From assembly GCA_025526935.1 (NCBI GenBank), contig JAHLKD010000043.1:186001-250000 (forward strand): DNA of 64,000 nt, read 5' to 3'. A model generated the notes under the pieces. That model was given only the letters and a program-made list of their open reading frames with translations. It searched no databases and had not been told where the DNA came from. Both the position numbers and the translations under genes were made by a program. Source of the stretch: Cladochytrium replicatum. Its lineage: Eukaryota > Chytridiomycota > Chytridiomycetes > Cladochytriales > Cladochytriaceae. Of this stretch, positions 1 to 64,000 are shown piece by piece (position 1 is the first letter of the stretch; the number at the start of each line of letters is the position of its first letter).

Positions 1-392
1 GCAGCAGCAGCCTTCCCGGCTTTGATGTCCATAGCAGGCCCGATCAATCGCGACACCCCGCTCTTCATGAAGGTCGAGGTGACCGTTTTGAGAGCACTCA
101 TAATCGGTGAGTATACTGAGATACTCGAGAACGGTCGTTCGCCCGATTTTGCGCCCGGAATCCTCTCTCCCGCTCCCGCAAGCTGAGAATCTTCACGCTT
201 TGAGCTCGAAGATTGCTTCTTTGCTTTCTTGGTCACAGGTGTGTCACTCGTAGAAACGGGGGTGCCAGGTATACTGCTCCCATCTCTTTCTAACGCAGAT
301 CTATCTCGCTTCTTTGAGGCCGGAGTTGCCTTTGCCTTTGCCGACGAAGCGGGTGTGGATGTCCCGGTCGATTTGCGCTTGGAAGATCCCAT
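1..392 (-). CDS. N-terminal part of an unknown Lys/Ser-rich protein
   Basis: An open frame starts at the ATG at 392-390 and runs without a stop to the left edge, giving 130 residues of an incomplete protein. The start follows MGSSKRKSTG. The first 75 residues are low-complexity, with several basic patches (KKRDR, TKKAKKQ) that resemble nuclear localisation signals. The next part (SVYSPIMSALKTVTSTF) looks more ordered. No family was recognised. A nuclear role is inference from the basic patches alone. The gene sits tail-on to the ENPP gene, both on the minus strand, with about 147 bp between the ENPP stop and this start. Confidence 0.55.
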   Translation of the reverse strand, partial: MGSSKRKSTGTSTPASSAKAKATPASKKRDRSALERDGSSIPGTPVSTSDTPVTKKAKKQSSSSKREDSQLAGAGERIPGAKSGERPFSSISVYSPIMSALKTVTSTFMKSGVSRLIGPAMDIKAGKAAA

Positions 393-539
393 CAGGCGCA
401 GCAACAGTGTGGGAACGGAACGGTCATGGCAAACAGAAAGCAATTTTGAGTAGTTGCAATTATATCACTCGAAGAAAACAAGGGATTCAAAAGAATCGTA
501 CTGGGATAATTTGTTGAACAGCACCAAAACGATATCTCG

Positions 540-2525
540 TTAAAACAGCTCGTCTTCTCGCGGAGCGGTAGGTATCTTTAAAAACTTTTCAAAGATCTCC
601 TCCATACTCTTTGTACCATTGTTCGGAGCAGGGACGACTCCGAGAATCTTTGCTATCAACCCATAGATGTCCCTATTTTCGATGTTGGGAATCCATCCAT
701 CTTCAACAACGGTCGAGGCGGTCGAAATCAATTCCAAGTCATCAACCTCTTCCGCACGCTCTTCCTTAATGATGTTTGCGGGGGATGGTGTGGGCACGGC
801 GACACCACCGTGAGTAACGACTTTGTGAACTCTTTCCACCGGAACACTCCCAGCACTCTCATCGACGGTGCTAAAGTTACCATCTATATTCGCACTCAGC
901 GAGAGATTGGATCGAACGAATGAAGGGCCTGTTGCAACAAACAGAGCTTTCATATCGTCATAACGAGGGTCGAACCCATGAGTACCAACAGGTACGAGAG
1001 GTTTCGTTGGGTCATAAGACGCTCTGAGTGTGAAGTGCCATCCCTAAATGGGAAGAAATCAGGAGCTTAGTCTACAAAACCTGGCTCAAGAGCTCACCAA
1101 TTCAGCTACAAGCAATATCGGGGCAATTCGCTGGCTGTTGGAGTAGTGAAACTCTGCCGGAACTTCATCTCGTTTCCAGACCCAAAACACACGCTTTCCG
1201 GCGTTAGCGCCGGCATCACTCGCGTTTTTGAATGCTTCGTAAACCCGCTGCTCATCCACTGGGTATATGCCGACAATACTGCCGGCGTCGATACGCTGTA
1301 CAATATCATTCGAAAAATCAACGTAGTCATCCATGAAGATTACACGAGAGTGAGACAAGTCCGTCATCCCGTGGTCCGACACAACAATCACATTCACGTA
1401 AGATGTGAGGTTTCGGGTATCAAGCTCATCCATTAACCTCCCCAGAGCTCGGTCGACGTTCACGAGTGTATCATTGACCTAAAACGTGCAATTAGAACCG
1501 TATTCTGGTAAAATGTGAATTTCAATCTCAAACCACCTCCTTTGAATAAACTCCCGATCGATGACCCGCCGAATCGATTTCAGGAGTGTACATTGTGACA
1601 AGGTGTGGACGCTGAGATGACGGAAGATCAAGCCATGTAAGGATCTGATCTACTTTCATGTTTGGTGTCATGCTGTAGTCAAACGTGAGCCAGTACGTCG
1701 GTCGAATCCCCTGGATAGCTGCCTCTGATCCTGGCCACATGCAAGTCGCGGACTTTTTTCCTTGTTTAACCAGAGTTACCCATATCTACGTCTACAAAGT
1801 CAATACACACCATCAAAAGTATTCTACTTCCATACCGGTTCGCCTAGCCACCATTTCCCCTGCGTATTCTTCTCTACGCTTCCATAATCGAATGTGTCAT
1901 TTAAGACGGGGTCGTAGAAGACATTAGCAACCATTCCGTGAGACTCCGGGTACAGTCCCGTAACCAAGGTATAATGATTCGGGAAAGTCACCGAAGGAAA
2001 CACAGACGACATTTGTTTAGCAGCAACTCCGCTCTTCGCTGATCCAGATAAATCGAATAAGAAACTATGTCGTCAGAATTACTGATGTTCGCTAAACTCA
2101 CCCATTCGGTAGAGATTGGGAGTCAGACCGCGCTGGAGGTACTCCGCACGGAAGCCATCGAGGCTGATGAGTATCACAGCCTGCCCGAAAACGTCCCATC
2201 CAACTTCTCGAATTCCATTGTCTTTGGATGGGGGCAAGATAGCGCGATGCACGCGGAGAAACGCTACCAGTGTCGCAGCAAGAAGAAGCAGGAGAGCTAC
2301 ACCAGCTGCCATGGGGAAGTAGCGCAGTGAGTTCACGGAGCGGTCGTTCCTACGATTGCGATGCATGTGCATCTTTGCATGGTTGTAGAGCAGTGGTGGG
2401 ATATCAGGATCGGAGGCGGATGCAGTGAGCGGGGTTGTCGCGAGGACGTCATCCGACGACGAGTCCCGGTGAGATGGTGGGTCTGGCAGCAGAGCCTGCC
2501 TGGAATCTTCAAGTCGGGCAGGCAT
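540..2525 (-). CDS. ENPP-type nucleotide pyrophosphatase/phosphodiesterase, type II membrane protein
   Basis: Five exons (2525-2102, 2038-1836, 1785-1537, 1478-1098, 1043-540) join in frame to 586 residues. Introns are 50-63 nt with GT-AG ends. A cytoplasmic N-terminus precedes one membrane helix at about residues 69-90, so the catalytic domain should face the lumen or cell exterior. Metal-site landmarks of the family are present: ISLDGFRAEYL (about 120-130), the nucleophile Thr in SVTFPNHYTLVTG (T159), EIDSAGHRSG, VVSDHGM and VGTHGFDP. WWLGEP-IWVT and ATCMWPGSE are reconstructed across the exon 2/3 junction and match the family. The enzyme should hydrolyse phosphodiester or pyrophosphate bonds of nucleotides; the exact substrate is unknown. 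A start 28 codons upstream would need TTG, so the first ATG was chosen. Confidence 0.9.
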
Positions 2526-2982
2526 CGAGAGGGTTTGAGTTCGTGTTGGAACACTTGCTGATGAACGGAAGCGACTCACGGATTTCCACGCAAATTGGAT
2601 GACGATCAAGATGAACTGGTGTACCCTAAATTAAGTACAGAATAATGCACCATTTGCCGACAAGATCTTTCTTCCTTTCTTCTTTCTTAAAGCTTGAACC
2701 ACACAAAAGGATACAATCGTACATATATCAAGAAAGTACAGCTTAATCCAAAGAATATTTGGTTCATCGCAATCTTGAGTTCACGCATTGCATAAAGTTA
2801 GTGAAAAAAAGAGAAAAAAAACAAGACCAATGTATGGAACGGGAAATAAGGACAAAACAGGAGCAGAAAAAGGAATTGTCATTAAGGAGTCGTTAGGTGG
2901 ATTGGAAAAAATAAATGAGAACAAATGACATAATAAAGAAAGAGTGGGTTTGCCAAACAACTGTTGTTCATTTCAGAGCCAA
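2526..2982. other. Intergenic, ENPP 5' leader and Rim15-like 3' flank
   Basis: No gene seen. An AG-ended sequence near 2626-2630 and an in-frame stretch before the ENPP ATG suggest a leader intron, but this is not certain. The part from 2640 to 2960 is A-rich and fits untranslated sequence of the two minus-strand neighbours. Confidence 0.5.
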
Positions 2983-5900
2983 CTACCCCAGCCGTGAAAA
3001 CGAAGGTCCTCGTCGGTGCTGAGGTCTGTTTAGGGACGGTTGCTTCGGTGTCTGATTTGGACCAAGCGACGGGACAGATCCGGAAGGAATGATGGAGGAT
3101 GTCCTACTTCGAGGAAGCCTGTCCAAACTAACGCGATCACTGCCGAGCAGGTTGGTGGTGGGAAGGCCAAGCGGAGAGGTCGTTGCTGAAGCTGCTGCCC
3201 ACGGGATCGGTTCACCACCTGCGTTTGCCGTTGCTGCAGCTGCCGCCGCCGAGACCGTCAAAAGAATCTTGTGCATTACGTCACGCATAACAGGTTTCGA
3301 TATCACGTCGTCAAATTGTTGCATCTGCTCATGAGTTTGCTCATACGCGGTAACGGCGATGATGGGTGTATGTTGGTTGATGTTTTTGGTTGATTTAATC
3401 ATACGAGCCGCGACCTCACCATCCACTAAAATAAGAACGTGATGAATATCAAGTCCACAGAACTGGTGAATCTTATTCCTTACCGATTGGCATTCGAATA
3501 TCCATAAAGATCACGTCAAACTTGACGTCTCCCATTGCGCATCGGATAGCTTCCGCACCATTGTGCAGAACAACGCACCGACAGTTCATCTTTGTCAGCA
3601 TCGTCTCAAGGATCTTGGAAGATAATGGGTTGTCATCGGCAACCATGACATCAAGTGGTCGACCAGCTAACATCGCTGGTGCAATGCCAAGCACGCTGCC
3701 CGATGGACGAGGAATGATCGAAGCTCGTGTGGCCCCAATTAGTGAACTTTCAGCAATCGGAGGTTTGGCTTGTGTTGTGTTCGTTGTGGCAGCATTTGAC
3801 TCTAACCCAATTGTCGCGGCAGTTGAATGGAAGCTTTGACTACGCGAGTGATGACCCTTAATCTGCTGTTTGGCAGTTTGTAAGTAGCTGGCCGCTGTTC
3901 CTGGAGGAGTGGTCCCCATAAATGAAGCATCTCTTGAGGGACCAACGGGAGACGGGGGAACTGAAGACGGCGATATGCTACTCCCGGTACCTGCACTGAT
4001 CTGTCCATCGGCAAGCGCAAAACTTAATGACCTTGTCCGCAAGCGAGTAGGCATAGAGCTTCGGCGAGCGTCGTGCTCATCAATTTGATCCTTCAAACGC
4101 TTCCTGCTCTCTTTGCTCAGGCGTGGATCTTCTGTGACAACGTCGTGGTCGCCTTCACTCAAACCACCGGCTGATCCGGTGTGGAACATTCCAACCGATC
4201 CATGTAGAGCATCAGCCATTGAATGAATGCGGGATCTCCGCGCAGGATTGGAACTACTGGTTGTCGCATTCGTGTTCAATGAACTAATGGACGAGGTTTT
4301 CAGCGCCGCACCTAGCGCGCTTAGGCTGGTGATTCCTGGAGGTAGTGACCGATGTCGCGCGCGATTGGATTCGATTTCGGTCCGCAGCTTTCTTACCATT
4401 TCGTTGTTTGCACGCTCAAGCAGTGGAAGATTCTTGTAGACGAAATCACCAAAGTCGGCATTCTCGTCAATTGGCTGTGAATCGTCTTGGAACCTTTCAG
4501 GGATATCTCCACCTTCTTTAGGCGGTAGCGTGTCAGCGTTGCTTTGTCTCGAAGGGCTTCCGGTCATCTCGGGCGGAAGTTCACCAGGAGAAGCATGCAA
4601 GGTCTCGGCAGTAGCTTCGGGGTGATCGACTGGTGTGCGGAGTTCATTTTCGGTAATCTGAATTTCCTGCAGCCCACGATTGTCAAAGTAATCCGTATCT
4701 TCCACGCTTGTCGTCTTAGGGACGAAAGACGCCTCCGCTTGCTCTAGTGAATCCCATGCCACGTCTGCAAACCAGGGATGACTTTTAACTTCCCATGCTC
4801 CATTCGCTCCGAGTCGGTCCTCGGTTGAATAGCACATCAAGCGCTCCATCAGATCCATCGCTTCCGGTGAGATCTGCATTTCGTCCTTGTGCCAATCAAT
4901 TTTCCTGGCCAGGATGTTTTCAAACACCTCCTGCGGCGTATCGGCATGGAATGGCGGTATTCCGAAAAGGAATTCGTAAAGAATTACCCCAAGTGCCCAC
5001 TAAACATCAAAAAACAATTAAGAGATGACCGAAAACCAAAAAAAATGTACATACCCAATCCACTCCTGCATCCTGTCCAAGCCCAAGAATACTCTCCGGT
5101 GCTAAGTAGTCAGGTGTCCCAACGAAGTGTGGTTCTGCCGACTCCGGTTCCTCAGCATTCCGTGCAGCTACTGATGGCAACGGCGTTGCAACAGGTCCAA
5201 CACCAAGACCACTAGGGCTAGCAACGGATCCCGTTACGGCTACAGCAGCAGCAGCGGCAGCAGCAGCTGCTGCAACTGCAGTTGCAGCATTTAATGTAGC
5301 GGGAGACAAACTGGTTAAACTGGTCGCTGACGGAGGCGGTATGTTGTCAGTCGAGTGATTCGATACAGTCGAAGCAATTGAAGGTCGTCTACTGACATTC
5401 CCAATTCGCAGAGATCCCACGTCGGATGCCAGCTTCAGTGCCGAAGGGTAATTCGACAACGATTGCATGTTACTAGTAGCCGGAGTAATTGGGCTTCCGG
5501 ATGTACTATTGGCGGCAGCAGCCACCCACCGAACAGCAGCAGCTGCGGCCGCGGCTGCAGATGATGCACCAGACATTCCCGGAACTGGCGTTCCTGCGGG
5601 CAGAAGGAAGTCCCATGCACCGCGTGCACGTCGACCCAGGAAACCGACTCGAGACAAACCGAAATCAGTGAGCTTCACATGACCGTTTTGGTCGATCAGA
5701 AGGTTATCAGGTTTCAAGTCCCTATGAGAGAATTACCAAGAGATACGCGACAAAAAATTGTAAGCACTCACCTGTGGACGATATTGCGGGCGTGCAGGAA
5801 CTCCAACCCAAGAACTACCTCCGCAATATACTGCTTAGCCCACTTCTCATCAAGCTGACCAACGGCTTTAACAAGAGCTCCGCAATCACCACCGTTGAGA

Positions 5901-8900
5901 TACTCCATAACGAGGTACAAGTTCTCTTTTGTCTGGAACGAGAAGTAGAGTTTGACCACGTACGGGGAGTCGATCTGTGTAAGAATCATACGCTCCGCCT
6001 TGATATTCATAACTTGGTTCTTCGCAATCATATCAGCCTTTTTGAGGACCTTGATAGCGTAGTAGTCGCCAGTCGTATGCTTCTTCGCTAGGAAAACGGA
6101 TCCAAATGCACCTTTAGAGATGGGCTTGATCAAATCAAAGTCCTTGATGCTTGGCATACTACGCGGCAGAGACAGCCCCGAACCTGGTGATGCAGAAGAC
6201 AATGCAACAGCTGTATCTCCACCTTGTTGCGACGTCGTACCAGATACAGCTGAGCTTGGCAATGTCAAGGCTTGAGGGAAAGCACTACTATCAGACTTTT
6301 CATCAGCCGGGCGTTCAGGGGATGAGTTCCTCTTGTTGTTCAAATCGGTCAAGGTATTGCTTAGGTTGTTTTCCGTGACTGTTCCAACGTCCGAAGCCGA
6401 AAGAACCGAGGTGCTTGGCGTTTGAATGACTGGTGAAGAAATCATCTCCACTTCCATCGTATGTTGACGATCAGTAAACACGCGCGGACGAGCACTCATC
6501 AACCGTGCAGGGGTGGACTTTTGCTTTGGTTCAGGTTCTCGGTCACCAATCTTGTCCTGATTGTCCAAAGAATCGTGCCCCATATTCAAAACCATAGCCA
6601 TCTCTGCCCCAGTCAACATCCTTGATTCCACCTTCTTCTTCCGTTTTGTGGTCGTACGTTTCGTTCTCTTCACTGTCTCCGACTTCTCTGGAGATTTTTC
6701 GGACTTCACTGGAATAGTAGGAGGATCTTCACTGGGCAGAGGGTCCGAATAACCACTAGGTCCACCAAACTTTGGCTCGGTATAGAAACGTTCGCGACCG
6801 CTGGACGGGGTTTTAAATGAAGATTTCTTCCCGATTTGCTCATTGCTAGCCAACGGAGATGTTTCCGCACTGTCGTGCACTTTCGGTAAACTTGTGGTAC
6901 TGTTCGCTGGGCTCCGGCTGAATGGGGAATTCGACTTGAATGCAGACCAGGAGGGGCGCGTCGATCTTGGTGATGGAGGAGGAGATGGACTCGAAGAGCG
7001 GACCACCTTTTTGCCTCGGCGCTCCGATCTAGTTCGTCGATTATGGCTTTCACCATCCTTGCTGGACGTGAGAATAGACATCCTCCTGCCGAGTCCCGCA
7101 CTTGGTGGTCCTGCGGAGGATGGCGACTCGACGGAATGATTACTGGTGAGTGACGGATTGGAAGATCGACGAAATAGGGTTGCCGAACCGCTGATCGCAT
7201 TCGCAATGGATGCGAAGAAACCCCGCACATTGTTGTCTTTGTGATCCTTATCCTTGTGCTTATCCTTAGTTTTCGAGGAACCATGTGACTTCTTTGGCTC
7301 GCGCCGAGATCCTTGCTTTGCTAGATTACCAGTGCTCGCAGATGCTGAAGCTGATGCCACTTGCGCGTAGGTCTGCGCGAATGGCAAAACAGGGGCTGTT
7401 GCTCGTCGTTGCGAATGTCCTCCTTTCGAAATAATATCGCTAAGCGGTGGAGGCGGTGGAGTAGCGAATCGTGGCGGAGGTATAGGTTGTTGCAATGGTG
7501 GGAACGGCTCTTTCTTCTTAAAACTCTCAGACTTCTCCAAAAGCACCCCAGGGTATATAGACCCGTGTGAGCCTCCAGACTTTTCCATCAACACTCCAGA
7601 AAACTTCGAGGGGTTATACCCTTCAGGGCGGCCACGCAAAGACGCGTCCCGCTTGGGAACGAGAGGTTGGAGAGAAGCTTCACGCTTTGGAATTCGGAAC
7701 TCGTCCTCAAGCCCATGTGAAGTCTGACGTGACGGGGTCACTGGCCCGCTTCCACTTTGAGCCAACGCTGGTGTATCGTTTGTGTCAACCCTAAATTGGG
7801 CGAGGAACACTTCATCCGCTGCTGGTGTCGGTCCACGCGTGGGAGTTTGGGTGGGAGTTAAAGAACTCGTTGAGGACTTTATCGAGGTGGCCGAATAACT
7901 TGACAGCAGTGATGCAGTTGATGCTGACATTGCATGAATATCTGTTGAGCTCTTGGCAGCACTCTCCTTCTCTCCATCTTTCACCACCCCGTGCTCCTCG
8001 GCAGGTTCCCCAACTTTTCCAGTTTCCGGAATATACTTTGATTGAGTAGCCTCGCTTTCCTTTACCTTTGTCTGACGCATCTCGATCTCGACTCGAACCT
8101 TGTCCTCTCCTTGCGCCGCTTCACGGAAAGCACGCGCGCAGTCACGCATCCTGTTGATGTGGTCGCACTTTGATTTTATCAAGTGCTCAATATTGGACGC
8201 TAGCTCGTACAACCCAAGCCCAAGTCCAACCAACGCAGTATCCACGACAGCAGCTGCCGCAACGGCCGCGGCGGCAGAAGTCGTCGGTGCACCGGCAGGT
8301 GACATGGGTCCAACACCGAAAGAAAGGGAGGTGGGTGTACCAGGTATTGAACCCAACGAGAGTGGCGCTGGGAATGGAGGTGTCCCCATCAAGTAGCTAT
8401 GCACCATGGGAGATTCTGGTCGACCGAGATACTCAAGTTCTGGTGGAAACTGCGAGAAAAGGGGTAATGTGAGTGAGACTATTGATCCAGTCTTCTGGTA
8501 AATCATTAAACATACCGATCCGGGTTGAGAACCAGGTACGAGTTGTCCCTGTGTCGGCGATACTGGACGAGATCCGATGCTACCAAGGATTGATACACCA
8601 CCAAAGCTTCCTGGGACTGCCCCTGCCAGCGACAAGGTTGCTGGAGACATAAGGGCTTTGACTGCCGTAACTGTTGATGCAATTGCAGCCGCAGCGGCTC
8701 CATATGTCATCCCTGGTGGATAGAATTCCGCTCGATCAGGAGCAGACCAGGAGGAGAGACGGTTCAGCCTCACGCTCGTTGCAGACGCTGCCGATCCACG
8801 CCTCGACGACGGTCCAGCAGACAAACGACCAGACTGTGCATTCAAAGTTCCGCCGTCAGATTTTGAAATGTTCGAGCTGTCACCAATGACATTTGCGATG

Positions 8901-11900
8901 GCTTGGTACGGGGTGTTCACTGCAGGCGAAGAGCTCCAGGTTCCCGCAGATGACAATGATGACCGCCGTATCGCGGCTACAGCAGGTGATGTTGCAATTC
9001 TTGTGGGATGGAGGCCTGGTGAAATTGTAGAAGGTGTTGAAGGAGATGTTACACCGAAGGGTTGTCCATGTGCACTTCCAGTGCTCGCCGAAGAAGGTGG
9101 ACGCTCATCAGGCACATCTGTATGGTCATCCTCATCGTCAGACATGTACTTTGGCATTGGGAGGACAATTGCTTCGTCCAGAACCTCCGACACCCCGCGC
9201 ATCAAATCAAGCAGCTTCTTGATGTAGCGCGAGTACATCTTCTGTTTCGGTTGGTCCGTCGGGCCAGCTGGAACTATTGCCCCATCACTGTTCGAGTTAT
9301 TGTTCCTCTGAAGTGTACCCCGTGGAGTTCTCGATGAGGTACTCTCTGTATCCCCTTCTGTGACAGCTGGTGCCCCCCCTACCGCAGCAATGACGACTGC
9401 AGCTGCAGCCGCAGTTGCCGCTGCAAGCTCCCCTCCTTCTGCTAGATCTGTCTCAAGAATCTTGATACGCTCTGCACATTGACTCTTTGCATCTTTCAAC
9501 GCATCGTTCACAAGAACCACGTCCATTTCCACTCGATGAACATCGGAACACACCCTGGTGTGCTCCTCAAACAAGACAGCGGGAATCGACTTTTCACAAA
9601 TGTGGCATACAACTACGTCCGCGCAAATGTCCGCCAAAGTTGCCGCCGCATATGCTGCAGCTGCTTGCTGTGCGACCTCATCAACTTCGGCATCTTCGTC
9701 TGCTTCGTCTCCAAGATCTTCAGCCACATCCGACCTGACTGACTCATCAGTAACAGAAAGAGATCCCATCCGATGAATGTTTGTGTCTCGGAATTCGCCC
9801 ATAGACACGCTCCGGCGTTTGAGCGCTCTGCTTCCCAGGGATCCGTAGTCTCTTACGCTCGTTGACGACGAGAAACTTCTCATTCCTCGCAGATTATGAT
9901 CCGACCCGTCATCCCCGAGGCCCATCCATCCCGGTGGAGGAGGATTCAAAACTCCAGAAAACAAGTCTTCGTCTCTGATTGTGGACCCTGATGCGACCTT
10001 TTTCAGGCGTCTAGGTGAACGTGCCTGGAGAGCCCCGGCAAGCCTGTCCCTGCTTTCGCTGGCATTCAGGTTATTCAGCTCATCCGTCAGCGCACCTGAG
10101 TCGCAATATGTCAATTTAAAGCTTGTTAAAACTGCTTGTGTTAGCTTACCTGGGTCGAGCGGTGGGAAGTACATATCGTTACCCGATCCAGCAGACTGCT
10201 CTCCAGGCACACCGTCTTTCCAATCTCCAGATCCAGATCCAGTGTTCAGCCGCATCTTCCCGAACCGTCGAAGTCGCTTCTTAGGCTCTTGAGACACACC
10301 ACTCACACCTTCCCCAAAACCAATGACAACAGACTCGTCACCGTTATCGTCGTCGACTACTTGCTGGCTAATAACTCCCTCTCGTCCTAAATTCAACTCG
10401 GGCAACTGCTCCGACTCCTCGTCTTCTTCATCATCCACCTCAATCTCAACTTCTTCCTCAACTTCTTCCTCCCCAAGAATATCCTCCCATCCCTCCCCGA
10501 CAAGTCCCACAGGCCGAGTCACCCAAATGGTACTCCTCTTCTCCCCGGTTCCTTTATCATACACCAGCATCCCCTTCCCTTCCATCTCAAGCCACCGCCC
10601 GTCCTCCCGTCGCGCTCTGTAGCGAATCTCAACCGTGACACCATCCTGTAACAGCAGCGTCTGCGTTGCCCCACGAAACACTTCCGAATCCGGATGTCCC
10701 GGTGGACAAAACAACACCTGCGGCGGCGCATTGCTCCCTTCCTCCACCCGTGAGCTCTCAATAATAACCCGCGGCTCGTATCCAAACACTGTTCGGCATG
10801 CGGGTGAAATGTACCAAACGGCTCCATCCAAGCTCATCTCCATCAGCACATTTAGAGACTGCCCCTCATCAGCCGCAGCTCGCAAATCCTGCGTGGTCCA
10901 AGCGCTGAACGACCCAGCACGGCTCCGTTGCCCGCTCCCGCGCGCAACGCTTGACCGTCTCGATAGTCCTCCCTCTCCACCCCTAGACCGGTGGCGGTGA
11001 TGATGATGGTGGTGCCGTCGATGCTTGCGTCTTTGGGTCGAAGGTGCTTCGCTCGCACATGTCTTGCATGAGGGTGCATCAGAAGCGACTTCTTCCTCAT
11101 CGGCTTCCTCACCGTTGCTCTCGCTCGCACTCGACACATACCCCATCCCACTCTCATGGGAATCGATGCGTCCGATGCCTCGCTTCTCAGTAAGGGCTGT
11201 AGGTACGCTTCCGCGAGGTGAATTTGTACTAGTGCCGCTTTCAGCTCCACGTACTGCGCCAAAGCGGCCCGAATGTCGAGGCGATACGACTCCTTCGCTC
11301 AGTGGGGAGCCTATGCCTACAGAAACACCAGAATTCGTGCTCGCCATGGAAGCGATCGATGATTGCCTTGTGGGAATTCCGGGCGGCACCGCTCCAACAG
11401 GTGTCAGTGGCGGCGTGCCTGTATTCGCAGCGGCCGCAGCTGCCGCCGCCGCCGCCGCATTAGCACTGAGGACCATCTGAAGAGTTGGCGAAACCTGGAT
11501 TTGCTTTCGAGCTGACACCGACGACCCCTTATCACTACCACTAGGCCCGCTGCTACTAGATGACAGCACCGACACAGGCCCCTTATCACTACCACTAGGC
11601 CCGCTGCTACTAGATGACAGCACCGACACAGGTGTCGTCCCCGCACGCAATCGTGTACCATCTCCCACAGAGCTCGTCATACTCAAGTTCCTTCTCGACG
11701 GCTCTCCAGGTGAGCTACCCTCCCAGTCAGCCTCCTCAGGATCAGACAACAGAACTCCCCGACTAGCTCTCTTCCGCCGATTCGGGACCATCCGACCACT
11801 CGCACTACTATACGAACTCCTTCTCTGCTTCTCCAGATCCGAAGCTCCAGACGCGTTCTGCGCAGCAACTATCGCGGCCGTAGCAGCCGCAACGATCTGT

Positions 11901-14900
11901 TGCTGGTGCTGCTCCTGAATATACCGTTGCCGGTTCGAAGCCAAATGCCACCACATCATCTGGGTATCTTCCTCAAAATACTCTACAAGCCGCGCAACAC
12001 TCGAGAACACCATCAACAATCGCACAAGATAGGTCTGTCCAAAGCTCGGCCACACGGATTCCCCGTCGTCTTTCTGTACAGTCACATAATCTCCACTGTG
12101 TGCTTTCCACCGCATCTGCAGCTCCAGGATGCGTGAGATGATGATTTTACATGTACCTGGACTCAGGAGCTCAATGAACGAGTCGGTATCTACAATGTGC
12201 TGCGCAACCGCAATCATATCCGTCAGGGCCTTCACAAATCCATTGTCTTTTGATTCGCTCGGATAGTTCGGGTCCCCACACTCCTCTACGTCACAAGAAT
12301 CCTCTTTTTCGCTGGCATTACGTTCTTCTGTGGACTCCGCGATGAGCTTTGCGGTTGTGGCCGCAGCCTCAAAGTCCTCAGCAGTCATTGATCCGAGCGA
12401 TCCCACGGCGGACGGAGACATTCCATACACACTGAGAGCACGGACATTCGGCCCTCCAATCATTGACGCAGGCCGTGACCTCCGCCTTTCAGACTGAACA
12501 ATCTCTGCAGGATCCAGCACGGAAGTCGACGCCATTTTCTGCATCGGCTCTTTCTCCAGGGACCACGTGCTCTGCAGCGATCCAGAGATACCCTTCCCAT
12601 TCTCGTCGACGTCGGGGATAGCACTCAGCGACTTTGACGAGTCTCCACGAGACCTGATCCGTCGCGCGAGTCCTCCCTCCTCTTCGTTGCGGCTCTGCTC
12701 TTCGTCTCGTAACGCGATGGCACGTTCAACGTATCCACTCAGCTCCTGAATCATCCTCTGAACCTCTGCGTTACAAATCGTTTTCGCAAGTCGGAGTGAG
12801 TACCGCATTTCAGCGAACCCTTTCAGGTAATCCGTCATGTCGCCATCACTGAGCGACCGCGCAAGTCCCACCCCCGTATCCATGTTAGCGTTAGACCTGC
12901 TGCCACTGGAAGGCTGTGGGGACCCGCGAGCTGCCATAGCGGCGGCAGCAGCGATACTGGGTGAGCTACCAGCAAGCACCATCCTGCTCGCTCGCCGTGC
13001 AAGTGCCGCTCTGCTCCTTCGAGAATGTAAGTTGCTCCGACTAGACATCGACGCCGCAGAGTCACTCGCACCTCCTGAATCTTCCAAATCCCTCCGTCCA
13101 TACTGTACCCCAAAGCTCGGCCTAGTCCTCACGCGTCGGCTCCACGTCCCCTTTGCCACGCTCATCTCATCCTCGTCCGTCTCTCCAAACGTCGTGGCTT
13201 CCAGCCCTTCATCCTCAAACGAGAACAGCGGGCTCTGCGACCTCAACGCGTCTCCAATCGAGTTGATTGGGAAAATGATCGGGGAGTCAACGAACGACGA
13301 AGCACGAGACACGGTGCGCACGGGCGATGATGCTCCAGATGGGGCGACCTTCCCGCGTTCTTCCCGCTGGATCACCACACCTTCGTCCCACGTTGGCCAA
13401 AAACCAATCGGATCGTCCTTTCTCCACAGCAAATTCTTGATCTCGCGACTCCGCTCGACCAGGATGATAAGCATCTCCGAATCTGCAGCCGTGAAGATTC
13501 GCGACATTTCGCTGTTCTCGGGTTCCATGCTCGCCCGATTCACCTGGTAAAATGTGCTCCCGGTAGAAGACCGTGGGGAGAGCAAGTAACCCGCACGAGA
13601 ACTACGCCGCTTTGTTGATGGAAGAGTACTCGATGACGGTGCTTCTACCGCCGAGGAGTGTGCTCGAGTTCGTGGCCGTCGAGCATATACTTCTGTAGCT
13701 GTATAACCATAATCTTCATCAAATTTCTGCGGCACAGAATTCCAAACTTTATAACCTACCAGCGGACACTCTGCGTTGCTTTAAAGCAGAGTCGTCGCCA
13801 ACCTCACGTCCGCCCACGCTGCCAAATACTCCTTCTGACCCTGGTCGGCTTCCAACAGATCCAAATATCGCGCCGCCAAAAGATGACTTCATCTCCCCGG
13901 TTCGTTCGGCCCTAGACTCCGACCGAAGCTGCGTCCCAAACCACCTCGGCATATCCGGAAGTGAAGGCGAATGTCTCAACATATGCCTCGGAACCCCAAA
14001 GAACTCTTCCACGTCAACTGCAATCGGCGTGCCGCTCCGCTGCATCTCCTCCCAATACGACGTCAATCGACTGGACATTGGCAACGACGAAATGGTAGAG
14101 TTTGGTGGGGTATCGGCATGCACCAGATTTCTCGCCGATAAATGATGCGGATAAGCACCCACAGATAACGCAGCGGAAATATCGCTTACGACGTCTCGGT
14201 CGAGACCGAGTCCGGTGACATCCGACTGTGACCCACGCGCGAACACCAGCGTCGCACCCACATGCGTGGCAGGCGACGCAGTATCGGGTGTTGAAATGGG
14301 AGTTGGATTCGGAGTTACGTTTGCAGGGGTGTGTGTACGTATGAAAAGGGAACCGGACGGCTCGAGACCTCCGGAGGAGTTATCTGCATCGCCGTCGTGC
14401 GAGTGTGCAAAGTTGGAGGTCGTCGCCGATCCTAGGGATGAAGTTGCACGGGAGGATGGTCCGAATGTGGGTGGCGGTGACGTGGCCGACCATCCCGCAG
14501 CAAGGGGTGAAGTTGCGACTGGCGACGAGCCATGGAGGCCCGTCGTCGATCCAAAAGGCCTGGTTTCAAGCATAGATCCGCGCCTGCTACCGGCTTTGCG
14601 AACAGCAGTCGAAGCGGTGCCGGCACTGGGTAGGTGCGCTGGAGTCATTAGTGGAACATTCACAACAGAAGAGGGTGCTGGGTTGCTCAAAGGTGTATAA
14701 TTGATCGGGAGCGCGTGCGCGATACCGTATTTGGGAGAGTTTGGAACAATTTCGGTTGAGGAGTGGTCGCTGTCGGAACCAGAGCCGAAAGAAGATCTGC
14801 TGAGTCGCCGAAGGGCGAGCGGGGTTGGAATTGGAATAACTTTGGCATGTCCAGGGGACGCTGAGCCGCCTGGAACGCCAGAGGGGTGCGAAGCAGCGTT

Positions 14901-15269
14901 CGCAATAGCAGATCCGGATGATGGAGAATGGGACATGGGTGGTGGTGCATCATGACCTTCTGCCCCAGAACGAGTGGCAGCATGCCCGATGACGGATAGG
15001 ATTTCAGGTGAATGGGGTTGGGAGCTCGACTGAGATGCCAGCGGGTTGAGAGGTGACAGCTTCCTCTCCAGTTTCTGAACTGAACGAGTTTTTTCTACGG
15101 CGGGGAGCACTGGGTGCTGTTGTGTTACCGTGGATGTAGGTAATGCTGCATGATTTTGCGCAGGAGAGCTGGGGCCAGATGACTGAGAAGAGGTAGATGA
15201 AGGGGTTGGTGACGGCGAGGGAACGTCGGGAACTGCCGGCTGAGTGCTAGAGCGTGGTGAAGTGGGCAT
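2983..15269 (-). CDS. RIM15: Rim15-like protein kinase with PAS, C2HC zinc finger and receiver domain
   Basis: A giant kinase of the Rim15/Cek1/Greatwall group, which in fungi links nutrient and TOR/PKA signals to quiescence. Order: Ser/Pro-rich N-terminus; PAS-like segment ([20 protein letters not shown], near 10,800); C2HC finger (CHIC...HTRVC, near 9,580); AGC kinase lobe ([14 protein letters not shown], near 6,130; [10 protein letters not shown] across an intron; DFGLSRVGF); about 135 low-complexity residues between DFG and [10 protein letters not shown]; then a C-terminal receiver domain with phospho-acceptor Asp in [10 protein letters not shown] (near 3,500). Clear splice sites: 5772/5721, 5055/4999, 3484/3425. 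The ATG lies 2 nt after a leader-intron acceptor (15330-15272). The junction between the first ORF (stop at 13749) and the second is uncertain: 13807-13771, 13769-13727 or 13759-13714 all restore frame. Length is about 3,990 residues, roughly twice yeast Rim15. Two possible separate genes at 13.75 kb cannot be excluded. Confidence 0.88.
8450..8515 (-). other. Stop-free 66-nt intron inside the Rim15-like gene
   Basis: GTATGT donor at 8515 and a CTCGCAG acceptor ending at 8450 bound 66 nt without a stop, so the reading frame stays open whether or not it is spliced. The 22 encoded residues (starting [10 protein letters not shown]) are hydrophobic and unlike the Ser/Pro-rich surroundings, which supports an intron. 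Confidence 0.75.
10096..10149 (-). other. Stop-free 54-nt intron inside the Rim15-like gene
   Basis: GTAAGC donor at 10149 and GACTCAG acceptor ending at 10096. The length is a multiple of three and contains no stop. Splicing would join LDP directly to GALTDEL. A TTGAC branch-like site lies 13-17 nt before the acceptor AG. Confidence 0.75.
11526..11633 (-). repeat. Perfect 54-bp tandem duplication in coding sequence
   Basis: Copies 11526-11579 and 11580-11633 are identical. They add 18 residues ([16 protein letters not shown] core) twice in the low-complexity N-terminal half of the Rim15-like protein. Frame is kept. Confidence 0.95.
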
Positions 15270-15330
15270 AGCTGCATAAATCAATCTCGATTAGCAAACA
15301 AGTATTTTCTGGCGAATCGCTGGTGCTCAC

Positions 15331-15897
15331 CTTCGTCGAAATGAGGTGCGTCCAAATGCTCGTGTCACTTTTTACTTTCAGCCGACAGCAACGTATCAAT
15401 TCCAACCAGTATTCAGCATGAGTCTGCCCAAAGTAAACTCAGAATGCTGGAAAGAAAATGAGATGGTTCAGTTGATATGGTTTGAGTGTGAGGTCACCGC
15501 TTAACACACACACTTTCAATCCAGAAATACCCGGACTCCCCGACAGACCACAGAAGCGAGGGCAGGGCGATCGACGGACAGCGGCAGCAGCAGACAGATG
15601 CAGCTTCACCAGCACACACAGGCAAGCAAGGCTTTTTCTTTTCTTGGTTTCTCTGGGTACAAAAATCCCGTCCAGCGATGTCAACAGAGTCCCACTCAAG
15701 CCACGGTAACTTGTGGTGCCCCTTAAAGATTCATAATTGAGGATTAAATACATCGTTTTCTTAGTTTCTTTGTTGGGACACTACGTCCAGTCATAAACTA
15801 CAACACTTGAGTAAATCTCTCAGACCACACATGGATCAAACTGGCGGCACAAACCAAAAGCCAACGCCATATCACTGTGATCTGTCTTTTTTTCCCA
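15331..15897. other. Intergenic: Rim15-like leader and SF3A2 3' flank
   Basis: No gene seen. The right part of the Rim15-like leader exon ends at 15331 with a GAAG/GTGAGC donor. A (CAG)n-like stretch near 15585 is short. Several small ORFs here lack family features. Confidence 0.5.
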
Positions 15898-16735
15898 TTA
15901 AACACCAATGCCAGGAGCTTGTCCAGCTACAGTCTGACTCGGCAACATGTGTGTCGCCGTAGGTTCCCCAAACCCACGGGTTCCCTTAAAAAAGAACTGC
16001 AGCGAGAAAGTCTTTGAAACCGGATCCCAGTGCGTCCAAAACTTGCCCTCTCCACGATCAATCTCACGACTCTGCACACGGAACCCGATTGTCTCATACG
16101 GATCGCACGCAAACAAGAGATACTGGTATGCTTTGTTGTGTTCTTCAACTTTCTGCTCGTACGCGGACATGAATCGATGGCGCGGACGGACCGAGTTTGT
16201 ACCGGAAGGATCTGCTTCGATTTCGGGGTACTGGATTTGGAACAGCAGCCCAAACTGGCGGGTCGCGGGGTCCCTGATCTTTGTGACTTTGTATCCCGGT
16301 CGCCCAATCTTCACAACCACCTTTCTCGGCACCGGCATACCCGCCGCAGTTCGTTTCACACCACCAGCAGCGGCGACCAGAGGCTGCACCGCTGTAGTGT
16401 CTTTTGCATCCCTCGCTGCACGCCTTGCCAGATTTGTTTGGTGCTTTTTCCCTTGGGTGTGAGCGAGATACGAGCCTTCGTTGTTGTGAAGGGTGAGACA
16501 GAGTTTGCACTCGTAGCTTCCGAGGTGATTTTTCATAAAGTACGGGTCTTTTGCGAGGTCGATGGTCTCGAGGGCGAGCTTCCGCAAGCGCTCTCTCCTG
16601 TCAACATTCGACTCTGAAGCACCAGCAACGCCAGCCGAGCCTGGCTTCGAACCCGCACGGTTCTACAACACACAGCAGAGTGAGGACACCTTCCACATCA
16701 TAGCTTATGAACAAACTCGGTACCTGGAAATCCAT
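15898..16735 (-). CDS. SF3A2: Splicing factor 3A subunit 2 (SF3a66/Prp11)
   Basis: A U2 snRNP component needed for branch-site recognition and prespliceosome assembly in the nucleus. Two coding exons: a 12-nt first exon (16735-16724, residues MDFQ), a 61-nt intron, and 16662-15898; total 258 residues. The split N-terminus is MDFQ-NRAGSKPGS followed by SNVDRRERLRKLALETID, near-identical to the animal protein. The matrin-type C2H2 zinc finger is intact: YECKLCLTLHNNEGSYLAHT and GKKHQ. The Prp11 core (GYKVTKIRDPATRQFGLLFQ) follows. The protein ends soon after the core, like yeast Prp11, without the long Pro-rich repeat tail of vertebrates. The first exon is too short for ordinary ORF finding; it was chosen because it restores the invariant start. 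Confidence 0.95.
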
Positions 16736-17159
16736 TCTGTGAGAACGAACACGTGGTACACAATTTTTAATTTTTTTTTGATTTTGAATGCCAAAAGACC
16801 TCGTGTTGGATGTGGGTCGATCAAGTGAATACGTTCTCGATTCTGCTGCGTTTCATTTCATTTTTTTCTCTACTATTAATGAGATACTTTATTGTCAATT
16901 AGGTAATACTCCCGTGGAAAACGAGAGGTCGACCAGCGACCTAGGTTGTGCGCCGCTAACTAACACGGAAACCAAGAAAACAACCTCTGGACGCACTTTG
17001 CGAAAGAAAAGGAAAACAACAAATTGGAGAAGCAGGACAGATGTGAAAGTTTGAAAATGCCGATCCATGAGGCTCTAACCACAAACCAAAAGACAGCCAG
17101 ACCGCGTTGCGTCAGTACATAAAATGCCAAACACGCTAGCAAGCGAAGCCATAATCAAC
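16736..17159. other. Intergenic, no gene seen
   Basis: AT-rich spacer between the SF3A2 start and the stop of the next minus-strand gene. It should hold the SF3A2 promoter. A T-run lies near 16766-16779. Confidence 0.5.
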
Positions 17160-18838
17160 TCAACCCAATCGCGGAGAAGGCTGGGTCGAGAACGACGCTC
17201 GCCCCAACGACGGCTGTGTCGTGAAGGACGAGCGACTCATGGACCCATGCTCCCCAACCATCGATGAATGGAACGATGATCGCGGCAACGTCGTGGGCCG
17301 ACTTTCCTCCCCAGACGACGAGTTCCTCGTCGACGGCGGCCGACCCAATGCAGGAGGCACCGAAAGCGCTCGTACCAGCCGAACGCCCCTCGATCTCCCA
17401 CCCGGCAACGACGCCGTCCTCCCCCTCCTCGGTGGCGTCGCAACCACAAACACCTCGTTCGGATCCACACCTGCAGACCCCGACGCCACGCTCACCACGT
17501 CCGCAGGCGGCACATCATCGTCCACAAACTTTGACACAGTGACCTGCACCTCCGACCTCCGTCTCGGCGTTTCCTCCTCCCCAAACCGTCTCCACGAAAA
17601 CATCGAAGTCACAGATCGTCCCGAATTCTCGCTCGTCCCAGACCGTCTCCGTCCCTCGCTCCGCCTCGCATTCCGCGGAAGCGACTCGTCCTCAAAGTAC
17701 CGTCCAAAAGACATCGGCGTCGACGGGTTCCGAAGCGTGCTCTCGCTAGCCCCAGGCGCGACCTGCGCACTCACCGTCTTGCCAAAATAGTCGCTCTCGC
17801 CTTCCGACCGCTCCGAGCTCCGTCCGAGCGACGTCTTGGATTTGGTCCACATGCCTGTCAGCCTCGGCAACGAGCTCCCCTGTCCGATCGACAGCGTCGA
17901 CGTGTTCCCGTCCCGCCATGGCCCGTCTTGGCTCGTCGGCGTCCGGATATCAGATTCGTGCCGTAACACCGAGAGCGTCGACGTGGAATTGTTGGAGTGT
18001 TTCCACGGCCCACCGCCGTCGTGTATCGGCGTCCCGATCGCAGTGTCCGGCTCGACTTGCTCTGAAGTGCTCACGCTCATTGAGATGCTTTGGAGCGTAA
18101 GACGTTGCGGACGCCGGTGCAAGTCCATGGAGGTCTTGCTCTCGTCGTCGGGAACGGGGCGCCCGCGACGCGTCCGTTGGACGAGATACAGGATTGCTAT
18201 GGTAATGGATATCAGGACAGCGGCGGCGAGGGCGCCGATGCCTGCGATGGCGCCAGTCGTGAGTCCTCCAGAGCTTGTGGATTCAGCTGGTGATGTTGAC
18301 GGCGATGCTGGCGCTAGAGATGGCGATACTGCTGGTGGTGATGGTGGTGCTGGGATTTGGTTAAATTCCCTTGGGTAGAGTGGGAACGTCCAAGATACTG
18401 AGACTCGGACAGATTCGCATGGTGCGGCCTCGCACGAGATGCCGATGAAGTTGTCGGGTTGAAGAGGCTGAATGTTCGCTCGTGAGGAAGAGGATGATGA
18501 GGATACAGACTGCGAAAAGAGTAGATCGTCTTTGTTGAGTGATGGTGTTTCAGGAGATGTTTGTTCGTATTGTTTCTTAAGAGCGAGCTCTTGAAATGGT
18601 CTGTTGCCGAGAATTTGTTTTCCGATCCATAGTCTTGCGGTTCCATTGCGTACTTTGAAGTGGTAAGTAAGCTGAGCAGCGACGGAGAGTCAACAACGGA
18701 GATCTCTGTTGTACACTTAAGAAATCATACCTCGATTACTGTGGGGTTGCATGGCAGTACGATTGGTGTGAATACCGGGCCGGCCGGCTCAATCGAAGGG
18801 AAAGATGCAGTCCAAGGAGCGGGAAGTCGCACAACCAT
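17160..18838 (-). CDS. Single-pass membrane protein with Ser/Arg-rich cytoplasmic tail, family unknown
   Basis: Two exons (18838-18731 and 18671-17160; intron 59 nt) give 539 residues. The first 145 or so residues contain an ordered domain with four Cys (VLPCNPT, GISCEAAPCES) and Trp residues. A Pro/Ser/Thr-rich stalk follows, then one membrane helix at about 176-200 (GAIAGIGALAAAVLISITIA), a stop-transfer QRTRRGR and a 330-residue Ser/Arg/Thr-rich tail. The plan resembles fungal cell-surface sensors, but no family was recognised and the sensor idea is inference. No signal peptide is seen at the chosen ATG at 18838. The frame upstream stays open without a Met, so an upstream signal-peptide exon may be missing. 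Confidence 0.7.
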
Positions 18839-19312
18839 CCACGGAAAGGCGAAATCGAGAGGCAAATGAGAGAGTTTAAAATTGGGGAATGGTGAATGGC
18901 CAAAACCGTGAACGCGAGTAGAGCTTCGATCGGTGCTTGAGAGTGTCGAGATTGAGTGAAAGTTGTTGTGATAAGGATGAAGTGATGCGATGGGGGTGGT
19001 ATATATGCGGAGCGAGGAGGATGGCGGTGGTGTGGGACCATGCGGTGTGGAAAGGGACCCTGAGGTGATTTGTTATGGGATTGCTGTAAAAATATCTATC
19101 ATCAGTGAAAAATATCTTGCATCCGTCGATCACAGAGGGTTGGATCGAGCGTTCGGGACCACTGCACGACAATCATGTTCCGCCCACCAGTCGTTTCGAA
19201 ATCAAAATAGTCCGGTCACTACTCAAGATTTATAGATCGTATATAGTCCAATCACACCTTCAGATTCCTATCTGGGGTCATGACAAAAAGTATCAGTATT
19301 ACTGCAATCTTT
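18839..19312. other. Upstream region of the membrane protein
   Basis: No gene supported. Three minus-strand frames are open in places, and one could supply an upstream exon to the membrane protein. A TATATA stretch lies near 19001. Confidence 0.4.
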
Positions 19313-19386
19313 CTCCCGCGGGAAGGCTCGAACTTCCAACCTCCTGGTTAACAGCCAAACGCGCTAGCCAATTGCGCCACGCGGGA
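19313..19386 (-). tRNA. tRNA-Asn (anticodon GTT)
   Basis: A 73-nt cloverleaf plus discriminator G. The acceptor stem TCCCGCG pairs with CGCGGGA. The D arm is GCGC/GCGC. The anticodon loop CTGTTAA gives GTT, read as Asn. The T arm GGAAG-TTCGAGC-CTTCC is perfect. The anticodon stem has two G-U pairs. No intron is present. It lies 6-10 bp from the start of a SINE. Confidence 0.88.
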
Positions 19387-19392
19387 TCCCTC

Positions 19393-19692
19393 CTGGACCT
19401 CATAGTGGCTCAGTCGCTACGAATGCGACTTTTCGAAGCTAAACTCCGCGGTTCGAATCCTATAGGGACTGGATTCGAATTTCCTACGAAATATATCTCT
19501 CGCAATATCGTGTCACGTGCAAGTACCGCGCCACACCTCCTTCGATTCGCCATTGCCTTCGCTCCTCTTTCCTACGGCTCGCACGGCTCCCCAAGTACTG
19601 AAGATTCCAAATCTTGGTTGAAGTACACGTGGGTGACATGTACTGATTAAGCATTGTCAATACATGTTATAACATTCAAAAAAAAAAAAAAA
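19393..19692 (+). mobile_element. tRNA-derived SINE, copy 1
   Basis: About 300 bp. The head has an internal RNA polymerase III promoter: box A TGGCTCAGTCG (19406-19416) and box B GGTTCGAATCC (19450-19460), 33 nt apart. A unique body follows. The tail from about 19568 matches the 3' end of the neighbouring LINE (TTTCCTACGGCTCGCACGG) and ends in a hairpin (ACATGTACT at 19636-19644 with AATACATGT at 19659-19667) and a 15-nt A-run. A second copy lies at 24516-24785. The exact 5' boundary is uncertain by a few bases. Confidence 0.85.
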
Positions 19693-22600
19693 CTGTTGAA
19701 CTTACACGCCCTCTCTCTCTTTCTCTCTCTCTCCCTCTCTCTCTCTCTCAAAAATCAATGCCGCACCCCCCGCTGTGCCCCCTGATGGACTTTCTGGTGG
19801 CACCGTGATTTTTGAGGCCCGTTCGCACCCCCGTGCCTCCTCTGTTGAAAATTCCGCTCCACAGCTTCCATTCTCCGCTCCTGCCTCTCCAATTCACTGG
19901 GCCGATGATGTGAATATGGGGGAGGATGAAAATGCCGAATCACGTGACTTCCGATCACGTGACCGACGCGCCAAAAGACCTGCTGAACATGAATTGCCCC
20001 GTGGTCGCTCCCGTTCTCGTTCCCGATCACATCTGCCGGGTGTCCGGATTCTTGCTGCTGTGGCTGCTCCCTCGAGTGTTGCATCTCTGGCCGATCTCCG
20101 TGTCGTTCTCACTCAGATGCGATCTGTTTGTGCAACCTTTGATCCGTTGGCGATGCTGGATCCTATGCTTGCACACTTGCCGAGGGACACTCCTGCTGAA
20201 TTTTTTAGTGTTTGTCGTGATATGGCCGAGGATCTGGTGGGTCGCTTTGGGAGGCCGCTGCCTTCGCCTTCACCTCCGGTTGCCCCTGTCTCCCGCCATG
20301 ATGATGCTGTGTGCCTTCCCCCTAGACAACTGCATGGTAATCCTTCAATTCAGGACGATCTTGGGAACTCTGGTGCTCCTGGCCCTCGCCCCCCGTCTAG
20401 TCGACCTGCCCCACGTGGACATCGTGGTCCACGCACTTATGCCGCTGCTGCTGCCAATGCCCGTGCCCGTGTGCTTGAGAGTCTCCCCACACTGAGTGCT
20501 GAATCTCGTACAGAAGCTGTCAGGACTGCCCTTGCTGGTCGTGACCCCACTTCGAATGTCAGCCTTCGTGGCCCTCGGCCTGTCGTATTCTATCCTCCGA
20601 CCTCTCCGCTGCTGGTCTCCCCACCTGCTGATCTTCAGGCCCGTGTGGATGATTTGACCACTGTGTACATCAAGGACATCATGAGACAGCGGCTCGGCTT
20701 TGTGCGGACCATGGTGTGGGCCCTCTTGGGCGATGAGGTGGTGCGTGGTATCCGCCACATCAGTTTCGTTGGTCGCAACATTGCTTCCTTTATCTGTATT
20801 CGCTCAACCGCAATTGCTCTCCGTGCGCACTTCTCCACCCAGGAAGCTTCCACTGACGAATCAAACCCTGACTTTCTTCGCCGAGCCTCTACTCTGCCTT
20901 TGGAGCAGCGGGAGGCTGCGGTCAGGGAAGTTGTCCACAAGAGATATGCACATATCCTCAGTTCAGTTACTGATCCTGCTATTTTCCTGTATGTCCGTGG
21001 TCAGCTCCCCATGGATGCTCAGGAAACTGTGCTGGACAGTGCCCGCGGGATTGCGTGTCAGCCTCGCTCAACCCATCTTCATCAATGATTAGTGTTCGAG
21101 TTGGTACCTTCAATTGTCGCAATTTGAGCTTTGGAGTTCTTGATTCACTGTTTCGTTTTATGCGCACAAATCACATTGTTTTTCTGCTCCTGACTGAAAC
21201 ACACCTTTTTCCTTTAGACCCGCTGCCTTCTCCGGATTTGATTTTTGACACTCGTTTTTCTCCTGGGTCATCGGGTACACGACGGGCTGGTGTGGGAGTC
21301 TTGATCAATCGCAGTCTTTGTAGAGCTTCTGATTTCCGTCTCGTTTCTAGTTATGGTGGCACCTCTCTATGGTTTACATTTCGTGGGCTTTTGGTTGGAG
21401 GGTATTATTTGCCTCCGTGTGATATTGCTCAGGACCCCTTCCTTGAAGAGTTTATTGCTTCACTTCCTCAACATGTCCCGTCGTCTCCGTGCCCTGTTCT
21501 TTTGTTAGGCGATTTCAATGCCCGTTTTTTAGCTACTGGTGATCATTCTTCAAATCATAGGGGTAGGTTGTTTGAGCAATTTAATTCTGCCGCTAGTTTC
21601 TCTCTAGTTAAGCACCCTTCCTGTCATAACCCCACATTTTCTTCTCGCAATGGTGACTCCATTATCGATTTGTTGTTTGTCAATCCTCTGCTTCAATGTG
21701 ATCCTATTTCTTACATAGTTCATAGTCGTCTAGCCGACAGCGAGTTTATGCCTTGGGCTTCTGACCATTTTCCGGTTACAGCTGTTTTTTCTTTTGCTCC
21801 TCCCAATGCCAGCGCTCCCTCTGCTGCACCCCCCACAAGCGCTGGGCTGCTCATCTGTTGCGTGAACCTGCTGTCTTTCAAGCAATGGAGGATGTGGGAC
21901 ATTTGTTTTTTGATCCCACCCTTGCTGATGTCAATGCTGCGCTCAGTCCAATTTTAGAAGCCCTTTGCCCAAATGTCTGTGGATGTTGCACAGGGATTTA
22001 TTGACTCTGCATTGGATATTATTTTGTCCTTTGTTACTTCGTGTGCTGCTTGTGTCATTGGACCCCCCAGTTTAGTTCGCCGTCGCCCTGCCCTGCCATT
22101 GTTGCCGCCGCATTTAGTGGCCTTGCGACGGAGCTACTTACTTGCTCATAAGCACTATTTAGCTGTTTCTTCCTGTGATGATCCTGATCCTGGTTTAGTT
22201 GAGTATTGCCGCTTGGAGCGTGACCGGCTATCGCGTGAGCGTGTCAAAGCTTTTCGTACTTGGTCTCTTTCTCAGCGAGCTCGAGAGGCTTCTGGCGACA
22301 ATATGTTTAGTTCTTCTCCTAGTTCTTTAACCGAGGTTAGCAAAGTTCTTTCCACCGCGCGTAGGTGTCATCAACGGCGCTCAGCTGCAAGTGGTTTATT
22401 GTCTGATCCTGCCTCTTTATCTCATTATCGCAATCACTTTGCCTCCGTTTATCAGACTCAGTTTGCACAATCCTCTGCCAGTGCAGAACACGTTCATCTA
22501 CATGCGCTGAATGATTCTGTGTCAGTTAGTGTTAGTGACTTTGTTTGTGCTATTCGTTCTTCCCCAAACAACTCTGCTCCTGGCCCAAACCATATTCCAG

Positions 22601-24423
22601 CTGAGTTATTTAAGCCGTTAGCTTCTGATGTTGCTATCCTTTTTGTTCAACTTTCAAACGCTATTTTCCGTTCAGGTTTGTCGCCCTCTGCCTGGAATGC
22701 TGGCTTGTTGTTACCTGTTTGGAAGAATAAGGGCTCCATAGGTGATATTAGTCAGTACCGCCCCATTACTTTAACCAATGTTGATAGAAAAATCTTTGAG
22801 CGTACCCTGCTTCCTATGCTTGTAGCTCACGTTGGTAAACTTGATCCCGCCCAAGCTGGTTTCCAGGCCAATCGTTCAGGTGTTGATTGTGTTTTTGCAT
22901 TAGATGCTACCCTTCGACGGGCTTCCCGCACTGCTCTGCCTTATTGTGTTACTTTCTTAGATATTAAAGCAGCGTATGATACTGTGCATAGGCCTCTTTT
23001 GTGGGAACATCTTCGTCAATTTCCCAGAATTCCAAACCGTTTGATCTCTGTTTTGATGAGTATGTTTGATCGTTGTTCTTCTCAGGTTGTTATAGAGAAT
23101 CGTTCTTCTGATTTGTTTTCGCTTCCACGAGGTCTTTTTCAAGGTTCTGTTTTGTCTCCGTTCTTGTACTCAGTTTTCATCAATCCTTTAGCACAGCTCC
23201 TTCGTCGTGAATCTTCTCATCTTGCTAGGTTTTCTTATAACACTCCTGTTTTCAATTCGTTGTTTTTTGCTGATGACATAGCTTTGTTTTCTGCCACCCC
23301 TGAGCAAGCCCAACGTGCATTGAAAATTTGTGAAGATTTTGCTTTAGCTTCTCATTTTGTGTTTTCACCTTCAAAGTGTGCTGTGTTATCTTCTCAACGG
23401 TTACCCACCCCCTTGAAGCTTCATGGCTCTGCCCTCCCTGTAGAGGTTTCATTTAGATACCTTGGTCACTATTTTACTATTGAAGGGTTTGATCTTGCTG
23501 CAACTATTGATCATCGCTTAGAGAAAGCTCGTGCCTCATTGTATCTTTTTGCACCTTATGTCTCGTACTTTGGTGGGTCTGCTCCTCGTGTTGCCAGGTT
23601 GTTGTTTTTGTCTTTTATTAGACCTTCACTTGAGTTTGGTTTAGCACTTATTCGGCCTTCCACTGCTCAGCTTCAGGTACTCGAGCGTTTTTGTTATCAT
23701 GCACTGTGTCGTCTGTTTTCGATAGCCCATACCACTTCGCGTGTTGGTTTGTTGCTGTTAGCGCAAATTCCTACTTTTGAGTTCAGGCTGAAATACCTTC
23801 AAGCACGTATGTTTGCTCGCTGGTCTAGTGATTCCAGCCCTCTGTTACCAGCTGCCCCTGTCCGCAATTTGAAACTTCGCCACCCTTTGTTGCTACCCCC
23901 ACACCAACATCTCCCAACAGTATGTCTTCGTTTGTTCCTGCTATATCGGCTTGGCCGCCTGTTTCCAAACCCCCGACCTTATTGTAGGAACTGTCATGAT
24001 GCCCCAGAAGTGTCGCGTGCCCATGTCTCTGTGTGTCTACATTTGCGTGCTAGTTTGTCTGCTAGTTTTGATTTAGGCCCGCCTGACGATCCCCGCCTAC
24101 CTCTTGACATTGCAATTGATATGCTTTCACCACGGCCTTTTTATCCTTTGCCTGCTTTTTCCCAGTGGGTTCTTGTTCTTCGTGCACTTAACCGCATTTG
24201 GTCAAACTGTCTTGGTTATGAGTTAGTTTTGTCTCCAGCTCCTGCTTTGTTGATTTGGATATGCCTTAGTGTTTTGAAACATTTTACTTTTCCTATGGCT
24301 CGCACGGCTCCCCATGTGCTGCCAATTTACGTGTATTTTTACACTTGTATTTGGATTTTGCACCAGCGGGTGATATGCATTGGTTGGACAATAAATTCAT
24401 ATTATAAAGTTCCAAAAAAAAAA
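19693..24423 (+). mobile_element. APE-class non-LTR retrotransposon (LINE), near full length
   Basis: About 4.7 kb directly after the A-tail of SINE copy 1. It has a CT-rich leader, ORF1, an overlapping ORF2 (endonuclease plus reverse transcriptase) and a 3' end with hairpin and A-run (24414-24423). ORF2 carries two frameshifts, so this copy is probably inactive. Clade unassigned: no RNase H domain was seen. Partial copies lie at 24785-25930, 25950-26136 and 26137-26640. Confidence 0.9.
19775..21088 (+). CDS. LINE ORF1 protein
   Basis: About 437 codons to the TGA at 21086-21088. The N-terminal third has a basic Arg/Ser block (RSRSRSRSH) suited to RNA binding. The rest is Pro/Ala-rich with an ordered region near the end (DIMRQRLGFVRTMVWALLGD). 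No CCHC zinc knuckle was found, unlike many LINE ORF1 proteins. The start is unresolved: the first position in the frame is GTG, the ATG at 19758 is out of frame, and the first in-frame ATG is at 19916. The stop overlaps the ORF2 start as ATGA. A decayed copy of the ORF1 end lies at 26150-26320. Confidence 0.75.
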   Translation: MPPDGLSGGTVIFEARSHPRASSVENSAPQLPFSAPASPIHWADDVNMGEDENAESRDFRSRDRRAKRPAEHELPRGRSRSRSRSHLPGVRILAAVAAPSSVASLADLRVVLTQMRSVCATFDPLAMLDPMLAHLPRDTPAEFFSVCRDMAEDLVGRFGRPLPSPSPPVAPVSRHDDAVCLPPRQLHGNPSIQDDLGNSGAPGPRPPSSRPAPRGHRGPRTYAAAAANARARVLESLPTLSAESRTEAVRTALAGRDPTSNVSLRGPRPVVFYPPTSPLLVSPPADLQARVDDLTTVYIKDIMRQRLGFVRTMVWALLGDEVVRGIRHISFVGRNIASFICIRSTAIALRAHFSTQEASTDESNPDFLRRASTLPLEQREAAVREVVHKRYAHILSSVTDPAIFLYVRGQLPMDAQETVLDSARGIACQPRSTHLHQ

Positions 24424-24474
24424 TTTCTATATAGTTGCACGCGCTTTACCAAGTCGATGGGAAACAGTCAGTGA
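21085..24474 (+). pseudogene. LINE ORF2: APE endonuclease and reverse transcriptase, frameshifted
   Basis: Starts at ATG 21085, overlapping the ORF1 stop. The endonuclease has the APE signatures FNCRN, LLTETHLF, LLGDFNARF, SIIDLLF and ASDHFPV. The reverse transcriptase has YRPITLTNVDRKIFERTL, VTFLDIKAAYDTVHRP, LPRGLFQGSVLSPFLY and the catalytic SLFFADDIALFS. A C-terminal zinc motif CRNCHDAPEVSRAHVSVC fits CX2CX9HX3C. Two shifts break the frame: one after the C-run near 21828-21836, one between about 21957 and 21973. The last frame stays open through the 3' hairpin and A-run to 24474 outside the element, so the original stop also seems lost or absent. Confidence 0.88.
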
Positions 24475-24501
24475 AAGATCAAATCCAGTATCCGTAAAAA
24501 A
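24434..24501 (-). repeat. Inverted LINE segment (left arm of a 68-bp inverted repeat)
   Basis: The reverse complement matches 24785-24852 with two mismatches. The sequence encodes part of the LINE reverse transcriptase (TGFDVSLTVSHRL-like, matching EGFDLAATIDHRL). The two arms flank SINE copy 2. Confidence 0.9.
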
Positions 24502-24515
24502 CTATAAAAATAACA

Positions 24516-24785
24516 GGCTCAGTCGGTACAAATGCGACTTTTCGAAGCTAAACTCCACGGTTCGAATCCTATAGGGGACCGGATTCGAATTTCCTATGAA
24601 ATATATCTCTCGCAATATCGTGTCATGTGCAGGTACCGCGCCACACCTCCTTCGATTCGCCGTTACCTTCGCTCCTCTTTCCTACGGCTCGCACGGCTCC
24701 CCAAGTACTGAAGATTCCAAATCTTGGTTGAAGTACACGTGGGTGACATGTACTGATTAAGCATTGTCAATACATGTTATAACAT
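24516..24785 (+). mobile_element. tRNA-derived SINE, copy 2 (5'-truncated)
   Basis: About 270 bp, matching copy 1 with scattered substitutions. Box A (GGCTCAGTCGG, 24516-24526) and box B (GGTTCGAATCC, 24559-24569) are present; the bases before box A are missing. The 3' hairpin arms are at 24746-24754 and 24769-24777. It has no long A-tail and sits between the two inverted LINE arms. Confidence 0.85.
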
Positions 24786-25930
24786 TTTTTACGGATACTG
24801 GATTTGATGTTTCACTGACTGTTTCCCATCGACTTGCTAAAGCGCGTGCAACTGACTGTTTCCCATCGACTTGCTAAAGCACGTGCAACTTCTTTTGCTT
24901 TGCTTTCTTTTTCAAGGATGTTTGGTTCTCATTCTCTGGTTGTGGTTCGTCATTTGTTTTTGTCTTTTATTCGACCCCTCTTGCTGTTTGCAAACCAGTT
25001 CGGACTTTTATTCACCAAAGTTTGTGTAGATTTCTTCGCCTTTCATTTTCCACTTCAATTGCTGGGGTTTTGCTGTTTTTTAAGTTTCCATCTGCAGTTT
25101 CAGATGTTTCAGCATTGGTTGGATAATGATGCCCCTGATATGGTTCATGTTGTCATTCTTTCTTCACCAGGGAAAGCATTTTCATTGTTCTCCTGTTCCT
25201 TTCATCAATCCCTTCCTCTTCCCAGCAGCAAATGTTATAGTTCCCAAACCTCCTGATGTTATTGCAAATCACGTTCACAACTAGCCTCATCTGCCTATGG
25301 TTCTATAGCTGCTAGCTTTGCTCCCCTTGCATCTGCCCACCCTCATGCGCTAGCAATTGCTCCTCTGTGCTTCCCTATTTCGTCAATCTTGAGGCTTCAC
25401 CAGTATCGTCTGGGACGTTTGTTTTATCACCCCCACAAGCAGTGTTGTTGCTGCCGCGCTGCAACTCTCTCTAGATCTCATGTTTCAGAATGTTTGCGCC
25501 TTGACCTATTGTTGCCTCCTGTTCCTGTTCCTGTTTTACAGCTTCCGCTTGATGTTGCAATTGTTAGCCTTTGTTCACTTCGCATTGTCCAAGCGAATCT
25601 CGCACTGTGGTATCTTGTTTTTTGTTGTCTTCATAAGATTTGGCTTCACTTTATAGGTCTGCCGTTAGAAGTTTCTCCTCCAGACTCCCTCTTTGGCCCT
25701 GCATTTGTGGATCTTTCACGTTTTCTTTCTTCATTATTTATTACTCACCTGTTTTTTTGGCACCTTAGCAGTATCTGACGGGTAGCCACAGGTTTGAGTT
25801 TACTTTCTCTGTTTTTCTTTGTTGCTTTTCCTTATTCTGTGCGCGCCTCCATGTGTGCTGGTCCATGACCATCTTGTAAGGCACTTTGGGTGTTGTTTTT
25901 GTTATGCATTGTATGTGCAAAATAAATAAA
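24785..25930 (+). mobile_element. 5'-truncated LINE relic
   Basis: Encodes, with frame breaks, the C-terminal part of ORF2: SHRLAKARA, RHLFLSFIRP, QYRLGRLF, the zinc motif ending SRSHVSEC, and PLDVAI. These align in order with the intact LINE. It opens with a tandem 37-bp duplication (24816-24852 and 24853-24889). It ends in a short A/T-rich tail near 25917-25930. Confidence 0.8.
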
Positions 25931-25949
25931 TAATATTGTTTAAAAAGGA

Positions 25950-26136
25950 ATTCCTGATAGGTTAAGTTTTCATAATCCTTTTTTGCATTAGTTACCCACC
26001 ACACTTCCACCTGCACGCTTGGCTCCCCATGTGCTACAAGTGTACATGTTTTTACTAACATTTGTATTTTGGATTATGCACAAGCGGGGGATATGTATTG
26101 ATTTTTAATGAGTTAATACATATTATGAAATTCAGA
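25950..26136 (+). mobile_element. LINE 3'-end relic with perfect terminal hairpin
   Basis: Matches the last ~120 bp of the LINE (GGCTCCCCATGTGCT; GCACAAGCGGGGGATATG). The terminal hairpin ATATGTATT (26091-26099) and AATACATAT (26115-26123) pairs perfectly over 9 bp. Confidence 0.75.
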
Positions 26137-26640
26137 AATGGAGCAGTGTGAAGCTGCGCTCAGCGAAGTGATCCACAGTGTGCACATATCCTCAGCTCAG
26201 TTACTGATCCTGCTATTTTATGTATATCTGTGGTCAGATCCCCATGGATGCTCAGGAAACTGTGCTGGACAGTGCTGGTGTGAATGCGCGTCAGCCTCAC
26301 TCTACCCATCATCGTCAATAATTAGTGTTCGATTGGTACCTTCAATTGTTGAAATTTGAGCTTTGGAGTTCTTGATTCTTTGTTTTGTTCTATGCACGCA
26401 AATCACGCAGTTTTACTTCTCCTCACTTTGGCTACTGGTGATCATTCTTGAAATCGTAGGGGTAGGTTGTTTGAGCAATTTTATTTCTGCCGCTAGTTTC
26501 TCTCCAGTTAAGCACCCTTCCTGTCATAACCCCACATTTTCTGCTCGCAATGGTGACTCAATTATTGATTTGTTATTTGCCAATCAATTGCTTCAACGTT
26601 GTCCTCTTTCTTATATACATAGTTCAGAGTGTTTAAAAGG
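26137..26640 (+). mobile_element. LINE relic spanning the ORF1/ORF2 junction
   Basis: Similar to 20905-21730 of the LINE with an internal deletion of about 340 bp (between the endonuclease start and GDHSSNHRG region). It retains HISSAQLLILL and the SIIDLLFANQ endonuclease motif but has many stops. It begins right after the tail of the preceding relic. Confidence 0.8.
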
Positions 26641-26748
26641 GTATAAAGAAATGATCATCCTTTCATGACATATTATTATCTTTGAGGGACTGTATGTAAG
26701 GTTAACCGTCTGGGGACTATCAATAAGAAACATAAATCGGTTTTCTAT

Positions 26749-28293
26749 TCACAAGATGCCCACAATGTACGCTGGTGAATGCTAAAAGTAAGCAAAACAA
26801 TATAATATGTGCCTCAAATATCATTAACATCGTACCGTTCCATGATGGCACTTGAGGTATGTGTCGGTCTGTTACCAATGTGTACTCATGGATGCCTACA
26901 CCATCTTGCTCATCACTTTCCCTTGTCCTTTCTCTTGTCCTTTCCTCGTCTGATCCCTCCTCGTCCCCTGCCTCGCTCTTCTTATCACTGCCACAATCAT
27001 CACCCTCCTCATCCACGTCGTACTCGTCTTCCTCGTCATCATCTTCGTCCACAGAGCTACCAGAAGGGGCCCACCAAACCATTGTCTCCGAGAACCCTGC
27101 CTCGATCATCGCCTCTCTGATCTCGGGGATCGTGTAAGCGCGGAAAGTGTATCTGAACACCGAACGAAGCCATGATCCGTCCTTCGGAAAACGGAAGTGG
27201 AGGTGTATTTCACAGCAGTTTGTGTACACGTCGTAGCCACGCTGCTCAAAGTAATACTTTTCAAGAAAATGCCATGAGCGATGAGACATTTTAGCGTTTC
27301 CGTGACACTCACTGTGAAATCTTCGAATCGACGCTCAACAATCCGTCCCTTTCCGCTCGTCACATTGCCGCCCCCAAACACGTCGACAACGAGGACCCCT
27401 CCATCTCTCAGACGCGAACGAGAAGCCCGCAGGTATTTTACGAGCGTTGTTCTGTCACCAAAGTAGCATACGCCATAATTAAGTCCCGCAATGATGTCGA
27501 CCTTTGGGAGCGCTCCAAGCGACCCACGCTTATCAGCAGTCGGAGTGTCGTCATCCTCCACAATGCGAACATTTTGATCTGATGGAGCAACTGGCTTATG
27601 CTGATCAACAAGTACGTCTCCCCAATAGAGTTTGACTCTCTCAGACTCTGTCCCGCCTTTTGTGCCACGAGTGACTTTATCTGCATAATCCAGAACGGCG
27701 GCATCCAGATCCACCCCGTACGCAATATTCTCCGGTGACAGTTTGCTCCACTCTCCTGGAATACGTGATTTAGTAACACCATCGAAACTTTGTGTTCCAG
27801 ATCGTATATAAACTCAACTGCATACGATTGCTGTTCCGCAAAAATCCTCTCTCAACAGCGTAGCCTGCACCCTCTCCCCTAAATCATCGTCATCTTCGCC
27901 ACCGCTTTTCTTCACGCGCCGCCGACCCATCCTCGACACCTCCTCATGCGCACGTTTATAAAAAGTCTGCAAGTTTCTGACATCCTCTTCGGGCAGCTGC
28001 ACGGCTTTGTGGTAAACTTCATGCCGGTCCACAGTCTCGGCGATGGTTCGAAAACCAGTGTCTGCTGAAAAGTCGTCCCTTGTTGTCCGCCTGTCTTGTG
28101 CGCCGGATTTCTTTTTGGATTTTTTGCCTGGTTCGCTTGATTTGCTGCTGCTTGGTTTCATTGCGGCATTGAATGCCTCGCGGGCTTTCTTCAGCTTTTT
28201 CTTGTCGAGCGTCTCGAGCTCGTCGATCGTGTATCCATCTGCCGTTCGAGGAACGCCTGCTTCTGCTTGTTGGACCCTTTCATTTCTGACCAT
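26749..28293 (-). CDS. Class I SAM-dependent methyltransferase (EDFCGTA family)
   Basis: Four exons (28293-27819, 27755-27313, 27256-26836, 26771-26749) give 453 residues. The N-terminus is Lys-rich. Motif I is LLREDFCGTAIVCREW, followed by the acidic GVDLDAAVLDYA. The post-I region reads VDIIAGLNYGVCYF and GGVLVVDVFGG. The C-terminal pattern FTYYFEQRGYD, IHLHFRFPKDGS and the end SWNAYIVGIL match a methyltransferase family known to me mainly from bacteria and some fungi. Two junctions fix its ends: the last exon is only 23 nt and restores the YIVG ending. A 45-residue acidic insert (EDDDEEDEYDVDEEGDD) breaks the C-terminal half. The substrate is unknown. A non-ATG start 29 codons upstream was rejected. 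Confidence 0.85.
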
Positions 28294-28464
28294 TGCACAA
28301 AATGCAAAATTTTTACAATCGAGCCCAAAAACAAAACACGGAGAATCTGACGTACCGCACATCATTATTATTGAGCTCACTAGCGCTAAGTAGCGCTAAT
28401 GAACACAAATTACATAAGAGATCAAGCCTTGACCAAACCGTCTGCGTATTGAAACTGCTCTGTG

Positions 28465-28735
28465 TCACACCACACACGACTCACTCACTACGTGCTCTGG
28501 ATCTTTAGTGTACTTCTTCAAGGGCATCCATGCATTCTGGTGTCGCAATGGATCCGAGAGCCTCTGCGCACTCGTGACCGACCATGGAGACTTCGGCAGT
28601 GTTTGTAAGGGTCTATCATAACAGGAAAGAAGGTCAACAAAATTGATAAAGATCTCTAACGTGGATCACACCTGGATCAGGTAGGGAACGCTGGCTGGAT
28701 GCCGCATCTGGCCGAAAACGTAGGCTGAGTGTCCT
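28465..28735 (-). pseudogene. Deoxyhypusine hydroxylase relic
   Basis: HEAT-repeat fragments match deoxyhypusine hydroxylase, which modifies eIF5A: AYVFGQMRHPASVPYL, an intron-like break (GTGTGATCC to ATAG), then MVGHECAEALGSIATPE with the metal-binding HE pair. After LEE the frame shifts: the continuation KYTKDPEHVVSESC is in another frame. Only about the last third of the protein is represented. This is a truncated relic, or a broken 3' end. Confidence 0.75.
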
Positions 28736-29494
28736 GGACTTGGTAACCCGCAAAGCGGATATCTCCCGTTCCGGATGTGCACCTAGCACCTAGTCAGTAG
28801 GCATGAGTGGGACTGAATTTGGCCACTTGGACGTCTTGCCCAGGGGAATATGATCCGGGTGGTGGGTTGAGGAGAGGTTGACCTTTGCCTTCATATGAGG
28901 TTTTGATACGGACAAGGCGGGAAACCTGTGGTTGCTTGATAATTGCAAGACGCCCGTGCAAACTAATTTTTTTGGTGAGGAGCGCAAGAGCCGATACACT
29001 TTCGAGGAGCGATTGCACGAGCCGTTCGTCCTAAACGACGTGATCTATCATAGGTATTCTTTTGTACATAAGAATTCAAATTCGTTTGATTTACTTGTCT
29101 TCTTGAGCAATAAAACGTTCAATGGATCCAAGCGCAATCTTCCCACATCTCGCTTCGCTTGTTCAAATCGTCTACCGCACATCAGGAAACAACGACGTCT
29201 CTGAAGGGAAAGTATGAGGATCCTTCAGATCTGGAAAGACAAGAACTTGATCGACTCTCGTTAAGTTGACAGATTTCTCACCAAGATTACTGACAACGTA
29301 AAAACGTAAAACCTTTGAATCATGTCCGATCTTCGTAACACAGGAAAATCCATTGAACGCCGTGGTTCTTGAATCCGATGAATGATATCATGAATGGAAG
29401 TTCGTGATATCTCGAAATCGGCGGACAGAAAGGGCGCTCCTTAACCCAAACAGTCTTGCAAGTCTTTCTCAACCCAACCCACCTCTAAGTGAAT
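28736..29494. other. Unassigned stretch beside the hydroxylase relic
   Basis: A minus-strand open frame at 28794-29018 (ending DVQVAKFSPTHAY) looks composed like protein but matches no family I know. Nothing else is supported. It may be decayed coding sequence. Confidence 0.3.
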
Positions 29495-30310
29495 ATGGCC
29501 CAACCACCTCCATTTAGACCACCTGCTTCTCCTGCTCCAGTGCATCCCCAATCTCTTACAATGCAGGTGCGGCCACCACTACCGAGACCTCATCCTCCAC
29601 CAATACAGCAATCTGCCCCACGTTCCATCGCTGCTTTTCACGCTCAACCGCCCAGTTCACTTCCTCCCCAAATTCCACAAAAATTCCCATCGACGTCAAC
29701 ACATTTATTATCGATCCCAGTGCAGGTTAGCCCTGCGATTGGTGGCCCGACAACGCACCAGTGTTGGGACTGCCACCGATGCAAGTGGCAGATAAAAAAT
29801 AACTGGGGACAGTGACGGCCCAATCTGTAAGCTCTGCCGTGACTTGACCCATCCCATTTTCTGATGTTTTGTTTGCAATAACCGGTCTAGGTCGATGCTC
29901 TCCCGTAAACACCGATCAAATCTGCGCTCATCAAAGCCTCAGAACACCCTCGCGTCTTGCAGCAGTGTACGACTTTTACGCCGGACTCGCCGTTCTGCGC
30001 TCGCCTTTCCAGCCCCAAAAGCAAAAGGCCAGTTTTGTTGAGCTGGCCGATCATGACGCAGCAGAAGCAAAGGAGGATGCGGCGGCGGTGGTTCAGAAGC
30101 AAAGGAGGATGCGGCGGTGGTTCCGGAGCAGGAGACGGTAAAAGTACGACCATGATGTGTGGCAGATCGGGTATTTGGTGATATGGGATCTCGCCGTGCG
30201 CAAGCGGTCGTTGAGACACGAGCGGGGTACGAGATCTCTCCACCGTCGTTTGGACGTCCAAAAGGGGACGACTGGGAGGAACCCGAGCGCGGGTAGGCGG
30301 GACTTGCTAC
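29495..30310 (+). pseudogene. Relic of a Pro-rich Cys-pair (zinc) protein
   Basis: From ATG 29495 the frame encodes a Pro-rich segment (MAQPPPFRPPASPAPVHPQ) and then CWDCHRCKWQ. The next Cys pairs (PICKLCRDLTHPIF, then CFVCNN after a stop) lie in a different frame, so Cys pairs that look like one zinc module are split by an indel and a stop. Downstream, an imperfect 32-nt duplication (30064-30095, repeated from 30096) breaks an acidic segment (EAKEDAAAVV). The last recognisable block is SPPSFGRPKGDDWEEPE near 30240-30290. Function unknown; decay is inferred from the frame breaks. Confidence 0.45.
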
Positions 30311-31908
30311 ATCTTCAAAGTCTATCGCGTCGCGTTCACGATCGTGTTCGCGCGAGAAAAAGGAGCAACGCCATCTGCTCCCGATCTTCATCTCGCTCGT
30401 GTCCTCGATCAGCCCGCGCGGGAAGCGGAAGCGCGTGTCGACGGATTCACGGAGACGGAAGCGGAGTCGGACTGCGAGTTCGTCGAGTTCAGGAGGGTCG
30501 AGTGACAAAGAGGGTCGAACACACAGACGGAAAGGTCGGCGGTCGAGGTCGCGATCGAGTGATGAGAAATGTGGAAGTCGTTGGAGGATGGGAATGAGCT
30601 TGTCGTCGTCGTCGTCGTCATCATCGGGGACAGCCGCCACTCGACACTCGAGACGGAGCTTGTCGTGTTTTCGAGATCGAGTTAGGGGAGTTAGTGGTGG
30701 ACGGATGAGAGGAAGCGGAGGAACAAGCGGAGGAACAAGCGAAGGGGATCAACGAGTGGGGAGGAAGAGCCGATGCGCGAGCGTAAGACAATGCCGGGAC
30801 CGCGTATTCAAGGGAATGGCGAGGAACCATTCGTAAAGGACTTTCGTCTCGGGCAATACCACTATCGGGTCATTTAAGTCTCACGAAAGAGGATTATTAA
30901 ACCGTGTATCCAGAGTCTCATCAACCTTATATGTGGGGCATTTGTAGTGAGGTGTCAGATTACCATTACACTCTTTGATCCCGTGCTTCCCATCAGCGAA
31001 AGACTTTTGCGACAAAGCACTGCAGGCTGGTGGGAGAGTGCCCGTGCACTAATGTAATGTGTCCCCGCTTTCGTCGTCGTATACGTGATGGAAACACTCA
31101 ACGTCACATACAAGGAGGCATTCAAGTTGGTCCAAACACGGCGGTTGTGTATGAACCATCTTCACGAGATGAAGTCCAGCTGAGGGTAGATGATTGTGCT
31201 CACTGTTGTTCTTCCAAATAACAGTTGTGATCTGTGTAGGAATACGAGTTTGTTTTCAAAGCGAGAATACTGTATATGAATTGCACTGACGAACAGATTC
31301 TTTCCTAAGGGGAGCGGCATAGAAAGGACAGAACCGACGACGATCAGATCAAGTTCTCTTTCAACAAACCATTCATTTTTCTTTTCAAAATAAAATACCT
31401 TGAACACTTCGATGTTTGTGGGGAACATGGTGGCTTCCCTGTTTGTCTGGGGAACATGACGCTTCCCTGTTTGTCAGGTTAACAAAAGTGGGATTCATGC
31501 GTCTTGATACCCAAGCTGGTGTTGATGGACACATTCAATCCAAAAACAATCAATTCCTCACCATTCATGATCCCGCCAAATTGAACTCGCTGCTGCTCAG
31601 CCTGGTAAAATCGTCGTCCACCACTCAGAGCAACAAGTTGCGGGTTCCAGCATGGTTTTGCTCTACTTGAACAGACTGAGCAGGGGCTGTGTCTTTAGGG
31701 CATCCTCACGTTGAATTAAAGTGTGAGCCTCATCTGTGGATCACTGTTTCAACAACAATTCCTCTTGCTTCCGTGTCGCAAACTATTAGAGGTAGGCTGT
31801 TTATGAGCCAATTTTAACCCTCACACCGCCTCACCTCGTCTTGTCTTCGTGAATCTGCTCACCACCCTGAATCTCACTTCTTGAACTTGACCTTTGCAAT
31901 TCTCAGCA
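30311..31908. other. Gene-poor stretch with short open frames and a 29-bp tandem pair
   Basis: Both strands have long low-complexity frames at 30350-30830 (Arg/Ser-rich on plus, Asp/Ser-rich on minus) driven by GC-rich repeats such as (GTC)n near 30601-30620. No conserved domain was seen. Two near-identical 29-bp units lie at 31419-31447 and 31448-31476. No gene is supported. Confidence 0.35.
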
Positions 31909-33458
31909 ATGCGTGCCGTTGTGTTGGGAATCACCTCTTTGTCGCTGGTCGCGGTCATCCTCTTCCTGCTCGCCTCTATGCAAGGCTTCCAAAGAGCGGC
32001 CCCCAGAACAGAGATTTTGGACGAGGACTTGAAGCAACTCCAGGCTCTCACTGCAACAGAACCTCAGATGCAGATTCTATTGAAGAACGTCCAGGCTCTC
32101 GCTGCAGAAATCGCTTATCTCAAAAAGTAACCTCCGATTCTTTTTTCGTTGCAGTCACAGGCTTCAATTCTAAAAATCCACCGTGCATCCATTGTAGGTC
32201 TGCCGCAAGTTTCGAGGCGTACAAGAAAATTGAATGGGTTTTCAGCATCGAAGACTATGACTACTTCAAGGAATACTCGCAAATGAACACAGACAGTATC
32301 CTCCAGTTCATCTGTAAGTGCTGCAGCTATCTCTCCTTTGGTTACTTTTGTGAGGCTGAAACAAGTTCCTTCCTTCAGTCCAAAATGTTGGTACGACAAA
32401 CAAATACTATGTCGAGTTCGGAACCGAGAACGGTGACGAGACGAACACGCGATTCCTTCGGGAACGGCTCGGTTGGACTGGTCTTCTTATGGACGGTGGA
32501 AACGAGAACCCAAAGATTAACCTTCACAAAGAGATGATGTCCAAGAACAACATCATGGAACTCTTCAAGAAGGTACAATTCAATTCCCATTTTCTTCGTT
32601 GACAATTGAAATTCAATTGGATAATTTCCAACAGTACTCAGTCCCTGCCGACTTCGACCTTCTGAGTGTCGACCTGGACTACAAGTAAGTCCGACGATCA
32701 AAAATCAATATTTGCCCAAAATCTCAAAATTCCTATCCTAGCTCTTACTGGGTATGGCGAGCCATCGACCACCGCGTCTACAGACCCCGCGTCCTCGTCG
32801 TCGAATACAGCGGCGACTCGATGTGGAACTGGGAGACTGAGGCCCTCGCCGTCGAGGACAAGCCCGACTTTATGTGGGGCGAGACCGGCTTCTCCAACTA
32901 CTATGGTGGCAACCTGAAAGCCATGTACGAGTTGGGTCTGTACAAAGGCTACCGTCTGATCTACCAGGACCGCGAGCGTCTGAACGCGTTCTTCCTCCGC
33001 GAGGACCTGATCCCCGAGGAAGCCATCGAGTTCCTGCGTCTCGAGCGCATCTTCAGGTGGGGAAGACAGAGGGCATTCAAGGAGGACACGGAGAGGAAAT
33101 GGGTGCATGTGACGCCGCCGTCGGAGGGAGCGTGGAACCGACACGCTCCGTGAATAACGGTTGGGATGATTCTTTTTTGGAGGCGCGGATCAAAGTTTGG
33201 ATGTTTTGGTTGTCGCGATCCGCATTTTTACTTGTGTGTCGTTTTTGGCGTCAAATAAAGCATTTGGGCCTAGGCGTTTGTCTGCACGTCTTACGTATCC
33301 TCTCTTTTTGTGAGCTGTACTAACTCGATATTTTTCTTGGTTTGATTAGGTGGGGTCGTCAGAAGCAGTTCAAGGAAGATACCGAACGGAAGTGGGTGCA
33401 CATTACTCCCCCGAAAGACGGCGCGTACAACCGTCACGCTATTAACCCGTCCAAGTAA
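31909..33458 (+). CDS. FkbM-like SAM methyltransferase, membrane-anchored, with two possible last exons
   Basis: Exons 31909-32126, 32198-32313, 32379-32572, 32635-32684 and 32742 onward. An N-terminal signal anchor (VVLGITSLSLVAVILFLLAS) places the catalytic part in the secretory lumen. SAM-binding motif I is YVEFGTENGDETNTRFLRE; further motifs are WTGLLMDGG, DFDLLSVDLDYN and PRVLVVEYSG, as in FkbM-type enzymes. Reading through 33056 gives a stop at 33153 (329 residues). Splicing at the donor after 33056 to the acceptor before 33350 gives a different last exon ending at 33458 (333 residues). The second route has a perfect TACTAAC branch site at 33317-33323. The acceptor substrate is unknown. 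Confidence 0.82.
33057..33153 (+). other. Alternative terminal exon copy 1
   Basis: Encodes WGRQRAFKEDTERKWVH and ends NRHAP plus TGA. It is paralogous to 33350-33458 (WGRQKQFKEDTERKWVH, ends NRHAINPSK plus TAA). The donor GTGGGG at 33057 sits exactly at the start of this copy, so splicing would skip it. Confidence 0.85.
33350..33458 (+). other. Alternative terminal exon copy 2
   Basis: Duplicate of 33057-33153, preceded by TACTAAC and a TTAG acceptor ending at 33349. It keeps the frame when joined to 33056. About three quarters of aligned residues match copy 1, with many synonymous changes, so both copies look constrained. Confidence 0.85.
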
Positions 33459-33967
33459 CGACCTGGAGGAAAAGTGTTTGGCGGGAAAAATTGGGTAACA
33501 CTCTGTGTCTTGCGAGACTTGATTCCTATTTCTATATTCTTTTGTGGTTAGGTTTCATCTTCTCATATGTTGGGTTTTCGATTCTGTCCATCTGCAGCCT
33601 TGGTGCATGCGGAATGTTATCGTGCATACTTGATGGTTGGAATTTAGAGTATTCGTTTTACGGCTCTATCTAAATGGGACAAAATAAGTAGTTTGAATAT
33701 GTTTTCATTCGATGAAACAATTGTCCCCCCACTTAGATTATTATCATCTCATTTAGCACGCTGTGTTTAAGAATTGAGTTTTCCAAGCCTTTGAGGATTG
33801 AGATGATCCGAACCGTCGAGACATGTTACATTGACCTCGCTTTCCGGGTGTCGAATCGGTGCAACTGTTTCCCTTTTTTAATTGAAGACCTACAATCCCA
33901 ACAAGAATCAAACACACCAAAATGTTTATGATTACCGGTTGCAAGCACCAATGAGTTCTGACTTTGC
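33459..33967. other. Intergenic, no gene seen
   Basis: AT-rich 3' flank of the FkbM-like gene. No supported feature. Confidence 0.5.
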
Positions 33968-34028
33968 ACCCTGGGCTCGAGCCTTGAGAACAAGCTTGTC
34001 ACGTTCTGACCAATTAAGCTACCCAGGT
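33968..34028 (-). other. tRNA-like relic
   Basis: Box A-like TAGCTTAATTGG and box B-like GGCTCGAGCCC lie in the right order, and the ends can pair (CCTGGG with CCCAGG). The span is only about 61 nt and no anticodon arm with U33 can be formed, so it is not a working tRNA. It could be a decayed tRNA or SINE head. Confidence 0.5.
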
Positions 34029-35216
34029 AACTCTTTCATAAAGTTTGCTTGCCCTCCGTTTCCCACGTTGACCTGCTACTTCTCCACGAGTATAATAATA
34101 CAAACAGAAACTCGTCAGGCACAGTGTGCAGTAAACCAAGTTCTCTAGAGCCATAGTGCAAGGGGAATGCACACAAACAAAAGTCAGAATACATTTCCAC
34201 AGAGACTCTTGTCAAATTTGCCACTGGCTCTTTCCACATACAGATAGGTCCACCATTTCGCCCTTTAACTGTTGCTTCAGAGGAATCTCAGTCCTGTCCA
34301 CACTCCACATAACACTGTCCTGAGAGCAAGATCTGCCTCTGCAAGCTCTTCCTAACACCTTTGGCATCCTTTTCAATAGTTCCCTGAAAGTGGTGAAGCT
34401 CAGCCCACAGGGTACCTCCCCAATTGTACACCTCAGCTACTCTCCCAATATAGAATTCAGCAACCACGTCTCCTTCTGCAGGTGCTCCAATTGCCACCAT
34501 CTCACCCAACCAATAGCTAAGTGTTGCACTGGTCAGCCTCAGCAGGGTATGCAAGTTGTTCAATCATCTCAAGAAGCGCTTTGGGATTCTTCTCACAAAT
34601 CCACCAATCTTGTGACGGAAACGCCAAGTGGAGCCAAGCAGAATCACCCTATTTGACTGATCAGTTAGTTGCTCTACATACCAAACCGAGTTGGGCCAAA
34701 GCCAAGCAAGCCACTGCCGGTGCATATCCGCATAGTCAGCATATGCCACAAGTAGTGTTTGCTTTAGAGTGAGAATAGGAACCCAGTGTGATGGTGGTAT
34801 CTTGCACTGAAGTCCATACTCATAGGTCATTCCAGCACTCGAGCTGTGTTGTCCCACCTGGAGTGACGTCCAAAATGGTAGAGGATCTGCCAGAGGATTA
34901 TAGTCAACATCCCACTCAACACTCAATCATTGAAGCTGCATCCGGGCCAAATCTCCAACTATTCCAAATTTTTGTTTTCGCTCAAGAACCAATTTACTCG
35001 GTCCTACAAATATGCACTTTCAAAATTGATTAACCCAAGTCCATCAGAGTGCTCAAGAACCACAGTGGGAAACTTATAGGGAGACCACACTTTCGCTGGA
35101 CAGTTGTGTTTATAGCAAGTTGAAGCTTCACTGAATCTGTCCGTGACAGCACTGTGTTCGCCAACGGTATCTGATTCCGGGAAGGAGAACCCTGTTGACA
35201 ATATAAATAGCAATTC
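34029..35216. other. Probable repeat-derived sequence with minus-strand open frames
   Basis: Two abutting minus-strand frames (34926-34564 and 34563-34288) look like protein, for example EGDVVAEFYIGRVAEVYNWG. The style recalls the C-terminal end of fungal DNA transposases, but I cannot name the family with confidence. No start, introns or host homology were found. Confidence 0.3.
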
Positions 35217-35488
35217 TACCTGATATAGCCCTTTTTTCAATCTTCATCCTCAACCTCTTGATCTCCCCAAGCATTTGCTGAGTTTGAGCCCGACTGCCTG
35301 GGTGTGGACCAAACCAGTTCCAAAACTCTCTCTATATTCCTTCTTCCAATCTCTACCTGATATAGCCCCTTTTCAATCGTCATCCTCAACCTCTTGATCT
35401 CCCCAAGCATTTGCTGAGTTTGGGCTTGAATGCCTGGGTGTGGACCAAACCAGTTCCAAAACTCTCTCTATATTCCTTCTTCCAATCT
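35217..35488. repeat. Direct repeat of about 135 bp, period 137
   Basis: Copy 1 from 35217 and copy 2 from 35354 share nearly all bases (TACCTGATATAGCCC at the start, CCTTCTTCCAATCT at the end) with a few substitutions and small indels. It is tandem and lies just before an integrase relic. Confidence 0.9.
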
Positions 35489-35619
35489 GCTTGATTGCCT
35501 CTCGTCCCATTCCTGTTACAGACCCTATGCCTGCTTGCGTGGTTGCCATCAAAAACTCCTTGTCATTTGTTTCAATTCCAGACCTTACTGAAGGAGTGCC
35601 ACACATTTCCCATCATCTG

Positions 35620-35785
35620 CAGGTCTGTCCATGACCGCGCAAACATGGTTGTGTACCAACACCGCCGCCAACGATGCGACAATCTTTCTTGACAAGTGGG
35701 TCTTCACCGTAAAAGGTCTTCCCTCGACAATTCGCTCGGACCGCGACTCCCAACGGTCTTCGAAATTCATGCTCGCCGTGAAATG
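35620..35785 (+). pseudogene. Retroelement integrase relic (Ty3/gypsy-like)
   Basis: One frame reads TAANDATIFLDKWVFTVKG then LPSTIRSDRDSQRSSKF. This matches the core of Ty3/gypsy integrases ([25 protein letters not shown]). The flanks do not continue the domain, so it is a short fragment. Confidence 0.7.
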
Positions 35786-36055
35786 ATACAGTTCAAAGGC
35801 AACAATGCAACTACGCTAATAATTATTAAAATTAAAGGGAAAGGCAAAACCGCAATTGGAAGAATAAATCATACGATAAACAAAAAATGAGTTAGGGCAG
35901 ATATGCGAAAGAAAAGAACGCAAAATCCACCTGGTCTCATTGCCCTCTTCCCATCCCTCAGTATAACACTCCTGATCCGTTATTTTCCAGTGATGTTCCA
36001 CTTTTTGTGATGTTCATCATCCAGAGGCTGTGTTCTTGACCGTTCAACAGATTCA

Positions 36056-36774
36056 ATGATGAATTCAAACCTCCAAAAAGTCGCAAGGCTCGCCGTCACT
36101 CCGGCATTGCGCACCTCCCGCTCCGCTGTGTGCATGCTCTCCCGTGCATACTCAGACAAACCAGCAACCTCAACCGAAGAATCTGCACCATCCGTTACCG
36201 CCGACGAAGTTGCGCTTGAGCAGAGGCCTATTTTCCGCGCCGATGCCGTCAGCGGTATGCCCTCCTCCCAAAAAAATTGTGCAGCGTTTTGGATGTGATG
36301 CGCTAAAACACCGTATGGCACTACAGGCGTCCCTCCCGAAATTTCCCGCCGTGGAGTCAGGATCTACAGACCCGCACGCACCGCGACACAGCAGGGTTCG
36401 AACAAGGACCTGTGGAGGATTGATTTCGACGTTCAACAACGATGGGAAAACAAGTTGATGGGGTGGTCTTCCAGGTTGGCCAACCTAGATTAATTGGCGA
36501 GGACGAACAATAACGAACACCTTTTTGTTTTGGGATAGCGGGGATCCGGTTCAGGCCGCTAAAATTGAGTTCAAGACCCGAGATGACGCTATCATGTTTG
36601 CAGAACGTCAGGGTTACGATTACTGGGTCGAAGAGCCGAAGGAGCCCAAATTCCGCAAGAAGGTTTATGCCGACAACTTCACGGTATGAAGCTACGATGT
36701 AATTGTGTTTAACGCTCATGGTTTTTCTTTCTCAGTACTCTGCTGACAAGCTCCGAATGATTCGGACAAAGTGA
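36056..36774 (+). CDS. NDUFS4: NADH dehydrogenase (ubiquinone) Fe-S protein 4, complex I 18-21 kDa subunit
   Basis: A nuclear-coded accessory subunit of mitochondrial complex I. Four exons (36056-36254, 36327-36474, 36539-36683, 36736-36774) give 176 residues. The first 30 residues are Arg/Ser/Ala-rich without acids (LQKVARLAVTPALRTSRSAV), as expected for a mitochondrial targeting peptide. The conserved body is VRIYRPARTATQQGS, LWRIDFDVQQRWENKLMGW, KTRDDAIMFAERQGYDYWVE and a Lys/Arg-rich C-terminus. Introns are 72, 64 and 52 nt. It is a live gene between two relic zones. Two ATG codons stand in tandem; the first was used. Confidence 0.92.
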
Positions 36775-38255
36775 TTGCACTGTTACCCCGTATTGTGCAA
36801 TATATTACCATACTCGAAAATTTCTTTTGTCGTTCAACGCCTATGCTCATGTATTTGACTCAGAATTTGATTTGCTCGCTGCATACTTCGATCGTACGCC
36901 CTCTTGTGGATCCATTCCCGGATGTCCATTGTCCACACACCAATACTTATCCAACATGAATTTGATTCTATCCTCAACGCTCCAGTTAGCCCAAGTAGAT
37001 GTACCCGCGTTCGTATTACTTCGTTTGGGACCAGTTGCCCCGTTCAGGGATCCCTTGCATTTTCCAACACAGAAGACTCCTTCTTGACCAAAGTGCCAAA
37101 GAACGCTCTTGGCGAAAACGTTGTCCAGCTCTCCACCCCAGCATCAGAAAGCATCCTCAGCTTCTCTTTACATAGCTGTTTCGCTGAGAATTTTGCCTGA
37201 GCCATCGCGGATATCGCGTTCCTGATTCCATCGAGGTGCGATCTCCAAAACACCGTCTCCATCGCGTCTTTTGCAGATGGAAGCGGGATCACACGCCAGT
37301 CAGAATAGGCGACGTGCGAACGCATCCGTTGCGCGACGTGTGGAGCAAGTTTCGAAAAGTTGCGACGACTCAGTAAAAATGGTGCCGGGCGGTTGCATAT
37401 GATGCAGTTGTGGTAGCGAGTTTCTGGATCCGTCCCGAATACGCGTGAATTTAGCTCATGTACTTCTCTTTTTTCGCTTTCTTGGGTTCAGAGCGGCACA
37501 CGCAGCACGGCCGCTCGGTCCACTCGATGATGTAGCTACCTCTGATGTGTCTAGGTCTTCCTCGGCCGGTCGCTTATTCGGGCTCTTCTCGGTTGCTCAG
37601 AGTACCCTGCAGCAGCACTCTCCACCAACTGAGTAGTATCAAGATGCGTCGCCAAAGCTCCCGGTGAAATAGCATCAACATCGGGTTCAGCAGCCGCCGA
37701 AACACAAGCGAGATCTCATCGGACTGGCGACAAAATAAACCGTCGTCCGCACCATGGTATCGGTCAGCCGATCATCGAACGGGAACTTCATCCCTTCGTG
37801 AAGGTGTGAAACGCGACGCCGTACATGCTCTCCGGTGGTACCGCTGCAGTGGGCCGCTTCTCGACACTTTAACCTCGCGCCGATTTCCACGCCATACTTT
37901 CCGTATAACGCGACGTATGCGCTTTGAGGGATCATGAGCTCTGGTTTATCGAGCGTGTGTCACTGTAGAAGTAATGGTGGCGACATCTCTGTTCCTGAAA
38001 GTTGAGTAGTGTTCGCTAAGTGCCTCGCGAAGTGGGTCTCACATTGCCGCCGGAGTTGAAGCAGCCATTGCGTTTGAGATAGAGATCGTGCGACGAGTAA
38101 GAACAGCCCTTGAGGAGGTCCAAGTTATTCGAGGAAAGCGTCGAAAAAGCCCTGAAGAGCTTCAACAAAAACGTGGCCAAAAAGGGGAAACCAGAAAATT
38201 TCTCAGTCCAATTAGAAATACTTCTGAAATCACCACAATAAGTAGCAAAAATTAA
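36775..38255. other. Unassigned stretch with decayed-looking minus-strand coding
   Basis: On the minus strand, 37430-37044 is open for about 130 codons and contains a CIIC pair (YHNCIICNRPAPFLLSRR). Next to it, in another frame, is EWTERPCCVCRSEPKKAKK (about 37540-37459). A third open piece is 37935-37687. Together they could be one broken gene with Cys pairs, but no family is recognised and no clean exon chain could be drawn. Confidence 0.35.
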
Positions 38256-40860
38256 CTAGAGAATCGAGAGTGATCCGTTGACGCTATTTATAGCCAAGCT
38301 GTTTACCGCTCTTTCTTTCGCCGTGCTCTCCGCGATCTGCATGAAAAAACCATCTCCTTGGTCTATTTGCACATCCTGAATGGCCCACTGGCCTTCGTCA
38401 CCGGTTCCAACGCGTGAAAGCAGCTCCAATGAAGTCCCAAACTCAATGACCGAGCCATGGTGGAGGACTAAGATACGATCGCAGTCCGCAACCGTCTTTA
38501 ATCGGTGGGCAATCGTTATAACTGTGGTCTGAGTGGAGAATTGATGGTTCGCTGGATTCATGTCTCTGTAGCGGCATCTACAGAAGCTGTTGCCTGTTGA
38601 AGAATAATAGCTGAGATTTATGTTTTACAACGCACAGGGAATCCTGACCTCATCCACGATGACGATCCGGCTACTTCCAAGCAATGTGCGGGCTAAACAG
38701 AGAAGCTGCCGCTGACCCTAGAGATAAAGAGTGTTTAGAGACTTTCTTGATATTTGCAAAGGATCAAATCTGCCTGAAATTTGATACATTCTCGCTAACA
38801 GGATGTTCTAATGTAAATTGCCCGACGTTGCTCGGAGCATCCGTCTCTGACGAATCAACACCGCAAGTTGAAAGTGTCTCCAAAAAGTGTACACTTTTCA
38901 AAGCATTCTATGTCGTTGCATCGCTTTGAACCTCGCTGGATGGATCCAGATTCGACCGAATTGTGCCAGAGAACAGAACGGGTCATGCGGGATGATCGTG
39001 ACCCTCGAGTGCAAGTCTTGGATCCCAATTTGCGAGATGTCGATGCCGTCAATCATGATTCGACCACCTACGATTTGAACAAGCCGCAGCATGGCGAGCG
39101 AAAGTGTAGTTTTCCCTGCCCCCGTTCGCCCTCGAAACAACTATACATACACGGATCTGCTATCTGATGACGTACCAACAACACCAGTTTTTTGGAACGT
39201 ATCAACTTGGAAGGAGACATTTCTCTGGACAGTTGGGTTTCTCTTCTTCCACACTTCGTTTCGAAAGCCGCGTCGTGATACACAGAATCTCCACTCTCCC
39301 GCACTTCTAATGGCGCATCTTTGGCGTACTTCACAAACAAGTTCTCGACAACAATTCTTCCTTGATTCGGCCACTAGAAAGATGATGCAAAATGTGACAT
39401 TCAACAGAGGGAATTCAATTCATTCTTACGTTTGAAGGTTGGCGAGCTTCGGAAATGATCGCTGGGGGCTCTTGTTCGAGCTCCGTGTATTCTTGAGTAC
39501 GTCCCTAGACAAAAACGAATGTTTAGACCCGAAAATGAACGAAAAGAGTCTACGTGAGCACTCACAACAGCGTTTATGTTCATCTCAAGTTGCCCGTAAA
39601 AGCTTACTATAGCCAAGAACTCATCGACGAGCGACAAAGAATACACAATCCTACGAGGCCAGCGTCAATACGTAGATGTCCGTTTGGATGTTCTGGATCT
39701 GGCGCTGAGAGGACAATGCTGGCGGTAGCAATTACAAAAACGACTGCACTCGCAATCATCTCCAGATAAAACTTCAGCCAGCTATTGACAGCTTCATTGG
39801 TAGGATGTTCAGAGTAATCAGCAACAAGGACTGACTCCTTTGAATCTTACAAGCTATGTAGAAGCAATCGATTGTGACTGTCGATTCTGAGTTCATTCTG
39901 GGTTACGAATCAGGGCGTACATGCGAATTGTTGATGCCCCGCAGAATGTACAAATTGAGATCATGTTTAAATGTAGGTTGAAACACTCACATTAGCGTTT
40001 CCGAAACTATTGTGTGCAGAAATAAGACTCAGGTGAGTTAAAGAACGACTAGAAAAGACGAGAGACAAACCAATGCGTAGATGGGACTCCTTGCAACGCT
40101 TTCCAACCGCTTCAGAGACCTCACAGCCGACAAGTACCCTTACCCAAACCACATGTAAACTTGCAACACAAACCACTCCCAAAGGACAAGTTGCGCAAGC
40201 AACCGGCGTCGAGGAGCTGCGCCGAAGTCAGCTTGCCGTTGCGATACAAGTGCAATGATGAAGAGTATTGACGCCAAGACCCATTCAAAAAGCCGAAAGT
40301 TGCGAATGACAGGCACTCGGCAACACAAACCACTCCCAAAGGACAAGTTGCGCAAGCAACCGGCGTCGAGGAGCTGCGCCGAAGTCAGCTTGCCGTTGCG
40401 ATACAAGTGCAATGATGAAGAGTATTGACGCCAAGACCCATTCAAAAAGCCGAAAGTTGCGAATGACAGGTACGAGTGCGAAAGACCATCACATTCATCC
40501 CCACCAGATCCGTCAAGATCCATCAGTGCCATGAACAGAGCGCATTCGAGTGCAATGCTGCAAACATGAGGTCCAATGAACAGGCCCGAAGAGATTAACT
40601 TCCGGGAGTGGTGGGACAGCCTCCTCTTCAACTCCAATTAACTGATTCCTTGGACGATTGTTCTCCAACCGAACATATGAATTGGTAGCGCGATGAAGAG
40701 AATTAGGCCAGCAAAGTCGGAGCACGGAGAGTGTTACGCCAACGGCAAGGTCGACGAGAACCTGCAGGTCTGACGGGGCGTTGAACAGTCCGTCGCTGTT
40801 TGAGAAAGCAAAAAACTTAAAAGTTGGCAGCATGTATGAAAATGAACGTGTTCAAGCCAT
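38256..40860 (-). pseudogene. ABCC-type (MRP-like) ABC transporter pseudogene
   Basis: The C-terminal nucleotide-binding domain is clear: Walker [36 protein letters not shown], signature region GQRQLLCLARTLLG, Walker B SSRIVIVDEATASVD, switch His TTVITIAHRLKTVADCDRIL. The linker VNAVGRTQEYTELEQEPPA is typical of MRP proteins. Frameshifts interrupt it: after DPF ([12 protein letters not shown] continues in another frame, near 38965), in the segment before the signature (stop at about 38908), and after AATET near 38574-38540. Upstream (40140-40830) hydrophobic frames could be an N-terminal membrane domain, but the first nucleotide-binding domain and most membrane helices are missing in only 2.6 kb. 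The gene is dead and deleted. Confidence 0.8.
40163..40470 (-). repeat. Perfect 151-bp tandem duplication
   Basis: 40163-40313 and 40320-40470 are identical, separated by CACTCG. The unit lies in the N-terminal membrane part of the ABCC pseudogene. Perfect identity in decaying sequence implies a recent event or an assembly artefact. Confidence 0.95.
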
Positions 40861-40908
40861 GCAATCGCATGATCTACGTGTGCAACTGGATACCCGATCA
40901 ATCTCATT

Positions 40909-43900
40909 CTACATGATCTCGCTTGCAACAGATACCACAGGATTCAGCAGCGTACGAGCCAAGTCGGGATCAACGCGGTCAAGAACAAGTTCACGGAATA
41001 CCGCTGGTCCACCAAGATTCGTCTCGCAACCTCCAAGTTGTACCCTTATGTAATTCAGCGCACCAAGCAACATCATCACGTCCTTCTCTTGCAACTCGAG
41101 TTGCCTTCTTCGCGCTGGTGTGTTGTCATCTTCATCGAAATCAGAGGGTACATACGTTTGGAGCAGCCTACAATTGGAAGTCAATTAGGATTAGCATGAT
41201 CATATCATACACAGTGAAACTAACCCGTCATCGTCTGAGTTCATTGCGATTGTTACCATGACGCCCGAAACAAGGCCTACAAGTCTGACCACGTCGTTCT
41301 GGTTTTCAAACAAGGAGGGATTTCCGGTTGCCATCAGTGTTGCAACGGCCATACCATACAAATATCTTGGTCGATTATATGTATGGAAATCGTACTGAAA
41401 ATAGGATTAATGAACATGCTCGCCATTGCATTATCTCAAATTCCCACTTACGGTATCCAGTAGTGCCCTGACTACGATTCTCGGCCACTGTGGTCCGATT
41501 GACTTGGATAGCTCTGCATCCAAGTAACCGCCGATAGCTTCGATATCATACACCATGAATCGTGCCAGAAGTGTCGCGAAACGTGCTCTCACGCGAGCTG
41601 GCAGTCCGTTGAACCCCGACCCTGACTCCAAATCGTCCAGATCGCCCGCGTCTCCCCGATCTTCTTCTGTGCCTTCAATCAATGCAACGCCTATGATCGC
41701 CCCTAACATTCCCGTTGACACCATCACATCCGCGAGCGCTCTGAACGAATTCGCTCCACGACATGCCTGAGCTGTGGTATCGATCGTGTGTGTGATTGCA
41801 TTCGCAAGTTCAGGGTCCAGCCGCGATATCGACGTTCGCGAAAGCTCCTCGGAGCTCGAGCCTATAGTCAGTTGTCGGAGGCTCCCAAAAAGTGGCACCG
41901 CGTATGCTTGGAGCACTGACAATGGGTCCAGAAGGATGTAATTCTCCACGATTCGGAAAACGATGGCGACTTCAATTTGACCTTTCTCGAAGAGCGGGAA
42001 TACAAATCGGAAGAGACCGAGCAACTCTGGTGTCAGTTGAATTGCATTGGCGAGAACTGTATTCCACAAAACCAGAGCTTCTTGCCAGAGCATCTCATGT
42101 CCTTGCTGCAAGTAACCAAAATAAGAAAACCGATAGCTTGGATTCGGTCACACTCATACCTGTGTCTCATCAACGCTGTACTCAATATATGGAATAAACA
42201 TGGGGTAAAAGAATGATGATTCTTCGCCAACAATCTGAGAGACGCGTGAGCACAGGGTAACCTGATTTTGAACGTATCACAAACCTTAACAAGAATGTGG
42301 GAAATGTTGAGCAAGTGTGACCGGACCATGAACAAATCATCCATCGCAACCCCTTCACTTCCAACCCAATGTCTCGGAAGTGCTTCGACCAGCATCGGAA
42401 TGAACGGTCTCGCTTTCGTGTCCAATTTTGCCAGAATCCCACTCAGATGATGGAACACCGACGTTTGACGAGTGGGATCGTCAATCAGCGCAAGGAGCTG
42501 CAACCCATTCGCCATCGCGTCGGCCGCGAATGGAAGGAACGCGTCAACGCTGGCGTCCATGTCGTCAAAGCACTGGCTGAGACTCTGGAATGCCATGAAT
42601 CGAACTACAATATCCTCGGACGGGTGAAGAAGCTGAGATAAGGTGGAATAGACTGCTGCTTCAATGTTTGCACGTTCCGGTGGTCCAAGCGGCCGCATGA
42701 GCTGACCCAATAGCCAAGCAACTCGACGGCGAATGATCCTGTAGCTGAATCGTGGTATTTATTATGGCTGACGTACCCCACTATGCAAAAGCGTTACCTC
42801 CCATCGTTTCCGGGTGGTCCTCGCAGGGTAGCTTCTTGTGCAAGTCTACCGCGGAACCATGCCTCGAACCGCCCGTCCTCATGAAGCTCATCTGCCAGCA
42901 TTCCCAGTATACTGTAAACAGCGTCTTGTTGAATGATCGAATTCAAGCTGTCCAAATTTGGGCTCTCTGTTATATCATACAAAACGAAATTAATGAACGA
43001 ACCTCGCGTTCATGTGTGATAAATTACCGGCTGCGACTCGCATCATATCCATGATCTGTGGTCCAAGCAACTGTTTGTTGTATTTAAACAGTTCTACGAC
43101 AAACGCTTTCGCACATGCCTAAATAAACAACTGAATGAGACCCGGTCCAGCGTATTTTTTTGACAGGAACTCACGTTAAGCGACTGTGTGGTGTTCTTAT
43201 CCGCCTCATCCATCATCATTAATCCCGGTTCGCATTCCCACTCCTCCAGATCCGTCGCTGTCAGAGGCACGTACTTGCTCACTAGTAGCCCCAGCAAATT
43301 CTGGGTAAGTGATGCTGTAAATACTCTTTCAAGAACGAATTGCCGTGCGCGTTCGAAGAACGGACGTTGGGCTATTAAAACTTGGTCAATCCTCCTTAAA
43401 ATAGCACGAGAGGCTGATCCTACCTTGGTCTTTTGGTGCATATGTATTCTTGTCCAGCATCTGCCTGAGGAACAGCATCCCTTGCATCAACACCGTTGCT
43501 ACCACCTTATCCTCCTCTAGAGTGAATGAGACATCAAATTCAATGAGAAGGATGATCAAACATCGATTCAATCGATTCACACCAGGCGGTAACCGGACAA
43601 GCATCTCGTAATATATTCTTGGAGTTTTCAATCCGACACTGTTTACCCCGGCCTCGTCCACTTCCTGTGATGACATCAGGTACTGGTACAAAACAAGCTT
43701 CTCCAGGTTCTCGTTGACGTAGATCTTTCCAATGTGTTGAACAAACTTGCTAAGCTGTTGATTGTCCACAACGGCTTCCAAATGTGAGACCATTAACTTT
43801 GCCAGGCAATCTGATATAAAAGACAGGAACGCCTGTGAAGAAGAAAAGAACCGAGTTGTGGAAAGTGGTGCTTAAAAACTTCGAACTCACTTACCCACAC

Positions 43901-45023
43901 AGTCTGTGAGTTTAACGACTTGCTCATACTCAAAATCATCACCCTGTTGCACTTTAGCGATACTCTTGCCGTCATAATAAGCTCCTCTGGGACCGACTGA
44001 CCGTGCTCGAGAGCCGAGAGCACCGCCGTAGTGCTCTTATAGCACGCCGTTGTAGTGTACGAAAGAACATCGTTGACAATCTAGCCAACACAATTCCGAG
44101 AGCTTCATAAATAAGAATCCAATCTTCCATCATTCTGGCTTACGGTGTCAACAAAGGCACGAGCGGGTGATACAGGCCGGCTGCCGATCTCCTTTAAGAT
44201 ACGGTAGAGAGTAAGGAGCGCCTGTTTCTGTAACCTTCCAACGTTCTCCGTGTCTGATTCACGTTGAGGCTGGGATACAAGCGCACTGAAGATTGTGGGG
44301 AAAAGCTCCGGCCTGCATGTGGTGAGTTTGTAAGAGCAAAGCAAATGGATCATAGGAAGTATCTCTAACCAGCCGTTTCTGGCCACATCTTGGCTTGCAA
44401 TCTTTGCTATGCAGTCTGCGACATGCTTGTTGATCTTGGTAAGGTATTTGGTAAGCAACCACGCTTAATGACAATTTGTCCATATCAAACCCAACACCCG
44501 ACAGATCGATCAAATCTCCAGACAGAATATACTCACCGCTCGGACTTCCCCTCCATAACTCAGCAATCCAGCCCGAATCTTCAACTTGTCGTCAGGCAAA
44601 ATCGGTCTGAATCGGTCAAGATCATGAGACTTCCGGGACTAAACGGGGTTGTAAAAAGGAAAAATTTCCTCTCCCTCAGAATTCATTGCTCACTTGGAAC
44701 AGGTCTTTCGCCATCGATTTTGGATCCCGTGATATAGCTGGGTAACTGCCATCTGTCGACACTCTGGTTCTATATCTGAGTTCGTCACAATAGCCTACTC
44801 ATTCGAACGTAAAATTCAAATCAGCATGGCCGTTATTTCGAATTTACATGGCATCGCATGCAAAAGTAAGGACCACCTGCAACACTGTGTAGTAGTACGG
44901 CACATTGGCTTCCCATGCTTTAAGCATCACACCAGCCTGCTTGATGTGGGCAGCCATGCGCGGGTCTTGTGTAGCTGCCGCCCGCACAGCTTCGAGTATG
45001 GCATCCGGAGAACAACCGTCCAT
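40909..45023 (-). CDS. KAP120: Importin-11 / Kap120 nuclear transport receptor
   Basis: A karyopherin-beta that carries cargo through the nuclear pore under Ran control. Fourteen exons (45023-44877, 44794-44694, 44606-44537, 44434-44144, 44080-43895, 43832-43424, 43371-43175, 43118-43028, 42966-42798, 42738-42285, 42234-42160, 42105-41452, 41394-41225, 41167-40909) sum to 1,090 residues in frame. Importin-11 landmarks in order: QMAVTQLYHGIQNRWRKT (importin-N type), KYVPLTATDLEEWECEPG, DAVYSILGMLADEL, RRRVAWLLGQLMRP, TPELLGLFRFVFPLFE. Introns are 50-102 nt. The start ATG lies inside the open frame of the upstream PEX2 gene. The 3' end abuts the ABCC relic. Confidence 0.92.
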
Positions 45024-46317
45024 TTGGGCGGTTCAACAAAGTCGCTATGCGCCACAGCGTTGGTTGTTAAATTTGTATCTCTATCCAAGAAACTAATTGC
45101 CTTTATTATTTCCCATTTTACAACCTGCTGGATGCTCTCGATCTGCTGTCCACATTGCAGGCATGCAAAGGATGGATCTTGCAATATCGCCGGTTTATCA
45201 GAGAAAGGTAAGAATTAAACCCACCACAGATGATTCAGGGTACAAACCGAACGCAATAGTAGCAATATTCATGCCCGCAGTTTGTCTCGTATGGTGTGTG
45301 CGCGACTGACATCGTCTCGGTGACAGATTGCACACATATTTGGTGGGAGGGAGAGCCTGGATTTGAATCCTGTTCCAAAAGAGAGCATTGTTTGCAGACG
45401 ATTGGATCCGATTGAGATTCACCAACGGGACCAGGAAGAGCAAAAACTCCTGGTATTGAATCGAAAGTGTCTGAGTTCCACAAGACAGCGGTGCAAAATC
45501 TAAATACGTACCGTGAATGCGTTCCAGACAAGTTGTCGATTCATGAAGTCGTAGCTAACTGGGCGGGTGGTTTCTCGTCGCGCATACGCTAGCCGCATCC
45601 CCAGCAAGCGATCCCAAATGGAACAGTACCTGACGATTGTGAGTTTGACTTGAGAGAGATCACCGTCTCAAAATGTAAACCTTCCATTAACCAGGAAGGA
45701 AAGCAGATTGAAGAGGGAGATCGCGCGATAAAATGTTTCTGCCTTTTTGAAGAAGCTTCCACACTCTGTCGTTAATCGTTCTATGAAAGTATATCAGAAA
45801 GTTAGAGGGAGGTTGCGCGCACATTCTACCTCAGGAAGTTCACTCCATCCTTCCACGTGGCATGAACATTCAGCCTACTATCCCCCAAAGTGCACAACCC
45901 GTGCAAACCTTTCTGCCATTCGCAGGAGGTCTTTCCAATATTCCAGACTCTGATTTCGACGTGGTCCACTAGCTGATCTCACATATCGTAAATTTTGGAG
46001 TGGACTTCGGTTTGTTGCGCCATTGACATAGACAAGTACGCTGAAGAGAACCAGTCGAAGAAAGGCACCGATTTCAGACTCGTAGCGTTTCCTTATTTTG
46101 GACATAATTTCATTCAGTAACGGTTGGCACTTTATGCAGTTGAATTTTCTACCTCGAACAGCTTCAGACTGTCCGGCAGATGCTCTATAATCATCGAATG
46201 TAGCTCTCCATAAAGAAGTTTTGCATCGAGCTGTAGAACTCTTATGACCGGTGCCGGTGCGGCCTTCAATGTTAGCATTCTTGCAGTTTTGAACAACCAT
46301 GGTCTAACAAGACGCAT
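44927..46317 (-). CDS. PEX2: Peroxisome biogenesis factor 2 (RING peroxin)
   Basis: A peroxisomal membrane E3 ligase subunit that recycles the import receptor PEX5. Starts MRLVRPWLFK; early block VIRVLQLDAKLL matches the family. Further blocks: EIGAFLRLVLFSVLVYVNGA, SPLQNLRY, YRAISLFNLLSFLVNGR, WDRLLGMRLAYARRE, YDFMNRQLVWNAF, FLLFLVPLVNLN. The RING is complete: CAIC, HTPYETNCGHEYCYYC, then ACLQC after an intron. Exon joins used: GAG/TCT near 46150, CGATAT/AAAGG near 45990-45920, CTGAG/CTTC near 45845-45765, GGAAG/GTAC, ACG/GAG, and CGG/GAT-type before the last exon; the first three are less certain. The last frame stays open to the TAG at 44927, 97 nt past the Kap120 start. Confidence 0.88.
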
Positions 46318-47116
46318 CCATCAGTTTAGTGTGGCTTCTTACATGAGATGTTGACATGTCAAAGCCTCTTGAGGATGCTGAGGTGATTTACCCGGCCCGA
46401 GTTAATGGGGGTGGTGACTGTAGTTGGGAGGCGTCATGCACCCCACCCATTTTGGAAGGGGTTGGGGCGATTGGGTTGCTAAGGTTGCAAGCCTGTTGAG
46501 ACTCTGATGACTCTAGAATTACCTTTTGTGATTTATCAGCGCAGGATGCAGCAGCAACCCAGGCCGCAAGCTGGTGGCACCAACGATACATCCGATTGCC
46601 ACCACCGACTTCCTAGCGGCACGCCCAAGCAAAGGCACCGCACAAGCTTGGCCGTGCCTGGAAGTCAAGGTTCTTTAATTACACAGGTTGCCATTTTGAC
46701 TCTCATCATCGAAGACAACAAGCCTGCTCACGCATCAGTGTGATTTACATTTAGATCTACTACCAGTGCATCCCCCTGATCGTGATCTCCTTCGGCCCGT
46801 CATCTCCACGTTCTGTGCACGGACTCCTACCTCCCACAGCCCCTCCCGCCTCGGTCTCACTCCACCTCTTGCTTCTTACGTGCCCCCGTTTTCTGAATCG
46901 AAATCAAAGTGCATATTTTCTGCCCCCGCCCCCGTGCAAACTTTTATTCATCAGAGCCTTGCCCGTCCCAGCCCATATCTGGCCGTCAGCGCTCAATTCT
47001 TCCTTCTCTCTTTCGCGGCGGCGTAAACTCGGCTCGTGACGATCATCTCCGAACCTTATTCTCCTCTGCACAGATCTGCCTGTTGCGCCATTACTATCCC
47101 ATTATCGTTTTCCATC
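46318..47116. promoter_or_regulatory. Divergent upstream region of PEX2 and the APSES factor
   Basis: About 800 bp between divergently transcribed genes. The half next to the APSES gene is C/T-rich (46780-47110), as is common in long fungal leaders. No specific operator was identified. Confidence 0.45.
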
Positions 47117-48591
47117 ATGGACCCGTCTTATCACCACAACAACATTGACTTCTCTTCCGATTCGACTGATCGTAGCTTCGTCGTCGTTCCTTCAACCTCG
47201 GGCTCGCTGCAATCCCATATTCTCTACTTCCCTCACCAGTACACTGCGATATCCTCCCTTCCGCGTTCAGCTCCCCAAGGCTCGAACTCTTCGTTGCAGT
47301 ATCATCACTCTAGTACCAGCACTGCCCAAGTAAACCCTCTTTCTTTCGACGGCTTATCGCATCAGAAATACAGTGATGCTCCCCAAATGACCAACGGCGG
47401 CATCGGATATGCCAATTTCACTTCTTGTATGGGCGACATTCCCAAGGCATTCCCGCTCAGTTCTGTGGCAGAAAATAATCAACAGCAGGCTCTGGGGACA
47501 AACCTGCCCATACCAAGTCTATCGCCAAATACGTACAATCCCTATCCAGTCAATATCGGTAACGGCGGCTCTTCAATGTTCAGCCCTCCCATCTTCACCA
47601 ATCCAGTGGGCTCGAGCTCGGCGCAATACCTTCCATACACTCCTTCTGTGACTAGCTCTATGCTTCCGCCCACAACGTGGTCCGAGCCAGGCTCACTCCT
47701 GCCGACTCCAAATTCTTCCCCGCCATTCTCCACCGACACCCCTTCGTTCAGCATTTCGCACCCGCACGTCCCGCCCGTGCGCGAGATCAACTTAACAAGA
47801 CCCCATCATCTGAACCACCTCTCGGTTCCCCAGGGATCTCCAAAGTTGATCGACAGACCTCGTGCCACCACGTCGGTCTCCCCCGCTCCGCGGAAGCAGA
47901 GGTCTCCGAGAAGCGGTGGAGCGACGAAAGGATTGTCGACAAGCGCTTGGGAAGACGAGGGTACGAACGTATACCAGCTCGAGGTGAACGACGTGCTGCT
48001 CACACGACGTATGGATAACGATAGGATCAACGGCACCAAGCTCCTTAATATCGCCGTGAGTACCTTTTTTTCTGATATCAACTTATTTGGGTGGGTGGAG
48101 CAATGGGAACTTTGCCCGTGAGAATGTAGGGCACCTGAGATCTGGTTTTCACACAACCAAAGGCTCTTGCTGATCTGATCTTTGATTAGGCTCTGACTCG
48201 CGGTAGACGCGATGGAATATTGAAGAACGAACGTCCACGCGAAGTGATCAAGCATGGTGCCATGCATCTCAAAGGCGTGTGGTAGGAGCCCCTCATGATT
48301 CCCCATGCCTTAAGCAGTGCTGACATTTTTCTTATGCAAAGGATCGAGCTTGAACGGGCGCGTGCACTCGCGTATACCCACAACATCTACCCTCTCGTTG
48401 CAATGATTCTCTCCGACACGCCCGATGAACACCTGTACGATCCCGAAGCTAGCGCTTCGCTTGGCGCAACGAGGTGGAACCCGAGAGGAGATGCGTCATC
48501 CTCCACAGACGACGAGGCCAGTAGCACTGGCGGCTGCTCGACGGATCTGCGAGATCTTCCAGTTAACCCCTATGGAGATTGGAGAGTTTGA
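47117..48591 (+). CDS. APSES-domain transcription factor (StuA/Efg1 type)
   Basis: Three exons (47117-48055, 48190-48281, 48342-48591) give 426 residues. About 280 residues of Ser/Pro/Asn-rich sequence precede the APSES DNA-binding domain: [31 protein letters not shown], then [19 protein letters not shown] and [20 protein letters not shown]. This is the bHLH-like KilA-N/APSES fold that regulates morphogenesis and sporulation in ascomycetes. The first intron (134 nt) splits the domain and is longer than most here. No ankyrin repeats follow, so it is StuA-like rather than Swi4/Mbp1-like. The C-terminus is short and acidic. Targets are unknown. Confidence 0.92.
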
Positions 48592-49673
48592 CAACCGTTT
48601 CTTTATTAACTCCCAACTTGAACTTTTCCTTATAATTCAGTTTTCTACATTCAAAGTTGCCTGGTGTTGGCGCGCAGGACAACCCCACCGATCGGAAAGG
48701 AAACTGTTAGCACAATTCTGTCGGTTCCGTTTTCTCTTTTGATTTTGTTTTTCTTCTTCCTTATGTTCTCGAGTTTAATTTGCCCGTATGAGAATTACGT
48801 CGATTTACTGTTTTTACCCGTCCGACTCAAACAAGAGCACAGTTTCTCATTTCTCTTGCTTACCGTTCATTATAGTTTTCTTCACAAAATTAGAGTTTTC
48901 TTCACAAATCGACGTATGCCGTTCTCCTTTATGGTTCACTATTGACCACGAATGCATTTCTTTTTCCTTGTAATTAATTTAGTCTTCTTTATTTGTTTAC
49001 TTCCCCTCTCTTAGTGCCATTGGATTTTTATTGCTATTACCCCTATACTTTCTTTCGCTCACAGCTTAACTTTGTGTTCTGGTTGCCGATTGAGAGAAAC
49101 TGTTTTTTTCTTTCTGATTTATGTTCTGGTATCAGCAATTGGGGTGGATTGATATTGTTTTCGAGATTGCAGATTTGGACAACTTGAAGCCCACTATTAT
49201 CCTTCTTGCATTTTGTGGTTATTTTTTGTTTCGTGTTTTTTGTGTGCAAAAGAGAAAAATGGGCTCTGTATTGTCTGTTTTGTGTTTTGGTTCTTACTTC
49301 CTTTATTATACCCGTCATTTTTCGTTTCCCTGATTAAAGTGTTCTGTGCGAACTACACCTTAAAAAATTTTTATGTATTGTTTTCTTCTCAACCAGTGTG
49401 GAATCATACAAACTATTCACAGCGCAGGCGGAGCAGTTGCAACGTTTAACGTTTGGTTTTCTTGTAAATACCTGTGAAGGTGGCACCCGGATCCTAAGCT
49501 TCTTCGACGTCGACAGTTCATGAAACAAATATGCAGCCGATCGATGGATTATTTTATGAATGTTATAAAGAACCCATTCTAGAGTTCTGGTCAAGATTGG
49601 AATCATAGTCATTAAATACCCACCAATTGCAGTCTTTCCCCACATAATCATCAGTGTTGTGTGTCCGAACCCA
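48592..49673. other. T-rich intergenic, no gene seen
   Basis: About 1.1 kb, strongly T-rich on the plus strand, between two plus-strand genes. It should hold the 3' end of the APSES gene and the promoter of the GPCR gene. Open frames here are hydrophobic by composition only. Confidence 0.5.
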
Positions 49674-51032
49674 ATGCCTCCGTACCCGACCCATCAAGTT
49701 ACAGCAGCGTTCGCCATCTTTAGCTCCGTGATCTCCGTGGGCACCCTTCTCATTCGCCATGTTATTATTCGTCCGAAAATGATTGCTCGGGAGATGCTGG
49801 TCACCTCCATGCTTGTGAGTGGACTGATCAACTCGGTTAATACCATGATTTCGGGTTGCATTTACCTGGCAACCGGGGCTTTGCCGATAACCGGTACTGT
49901 AGCTTGCTCGACATCTGGATTCATTAGGCAGTGGACAATGCCGGCTCTGGACTACACCTTGTTGGTCATTAGTCTAACCACCAGTTCAGTCCTGATGGTA
50001 AGCGCCTTTTTGTAAGATCAAAGCTCGTGGAAACGTTACGATCTTGTGATTACAGCAAAAGACAAACAGCGCAGGTGTGATGGACGCTATATCGAAAAAC
50101 ATTTGGTACATACTCGCAGCCATATGGGGCGTTTCTCTTGGAACAGCGATCACTGCACAAACCGCGGTGGGATACATTAATTCGGGGACATGGTGCTGGA
50201 TTGCCGGCGAGCCGCTTCCTCTTGCAACTTGTGAGTATGAAGAACTCGTGGTATTTCTATATTTCTCACCATGATCTTAGATATGCGTTTCGGTGAGTAT
50301 ACCACAGCATAAATGTGAGAAAGCTGACAAGTGTTTAGGATTGATGCACGTTCCCAAGATGATCATCTTTGTCATCATGATCGTGAGTATCCGATTGGAT
50401 ACATACGTTACAGTTTCACTTGCCTGATTCACCGCTACGCATGATTGCGAATAGGTATGTTACGGGATCCTGTTTCGTGAACTTCATCGTCGACAAAAAA
50501 GCATTATCCGCATGTTCAAACGAGGGGAGAGCCAAAGAACGTCACACGGAACATCAAGCAGCGACGAAAAGAGTCAAAACAAGACCAGCTTGAATCCTTC
50601 GGTCTCAAAGGACCAGCACCACTCCCAAACCTCCAAGTTGACTTGCAAATCAACCTCTCGCAAAAATGACCCCCTGCTCAGATCCATGCTCCTTCTTGCC
50701 ATGTAAAGTTCCTGGCATAACCATCTTCCCACCTCCCAATCATTCTTAGCTAATTACATAGATACCCGATCGCATTCATCATTCTCTGGGCACCCATGAT
50801 CGTCCACCGTCTCTACGAAGCTGTCGGGATCGTGAATCCTACGATGCAATTTCTTACTGCTTTTACGTTCTTGCATCCAGGAGTGAACTGCATAATTTGG
50901 CTTGTGACGCAGTTCTTAAAGGGAAGGCAGGAAAGTCACGCCCAGATCTCGGAGCAAGGGAAGCGTTTGGCGTCGACTACGCCAAACACGGTTCGCCAAA
51001 CCCGTAGGGCTAGCAATGGCGAAGTGCTTTGA
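49674..51032 (+). CDS. Seven-helix G-protein-coupled receptor, cAMP-receptor-like
   Basis: Six exons (49674-49997, 50056-50230, 50281-50292, 50339-50382, 50455-50702, 50762-51032) give 357 residues. Seven hydrophobic segments can be drawn; for example FAIFSSVISVGTLLI, WYILAAIWGVSLGTAITAQT, MIIFVIMIVCYGILF and SMLLLAIYPIAFIILWAPMI. CWIAG before helix 5 and RELHRRQKS after it resemble Dictyostelium CAR/Crl receptors and related fungal receptors. The third cytoplasmic loop is long, Ser/Lys-rich and probably phosphorylated. Exon 3 has only 12 nt (completes Y, then MRF). The ligand is unknown. An upstream GTG start was rejected for the first ATG. Confidence 0.85.
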
Positions 51033-52475
51033 GTTGTTGAAGTTTATGGGGTTCAGTAATCCATTGGAGCAGCTCATTACAAATTAAAAAGGAACAGAAA
51101 TGCTGAGTGAAGGGAGTAAGTTCATCCGAACATCGATGTGGAAGTCGCAAAAAGTGACATTATTCGTTCATCTATTATATGGCTACCAGTGTGCTAAAGT
51201 AACTACGTTGCATCAGTGAATGTCCGAGAGAATTGCGATACTCTTACAGCTGGATACTATTAGTACGAATATGAAAAGAAACGGCAAAAGATAACAAAGC
51301 AAATTTAATACAAGAAAGATCCAAAAACATCAAAATGAACTCTTACCACAAAAACAAGATCTTCAAACAAACCGCCAACGAAAAACAGAAATGTTAAACG
51401 CGGGAGCTTAAAAGGTCTGACTAGAAATCAGCAAAAACAACAAAGATTAATAAGTGTGATATTAGGGAAGCTTGAGCTACAAAGCAACAACTGAATTAAG
51501 AAAACCGAACTTCTGCTTCCCATTTTCATTGTAACAAGATCAACAACTGGCTGGTGTCTATGAATTTCCCAAAGAATCCAATTTATGGAAAAAACGAAGT
51601 ACAAGAAGCCTTCGACAAGAACAATTTACCTTACAATGAGAAAGTGAGAATCAAAGTCCGATGAGGCCAAAAACAAACAAGAAGTCCATCTATAAGAATG
51701 CAAAGCATCCAAAAAGTGTCGTGCGTGTCAATTCCATTCTTTTTTGCATAGAGGTCTCAAAAAATTGCCGGATCAAAACAGAACATGTCTATCAAAAAGA
51801 GTGCGATCAAACTAGTTCAAAAAAGAGTGCGTGATACTCAACAGTGTCCACATGTCCAAGCTTGCCATTCTTTAACCAAAAATTGGAGTAGAAACCAAAA
51901 CAAACTTTCGTTTTTTCAAGGAATAATACCACAAAGAAGACCTAAAAGAAAAATAATCCTGCTACTAGTGCAAGACCTAAAAAAGCACATTACCAACTAC
52001 TGAAAACTACTAATAAGACTAAAACGGAGGATCAATGAAACCCAAAAGGATTGAGAATTCAATAGCAAATTAGGGAAGAGAGAAGCTGATAGAAGAAATT
52101 TGTGTTCCTTGCCAAACTCTATACCGTAAAGAATGGGTGAGGTTCCTGTGCCAAAAAAACAAACCACGAGTCGAATCGCCCAGTATTTGCAAAACAAATA
52201 AATTCACGAGAGAGGGAAGATGGGATGAAAATAAAAAATCTATATGTTGTAGAAAGTGAATTAATGCATGCTTTGTTGTGCTACCTCGAAAACGATTAAT
52301 GAACGCCAGCTTGCCTTTCGTTCCCCAAAAACCTCACAAATCTCTAAGCAGTACTTAAAAAGGGAGGGAAGAAAACCATGACGAGAAAGTAAAGCGACAA
52401 GAAAAGTAAATGACTGCCAGAAGTGGTATCCAAGAACGTGCAATTGTCCCAAATTTAACCCAATGCGACCATGTT
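51033..52475. other. A-rich intergenic, no gene seen
   Basis: About 1.4 kb of A-rich sequence between convergent genes, with many CAAAAAC-like runs. No ORF, RNA or element is supported. Confidence 0.5.
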
Positions 52476-54801
52476 TCACCAGAGCATCGACCGTACCCAC
52501 AGATCTCGCAAAACATCGTCCAGCGACGGACGCCTTGAAGGCTCCGGGTCCAGCATCTTGTGCAGCAACTGCACGCACGCAACGTCGAGACTCCTAACCA
52601 CCACGAAACCCGAGTGCTTCGACCCTTCCCTGGCGTCGCACGGTGTAGAAATAACCTTCACCCTACCGCTCGCCGCGCTCTCCTCTCCCGCCTCGATTTT
52701 ATCACCGTTCCTCTCGCTCGGCACGCTCCTCTCCCCACGCCGACCCTCATGAGCCGAGCTGGACCGCTTGATCACTTTCGCCGGCGCCCTCGAAGACGGC
52801 ACCTCGGACGCAAAGTCTACCCAGATGCCCGTGCCCTGGTTCGACCCCGCTCGTGGCCTCCAAGCCTCCTGCACCAACCGTACCCTGAAAGCGCGCATCT
52901 CCTTGGCGGGGAGCTTCCCGTTTCGGAAATTTTGCACGCTGTCAGGGTACGTCCGGAACAGCATCGTGTGGAGCAGGATACCAAGTGTCCAGACTTCAGC
53001 CTTTTCGGCGTCGTAGAAGAGCGGTGCGTCGGCCGTGGAGGCGTGGACTGTGCGCTGGATCTCAGGCGCGGAGAGAGCGATGGTGCCGTTGAAGAGCGAC
53101 CTGCGGACTTGGCAGGATCGGCTCTGGGTTTCGGAGACCACGCTGCGGCGGCGACGTTCAGGGTTCCATGGTGCTGGGGCCGTGGTGAGGGTTGGGGATG
53201 GTGCGCCGTTCTTGTGGAAGGCTTCGGAGATGGCTTGAGTGATGGAGGCGACGGAGCCTGCGCGAGCGCGTCCTGAGCGGGACGTCTTGGTCTCTTGTGA
53301 AGAGGTGGCGGCGTCCAGAGTTGGGGTGGGTGATACTTTGATAGCGCCTCCGAAATCGATGAGCTTGATGTTCAAGTTGGCGTCGACGAGCACGTTCTCG
53401 TCCTTGATGTCACCATGGACGATGTTGTGCTTGCGAACCAATGCGTGAACTGCTTCGACCACCTGATTGTTGCATTTAGGATCTGACAAATACGTGACCA
53501 CCTTTCCGTGTTTACCTGGACGAAAACAGTACGGATCTCGTTTTCGGTCAAGAAGTTCTTCTCAAGCATGTCGAAGAGATCCATGCTTCGGTGCACGGTT
53601 GGCTTGAAGGAGCCAAGCGGTGGCGGACGTGCGGGAGTTCCCATGACGCCGGGTTGTGGGCCGTCGGATTCTGGGTGGTCAACTGCTGGTGACTCTGACC
53701 ATGCGGTGCCGAAGAGCTCTTGTACGAGAATGACATACCGAGAATCCTCGAAGAAGTCAACAAAGCCGATGACGGATGGATGTCTCACGTTCTTGACAAT
53801 GTACGCCTCAGTGGGGATCAAACCGAGGTCAGAATCGACAATGTAGCTCGAGGAGTGGATGTGGCTCTTCTCCATGAATCTAATGGAAATATACCGATTA
53901 AATAATATACAGTACAGGATGATCAAAACACATACTTTACGGCGACCTCGAACCCGTCAGTGCGCCGGCGAGCAGAGAAGACGTGTCCGTGTCCTCCAAA
54001 TCCGACTTGGTCTACAAGAATGTATTTCTCCTCGAAAACTTTTGGGAGCACGTAATCCTTGGAGGCTTTCTTCGATTTGGAAGATCCAAACGAAGACGAT
54101 CCAGTCTTCTTCCACGATGGCTTGCGTCCGTGGACGGGGCTCTCTCTTCCAATGACGGTATCATCAGACGAAGCAGAGAGTGGTCTTCCCTTGGACGATT
54201 TTGAACCACTAGATTTGGTTCGGCTCATGGAGGATGACCCAGAGCCGCTCTTCGATGGCTTGTCATCAAACAAGCTCGATGTAGAAAAATCGGCAAATAA
54301 GTCCGTCTGTCCGAGTTGGTGCACTTCTGGGAGTGATCGTGCCTGCGCATGGTGTGATGGTTCTGGTGTTCGGCTCAGTGAATCGTTGCGGTTGTGTGGG
54401 TAGTGTGGGAGTGTGTGGTGGTATTCTGGTGGTGGAGGCGATGCTACTCGAGTCAAAGTTGCATCAGAAAATATGTTTTCGTGCCGATCGATCGTGCTGT
54501 AAGGTGATGTAAAAACAACAGTGTCGGCGGTCGTGGACGACATGGTCGAAGCCGGAGAGCCCGACTTGTCTGGAGCTGAAAGCTGCCGGCTAGGGACCTT
54601 TGAGCGTTTGGAGAAAAGGCCGGTGATAAAGTTTGTTGGCGATCCAGTGGATTTCACACCGTGCAGCAGATTCCGCTTAGTTCCCGATGAGTGTTGTTGT
54701 TGCGATGATCCATTGTGTTTGGAAGACCAGTGGAACAAAGCGCTGACTTTGCTGGTAGCGCCTGAATCATGTGCACCTCGGATACGCGGATGTGTCGACA
54801 T
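52476..54801 (-). CDS. Ser/Thr protein kinase with HGD catalytic loop
   Basis: Three exons (54801-53936, 53879-53516, 53462-52476) give 738 residues. The first 260 residues are Ser-rich and disordered. The kinase domain starts with a Gly loop VGFGGHGHVFSARR and AVK lysine, then a catalytic loop IVHGDIKDENVLVD and KLIDFGGA. About 90 low-complexity residues separate DFG from the APE-like SAPEI. The catalytic Arg of HRD is Gly, but Asp, Lys and Asn are intact, so activity is likely. HxDIKDEN with LIDFG resembles fungal PAS-kinase/CAMK-type enzymes; no PAS domain was seen. A second Arg/Ser-rich insert lies before the final helix (LLHKMLDPEPSRRPSLDDVL). Substrates unknown. Confidence 0.87.
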
Positions 54802-55610
54802 TTGTGAGTGTGTGAAAAGAGAAGTGGGGATGGTCTACTACAAAGCAAGCGGGTCAAGAGTCAGCCATGCAAGTCCAGAAGGCACTAGTGGTGATGAATT
54901 CGCTTACGATGGATGTCAGCAGATGATAGGTGCGTCACCCACGCTCGGGTTGGGGGGACGAGCGGCCGGTTGTATGTGAGATTGTGACGGAACACGTGAG
55001 CACGCGTTTGGGGGTTGAAGGATTTCACTTAAACTGTGACGGATGGAGAGATGGATGGATGGGCGGGTGGGGGAGAGTCGCGGTTGGCTGAGAGAAGGAA
55101 GAAGACGGGGGAGAGCGTGCGGGTAGGTGGTTTCGGCTAGACACGCAAGCCAACATACCCACAGCAGATGTGCAGAACACCGGAGCACCCACAGCCCAGT
55201 CTGTTTCAAAATTGACGGATTTTGTTTAAATGGACGGACGTGATCAGTCATTGCACGGGTGCACATGAGCACTCGGGTATTTTATCATTTTGTTATTAGT
55301 ATAAGACATCTAAGACATCGTGCATATTCATAATAAAAGTTGTTCATCTTCAGGGTATCGAAAATTAAAGCATCAGATTCATGGAGAATGACACAACCTC
55401 TTTAAATCGTGCTGCAAAGTCACAACAAGGTGCTACACACAATATCTGGAAGGTGGTCCGACACGATATACATCCAGAAAGGAGACGCGGGTGGAGTCAG
55501 CCTTGGTGGCAAATCCAAACCGCAGGTGCTGTTTGAAGTTGCGAAGCACTCGATTGTTCCAAATGCTCAAAGGCATTCAGGCATGTCTAGTGAGCTTGAA
55601 CAACCTTCAT
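54802..55610. other. Upstream region of the HGD kinase, no gene seen
   Basis: G-rich purine stretches at 55030-55120 then AT-rich sequence. Minus-strand open frames continue upstream of the kinase ATG but have no family features. Probably leader and promoter. Confidence 0.45.
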
Positions 55611-55729
55611 ATCAAATAAACTATAACTGATTTAATGAGCCATTCGCAGTTTCACTAAAAATTCCTTTACACATAGACATGCATGGCTTAATCTTTGAGA
55701 CAAGCATATGACTACTGGCAGCATCAACC
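55611..55729 (-). rRNA. 18S rRNA 5'-end fragment (partial, diverged)
   Basis: Read on the minus strand from 55729, the sequence begins GGTTGAT-CTGCCAGTAGTC-like and continues through CATATGCTTGTCTCAAAGAT, TAAGCCATGCATGTCTA and GTGAAACTGCGAATGGCTC to TTATTTGATA. This is the universal start of eukaryotic small-subunit rRNA, with a few substitutions (for example GATGCTG for GATCCTG). Only about 119 bp match. It is an isolated fragment, not a functional rRNA gene. Confidence 0.92.
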
Positions 55730-56530
55730 TTGCTTCCTTACGACCAATATTAGAGATCTCTAGCGGTGGACTTGACTTCATACCCCGCACTAACTCCCGA
55801 ATTAGCCTGCGTTGAATTGCAAGTTCCTCACTAGAAACACTCCTCTATCTGACCCACGTTTGTGATTGCGTCCACCCAATGTGACTAGCGTAGGTGAACA
55901 CCGTGAGCGCCGCAACAGAAATAACCATACGGTGGTTAACTTGAGAGCTAACCCGGAGGTTACTTGAAGAGCAACACTAGCCCGCTAATTAAGAGACGTT
56001 AGTTCCTACTCCACTATCGACATTCCCAAAATAGCCAGATAGTACTTCTCAACAGTCTCGTAAGTCTGGCTAACATTTTCAAAAACAACCGCAATGCCCA
56101 AGGTCAAGGTCGAGCGCCCCTTCCATCGTAAGCCTTTCGAATGCGCGATCAGTCCACGCAGCTCTGCAATCTAGCCAACTGTGCGCGTTCATGAGACCGG
56201 CGTTAGTTACGGTTAGTTGCACTGCACTGCTGGAAATGATCGAAGCGTTAGTTAGGATCGAACTGGTGTTTTTGCGGAACTGCTTCTCAAGTTCCTCACA
56301 TCACCATGGTTTGATTATTCAGTCTACTAAAAAACAAGTGTTCAATACACCTCCTTCGCAAACGCACAAACAATACATACTTTCCCACATCGATAAAGGA
56401 AACTCACGAGGAAGCGACAGATATGCGGACGTGGGAATATGGCCTTCAGGCAACAGATGTCAGACACAGCAAACGTACCAAACGACACAAAACAATAGCA
56501 AAGTACCACGAGAGTGTGAAACCATTGCAA
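55730..56530. other. Unique sequence next to the 18S fragment
   Basis: No gene seen. On the minus strand this would lie just upstream of the rRNA 5' end, so it could be external spacer of an rDNA unit carried along with the fragment; I cannot verify that by eye. Confidence 0.35.
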
Positions 56531-56540
56531 AGATCCTCTA

Positions 56541-57010
56541 GTTTCTGCTTAACAACGCGTCGACCACCGGATTGAGATCTTCAATAGCCTCGTTCAGAAC
56601 CTACAAAATATTCATGGCGAACAGACGCTCAAATATTTGAAAGTATCACTTGTTCTGTCCGGATGCGAGCTCCCTCCATTTGAACGGAAATCGAAACGAA
56701 ACGATGGATGCTCGAGTGGAAAGGGTTTTTTGATACAGGTAGTCCTTGTGGCCCTTAGCCGCGCAAATTGAGAACGACGGGGCGACCGTGATCATCGAGG
56801 ACATGATTGACTGCATCCGATGAAATGCCGCCCGGTCGCTCAAGGACAGCACCGGACGAACCGAGAGAATGGGGCTTACATTCTTGTCGTCAGATACGCC
56901 CTGAGCGAACGCACACTTTCAACCAGGCTCGAATCGGCCAACAAGAGTCTCCTGATCTGTGTTCCGAACTGAGACCTTGAGTGACATGCTGACGAGGCAC
57001 CGTGGCACAC
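56541..57010 (-). other. Possible exons of an unidentified minus-strand gene
   Basis: Three pieces look coding: FGTQIRRLLLADSSLVESV (about 56950-56890), SIMSSMITVAPSFSICAAKG (about 56810-56750), and, after an AG at about 56602, VLNEAIEDLNPVVDALLSRN with a TAG near 56541. GT and AG sites exist between them, but no continuous frame or family could be established. It may be a small gene or a relic. Confidence 0.3.
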
Positions 57011-57161
57011 GAAACTCCTAGAGGGATTTCACCAACATCACACGAAACAGATCACACATTACTTATTATGGCCATGAAAACATACTAATTCAAACATGCG
57101 TGATTTCAAACTCGATTGTACAGGAAAAGTTAATGGGTTGCACAACCATAAACCACGCAGA

Positions 57162-58442
57162 TCACTTGTTAAGGCGAACGTAATTTGCCGGAAAATCCTG
57201 CAACAAAACAAGGATTAGGTCAGCTCGCCTACGAACGGAACCAGATTCAATTCATGTACATACCCCTTCGTTTGATCCGACACGTCCAGTCCACCAGTCA
57301 TTTGTGCTCGCGGTGCTTTTCAATATTACAATGAGGTCTCCCTTTTTAAACGACAGATCCGCCGGCCGCTCCCCAGCAAAATCGTACAGCGCAGTCGCAG
57401 TAGTCTCACTGTTCCCAGCATTACGGGGAGGAGCCGGCGGTGCTTTGTACGAGTTCGTTGTGGTGTTGTACCTGTCCAGACTTGCGGTGCCCGTCTGGTG
57501 GCGATCAGCACCGGCTGAAGAAGAGTAGTTTTGGGAAGGTCGGTCGAGGCTCGATGTGCCGTAGTACGTCCCACCCGCCGCGGTGGCCCCAGCGCTGAAG
57601 CTTCCAAAACGCACGTTGAGAGATCTGTATAGTGTCTCGGCGATAACGGGTGGATCGACCTCGCCGGACAGAAGCTCGCGTGCGGTGACCTTGCGGTTGT
57701 AAAAGTGTGCGTTGGCGTCGTTTCTGGTCATCACAACAGACCCCTCGAGCGAGATTCCGGCGAAAAGACCCTTGTTTTTGCTGTAGGCGTAAATGGGTGC
57801 GGGATTCATGATCGTACCAGCTCCTTCGACGGCGCGGCCTACAGGGCCAGCTGCTACACCGATCTGTGCACCGAGAGTGACGTTTCCGCCGTGTGAGAAT
57901 GCTTTGACGGCATCGTAGGTGTTGAGGATGAAAACGAAATCTGTCAGTTGCGCACCGATCTGTGCGCCGAAACCCACACCGGTGAGAGCTACTGACGATG
58001 GTGCTGACCAACGGCCATCCGCCAATTTTGCTACAACCTTCGAGAAATGGAATGTTAGTGAAAAGGATGAAAATATTGTTGGTGCGACTTACAAGACCGC
58101 TACCGATCTTCCCTGTCCACACGAAACCAGCCTAATGATGTGACGCAAGATTAGTAACCCAAGGCACAATCAGGCAATATGTCACACACCTTGATTACTG
58201 TGACGACAGCAACACCTTTAGCGTTCTCGATGATCTTTGGTGGGATTAGTGTGGCATCCACCTTGTTATTGCCTTTGATAAAGTGGTCTGTTTGTGATCG
58301 GTGTGTGAGCAGATTGAATACACCATCAACTGGGAACGCAAGGACACTTACCGAGAATGGAAGAGCACTTTTGACATTCAGCCGCAAGGCTCTCGAAAGG
58401 AATCGGGTTGTTAAGCTTCACTTTCTCCAATATCGCAGTCAT
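57162..58442 (-). CDS. YSC84: Ysc84/SH3YL1-type actin and lipid-binding protein with SH3 domain
   Basis: Five exons (58442-58352, 58287-58190, 58131-58093, 58037-57264, 57197-57162) give 345 residues. The N-terminal SYLF/DUF500 domain is complete: IIENAKGVAVVTVIKAGFVW, SAPSSVALTGVGFGAQIGAQ, GNVTLGAQIGVAAGPVGR, IYAYSKNKGLFAGISLEG. It binds phosphoinositides and actin in the family. A Ser/Pro/Thr linker leads to a C-terminal SH3 (ALYDFAGERPADLSFKKGD, NDWWTGR, then DFPANYVRLNK from the last 36-nt exon). It should act in endocytic actin patches. It is divergent from OGG1 with 480 bp between start codons. Confidence 0.93.
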
Positions 58443-58922
58443 TGTTGGGTTTTGGAATGGTGCAGAATCCAAGGGATAGAGGGAGCAGAGAGTTTGATTT
58501 GCTAGTTGAGAAGGGCCTAATGCGATTGATGATAGACGAAGCGTAGCAGTGAGATATCAGTCTGGTTCGAAACGAAGAGCCGCGTTTATCCGCTCCCAAA
58601 AGAAGTAGTGAATGGTTTTAATATTCCAAGACGCGCACACACCCATGCACACCCAGCCTCTTGCTGGGATGAAACTTCCATCGCCCGTGCCTCGCATCGC
58701 AGGAGGAGCAAGCACAATGGAGTGGCATGGATCTATCGGAAAGAATTCCAGTGATACGGAAGTGAGCATTACATACACAGTAAAATAAAAATAATCGGGC
58801 GGTTCAAAGATCAAAACCAAATGGCAGGGGCTTAGTGGGCGACTTTTCGAAGGACGCTGCCATTGTGGGGACTCGGTGCAAGAGTTGTTCAGTATATTTA
58901 AAAAAAACAGATCGCCGTATTT
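58443..58922. promoter_or_regulatory. Shared divergent promoter region of YSC84 and OGG1
   Basis: 480 bp between two start codons on opposite strands. No TATA box or specific operator was recognised. An A-run lies near 58901-58907, just before the OGG1 start. Confidence 0.5.
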
Positions 58923-60366
58923 ATGACCGGACTGCTTCCATCCAGCTGGAGATCACTCAACACTTTGCCAAATGAGCTTTGCTTGAACCGGACACTTAAT
59001 TCTGGTCAGACTTTTCGTTGGAAAAAGATCGGTGTCGAAGAATGGTGCAGTGTTCTGCGAGGAAAACTTGTTGCGGTAAAGCAAACTGGTGAGATTGTCA
59101 AGAATAGATTCCACTTTTACTTTTACCAACATGTATTTCAAGAGAAAGATGTGCTCTTTCGTACATATGGATGCGAGAGCATAGAAATGGAGGAGTGTCT
59201 TAGGGACTACTTTCAGCTGAAAGTGAACCTCAGCGACCTCTACAAGCAGTGGAATCAAAATGAAATATTTTCCACAAAAACAAAAGGTTTTGATGGGGTT
59301 CGGGTTTTGCGGTGAGACATGTTCACAACCACAAAGCTTCATTTGACTGTTGAACAGACAGGATCCTGAAGAAAACTTGCTATCATTTCTATGTACCCAA
59401 AATAACAACATCAAGAGAATAACTGGAATGGTGAGTCATTGGAAGAAGCGCTAATGCTTCGATTTGTTTAGAAATGTTCAGATTGATAGGCTTTGTGAAA
59501 GATATGGAAAGTTTGTTGCGGAGGTCCAAGATGTTGGACTTAAATTTCACGAGTTTCCAGAACCGTCCTCCCTTATTCATGATGATGCTGAGCAGCAGCT
59601 TCGTGATTTGGGATTTGGGTATCGTGCAAAGGTAACTTCATTAACTTGTCAAATTCCAGCACATTGCGTTTACTGTCACTTGATTTCACTTCTAGTACAT
59701 ATATGGGACTGCAAAGACTCTTGTGGAGAATGGTGAACCATGGCTGAAGTCACTTCGTTCCGTTGACTATGAAACAGCTAGGGCCGAGCTTCTGAAACTG
59801 CCTGGAGGTATCTATGTATGCCAAAACGCTTTGCAAATCGCTCACCTTCCCAAAAGTTGGGCCGAAGGTAGCGGATTGTGTATGTTTGTTCAGTCTCGGT
59901 AGGTTTGTTATTCAGATACATCAGCATGACCACTCAATCATATGCTTTTCAAGACAAAATGCAAAGTGTTCCTGGTAAGAATGACATCTTCCCGGTTTCA
60001 CCTTCTCTAATCATCTTTAACAAGTTGATACACATGTCAGACAGATTGCACTGAGAGACTTCAAAATGGCCCCACCTTCAAAATCCAAAACGCTCACTCC
60101 AAAGGACTACGCAAAGATTTCGGAATTCTTTCTCACAATTTTTGGACCATGCTGTGGTTGGGCACATTCTGTAAGATTAAACTTAACCAGATTTGTTCGT
60201 AGCTGAGAAATTGTATTAGGTGCTCTTTACCGCTGACCTTCCAGATTTCAAACCCACCAAAAACACACAGGAAACCAAAGAGGAATCAGATTCAACCAAT
60301 AGTGTTTCGGACAATCCGAAAATTGATGAATCAGCAAATGCTTCCAAAAAGAGGAGACTGAAATAG
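58923..60366 (+). CDS. OGG1: 8-oxoguanine DNA glycosylase/lyase
   Basis: Removes 8-oxoguanine paired with C in base-excision repair. Nine exons (58923-59088, 59143-59311, 59358-59430, 59482-59631, 59696-59807, 59857-59898, 59954-59974, 60025-60170, 60220-60366) give 341 residues. Family blocks: LNSGQTFRWKK, LLSFLCTQNNNIKRITGM, LRDLGFGYRAK, the HhH-GPD motif LPGVGPKVADCVCLFSLD with the catalytic Lys, VPVDTHVRQIALRD with the catalytic Asp, and HSVLFTADL. Exon 7 is only 21 nt and restores DKMQSVP. Intron 1 (54 nt) has no stop. The tail is Lys-rich (SKKRRLK), a likely nuclear signal. Confidence 0.94.
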
Positions 60367-60570
60367 AAAGAACGACAACCAAATCATTACTCGCGTCGGG
60401 GATTATCTTTGTTTTGTGCAATCGCAAGTTTGGGTTTATTCGCAGGATGTGAAAGGCCGAACGGGAGCATGTAGGATTTGCTGAGAAGCCAAACGTGAGC
60501 ACGTAGCATTTTGCTCCAATTTATTCTCGTGGTGGAGCAATGAAACTTGTTCCGCAGATGAGAGTAATAT

Positions 60571-63500
60571 CTAGTAAGGATATCCGCAACAAGTATCCCA
60601 ACCAGAGAACCCGCTTTGAAAGTGTTCATCAAATCCATACGGCGACCGTACTTTTCCCCGTTCTCTCGCACAATGCTGCAAGCACCACATCGACATTCCT
60701 GGTTTTACGCTTCCCGTCCAATAAACCTTTCTCCCCTTCAACTTTGTTCCATGCCCGCTCAGCGAGTGCCTACTCCAAAAATCAAGCTTTCCACTCTTCC
60801 ACGCATTCTCCCACTTGATTCCACCAAAGGGAAGATCCGAAAGCTCCGCTGGCAACCCGACCACCCTGAGATTCTTCACAATGTGATGATCATACGTAAA
60901 CTCCACATCGACCAACGGCGCTGCATCGATCTCCCATGCACGGTTGAACACCGTCAACGGGATCGCAACTTCAGAAGTCCACCAACTCCCGGACCGACCA
61001 TCGCCCTCACTCCGCATCCAGCTATTCGCGATCTCGGTAAGCATCAACACCCCGCTGATTCTCGGGATCATCCAGCTAGGAACATTCGACGGGTCCACGG
61101 CGTCTCGGCCGCGCCGGAGGCGCTCGGGCTCGGATAAGAGCGCCATCGGAAAGATCTCGTCGCGATCGGAAACGACGATGACGCCCGCAGCACCCGCCAT
61201 TTCGCCGTTCAGAGCTTTCTCGATAAACAAACACCCACCGCGTCGAACAACGACGATCCGTCCTGCGACGGCGCGTCTTTGAGCTGGTGTATACGGTCGA
61301 CAGCCCACCGAGACCTTGTTGAACCGCTCTGCGATTTCTCGGCTCCCGGCTTCGAGCCCCTTGAAAAAGTCCTGGCCGACAGTACCCGAAAGCTTCGAAG
61401 CCAAACTGCGGATGAAACTGACCACATCCATTGCCGCCCCACTTGACTTCTGCAACCCAGGCTTCTCTCCATCCCAAAGGAACGTCGCGTGCGAACTCAT
61501 CTCGGAACCCAGAAACTGAAGCCCGAAAGTTCCCTGGAGGGCTGGGAACTCTGTAGGTGGTGAGCCGTCTTTGGTGTGTTCGATGCGAATGAAACTAGAA
61601 TGTCCATCCGTGCTTCCCGACGTATCAAGGATCTCAGCTCGGAGGGTCTTTTTATCTTCCGGCAGGATGAATGTCACTCCACCGTGTCCAACTGTTTAAA
61701 AAGAAGGTGAGCACAGATTGAACAAAGTCGTTAATACAAAGTACCTTTGATGATCTGCCCGGTCAAAAGTGGGCGTCCTTCTACAGAGACAATTCGATAC
61801 GATTCAAGAGAGTTGTCAAGTTGGAGTCCCAGCTGAGCACCGACCAACGTGCTCAAGTAGTATCCGGAGGCAGTCTATGAACATCAGACGGTAAATAAAA
61901 GATTGCAATAGGAAGTTCCGAATGAAAAGCTCACCTGCATCATCTTGAACTTGGGCGGTGTAAAGTCGCTCGGTGCTTCCATCCTGATTACGTGCAGTGC
62001 GTCGATAACAGCCGTGTTGAAGTTTTCGTGAAGTATGGAAAAAGAGACAACATGATTAGAATTATCTTGATGAAAAATCAAGAAGTTGTGAAGAAAGATT
62101 GTTGGTGGTTGAGTGGATTGGATTCTTGCCCGAAAGCGACTCCACATCCGCTACCCATGTATTTCAAGTGAGAGCGAAGGGTTGGAGTCTGTAAAGGCAA
62201 ATATTGCTTGTGCAAGAACACAAAAACACCAGCGGAAAAGTGAAATGCATAACGTGTTTTCGTGCGGGGTGATGGCATGAAGAAGTCCCAACCAACAACA
62301 AAGTAATGGGCGCGACTAACAAACAACAGCAACAAGCTAAAACTCGCACGCTCCCGAACATAGCCATTAACATCCTTCATCGCCGATCCAAAAAGTAACT
62401 TGCTCCCCTGCTCACAACCCTCACAAAAAGATACGCCCCCACAACCTCAACAACTTTTCTCCAACCACCCTCATACTTTATCTGATGCACGGGTCGCCTC
62501 GACGTCGTCTGCTGCTGCTGAAGATCGTGGTTCCAATTTCGGATTCGTCCGGGCACGCACGCACTTGCGGCCGCAGCGCTAGCATACACGTCTCCATTAT
62601 CGTTCTCATCGGCGTTTTTAAGATCGCAGGATCCGGCGTGGCTGGTTGCTTGATCGCGAGCGGCGTGCCAGGCGTCGATACCACCAACGCTAGTGAGGAT
62701 GCGTTCCGTCATGGGGTCCTGATGAAGACCCACGATCGTGTTAACGGCAAGGACGTGCGGAAGGGGGATTGGGAACCCATAATATGGTGGGGCGACAGAT
62801 TCGGATGCGTTCGGGAAGTATTCGGGTTGCGAGGTGGAATTAGTTGGCGAGCGTCGAGGAGTAGGTGAAACGTTTGAATTCGAATGCTGCACATGCTGGG
62901 TTGTCATGAAAAGGCTTCCGGAGAATGGACTGTTTTGCGTATTCGGGCATGTTCGTGGAGTTTTTGATCGTGCCGTGGAATCAGATGAGGTCTTTCTTCG
63001 CGGAAGTGAGGCACGAACACCATCGGTTTTGGAGATGAAATTTCTTTGCACAGGGAGAATATGTCCCTCTAAAAGTCGAAGAAAGTGAGAAACAAGTAAG
63101 AAACTATCCACAAATCGAACCTGTCGTAAAGACCCAATTTGAGTCTGCTTTGTTAATAAAATGGTCTGTCAAGAAGTTCTGGTGAATGAAATACCAGACT
63201 CATATTTACCGATCCTTACCGGAATCAAAAAGAAGGTAAAGATATTTAATAGTCTCGCTCAGAAAGAAGCTTTCCATCCTGTCCTCAGGTGTCTTTCGCA
63301 CAACATCGGACAAGCTCGAAAATCCGCACTTTGTCCGCGTAAACTGCTCCAAATCCTTGAGCATCAGCTCACCCGCCTCAAGATAGATTGGATTTCGAGT
63401 TGCCTGGCAAAAAGAGAAATGAGTTCCACGAAAACAGATCCCACTAAGAATCGCTCAAGATCACACCTGATAAAGAAAATATGTTGACTCGATGAGTTCT

Positions 63501-64000
63501 GGTCTCAGGGGATAGTTATTGATACTAGGTTGCTGCATCGAAAAGTCAAAACGTTCGGGCAGAGCACGATACCGCTTCCATATTGTGAAATAGAACCAAT
63601 GATGCTTGACCGCGTTTGTGAGGTCCCCTGCCAGCACCTGATTTCACCAGCAAAATCAGAATAAAACGCAAAAATCATTAGGGAAGTCCACCTGAAGGCC
63701 AGGAAAGAATGCAGCTAGTGAATCCACCCATGTCACTGCTAGCCTTCCGGTATCCATATTTACGTTTTTGTAGACGTATCCATGGGGATCTTTGATGTGT
63801 GCGAGGATTGCTTCGTAGGCATCGATGAAAATATCGTGATATCCATCATCGCCGAAGAGGATAGAGCCCTTGAGCAAGTACTCGAAATACGAGTCAATCC
63901 CCGCCCCGATACCGGCCATCCCATTGATCCACTGACGGGGTTTTGTGAATAACAGGCACCAAATGCACGATAACCGCTTACGGAACTGTCCTGCACGCTC
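60571..64000 (-). CDS. EDEM-type alpha-mannosidase (GH47 with PA domain), 5' part off the right edge
   Basis: ER degradation-enhancing mannosidase-like protein that trims glycans of misfolded proteins for ERAD. GH47 exons are clear: 63931-63692 ([40 protein letters not shown]), 63637-63467 ([13 protein letters not shown]) and 63403-63222 ([20 protein letters not shown]), then an exon from 63068 ([16 protein letters not shown]). Exons 61874-61745 and 61691-60571 follow, the last with a protease-associated domain ([29 protein letters not shown]). The join between about 62400 and 61935 was not resolved, and the protein may continue past the stop at 60571 through a small intron into a frame with a membrane helix ([12 protein letters not shown]) ending at 60387. 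Confidence 0.85.

Follow-up and report, generated by a model that had tools for sequence, protein, structure and literature searches.

Organization of the tRNA-anchored array

The window, the 64,000-nt stretch of DNA analyzed here, harbors a tRNA-Asn gene beside which units of a SINE and of two LINE families, designated LINE A and LINE B, are lined up. The features are as follows, with the basis of each call in parentheses.

19313..19386, minus strand: tRNA-Asn(gtt) gene that anchors the array, with its 5′ end toward the SINE (ARAGORN)
19387..19395, no strand: remnant of the 5′ flank between the tRNA gene and the SINE, 9 bp (sequence)
19396..19677, plus strand: SINE copy 1, comprising a head with box A and box B, a body, and a LINE-like tail (sequence)
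19568..19593, plus strand: 26-nt tail block of SINE copy 1 (motif search)
19634..19669, plus strand: terminal hairpin in the tail of SINE copy 1 (folding)
19678..19692, plus strand: poly(A) tail of SINE copy 1 (sequence)
19693..19709, no strand: short linker from the SINE poly(A) to the LINE 5′ end (sequence)
19710..24413, plus strand: LINE A copy, defective, with a CT-rich run at its start (sequence and copy comparison)
19775..21088, plus strand: LINE A ORF1 region (mechanical ORF), without a Pfam family (ORF list, Pfam)
21055..21957, plus strand: part of ORF2, predicted APE-type endonuclease (PF14529, E 1.4e-13; PF03372, E 3.4e-9)
21973..24474, plus strand: part of ORF2, predicted reverse transcriptase (PF00078, E 1.2e-30; human L1 ORF2p is one of the closest relatives with a solved structure)
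24289..24314, plus strand: 26-nt tail block of LINE A (motif search)
24414..24423, plus strand: poly(A) tail of LINE A (sequence)
24433..24501, minus strand: inverted piece resembling LINE B (by eye), which forms the left arm of an inverted repeat of 69 nt with its right arm at 24785-24853 (sequence)
24516..24785, plus strand: SINE copy 2, old, without poly(A), in the inverted repeat (sequence)
24678..24703, plus strand: 26-nt tail block of SINE copy 2 (motif search)
24786..25946, plus strand: LINE B piece (second LINE family) with a related tail, the next array unit (by eye)
26018..26134, plus strand: decayed LINE A-like tail, a further array unit (by eye)

The tRNA gene and SINE copy 1 stand head to head, 9 bp apart if the SINE starts at GACC and 13 bp if it starts at TCATAG. 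The original prediction, which proposed from the tails of two SINE copies and the LINE between them that the SINE is copied by the LINE, had missed both this tRNA gene 9 bp from the SINE and the genome-wide tRNA targeting, the unusual part. All three elements carry the tail as predicted, but SINE copy 2 is non-canonical and the LINE is defective. SINE copy 1 differs from the majority SINE at 2 places. With 15 differences, SINE copy 2 belongs to the two most divergent of 43 full-length copies compared; it also lacks poly(A) and lies within the 69-nt inverted repeat, and therefore does not represent a canonical insertion. In the LINE A copy, ORF2 is split into 21055-21957 and 21973-24474, and ~170 nt are missing near 23855 that are present in nearly all other copies spanning that place; the C18 duplicate likewise lacks them.

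SINE and LINE families

The SINE is ~280 bp long, and its head contains box A and box B at tRNA spacing. Head positions 9-20 and 51-61 align to tRNA positions 10-21 and 52-62, both short matches. Full-length tRNA homology of the head was rejected, as its best global score against any particular tRNA over the whole length (14; shuffles: mean 9.8, maximum 16) fell below the best shuffle. Nearly all SINE and LINE copies seen end in poly(A). Among 43 distinct full-length SINEs, the 16 that are tRNA-adjacent show 0-3 differences from the majority and have their TCATAG start 7-15 bp (median 11.5) from the tRNA gene; the other 27 differ at 0-15 places. SINE age and array position were related as a trend only across the 43 copies (Mann-Whitney, one-sided p 0.07), and an age gradient along the arrays was set aside.

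LINE A begins with a CT-rich run followed by ORF1 and then, with a 4-nt overlap, ORF2 (loci L150 and L152). The LINEs of these two loci are 99.3% identical, and an open ORF2 of 1126 aa was present in both (2/2 full-length LINE A copies fetched). Pfam profiles matched the L150 ORF2 to an APE-type endonuclease (E 8.3e-13) and a reverse transcriptase (E 2.9e-30), in this order and with no match to RNase H, which is the domain order of the L1 group. A CCHC-like cysteine/histidine motif near the end of this ORF2 was seen by eye, and ORF1 of neither LINE A nor LINE B matched a Pfam family. The solved structures nearest to the reverse transcriptase of the window copy were 8c8j and human L1 ORF2p (E ~2e-23), with R2 behind (E 1e-18), a ranking of structures rather than a tree. 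Judged by these predicted domains, LINE A is a non-LTR retrotransposon with an ORF1 and an ORF2 encoding APE endonuclease and reverse transcriptase. In LINE B, the tail is related to that of LINE A and the ORF1s of the two families share 35% identity; ORF2 is broken in the single LINE B copy fetched (L151).

A 3′ tail shared by the SINE and the LINE

The two motifs predicted to be common to the three tails join into one contiguous 26-nt block, TTTCCTAYGGCTCGCACGGCTCCCCA, at 19568-19593 (SINE copy 1), 24289-24314 (LINE A), and 24678-24703 (SINE copy 2). The G-rich motif described downstream of them is likewise present, as GTGGGTGA in the SINEs and GCGGGTGA in the LINE, followed by the terminal hairpin. 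A scan of the assembly (50.5 Mb, 198 contigs) for the 26-mer with ≤3 mismatches returned 377 matches, against 0 for the reversed control, which excludes chance as the source of the block. Genome-wide pattern counts were 132 for the SINE-specific and 253 for the LINE-specific tail, and the first 100 matches of each were listed by place.

Modal tails were built from 50 SINE, 49 LINE A, and 31 LINE B instances, which are partly non-independent and come from overlapping loci. In alignments compared with 500 dinucleotide shuffles, the modal SINE tail matched the LINE A tail at z 12.6 and the LINE B tail at z 6.7, while LINE A and LINE B matched each other at z 7.0. The tails align well above background, and of the two LINE families compared, LINE A is the best fit to the SINE tail. 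The 26-nt block is identical in the modal SINE and modal LINE A tails. The distal tail alone (beyond the first 33 nt) aligned weakly and about equally with LINE A (z 2.9) and LINE B (z 2.8). Read by eye, the terminal hairpin shows one C-G to U-A double change among nine pairs between the SINE and LINE A, and its single-sequence folding z-scores were weak (SINE -1.3; LINE -2.2 and -1.0). Of 20 fetched SINE-tail matches, 18 were SINEs by their body and two (L071, L085) were fragments matching the SINE from ~position 158; none of the 20 joined LINE sequence to the SINE's own version of the tail.

Insertion upstream of tRNA genes

The LINE/SINE pair targets tRNA genes across many isotypes, in a fixed orientation. 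The element searches led to 63 merged segments, 31 of which contain a single tRNA gene (ARAGORN); all 31 genes are head to head, upstream of the array, and together they cover 16 isotypes, with two of them (both Gly, C44) being copies of one duplicated locus. Because these segments had been chosen by element, a reverse test was run from the tRNA genes. A tRNA covariance search listed at least 62 genes (best candidates scored), and 40 of the first 46 were fetched without regard to repeats; the remaining six, already reached via the element searches, have elements in 6/6 cases. A LINE/SINE-family repeat was detected in the 350-bp 5′ flank of 38/40 tRNA genes (exceptions: L112 and L115) and in the 150-bp 3′ flank of 0/40. 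Counting L138 and L140, two copies of the same locus, only once gives an independent occupancy of 37/39. Only one of 53 other window pieces used as a control matched, and that piece overlaps loci already in the set.

The first repeat base lay a median of 10.5 bp from the tRNA gene, within 20 bp in 27/38 flanks and within 100 bp in all 38. When LINE A, LINE B, and the SINE served as oriented references, 34/40 flanks matched, 33 of them head to head and one (L117) ambiguously, its forward and reverse matches having the same first base. Two of the 38 flanks (L129, L139) scored for the other strand with the whole-segment reference set, ties that stem from a segment containing an inverted copy; with the oriented references, the two came out head to head. 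Flanks of U6 (two of three listed) and 5S genes (two of eight listed) matched in 0/4 cases, these flanks being only 92-97 bp long, so that a repeat near their far end would escape. Compared with the 38/40 at tRNA genes, this gives a Fisher p of 1.1e-4 in a small sample.

For a view from the SINE, the first 22 SINE places in list order were taken, of which two were already in the set and 20 were scored. Eight lay directly at a tRNA gene (seven by ARAGORN, L082 by eye), two within 300 bp of a tRNA gene behind a short element piece, and eight behind the poly(A) of another element. The exceptions were L086, which abuts the 5′ end of an inverted LINE head to head, and L085, an old fragment with no tRNA seen. 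Telomere targeting, which matches near contig ends had suggested, was dropped as the tRNA pattern explained the loci.

Insertion traces and array structure

Eight of 152 sequences following an element poly(A) matched a tRNA gene on the expected strand. Six of them (L044, L051, L098, L020, L027, and L060) reach the tRNA 5′ end, begin ≤13 nt from the poly(A), and span 14-54 nt of tRNA, with weak matches at L027 and L060 (E 0.002); those at L031 and L018 are internal and were left out of the six. The fragments at L044 (Arg), L051 (Gly), and L020 (Ala) match the tRNA gene anchoring their own array. In the opposite-strand control, 23 flanks matched at the same threshold, those listed being short (12-25 nt, E 0.026). 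The tRNA 5′ pieces that follow poly(A) tails resemble duplicated target sequence, and as the duplicate at L051 includes 5 bp of 5′ flank, the second nick would fall ~5 bp upstream of the tRNA.

The arrays run one way: in 119/144 flanks another element is reached within 25 nt, 118 times in the same orientation and once inverted, and the other 25 lead elsewhere, tRNA fragments included. Target-site duplications (TSDs), which the original prediction had proposed to look for around the SINEs, were found in part. Among 41 SINEs, 14 had duplications of ≥6 nt against 6.7 expected by shuffling, but this excess is modest and much of it is poly(A); clear TSDs are rare around tRNA-adjacent SINEs.

Proposed mechanism and alternatives

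We consider it very probable that LINE A is brought to tRNA genes and duplicates its target there, that the SINE rides along, and that serial insertion produces the one-way arrays. A LINE A particle would be recruited to a tRNA gene and undergo target-primed insertion; the target stretch, sometimes with 14-54 nt of the tRNA 5′ part, would be duplicated, so that an intact tRNA gene remains beside the insert. The SINE, with its Pol III-type head and LINE A-like tail, would employ the LINE A machinery and hence inherit the same address, and later copies would enter at the same tRNA gene or at resident poly(A) tails. Mobilization of the SINE in trans, as originally proposed, is likely and well supported by the shared tail, target, orientation, and poly(A) end together with the open ORF2 of LINE A copies. 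By analogy with TRE5-A and Ty3, the Pol III machinery at promoters of the tRNA type may tether the LINE A particle, through contact with Pol III factors. The pair may be active at present.

Some of these patterns might arise differently. L1-type LINEs are known for A-rich nick sites, and it is conceivable, though improbable, that the elements insert widely at such sites and that copies are lost except beside tRNA genes. The apparent use of poly(A) tails as targets, with 119/144 flanks entering another element, fits an A-rich nick site, but the 5′ junction keeps to a fixed position, give or take a few bp, on a single side and with a single orientation, while 3′ flanks are empty (0/40). Moreover, the tRNA-adjacent SINEs are young (0-3 differences in 16/16), which leaves little time for filtering. 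That the SINE moves via its poly(A) alone under relaxed recognition, and that its tail is shared by descent without a role, appears somewhat less remote but still quite unlikely to us. The poly(A) ends of nearly all copies seen and the weak distal similarity (z 2.9) are what such a history would leave; the unchanged 26-nt block in the modal SINE and LINE A tails, the tail alignments far above shuffles for both LINE families, and a hairpin whose pairing, read by eye, survives one double change speak against it. An ordinary stringent-type LINE/SINE pair without target preference would account for the shared tail but is scarcely credible, since occupancy of 5′ flanks (38/40) and absence from 3′ flanks (0/40) contradict the lack of a preference.

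The strongest of the alternatives, which we nevertheless regard as unlikely, is that arrays arise in single reverse transcription events through template jumping from RNA to RNA rather than by serial insertion. A median of 4 nt separates the poly(A) from the truncated element that follows it, SINE-then-truncated-LINE junctions often have no TSD, and chimeras of this kind are described for Magnaporthe in the available part of PMC2104539. On the other hand, the same short linker repeats at successive junctions, as serial insertion with short TSDs would give (GCA at L105, GGTT at L108, GTAC at L102; by eye), a 25-nt TSD flanks one LINE inside an array (C12; L082, L092), and tRNA duplications lie inside the arrays of L051 and L044. 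Template jumping as the sole source of the arrays was set aside because linkers and TSDs recur within them.

Comparison with known systems

A tRNA-seeking LINE has its closest parallels in social amoebae. In the available portions of PMC5911963 and PMC5006619, the isotype-blind tRNA-targeted non-LTR elements are all dictyostelid. TRE5-A of Dictyostelium discoideum resembles LINE A in inserting upstream of tRNA genes in opposite transcriptional orientation and in its two ORFs, APE-RT arrangement, and oligo(A) end. It differs in inserting ~44-54 bp upstream, compared to ~4-15 bp here, and in being found also near 5S genes, whereas the 5S flanks read here were empty (2/2); 61% of D. discoideum tRNA genes have a TRE, as opposed to 38/40 in our sample (same portions of PMC5006619 and PMC5911963). 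NLTR-A of Dictyostelium purpureum, another social amoeba element, has an RNase H domain, of which none was found in LINE A, and the same portions of these two papers mention no SINE partner for it, unlike the pair described here. NeSL-1_TV and the planarian LIN15_SM and LIN25_SM are also tRNA-gene-specific non-LTR elements, but according to the part of PMC4640811 available they target one isotype each, in contrast to 16 here, and are treated as relatives of NeSL, a clade with a restriction-like rather than an APE-type endonuclease.

Fungal tRNA-targeted elements named in the available text of PMC5911963 are LTR elements (Ty1, Ty3, Tj1), and Pol III targeting is expected there among other fungal elements, LINEs included. 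Ty3 of budding yeast inserts at the Pol III start site, ~10-15 bp upstream of the mature tRNA, similar to the position observed here, but it is an LTR element with an integrase and targets the whole Pol III gene set (PMC5911963 and PMC5006619, in part). Among the titles listed in our search of open-access journal papers, none concerned a LINE directed at tRNA genes in a fungus or a SINE sharing such a target.

Tail-sharing pairs are common, also among L1-type LINEs with poly(A), according to the available part of PMC3747384. In Chlamydomonas SINEX-3_CR / L1-1_CR, the SINE shares the 3′ end of an L1-clade LINE, and the pair ends in poly(A), as here; the maize ZmSINE2/3 pairs also share an L1-clade LINE 3′ end, and their tail forms a hairpin with compensatory changes. 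Both have green alga or plant hosts, and the same part of PMC3747384 reports no tRNA-gene targeting for them. Given the poly(A) ends here, such poly(A)-keeping L1-type pairs, the Chlamydomonas one in particular, are a more apt likeness than the stringent-type eel and turtle pairs invoked by the original prediction. In a fungus, AfuSINE2-1a / I-1_AF of Aspergillus fumigatus likewise combines a tRNA-type SINE with a LINE-like 3′ end, but I-1_AF is a Tad-clade LINE with RNase H and AfuSINE2-1a has ACT repeats at its end; the main text of PMC5063351 does not contain the phrase "tRNA genes". The parts are of known kinds, and what is new is their combination, position, and occupancy.

Host and significance

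A ribosomal L3 pieced together from its exons matched fungal chains in the structure database ahead of animal ones, and a flagellar radial-spoke gene is present in the genome. Together they indicate a fungus with a flagellum, and hence probably a chytrid-like host. This supports the early-diverging host assumed when the pair was called little described in such fungi, but tail sharing in a fungus was already known from Aspergillus (PMC5063351, in part).

We tentatively hypothesize, at slightly below an even chance, that an isotype-blind tRNA-seeking LINE system arose in fungi independently of amoebae, restricted to tRNA-type promoters (not U6 or 5S), filling nearly all tRNA genes, and shared by a SINE that is a Pol III gene. 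If true, the SINE would be made by the very transcription machinery that marks its own landing site. A fungal LINE of this kind would show convergence on an amoeba-type address in a kingdom whose known examples, in the available text of PMC5911963, are LTR elements. A SINE with the same address would also separate two questions: the choice of RNA to be copied would lie with the tail, and the choice of destination with the LINE protein or the Pol III machinery. Occupancy of 38/40 raises the question of how the cell copes with mobile elements at nearly all of its tRNA promoters and, being so high, would make tRNA arrays a record of insertion order. The array at L152, covered whole, contains two tRNA-like genes, a LINE, and a SINE.

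Extent and structure of the window array

The one-way run of elements that starts head to head with the tRNA-Asn(gtt) gene extends, judged by eye from a decayed LINE A-like tail, to ~26.1 kb of the window. The features concerned are:

19710-19749, (CT)n run at the 5' start of the window's LINE A copy
24433-24853, inverted repeat structure enclosing SINE 2
24516-24785 (+), SINE 2, a diverged SINE copy without poly(A)
26018-26134, decayed LINE A-like tail, recognized by eye

Long (CT)n runs of variable length open full-length copies of both LINE families, LINE A and LINE B (also at the genome segments L048, L131, L141, and L144). The 69-nt arms of the inverted repeat around SINE 2 resemble LINE B by eye, and SINE 2 looks as though it were placed within a LINE insert whose 5' part is inverted. 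Near the start of contig C18 (L009:1600-3196 and L010:1-1598), the window's stretch from the LINE A tail through the palindrome and SINE 2 to the LINE B piece recurs at 100% identity, which may mean that the locus was duplicated recently or that the assembly contains it twice.

Elements and flanks elsewhere in the genome

Contig C44 (G000) carries many LINE A and SINE copies among the matches listed and accounts for 8/40 of the best-scored LINE tails. At C14:188746-189250 (L109/L152), a full-length LINE follows a tandem pair of tRNA-like genes, of which the one closer to the LINE may be degenerate. Repeats adjoining tRNA genes at L111, L121, L143, and L147 matched other loci but none of the three reference sets (LINE A, LINE B, and SINE); they may be either more LINE sequence or a different family. 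As a comparison set for tRNA 5' flanks, the two U6 flanks (L153 and L154) contain a TATA-like motif and were partly similar to each other, and the 5S pair (L155 and L156) closely resembled each other; the native promoters appear undisturbed.
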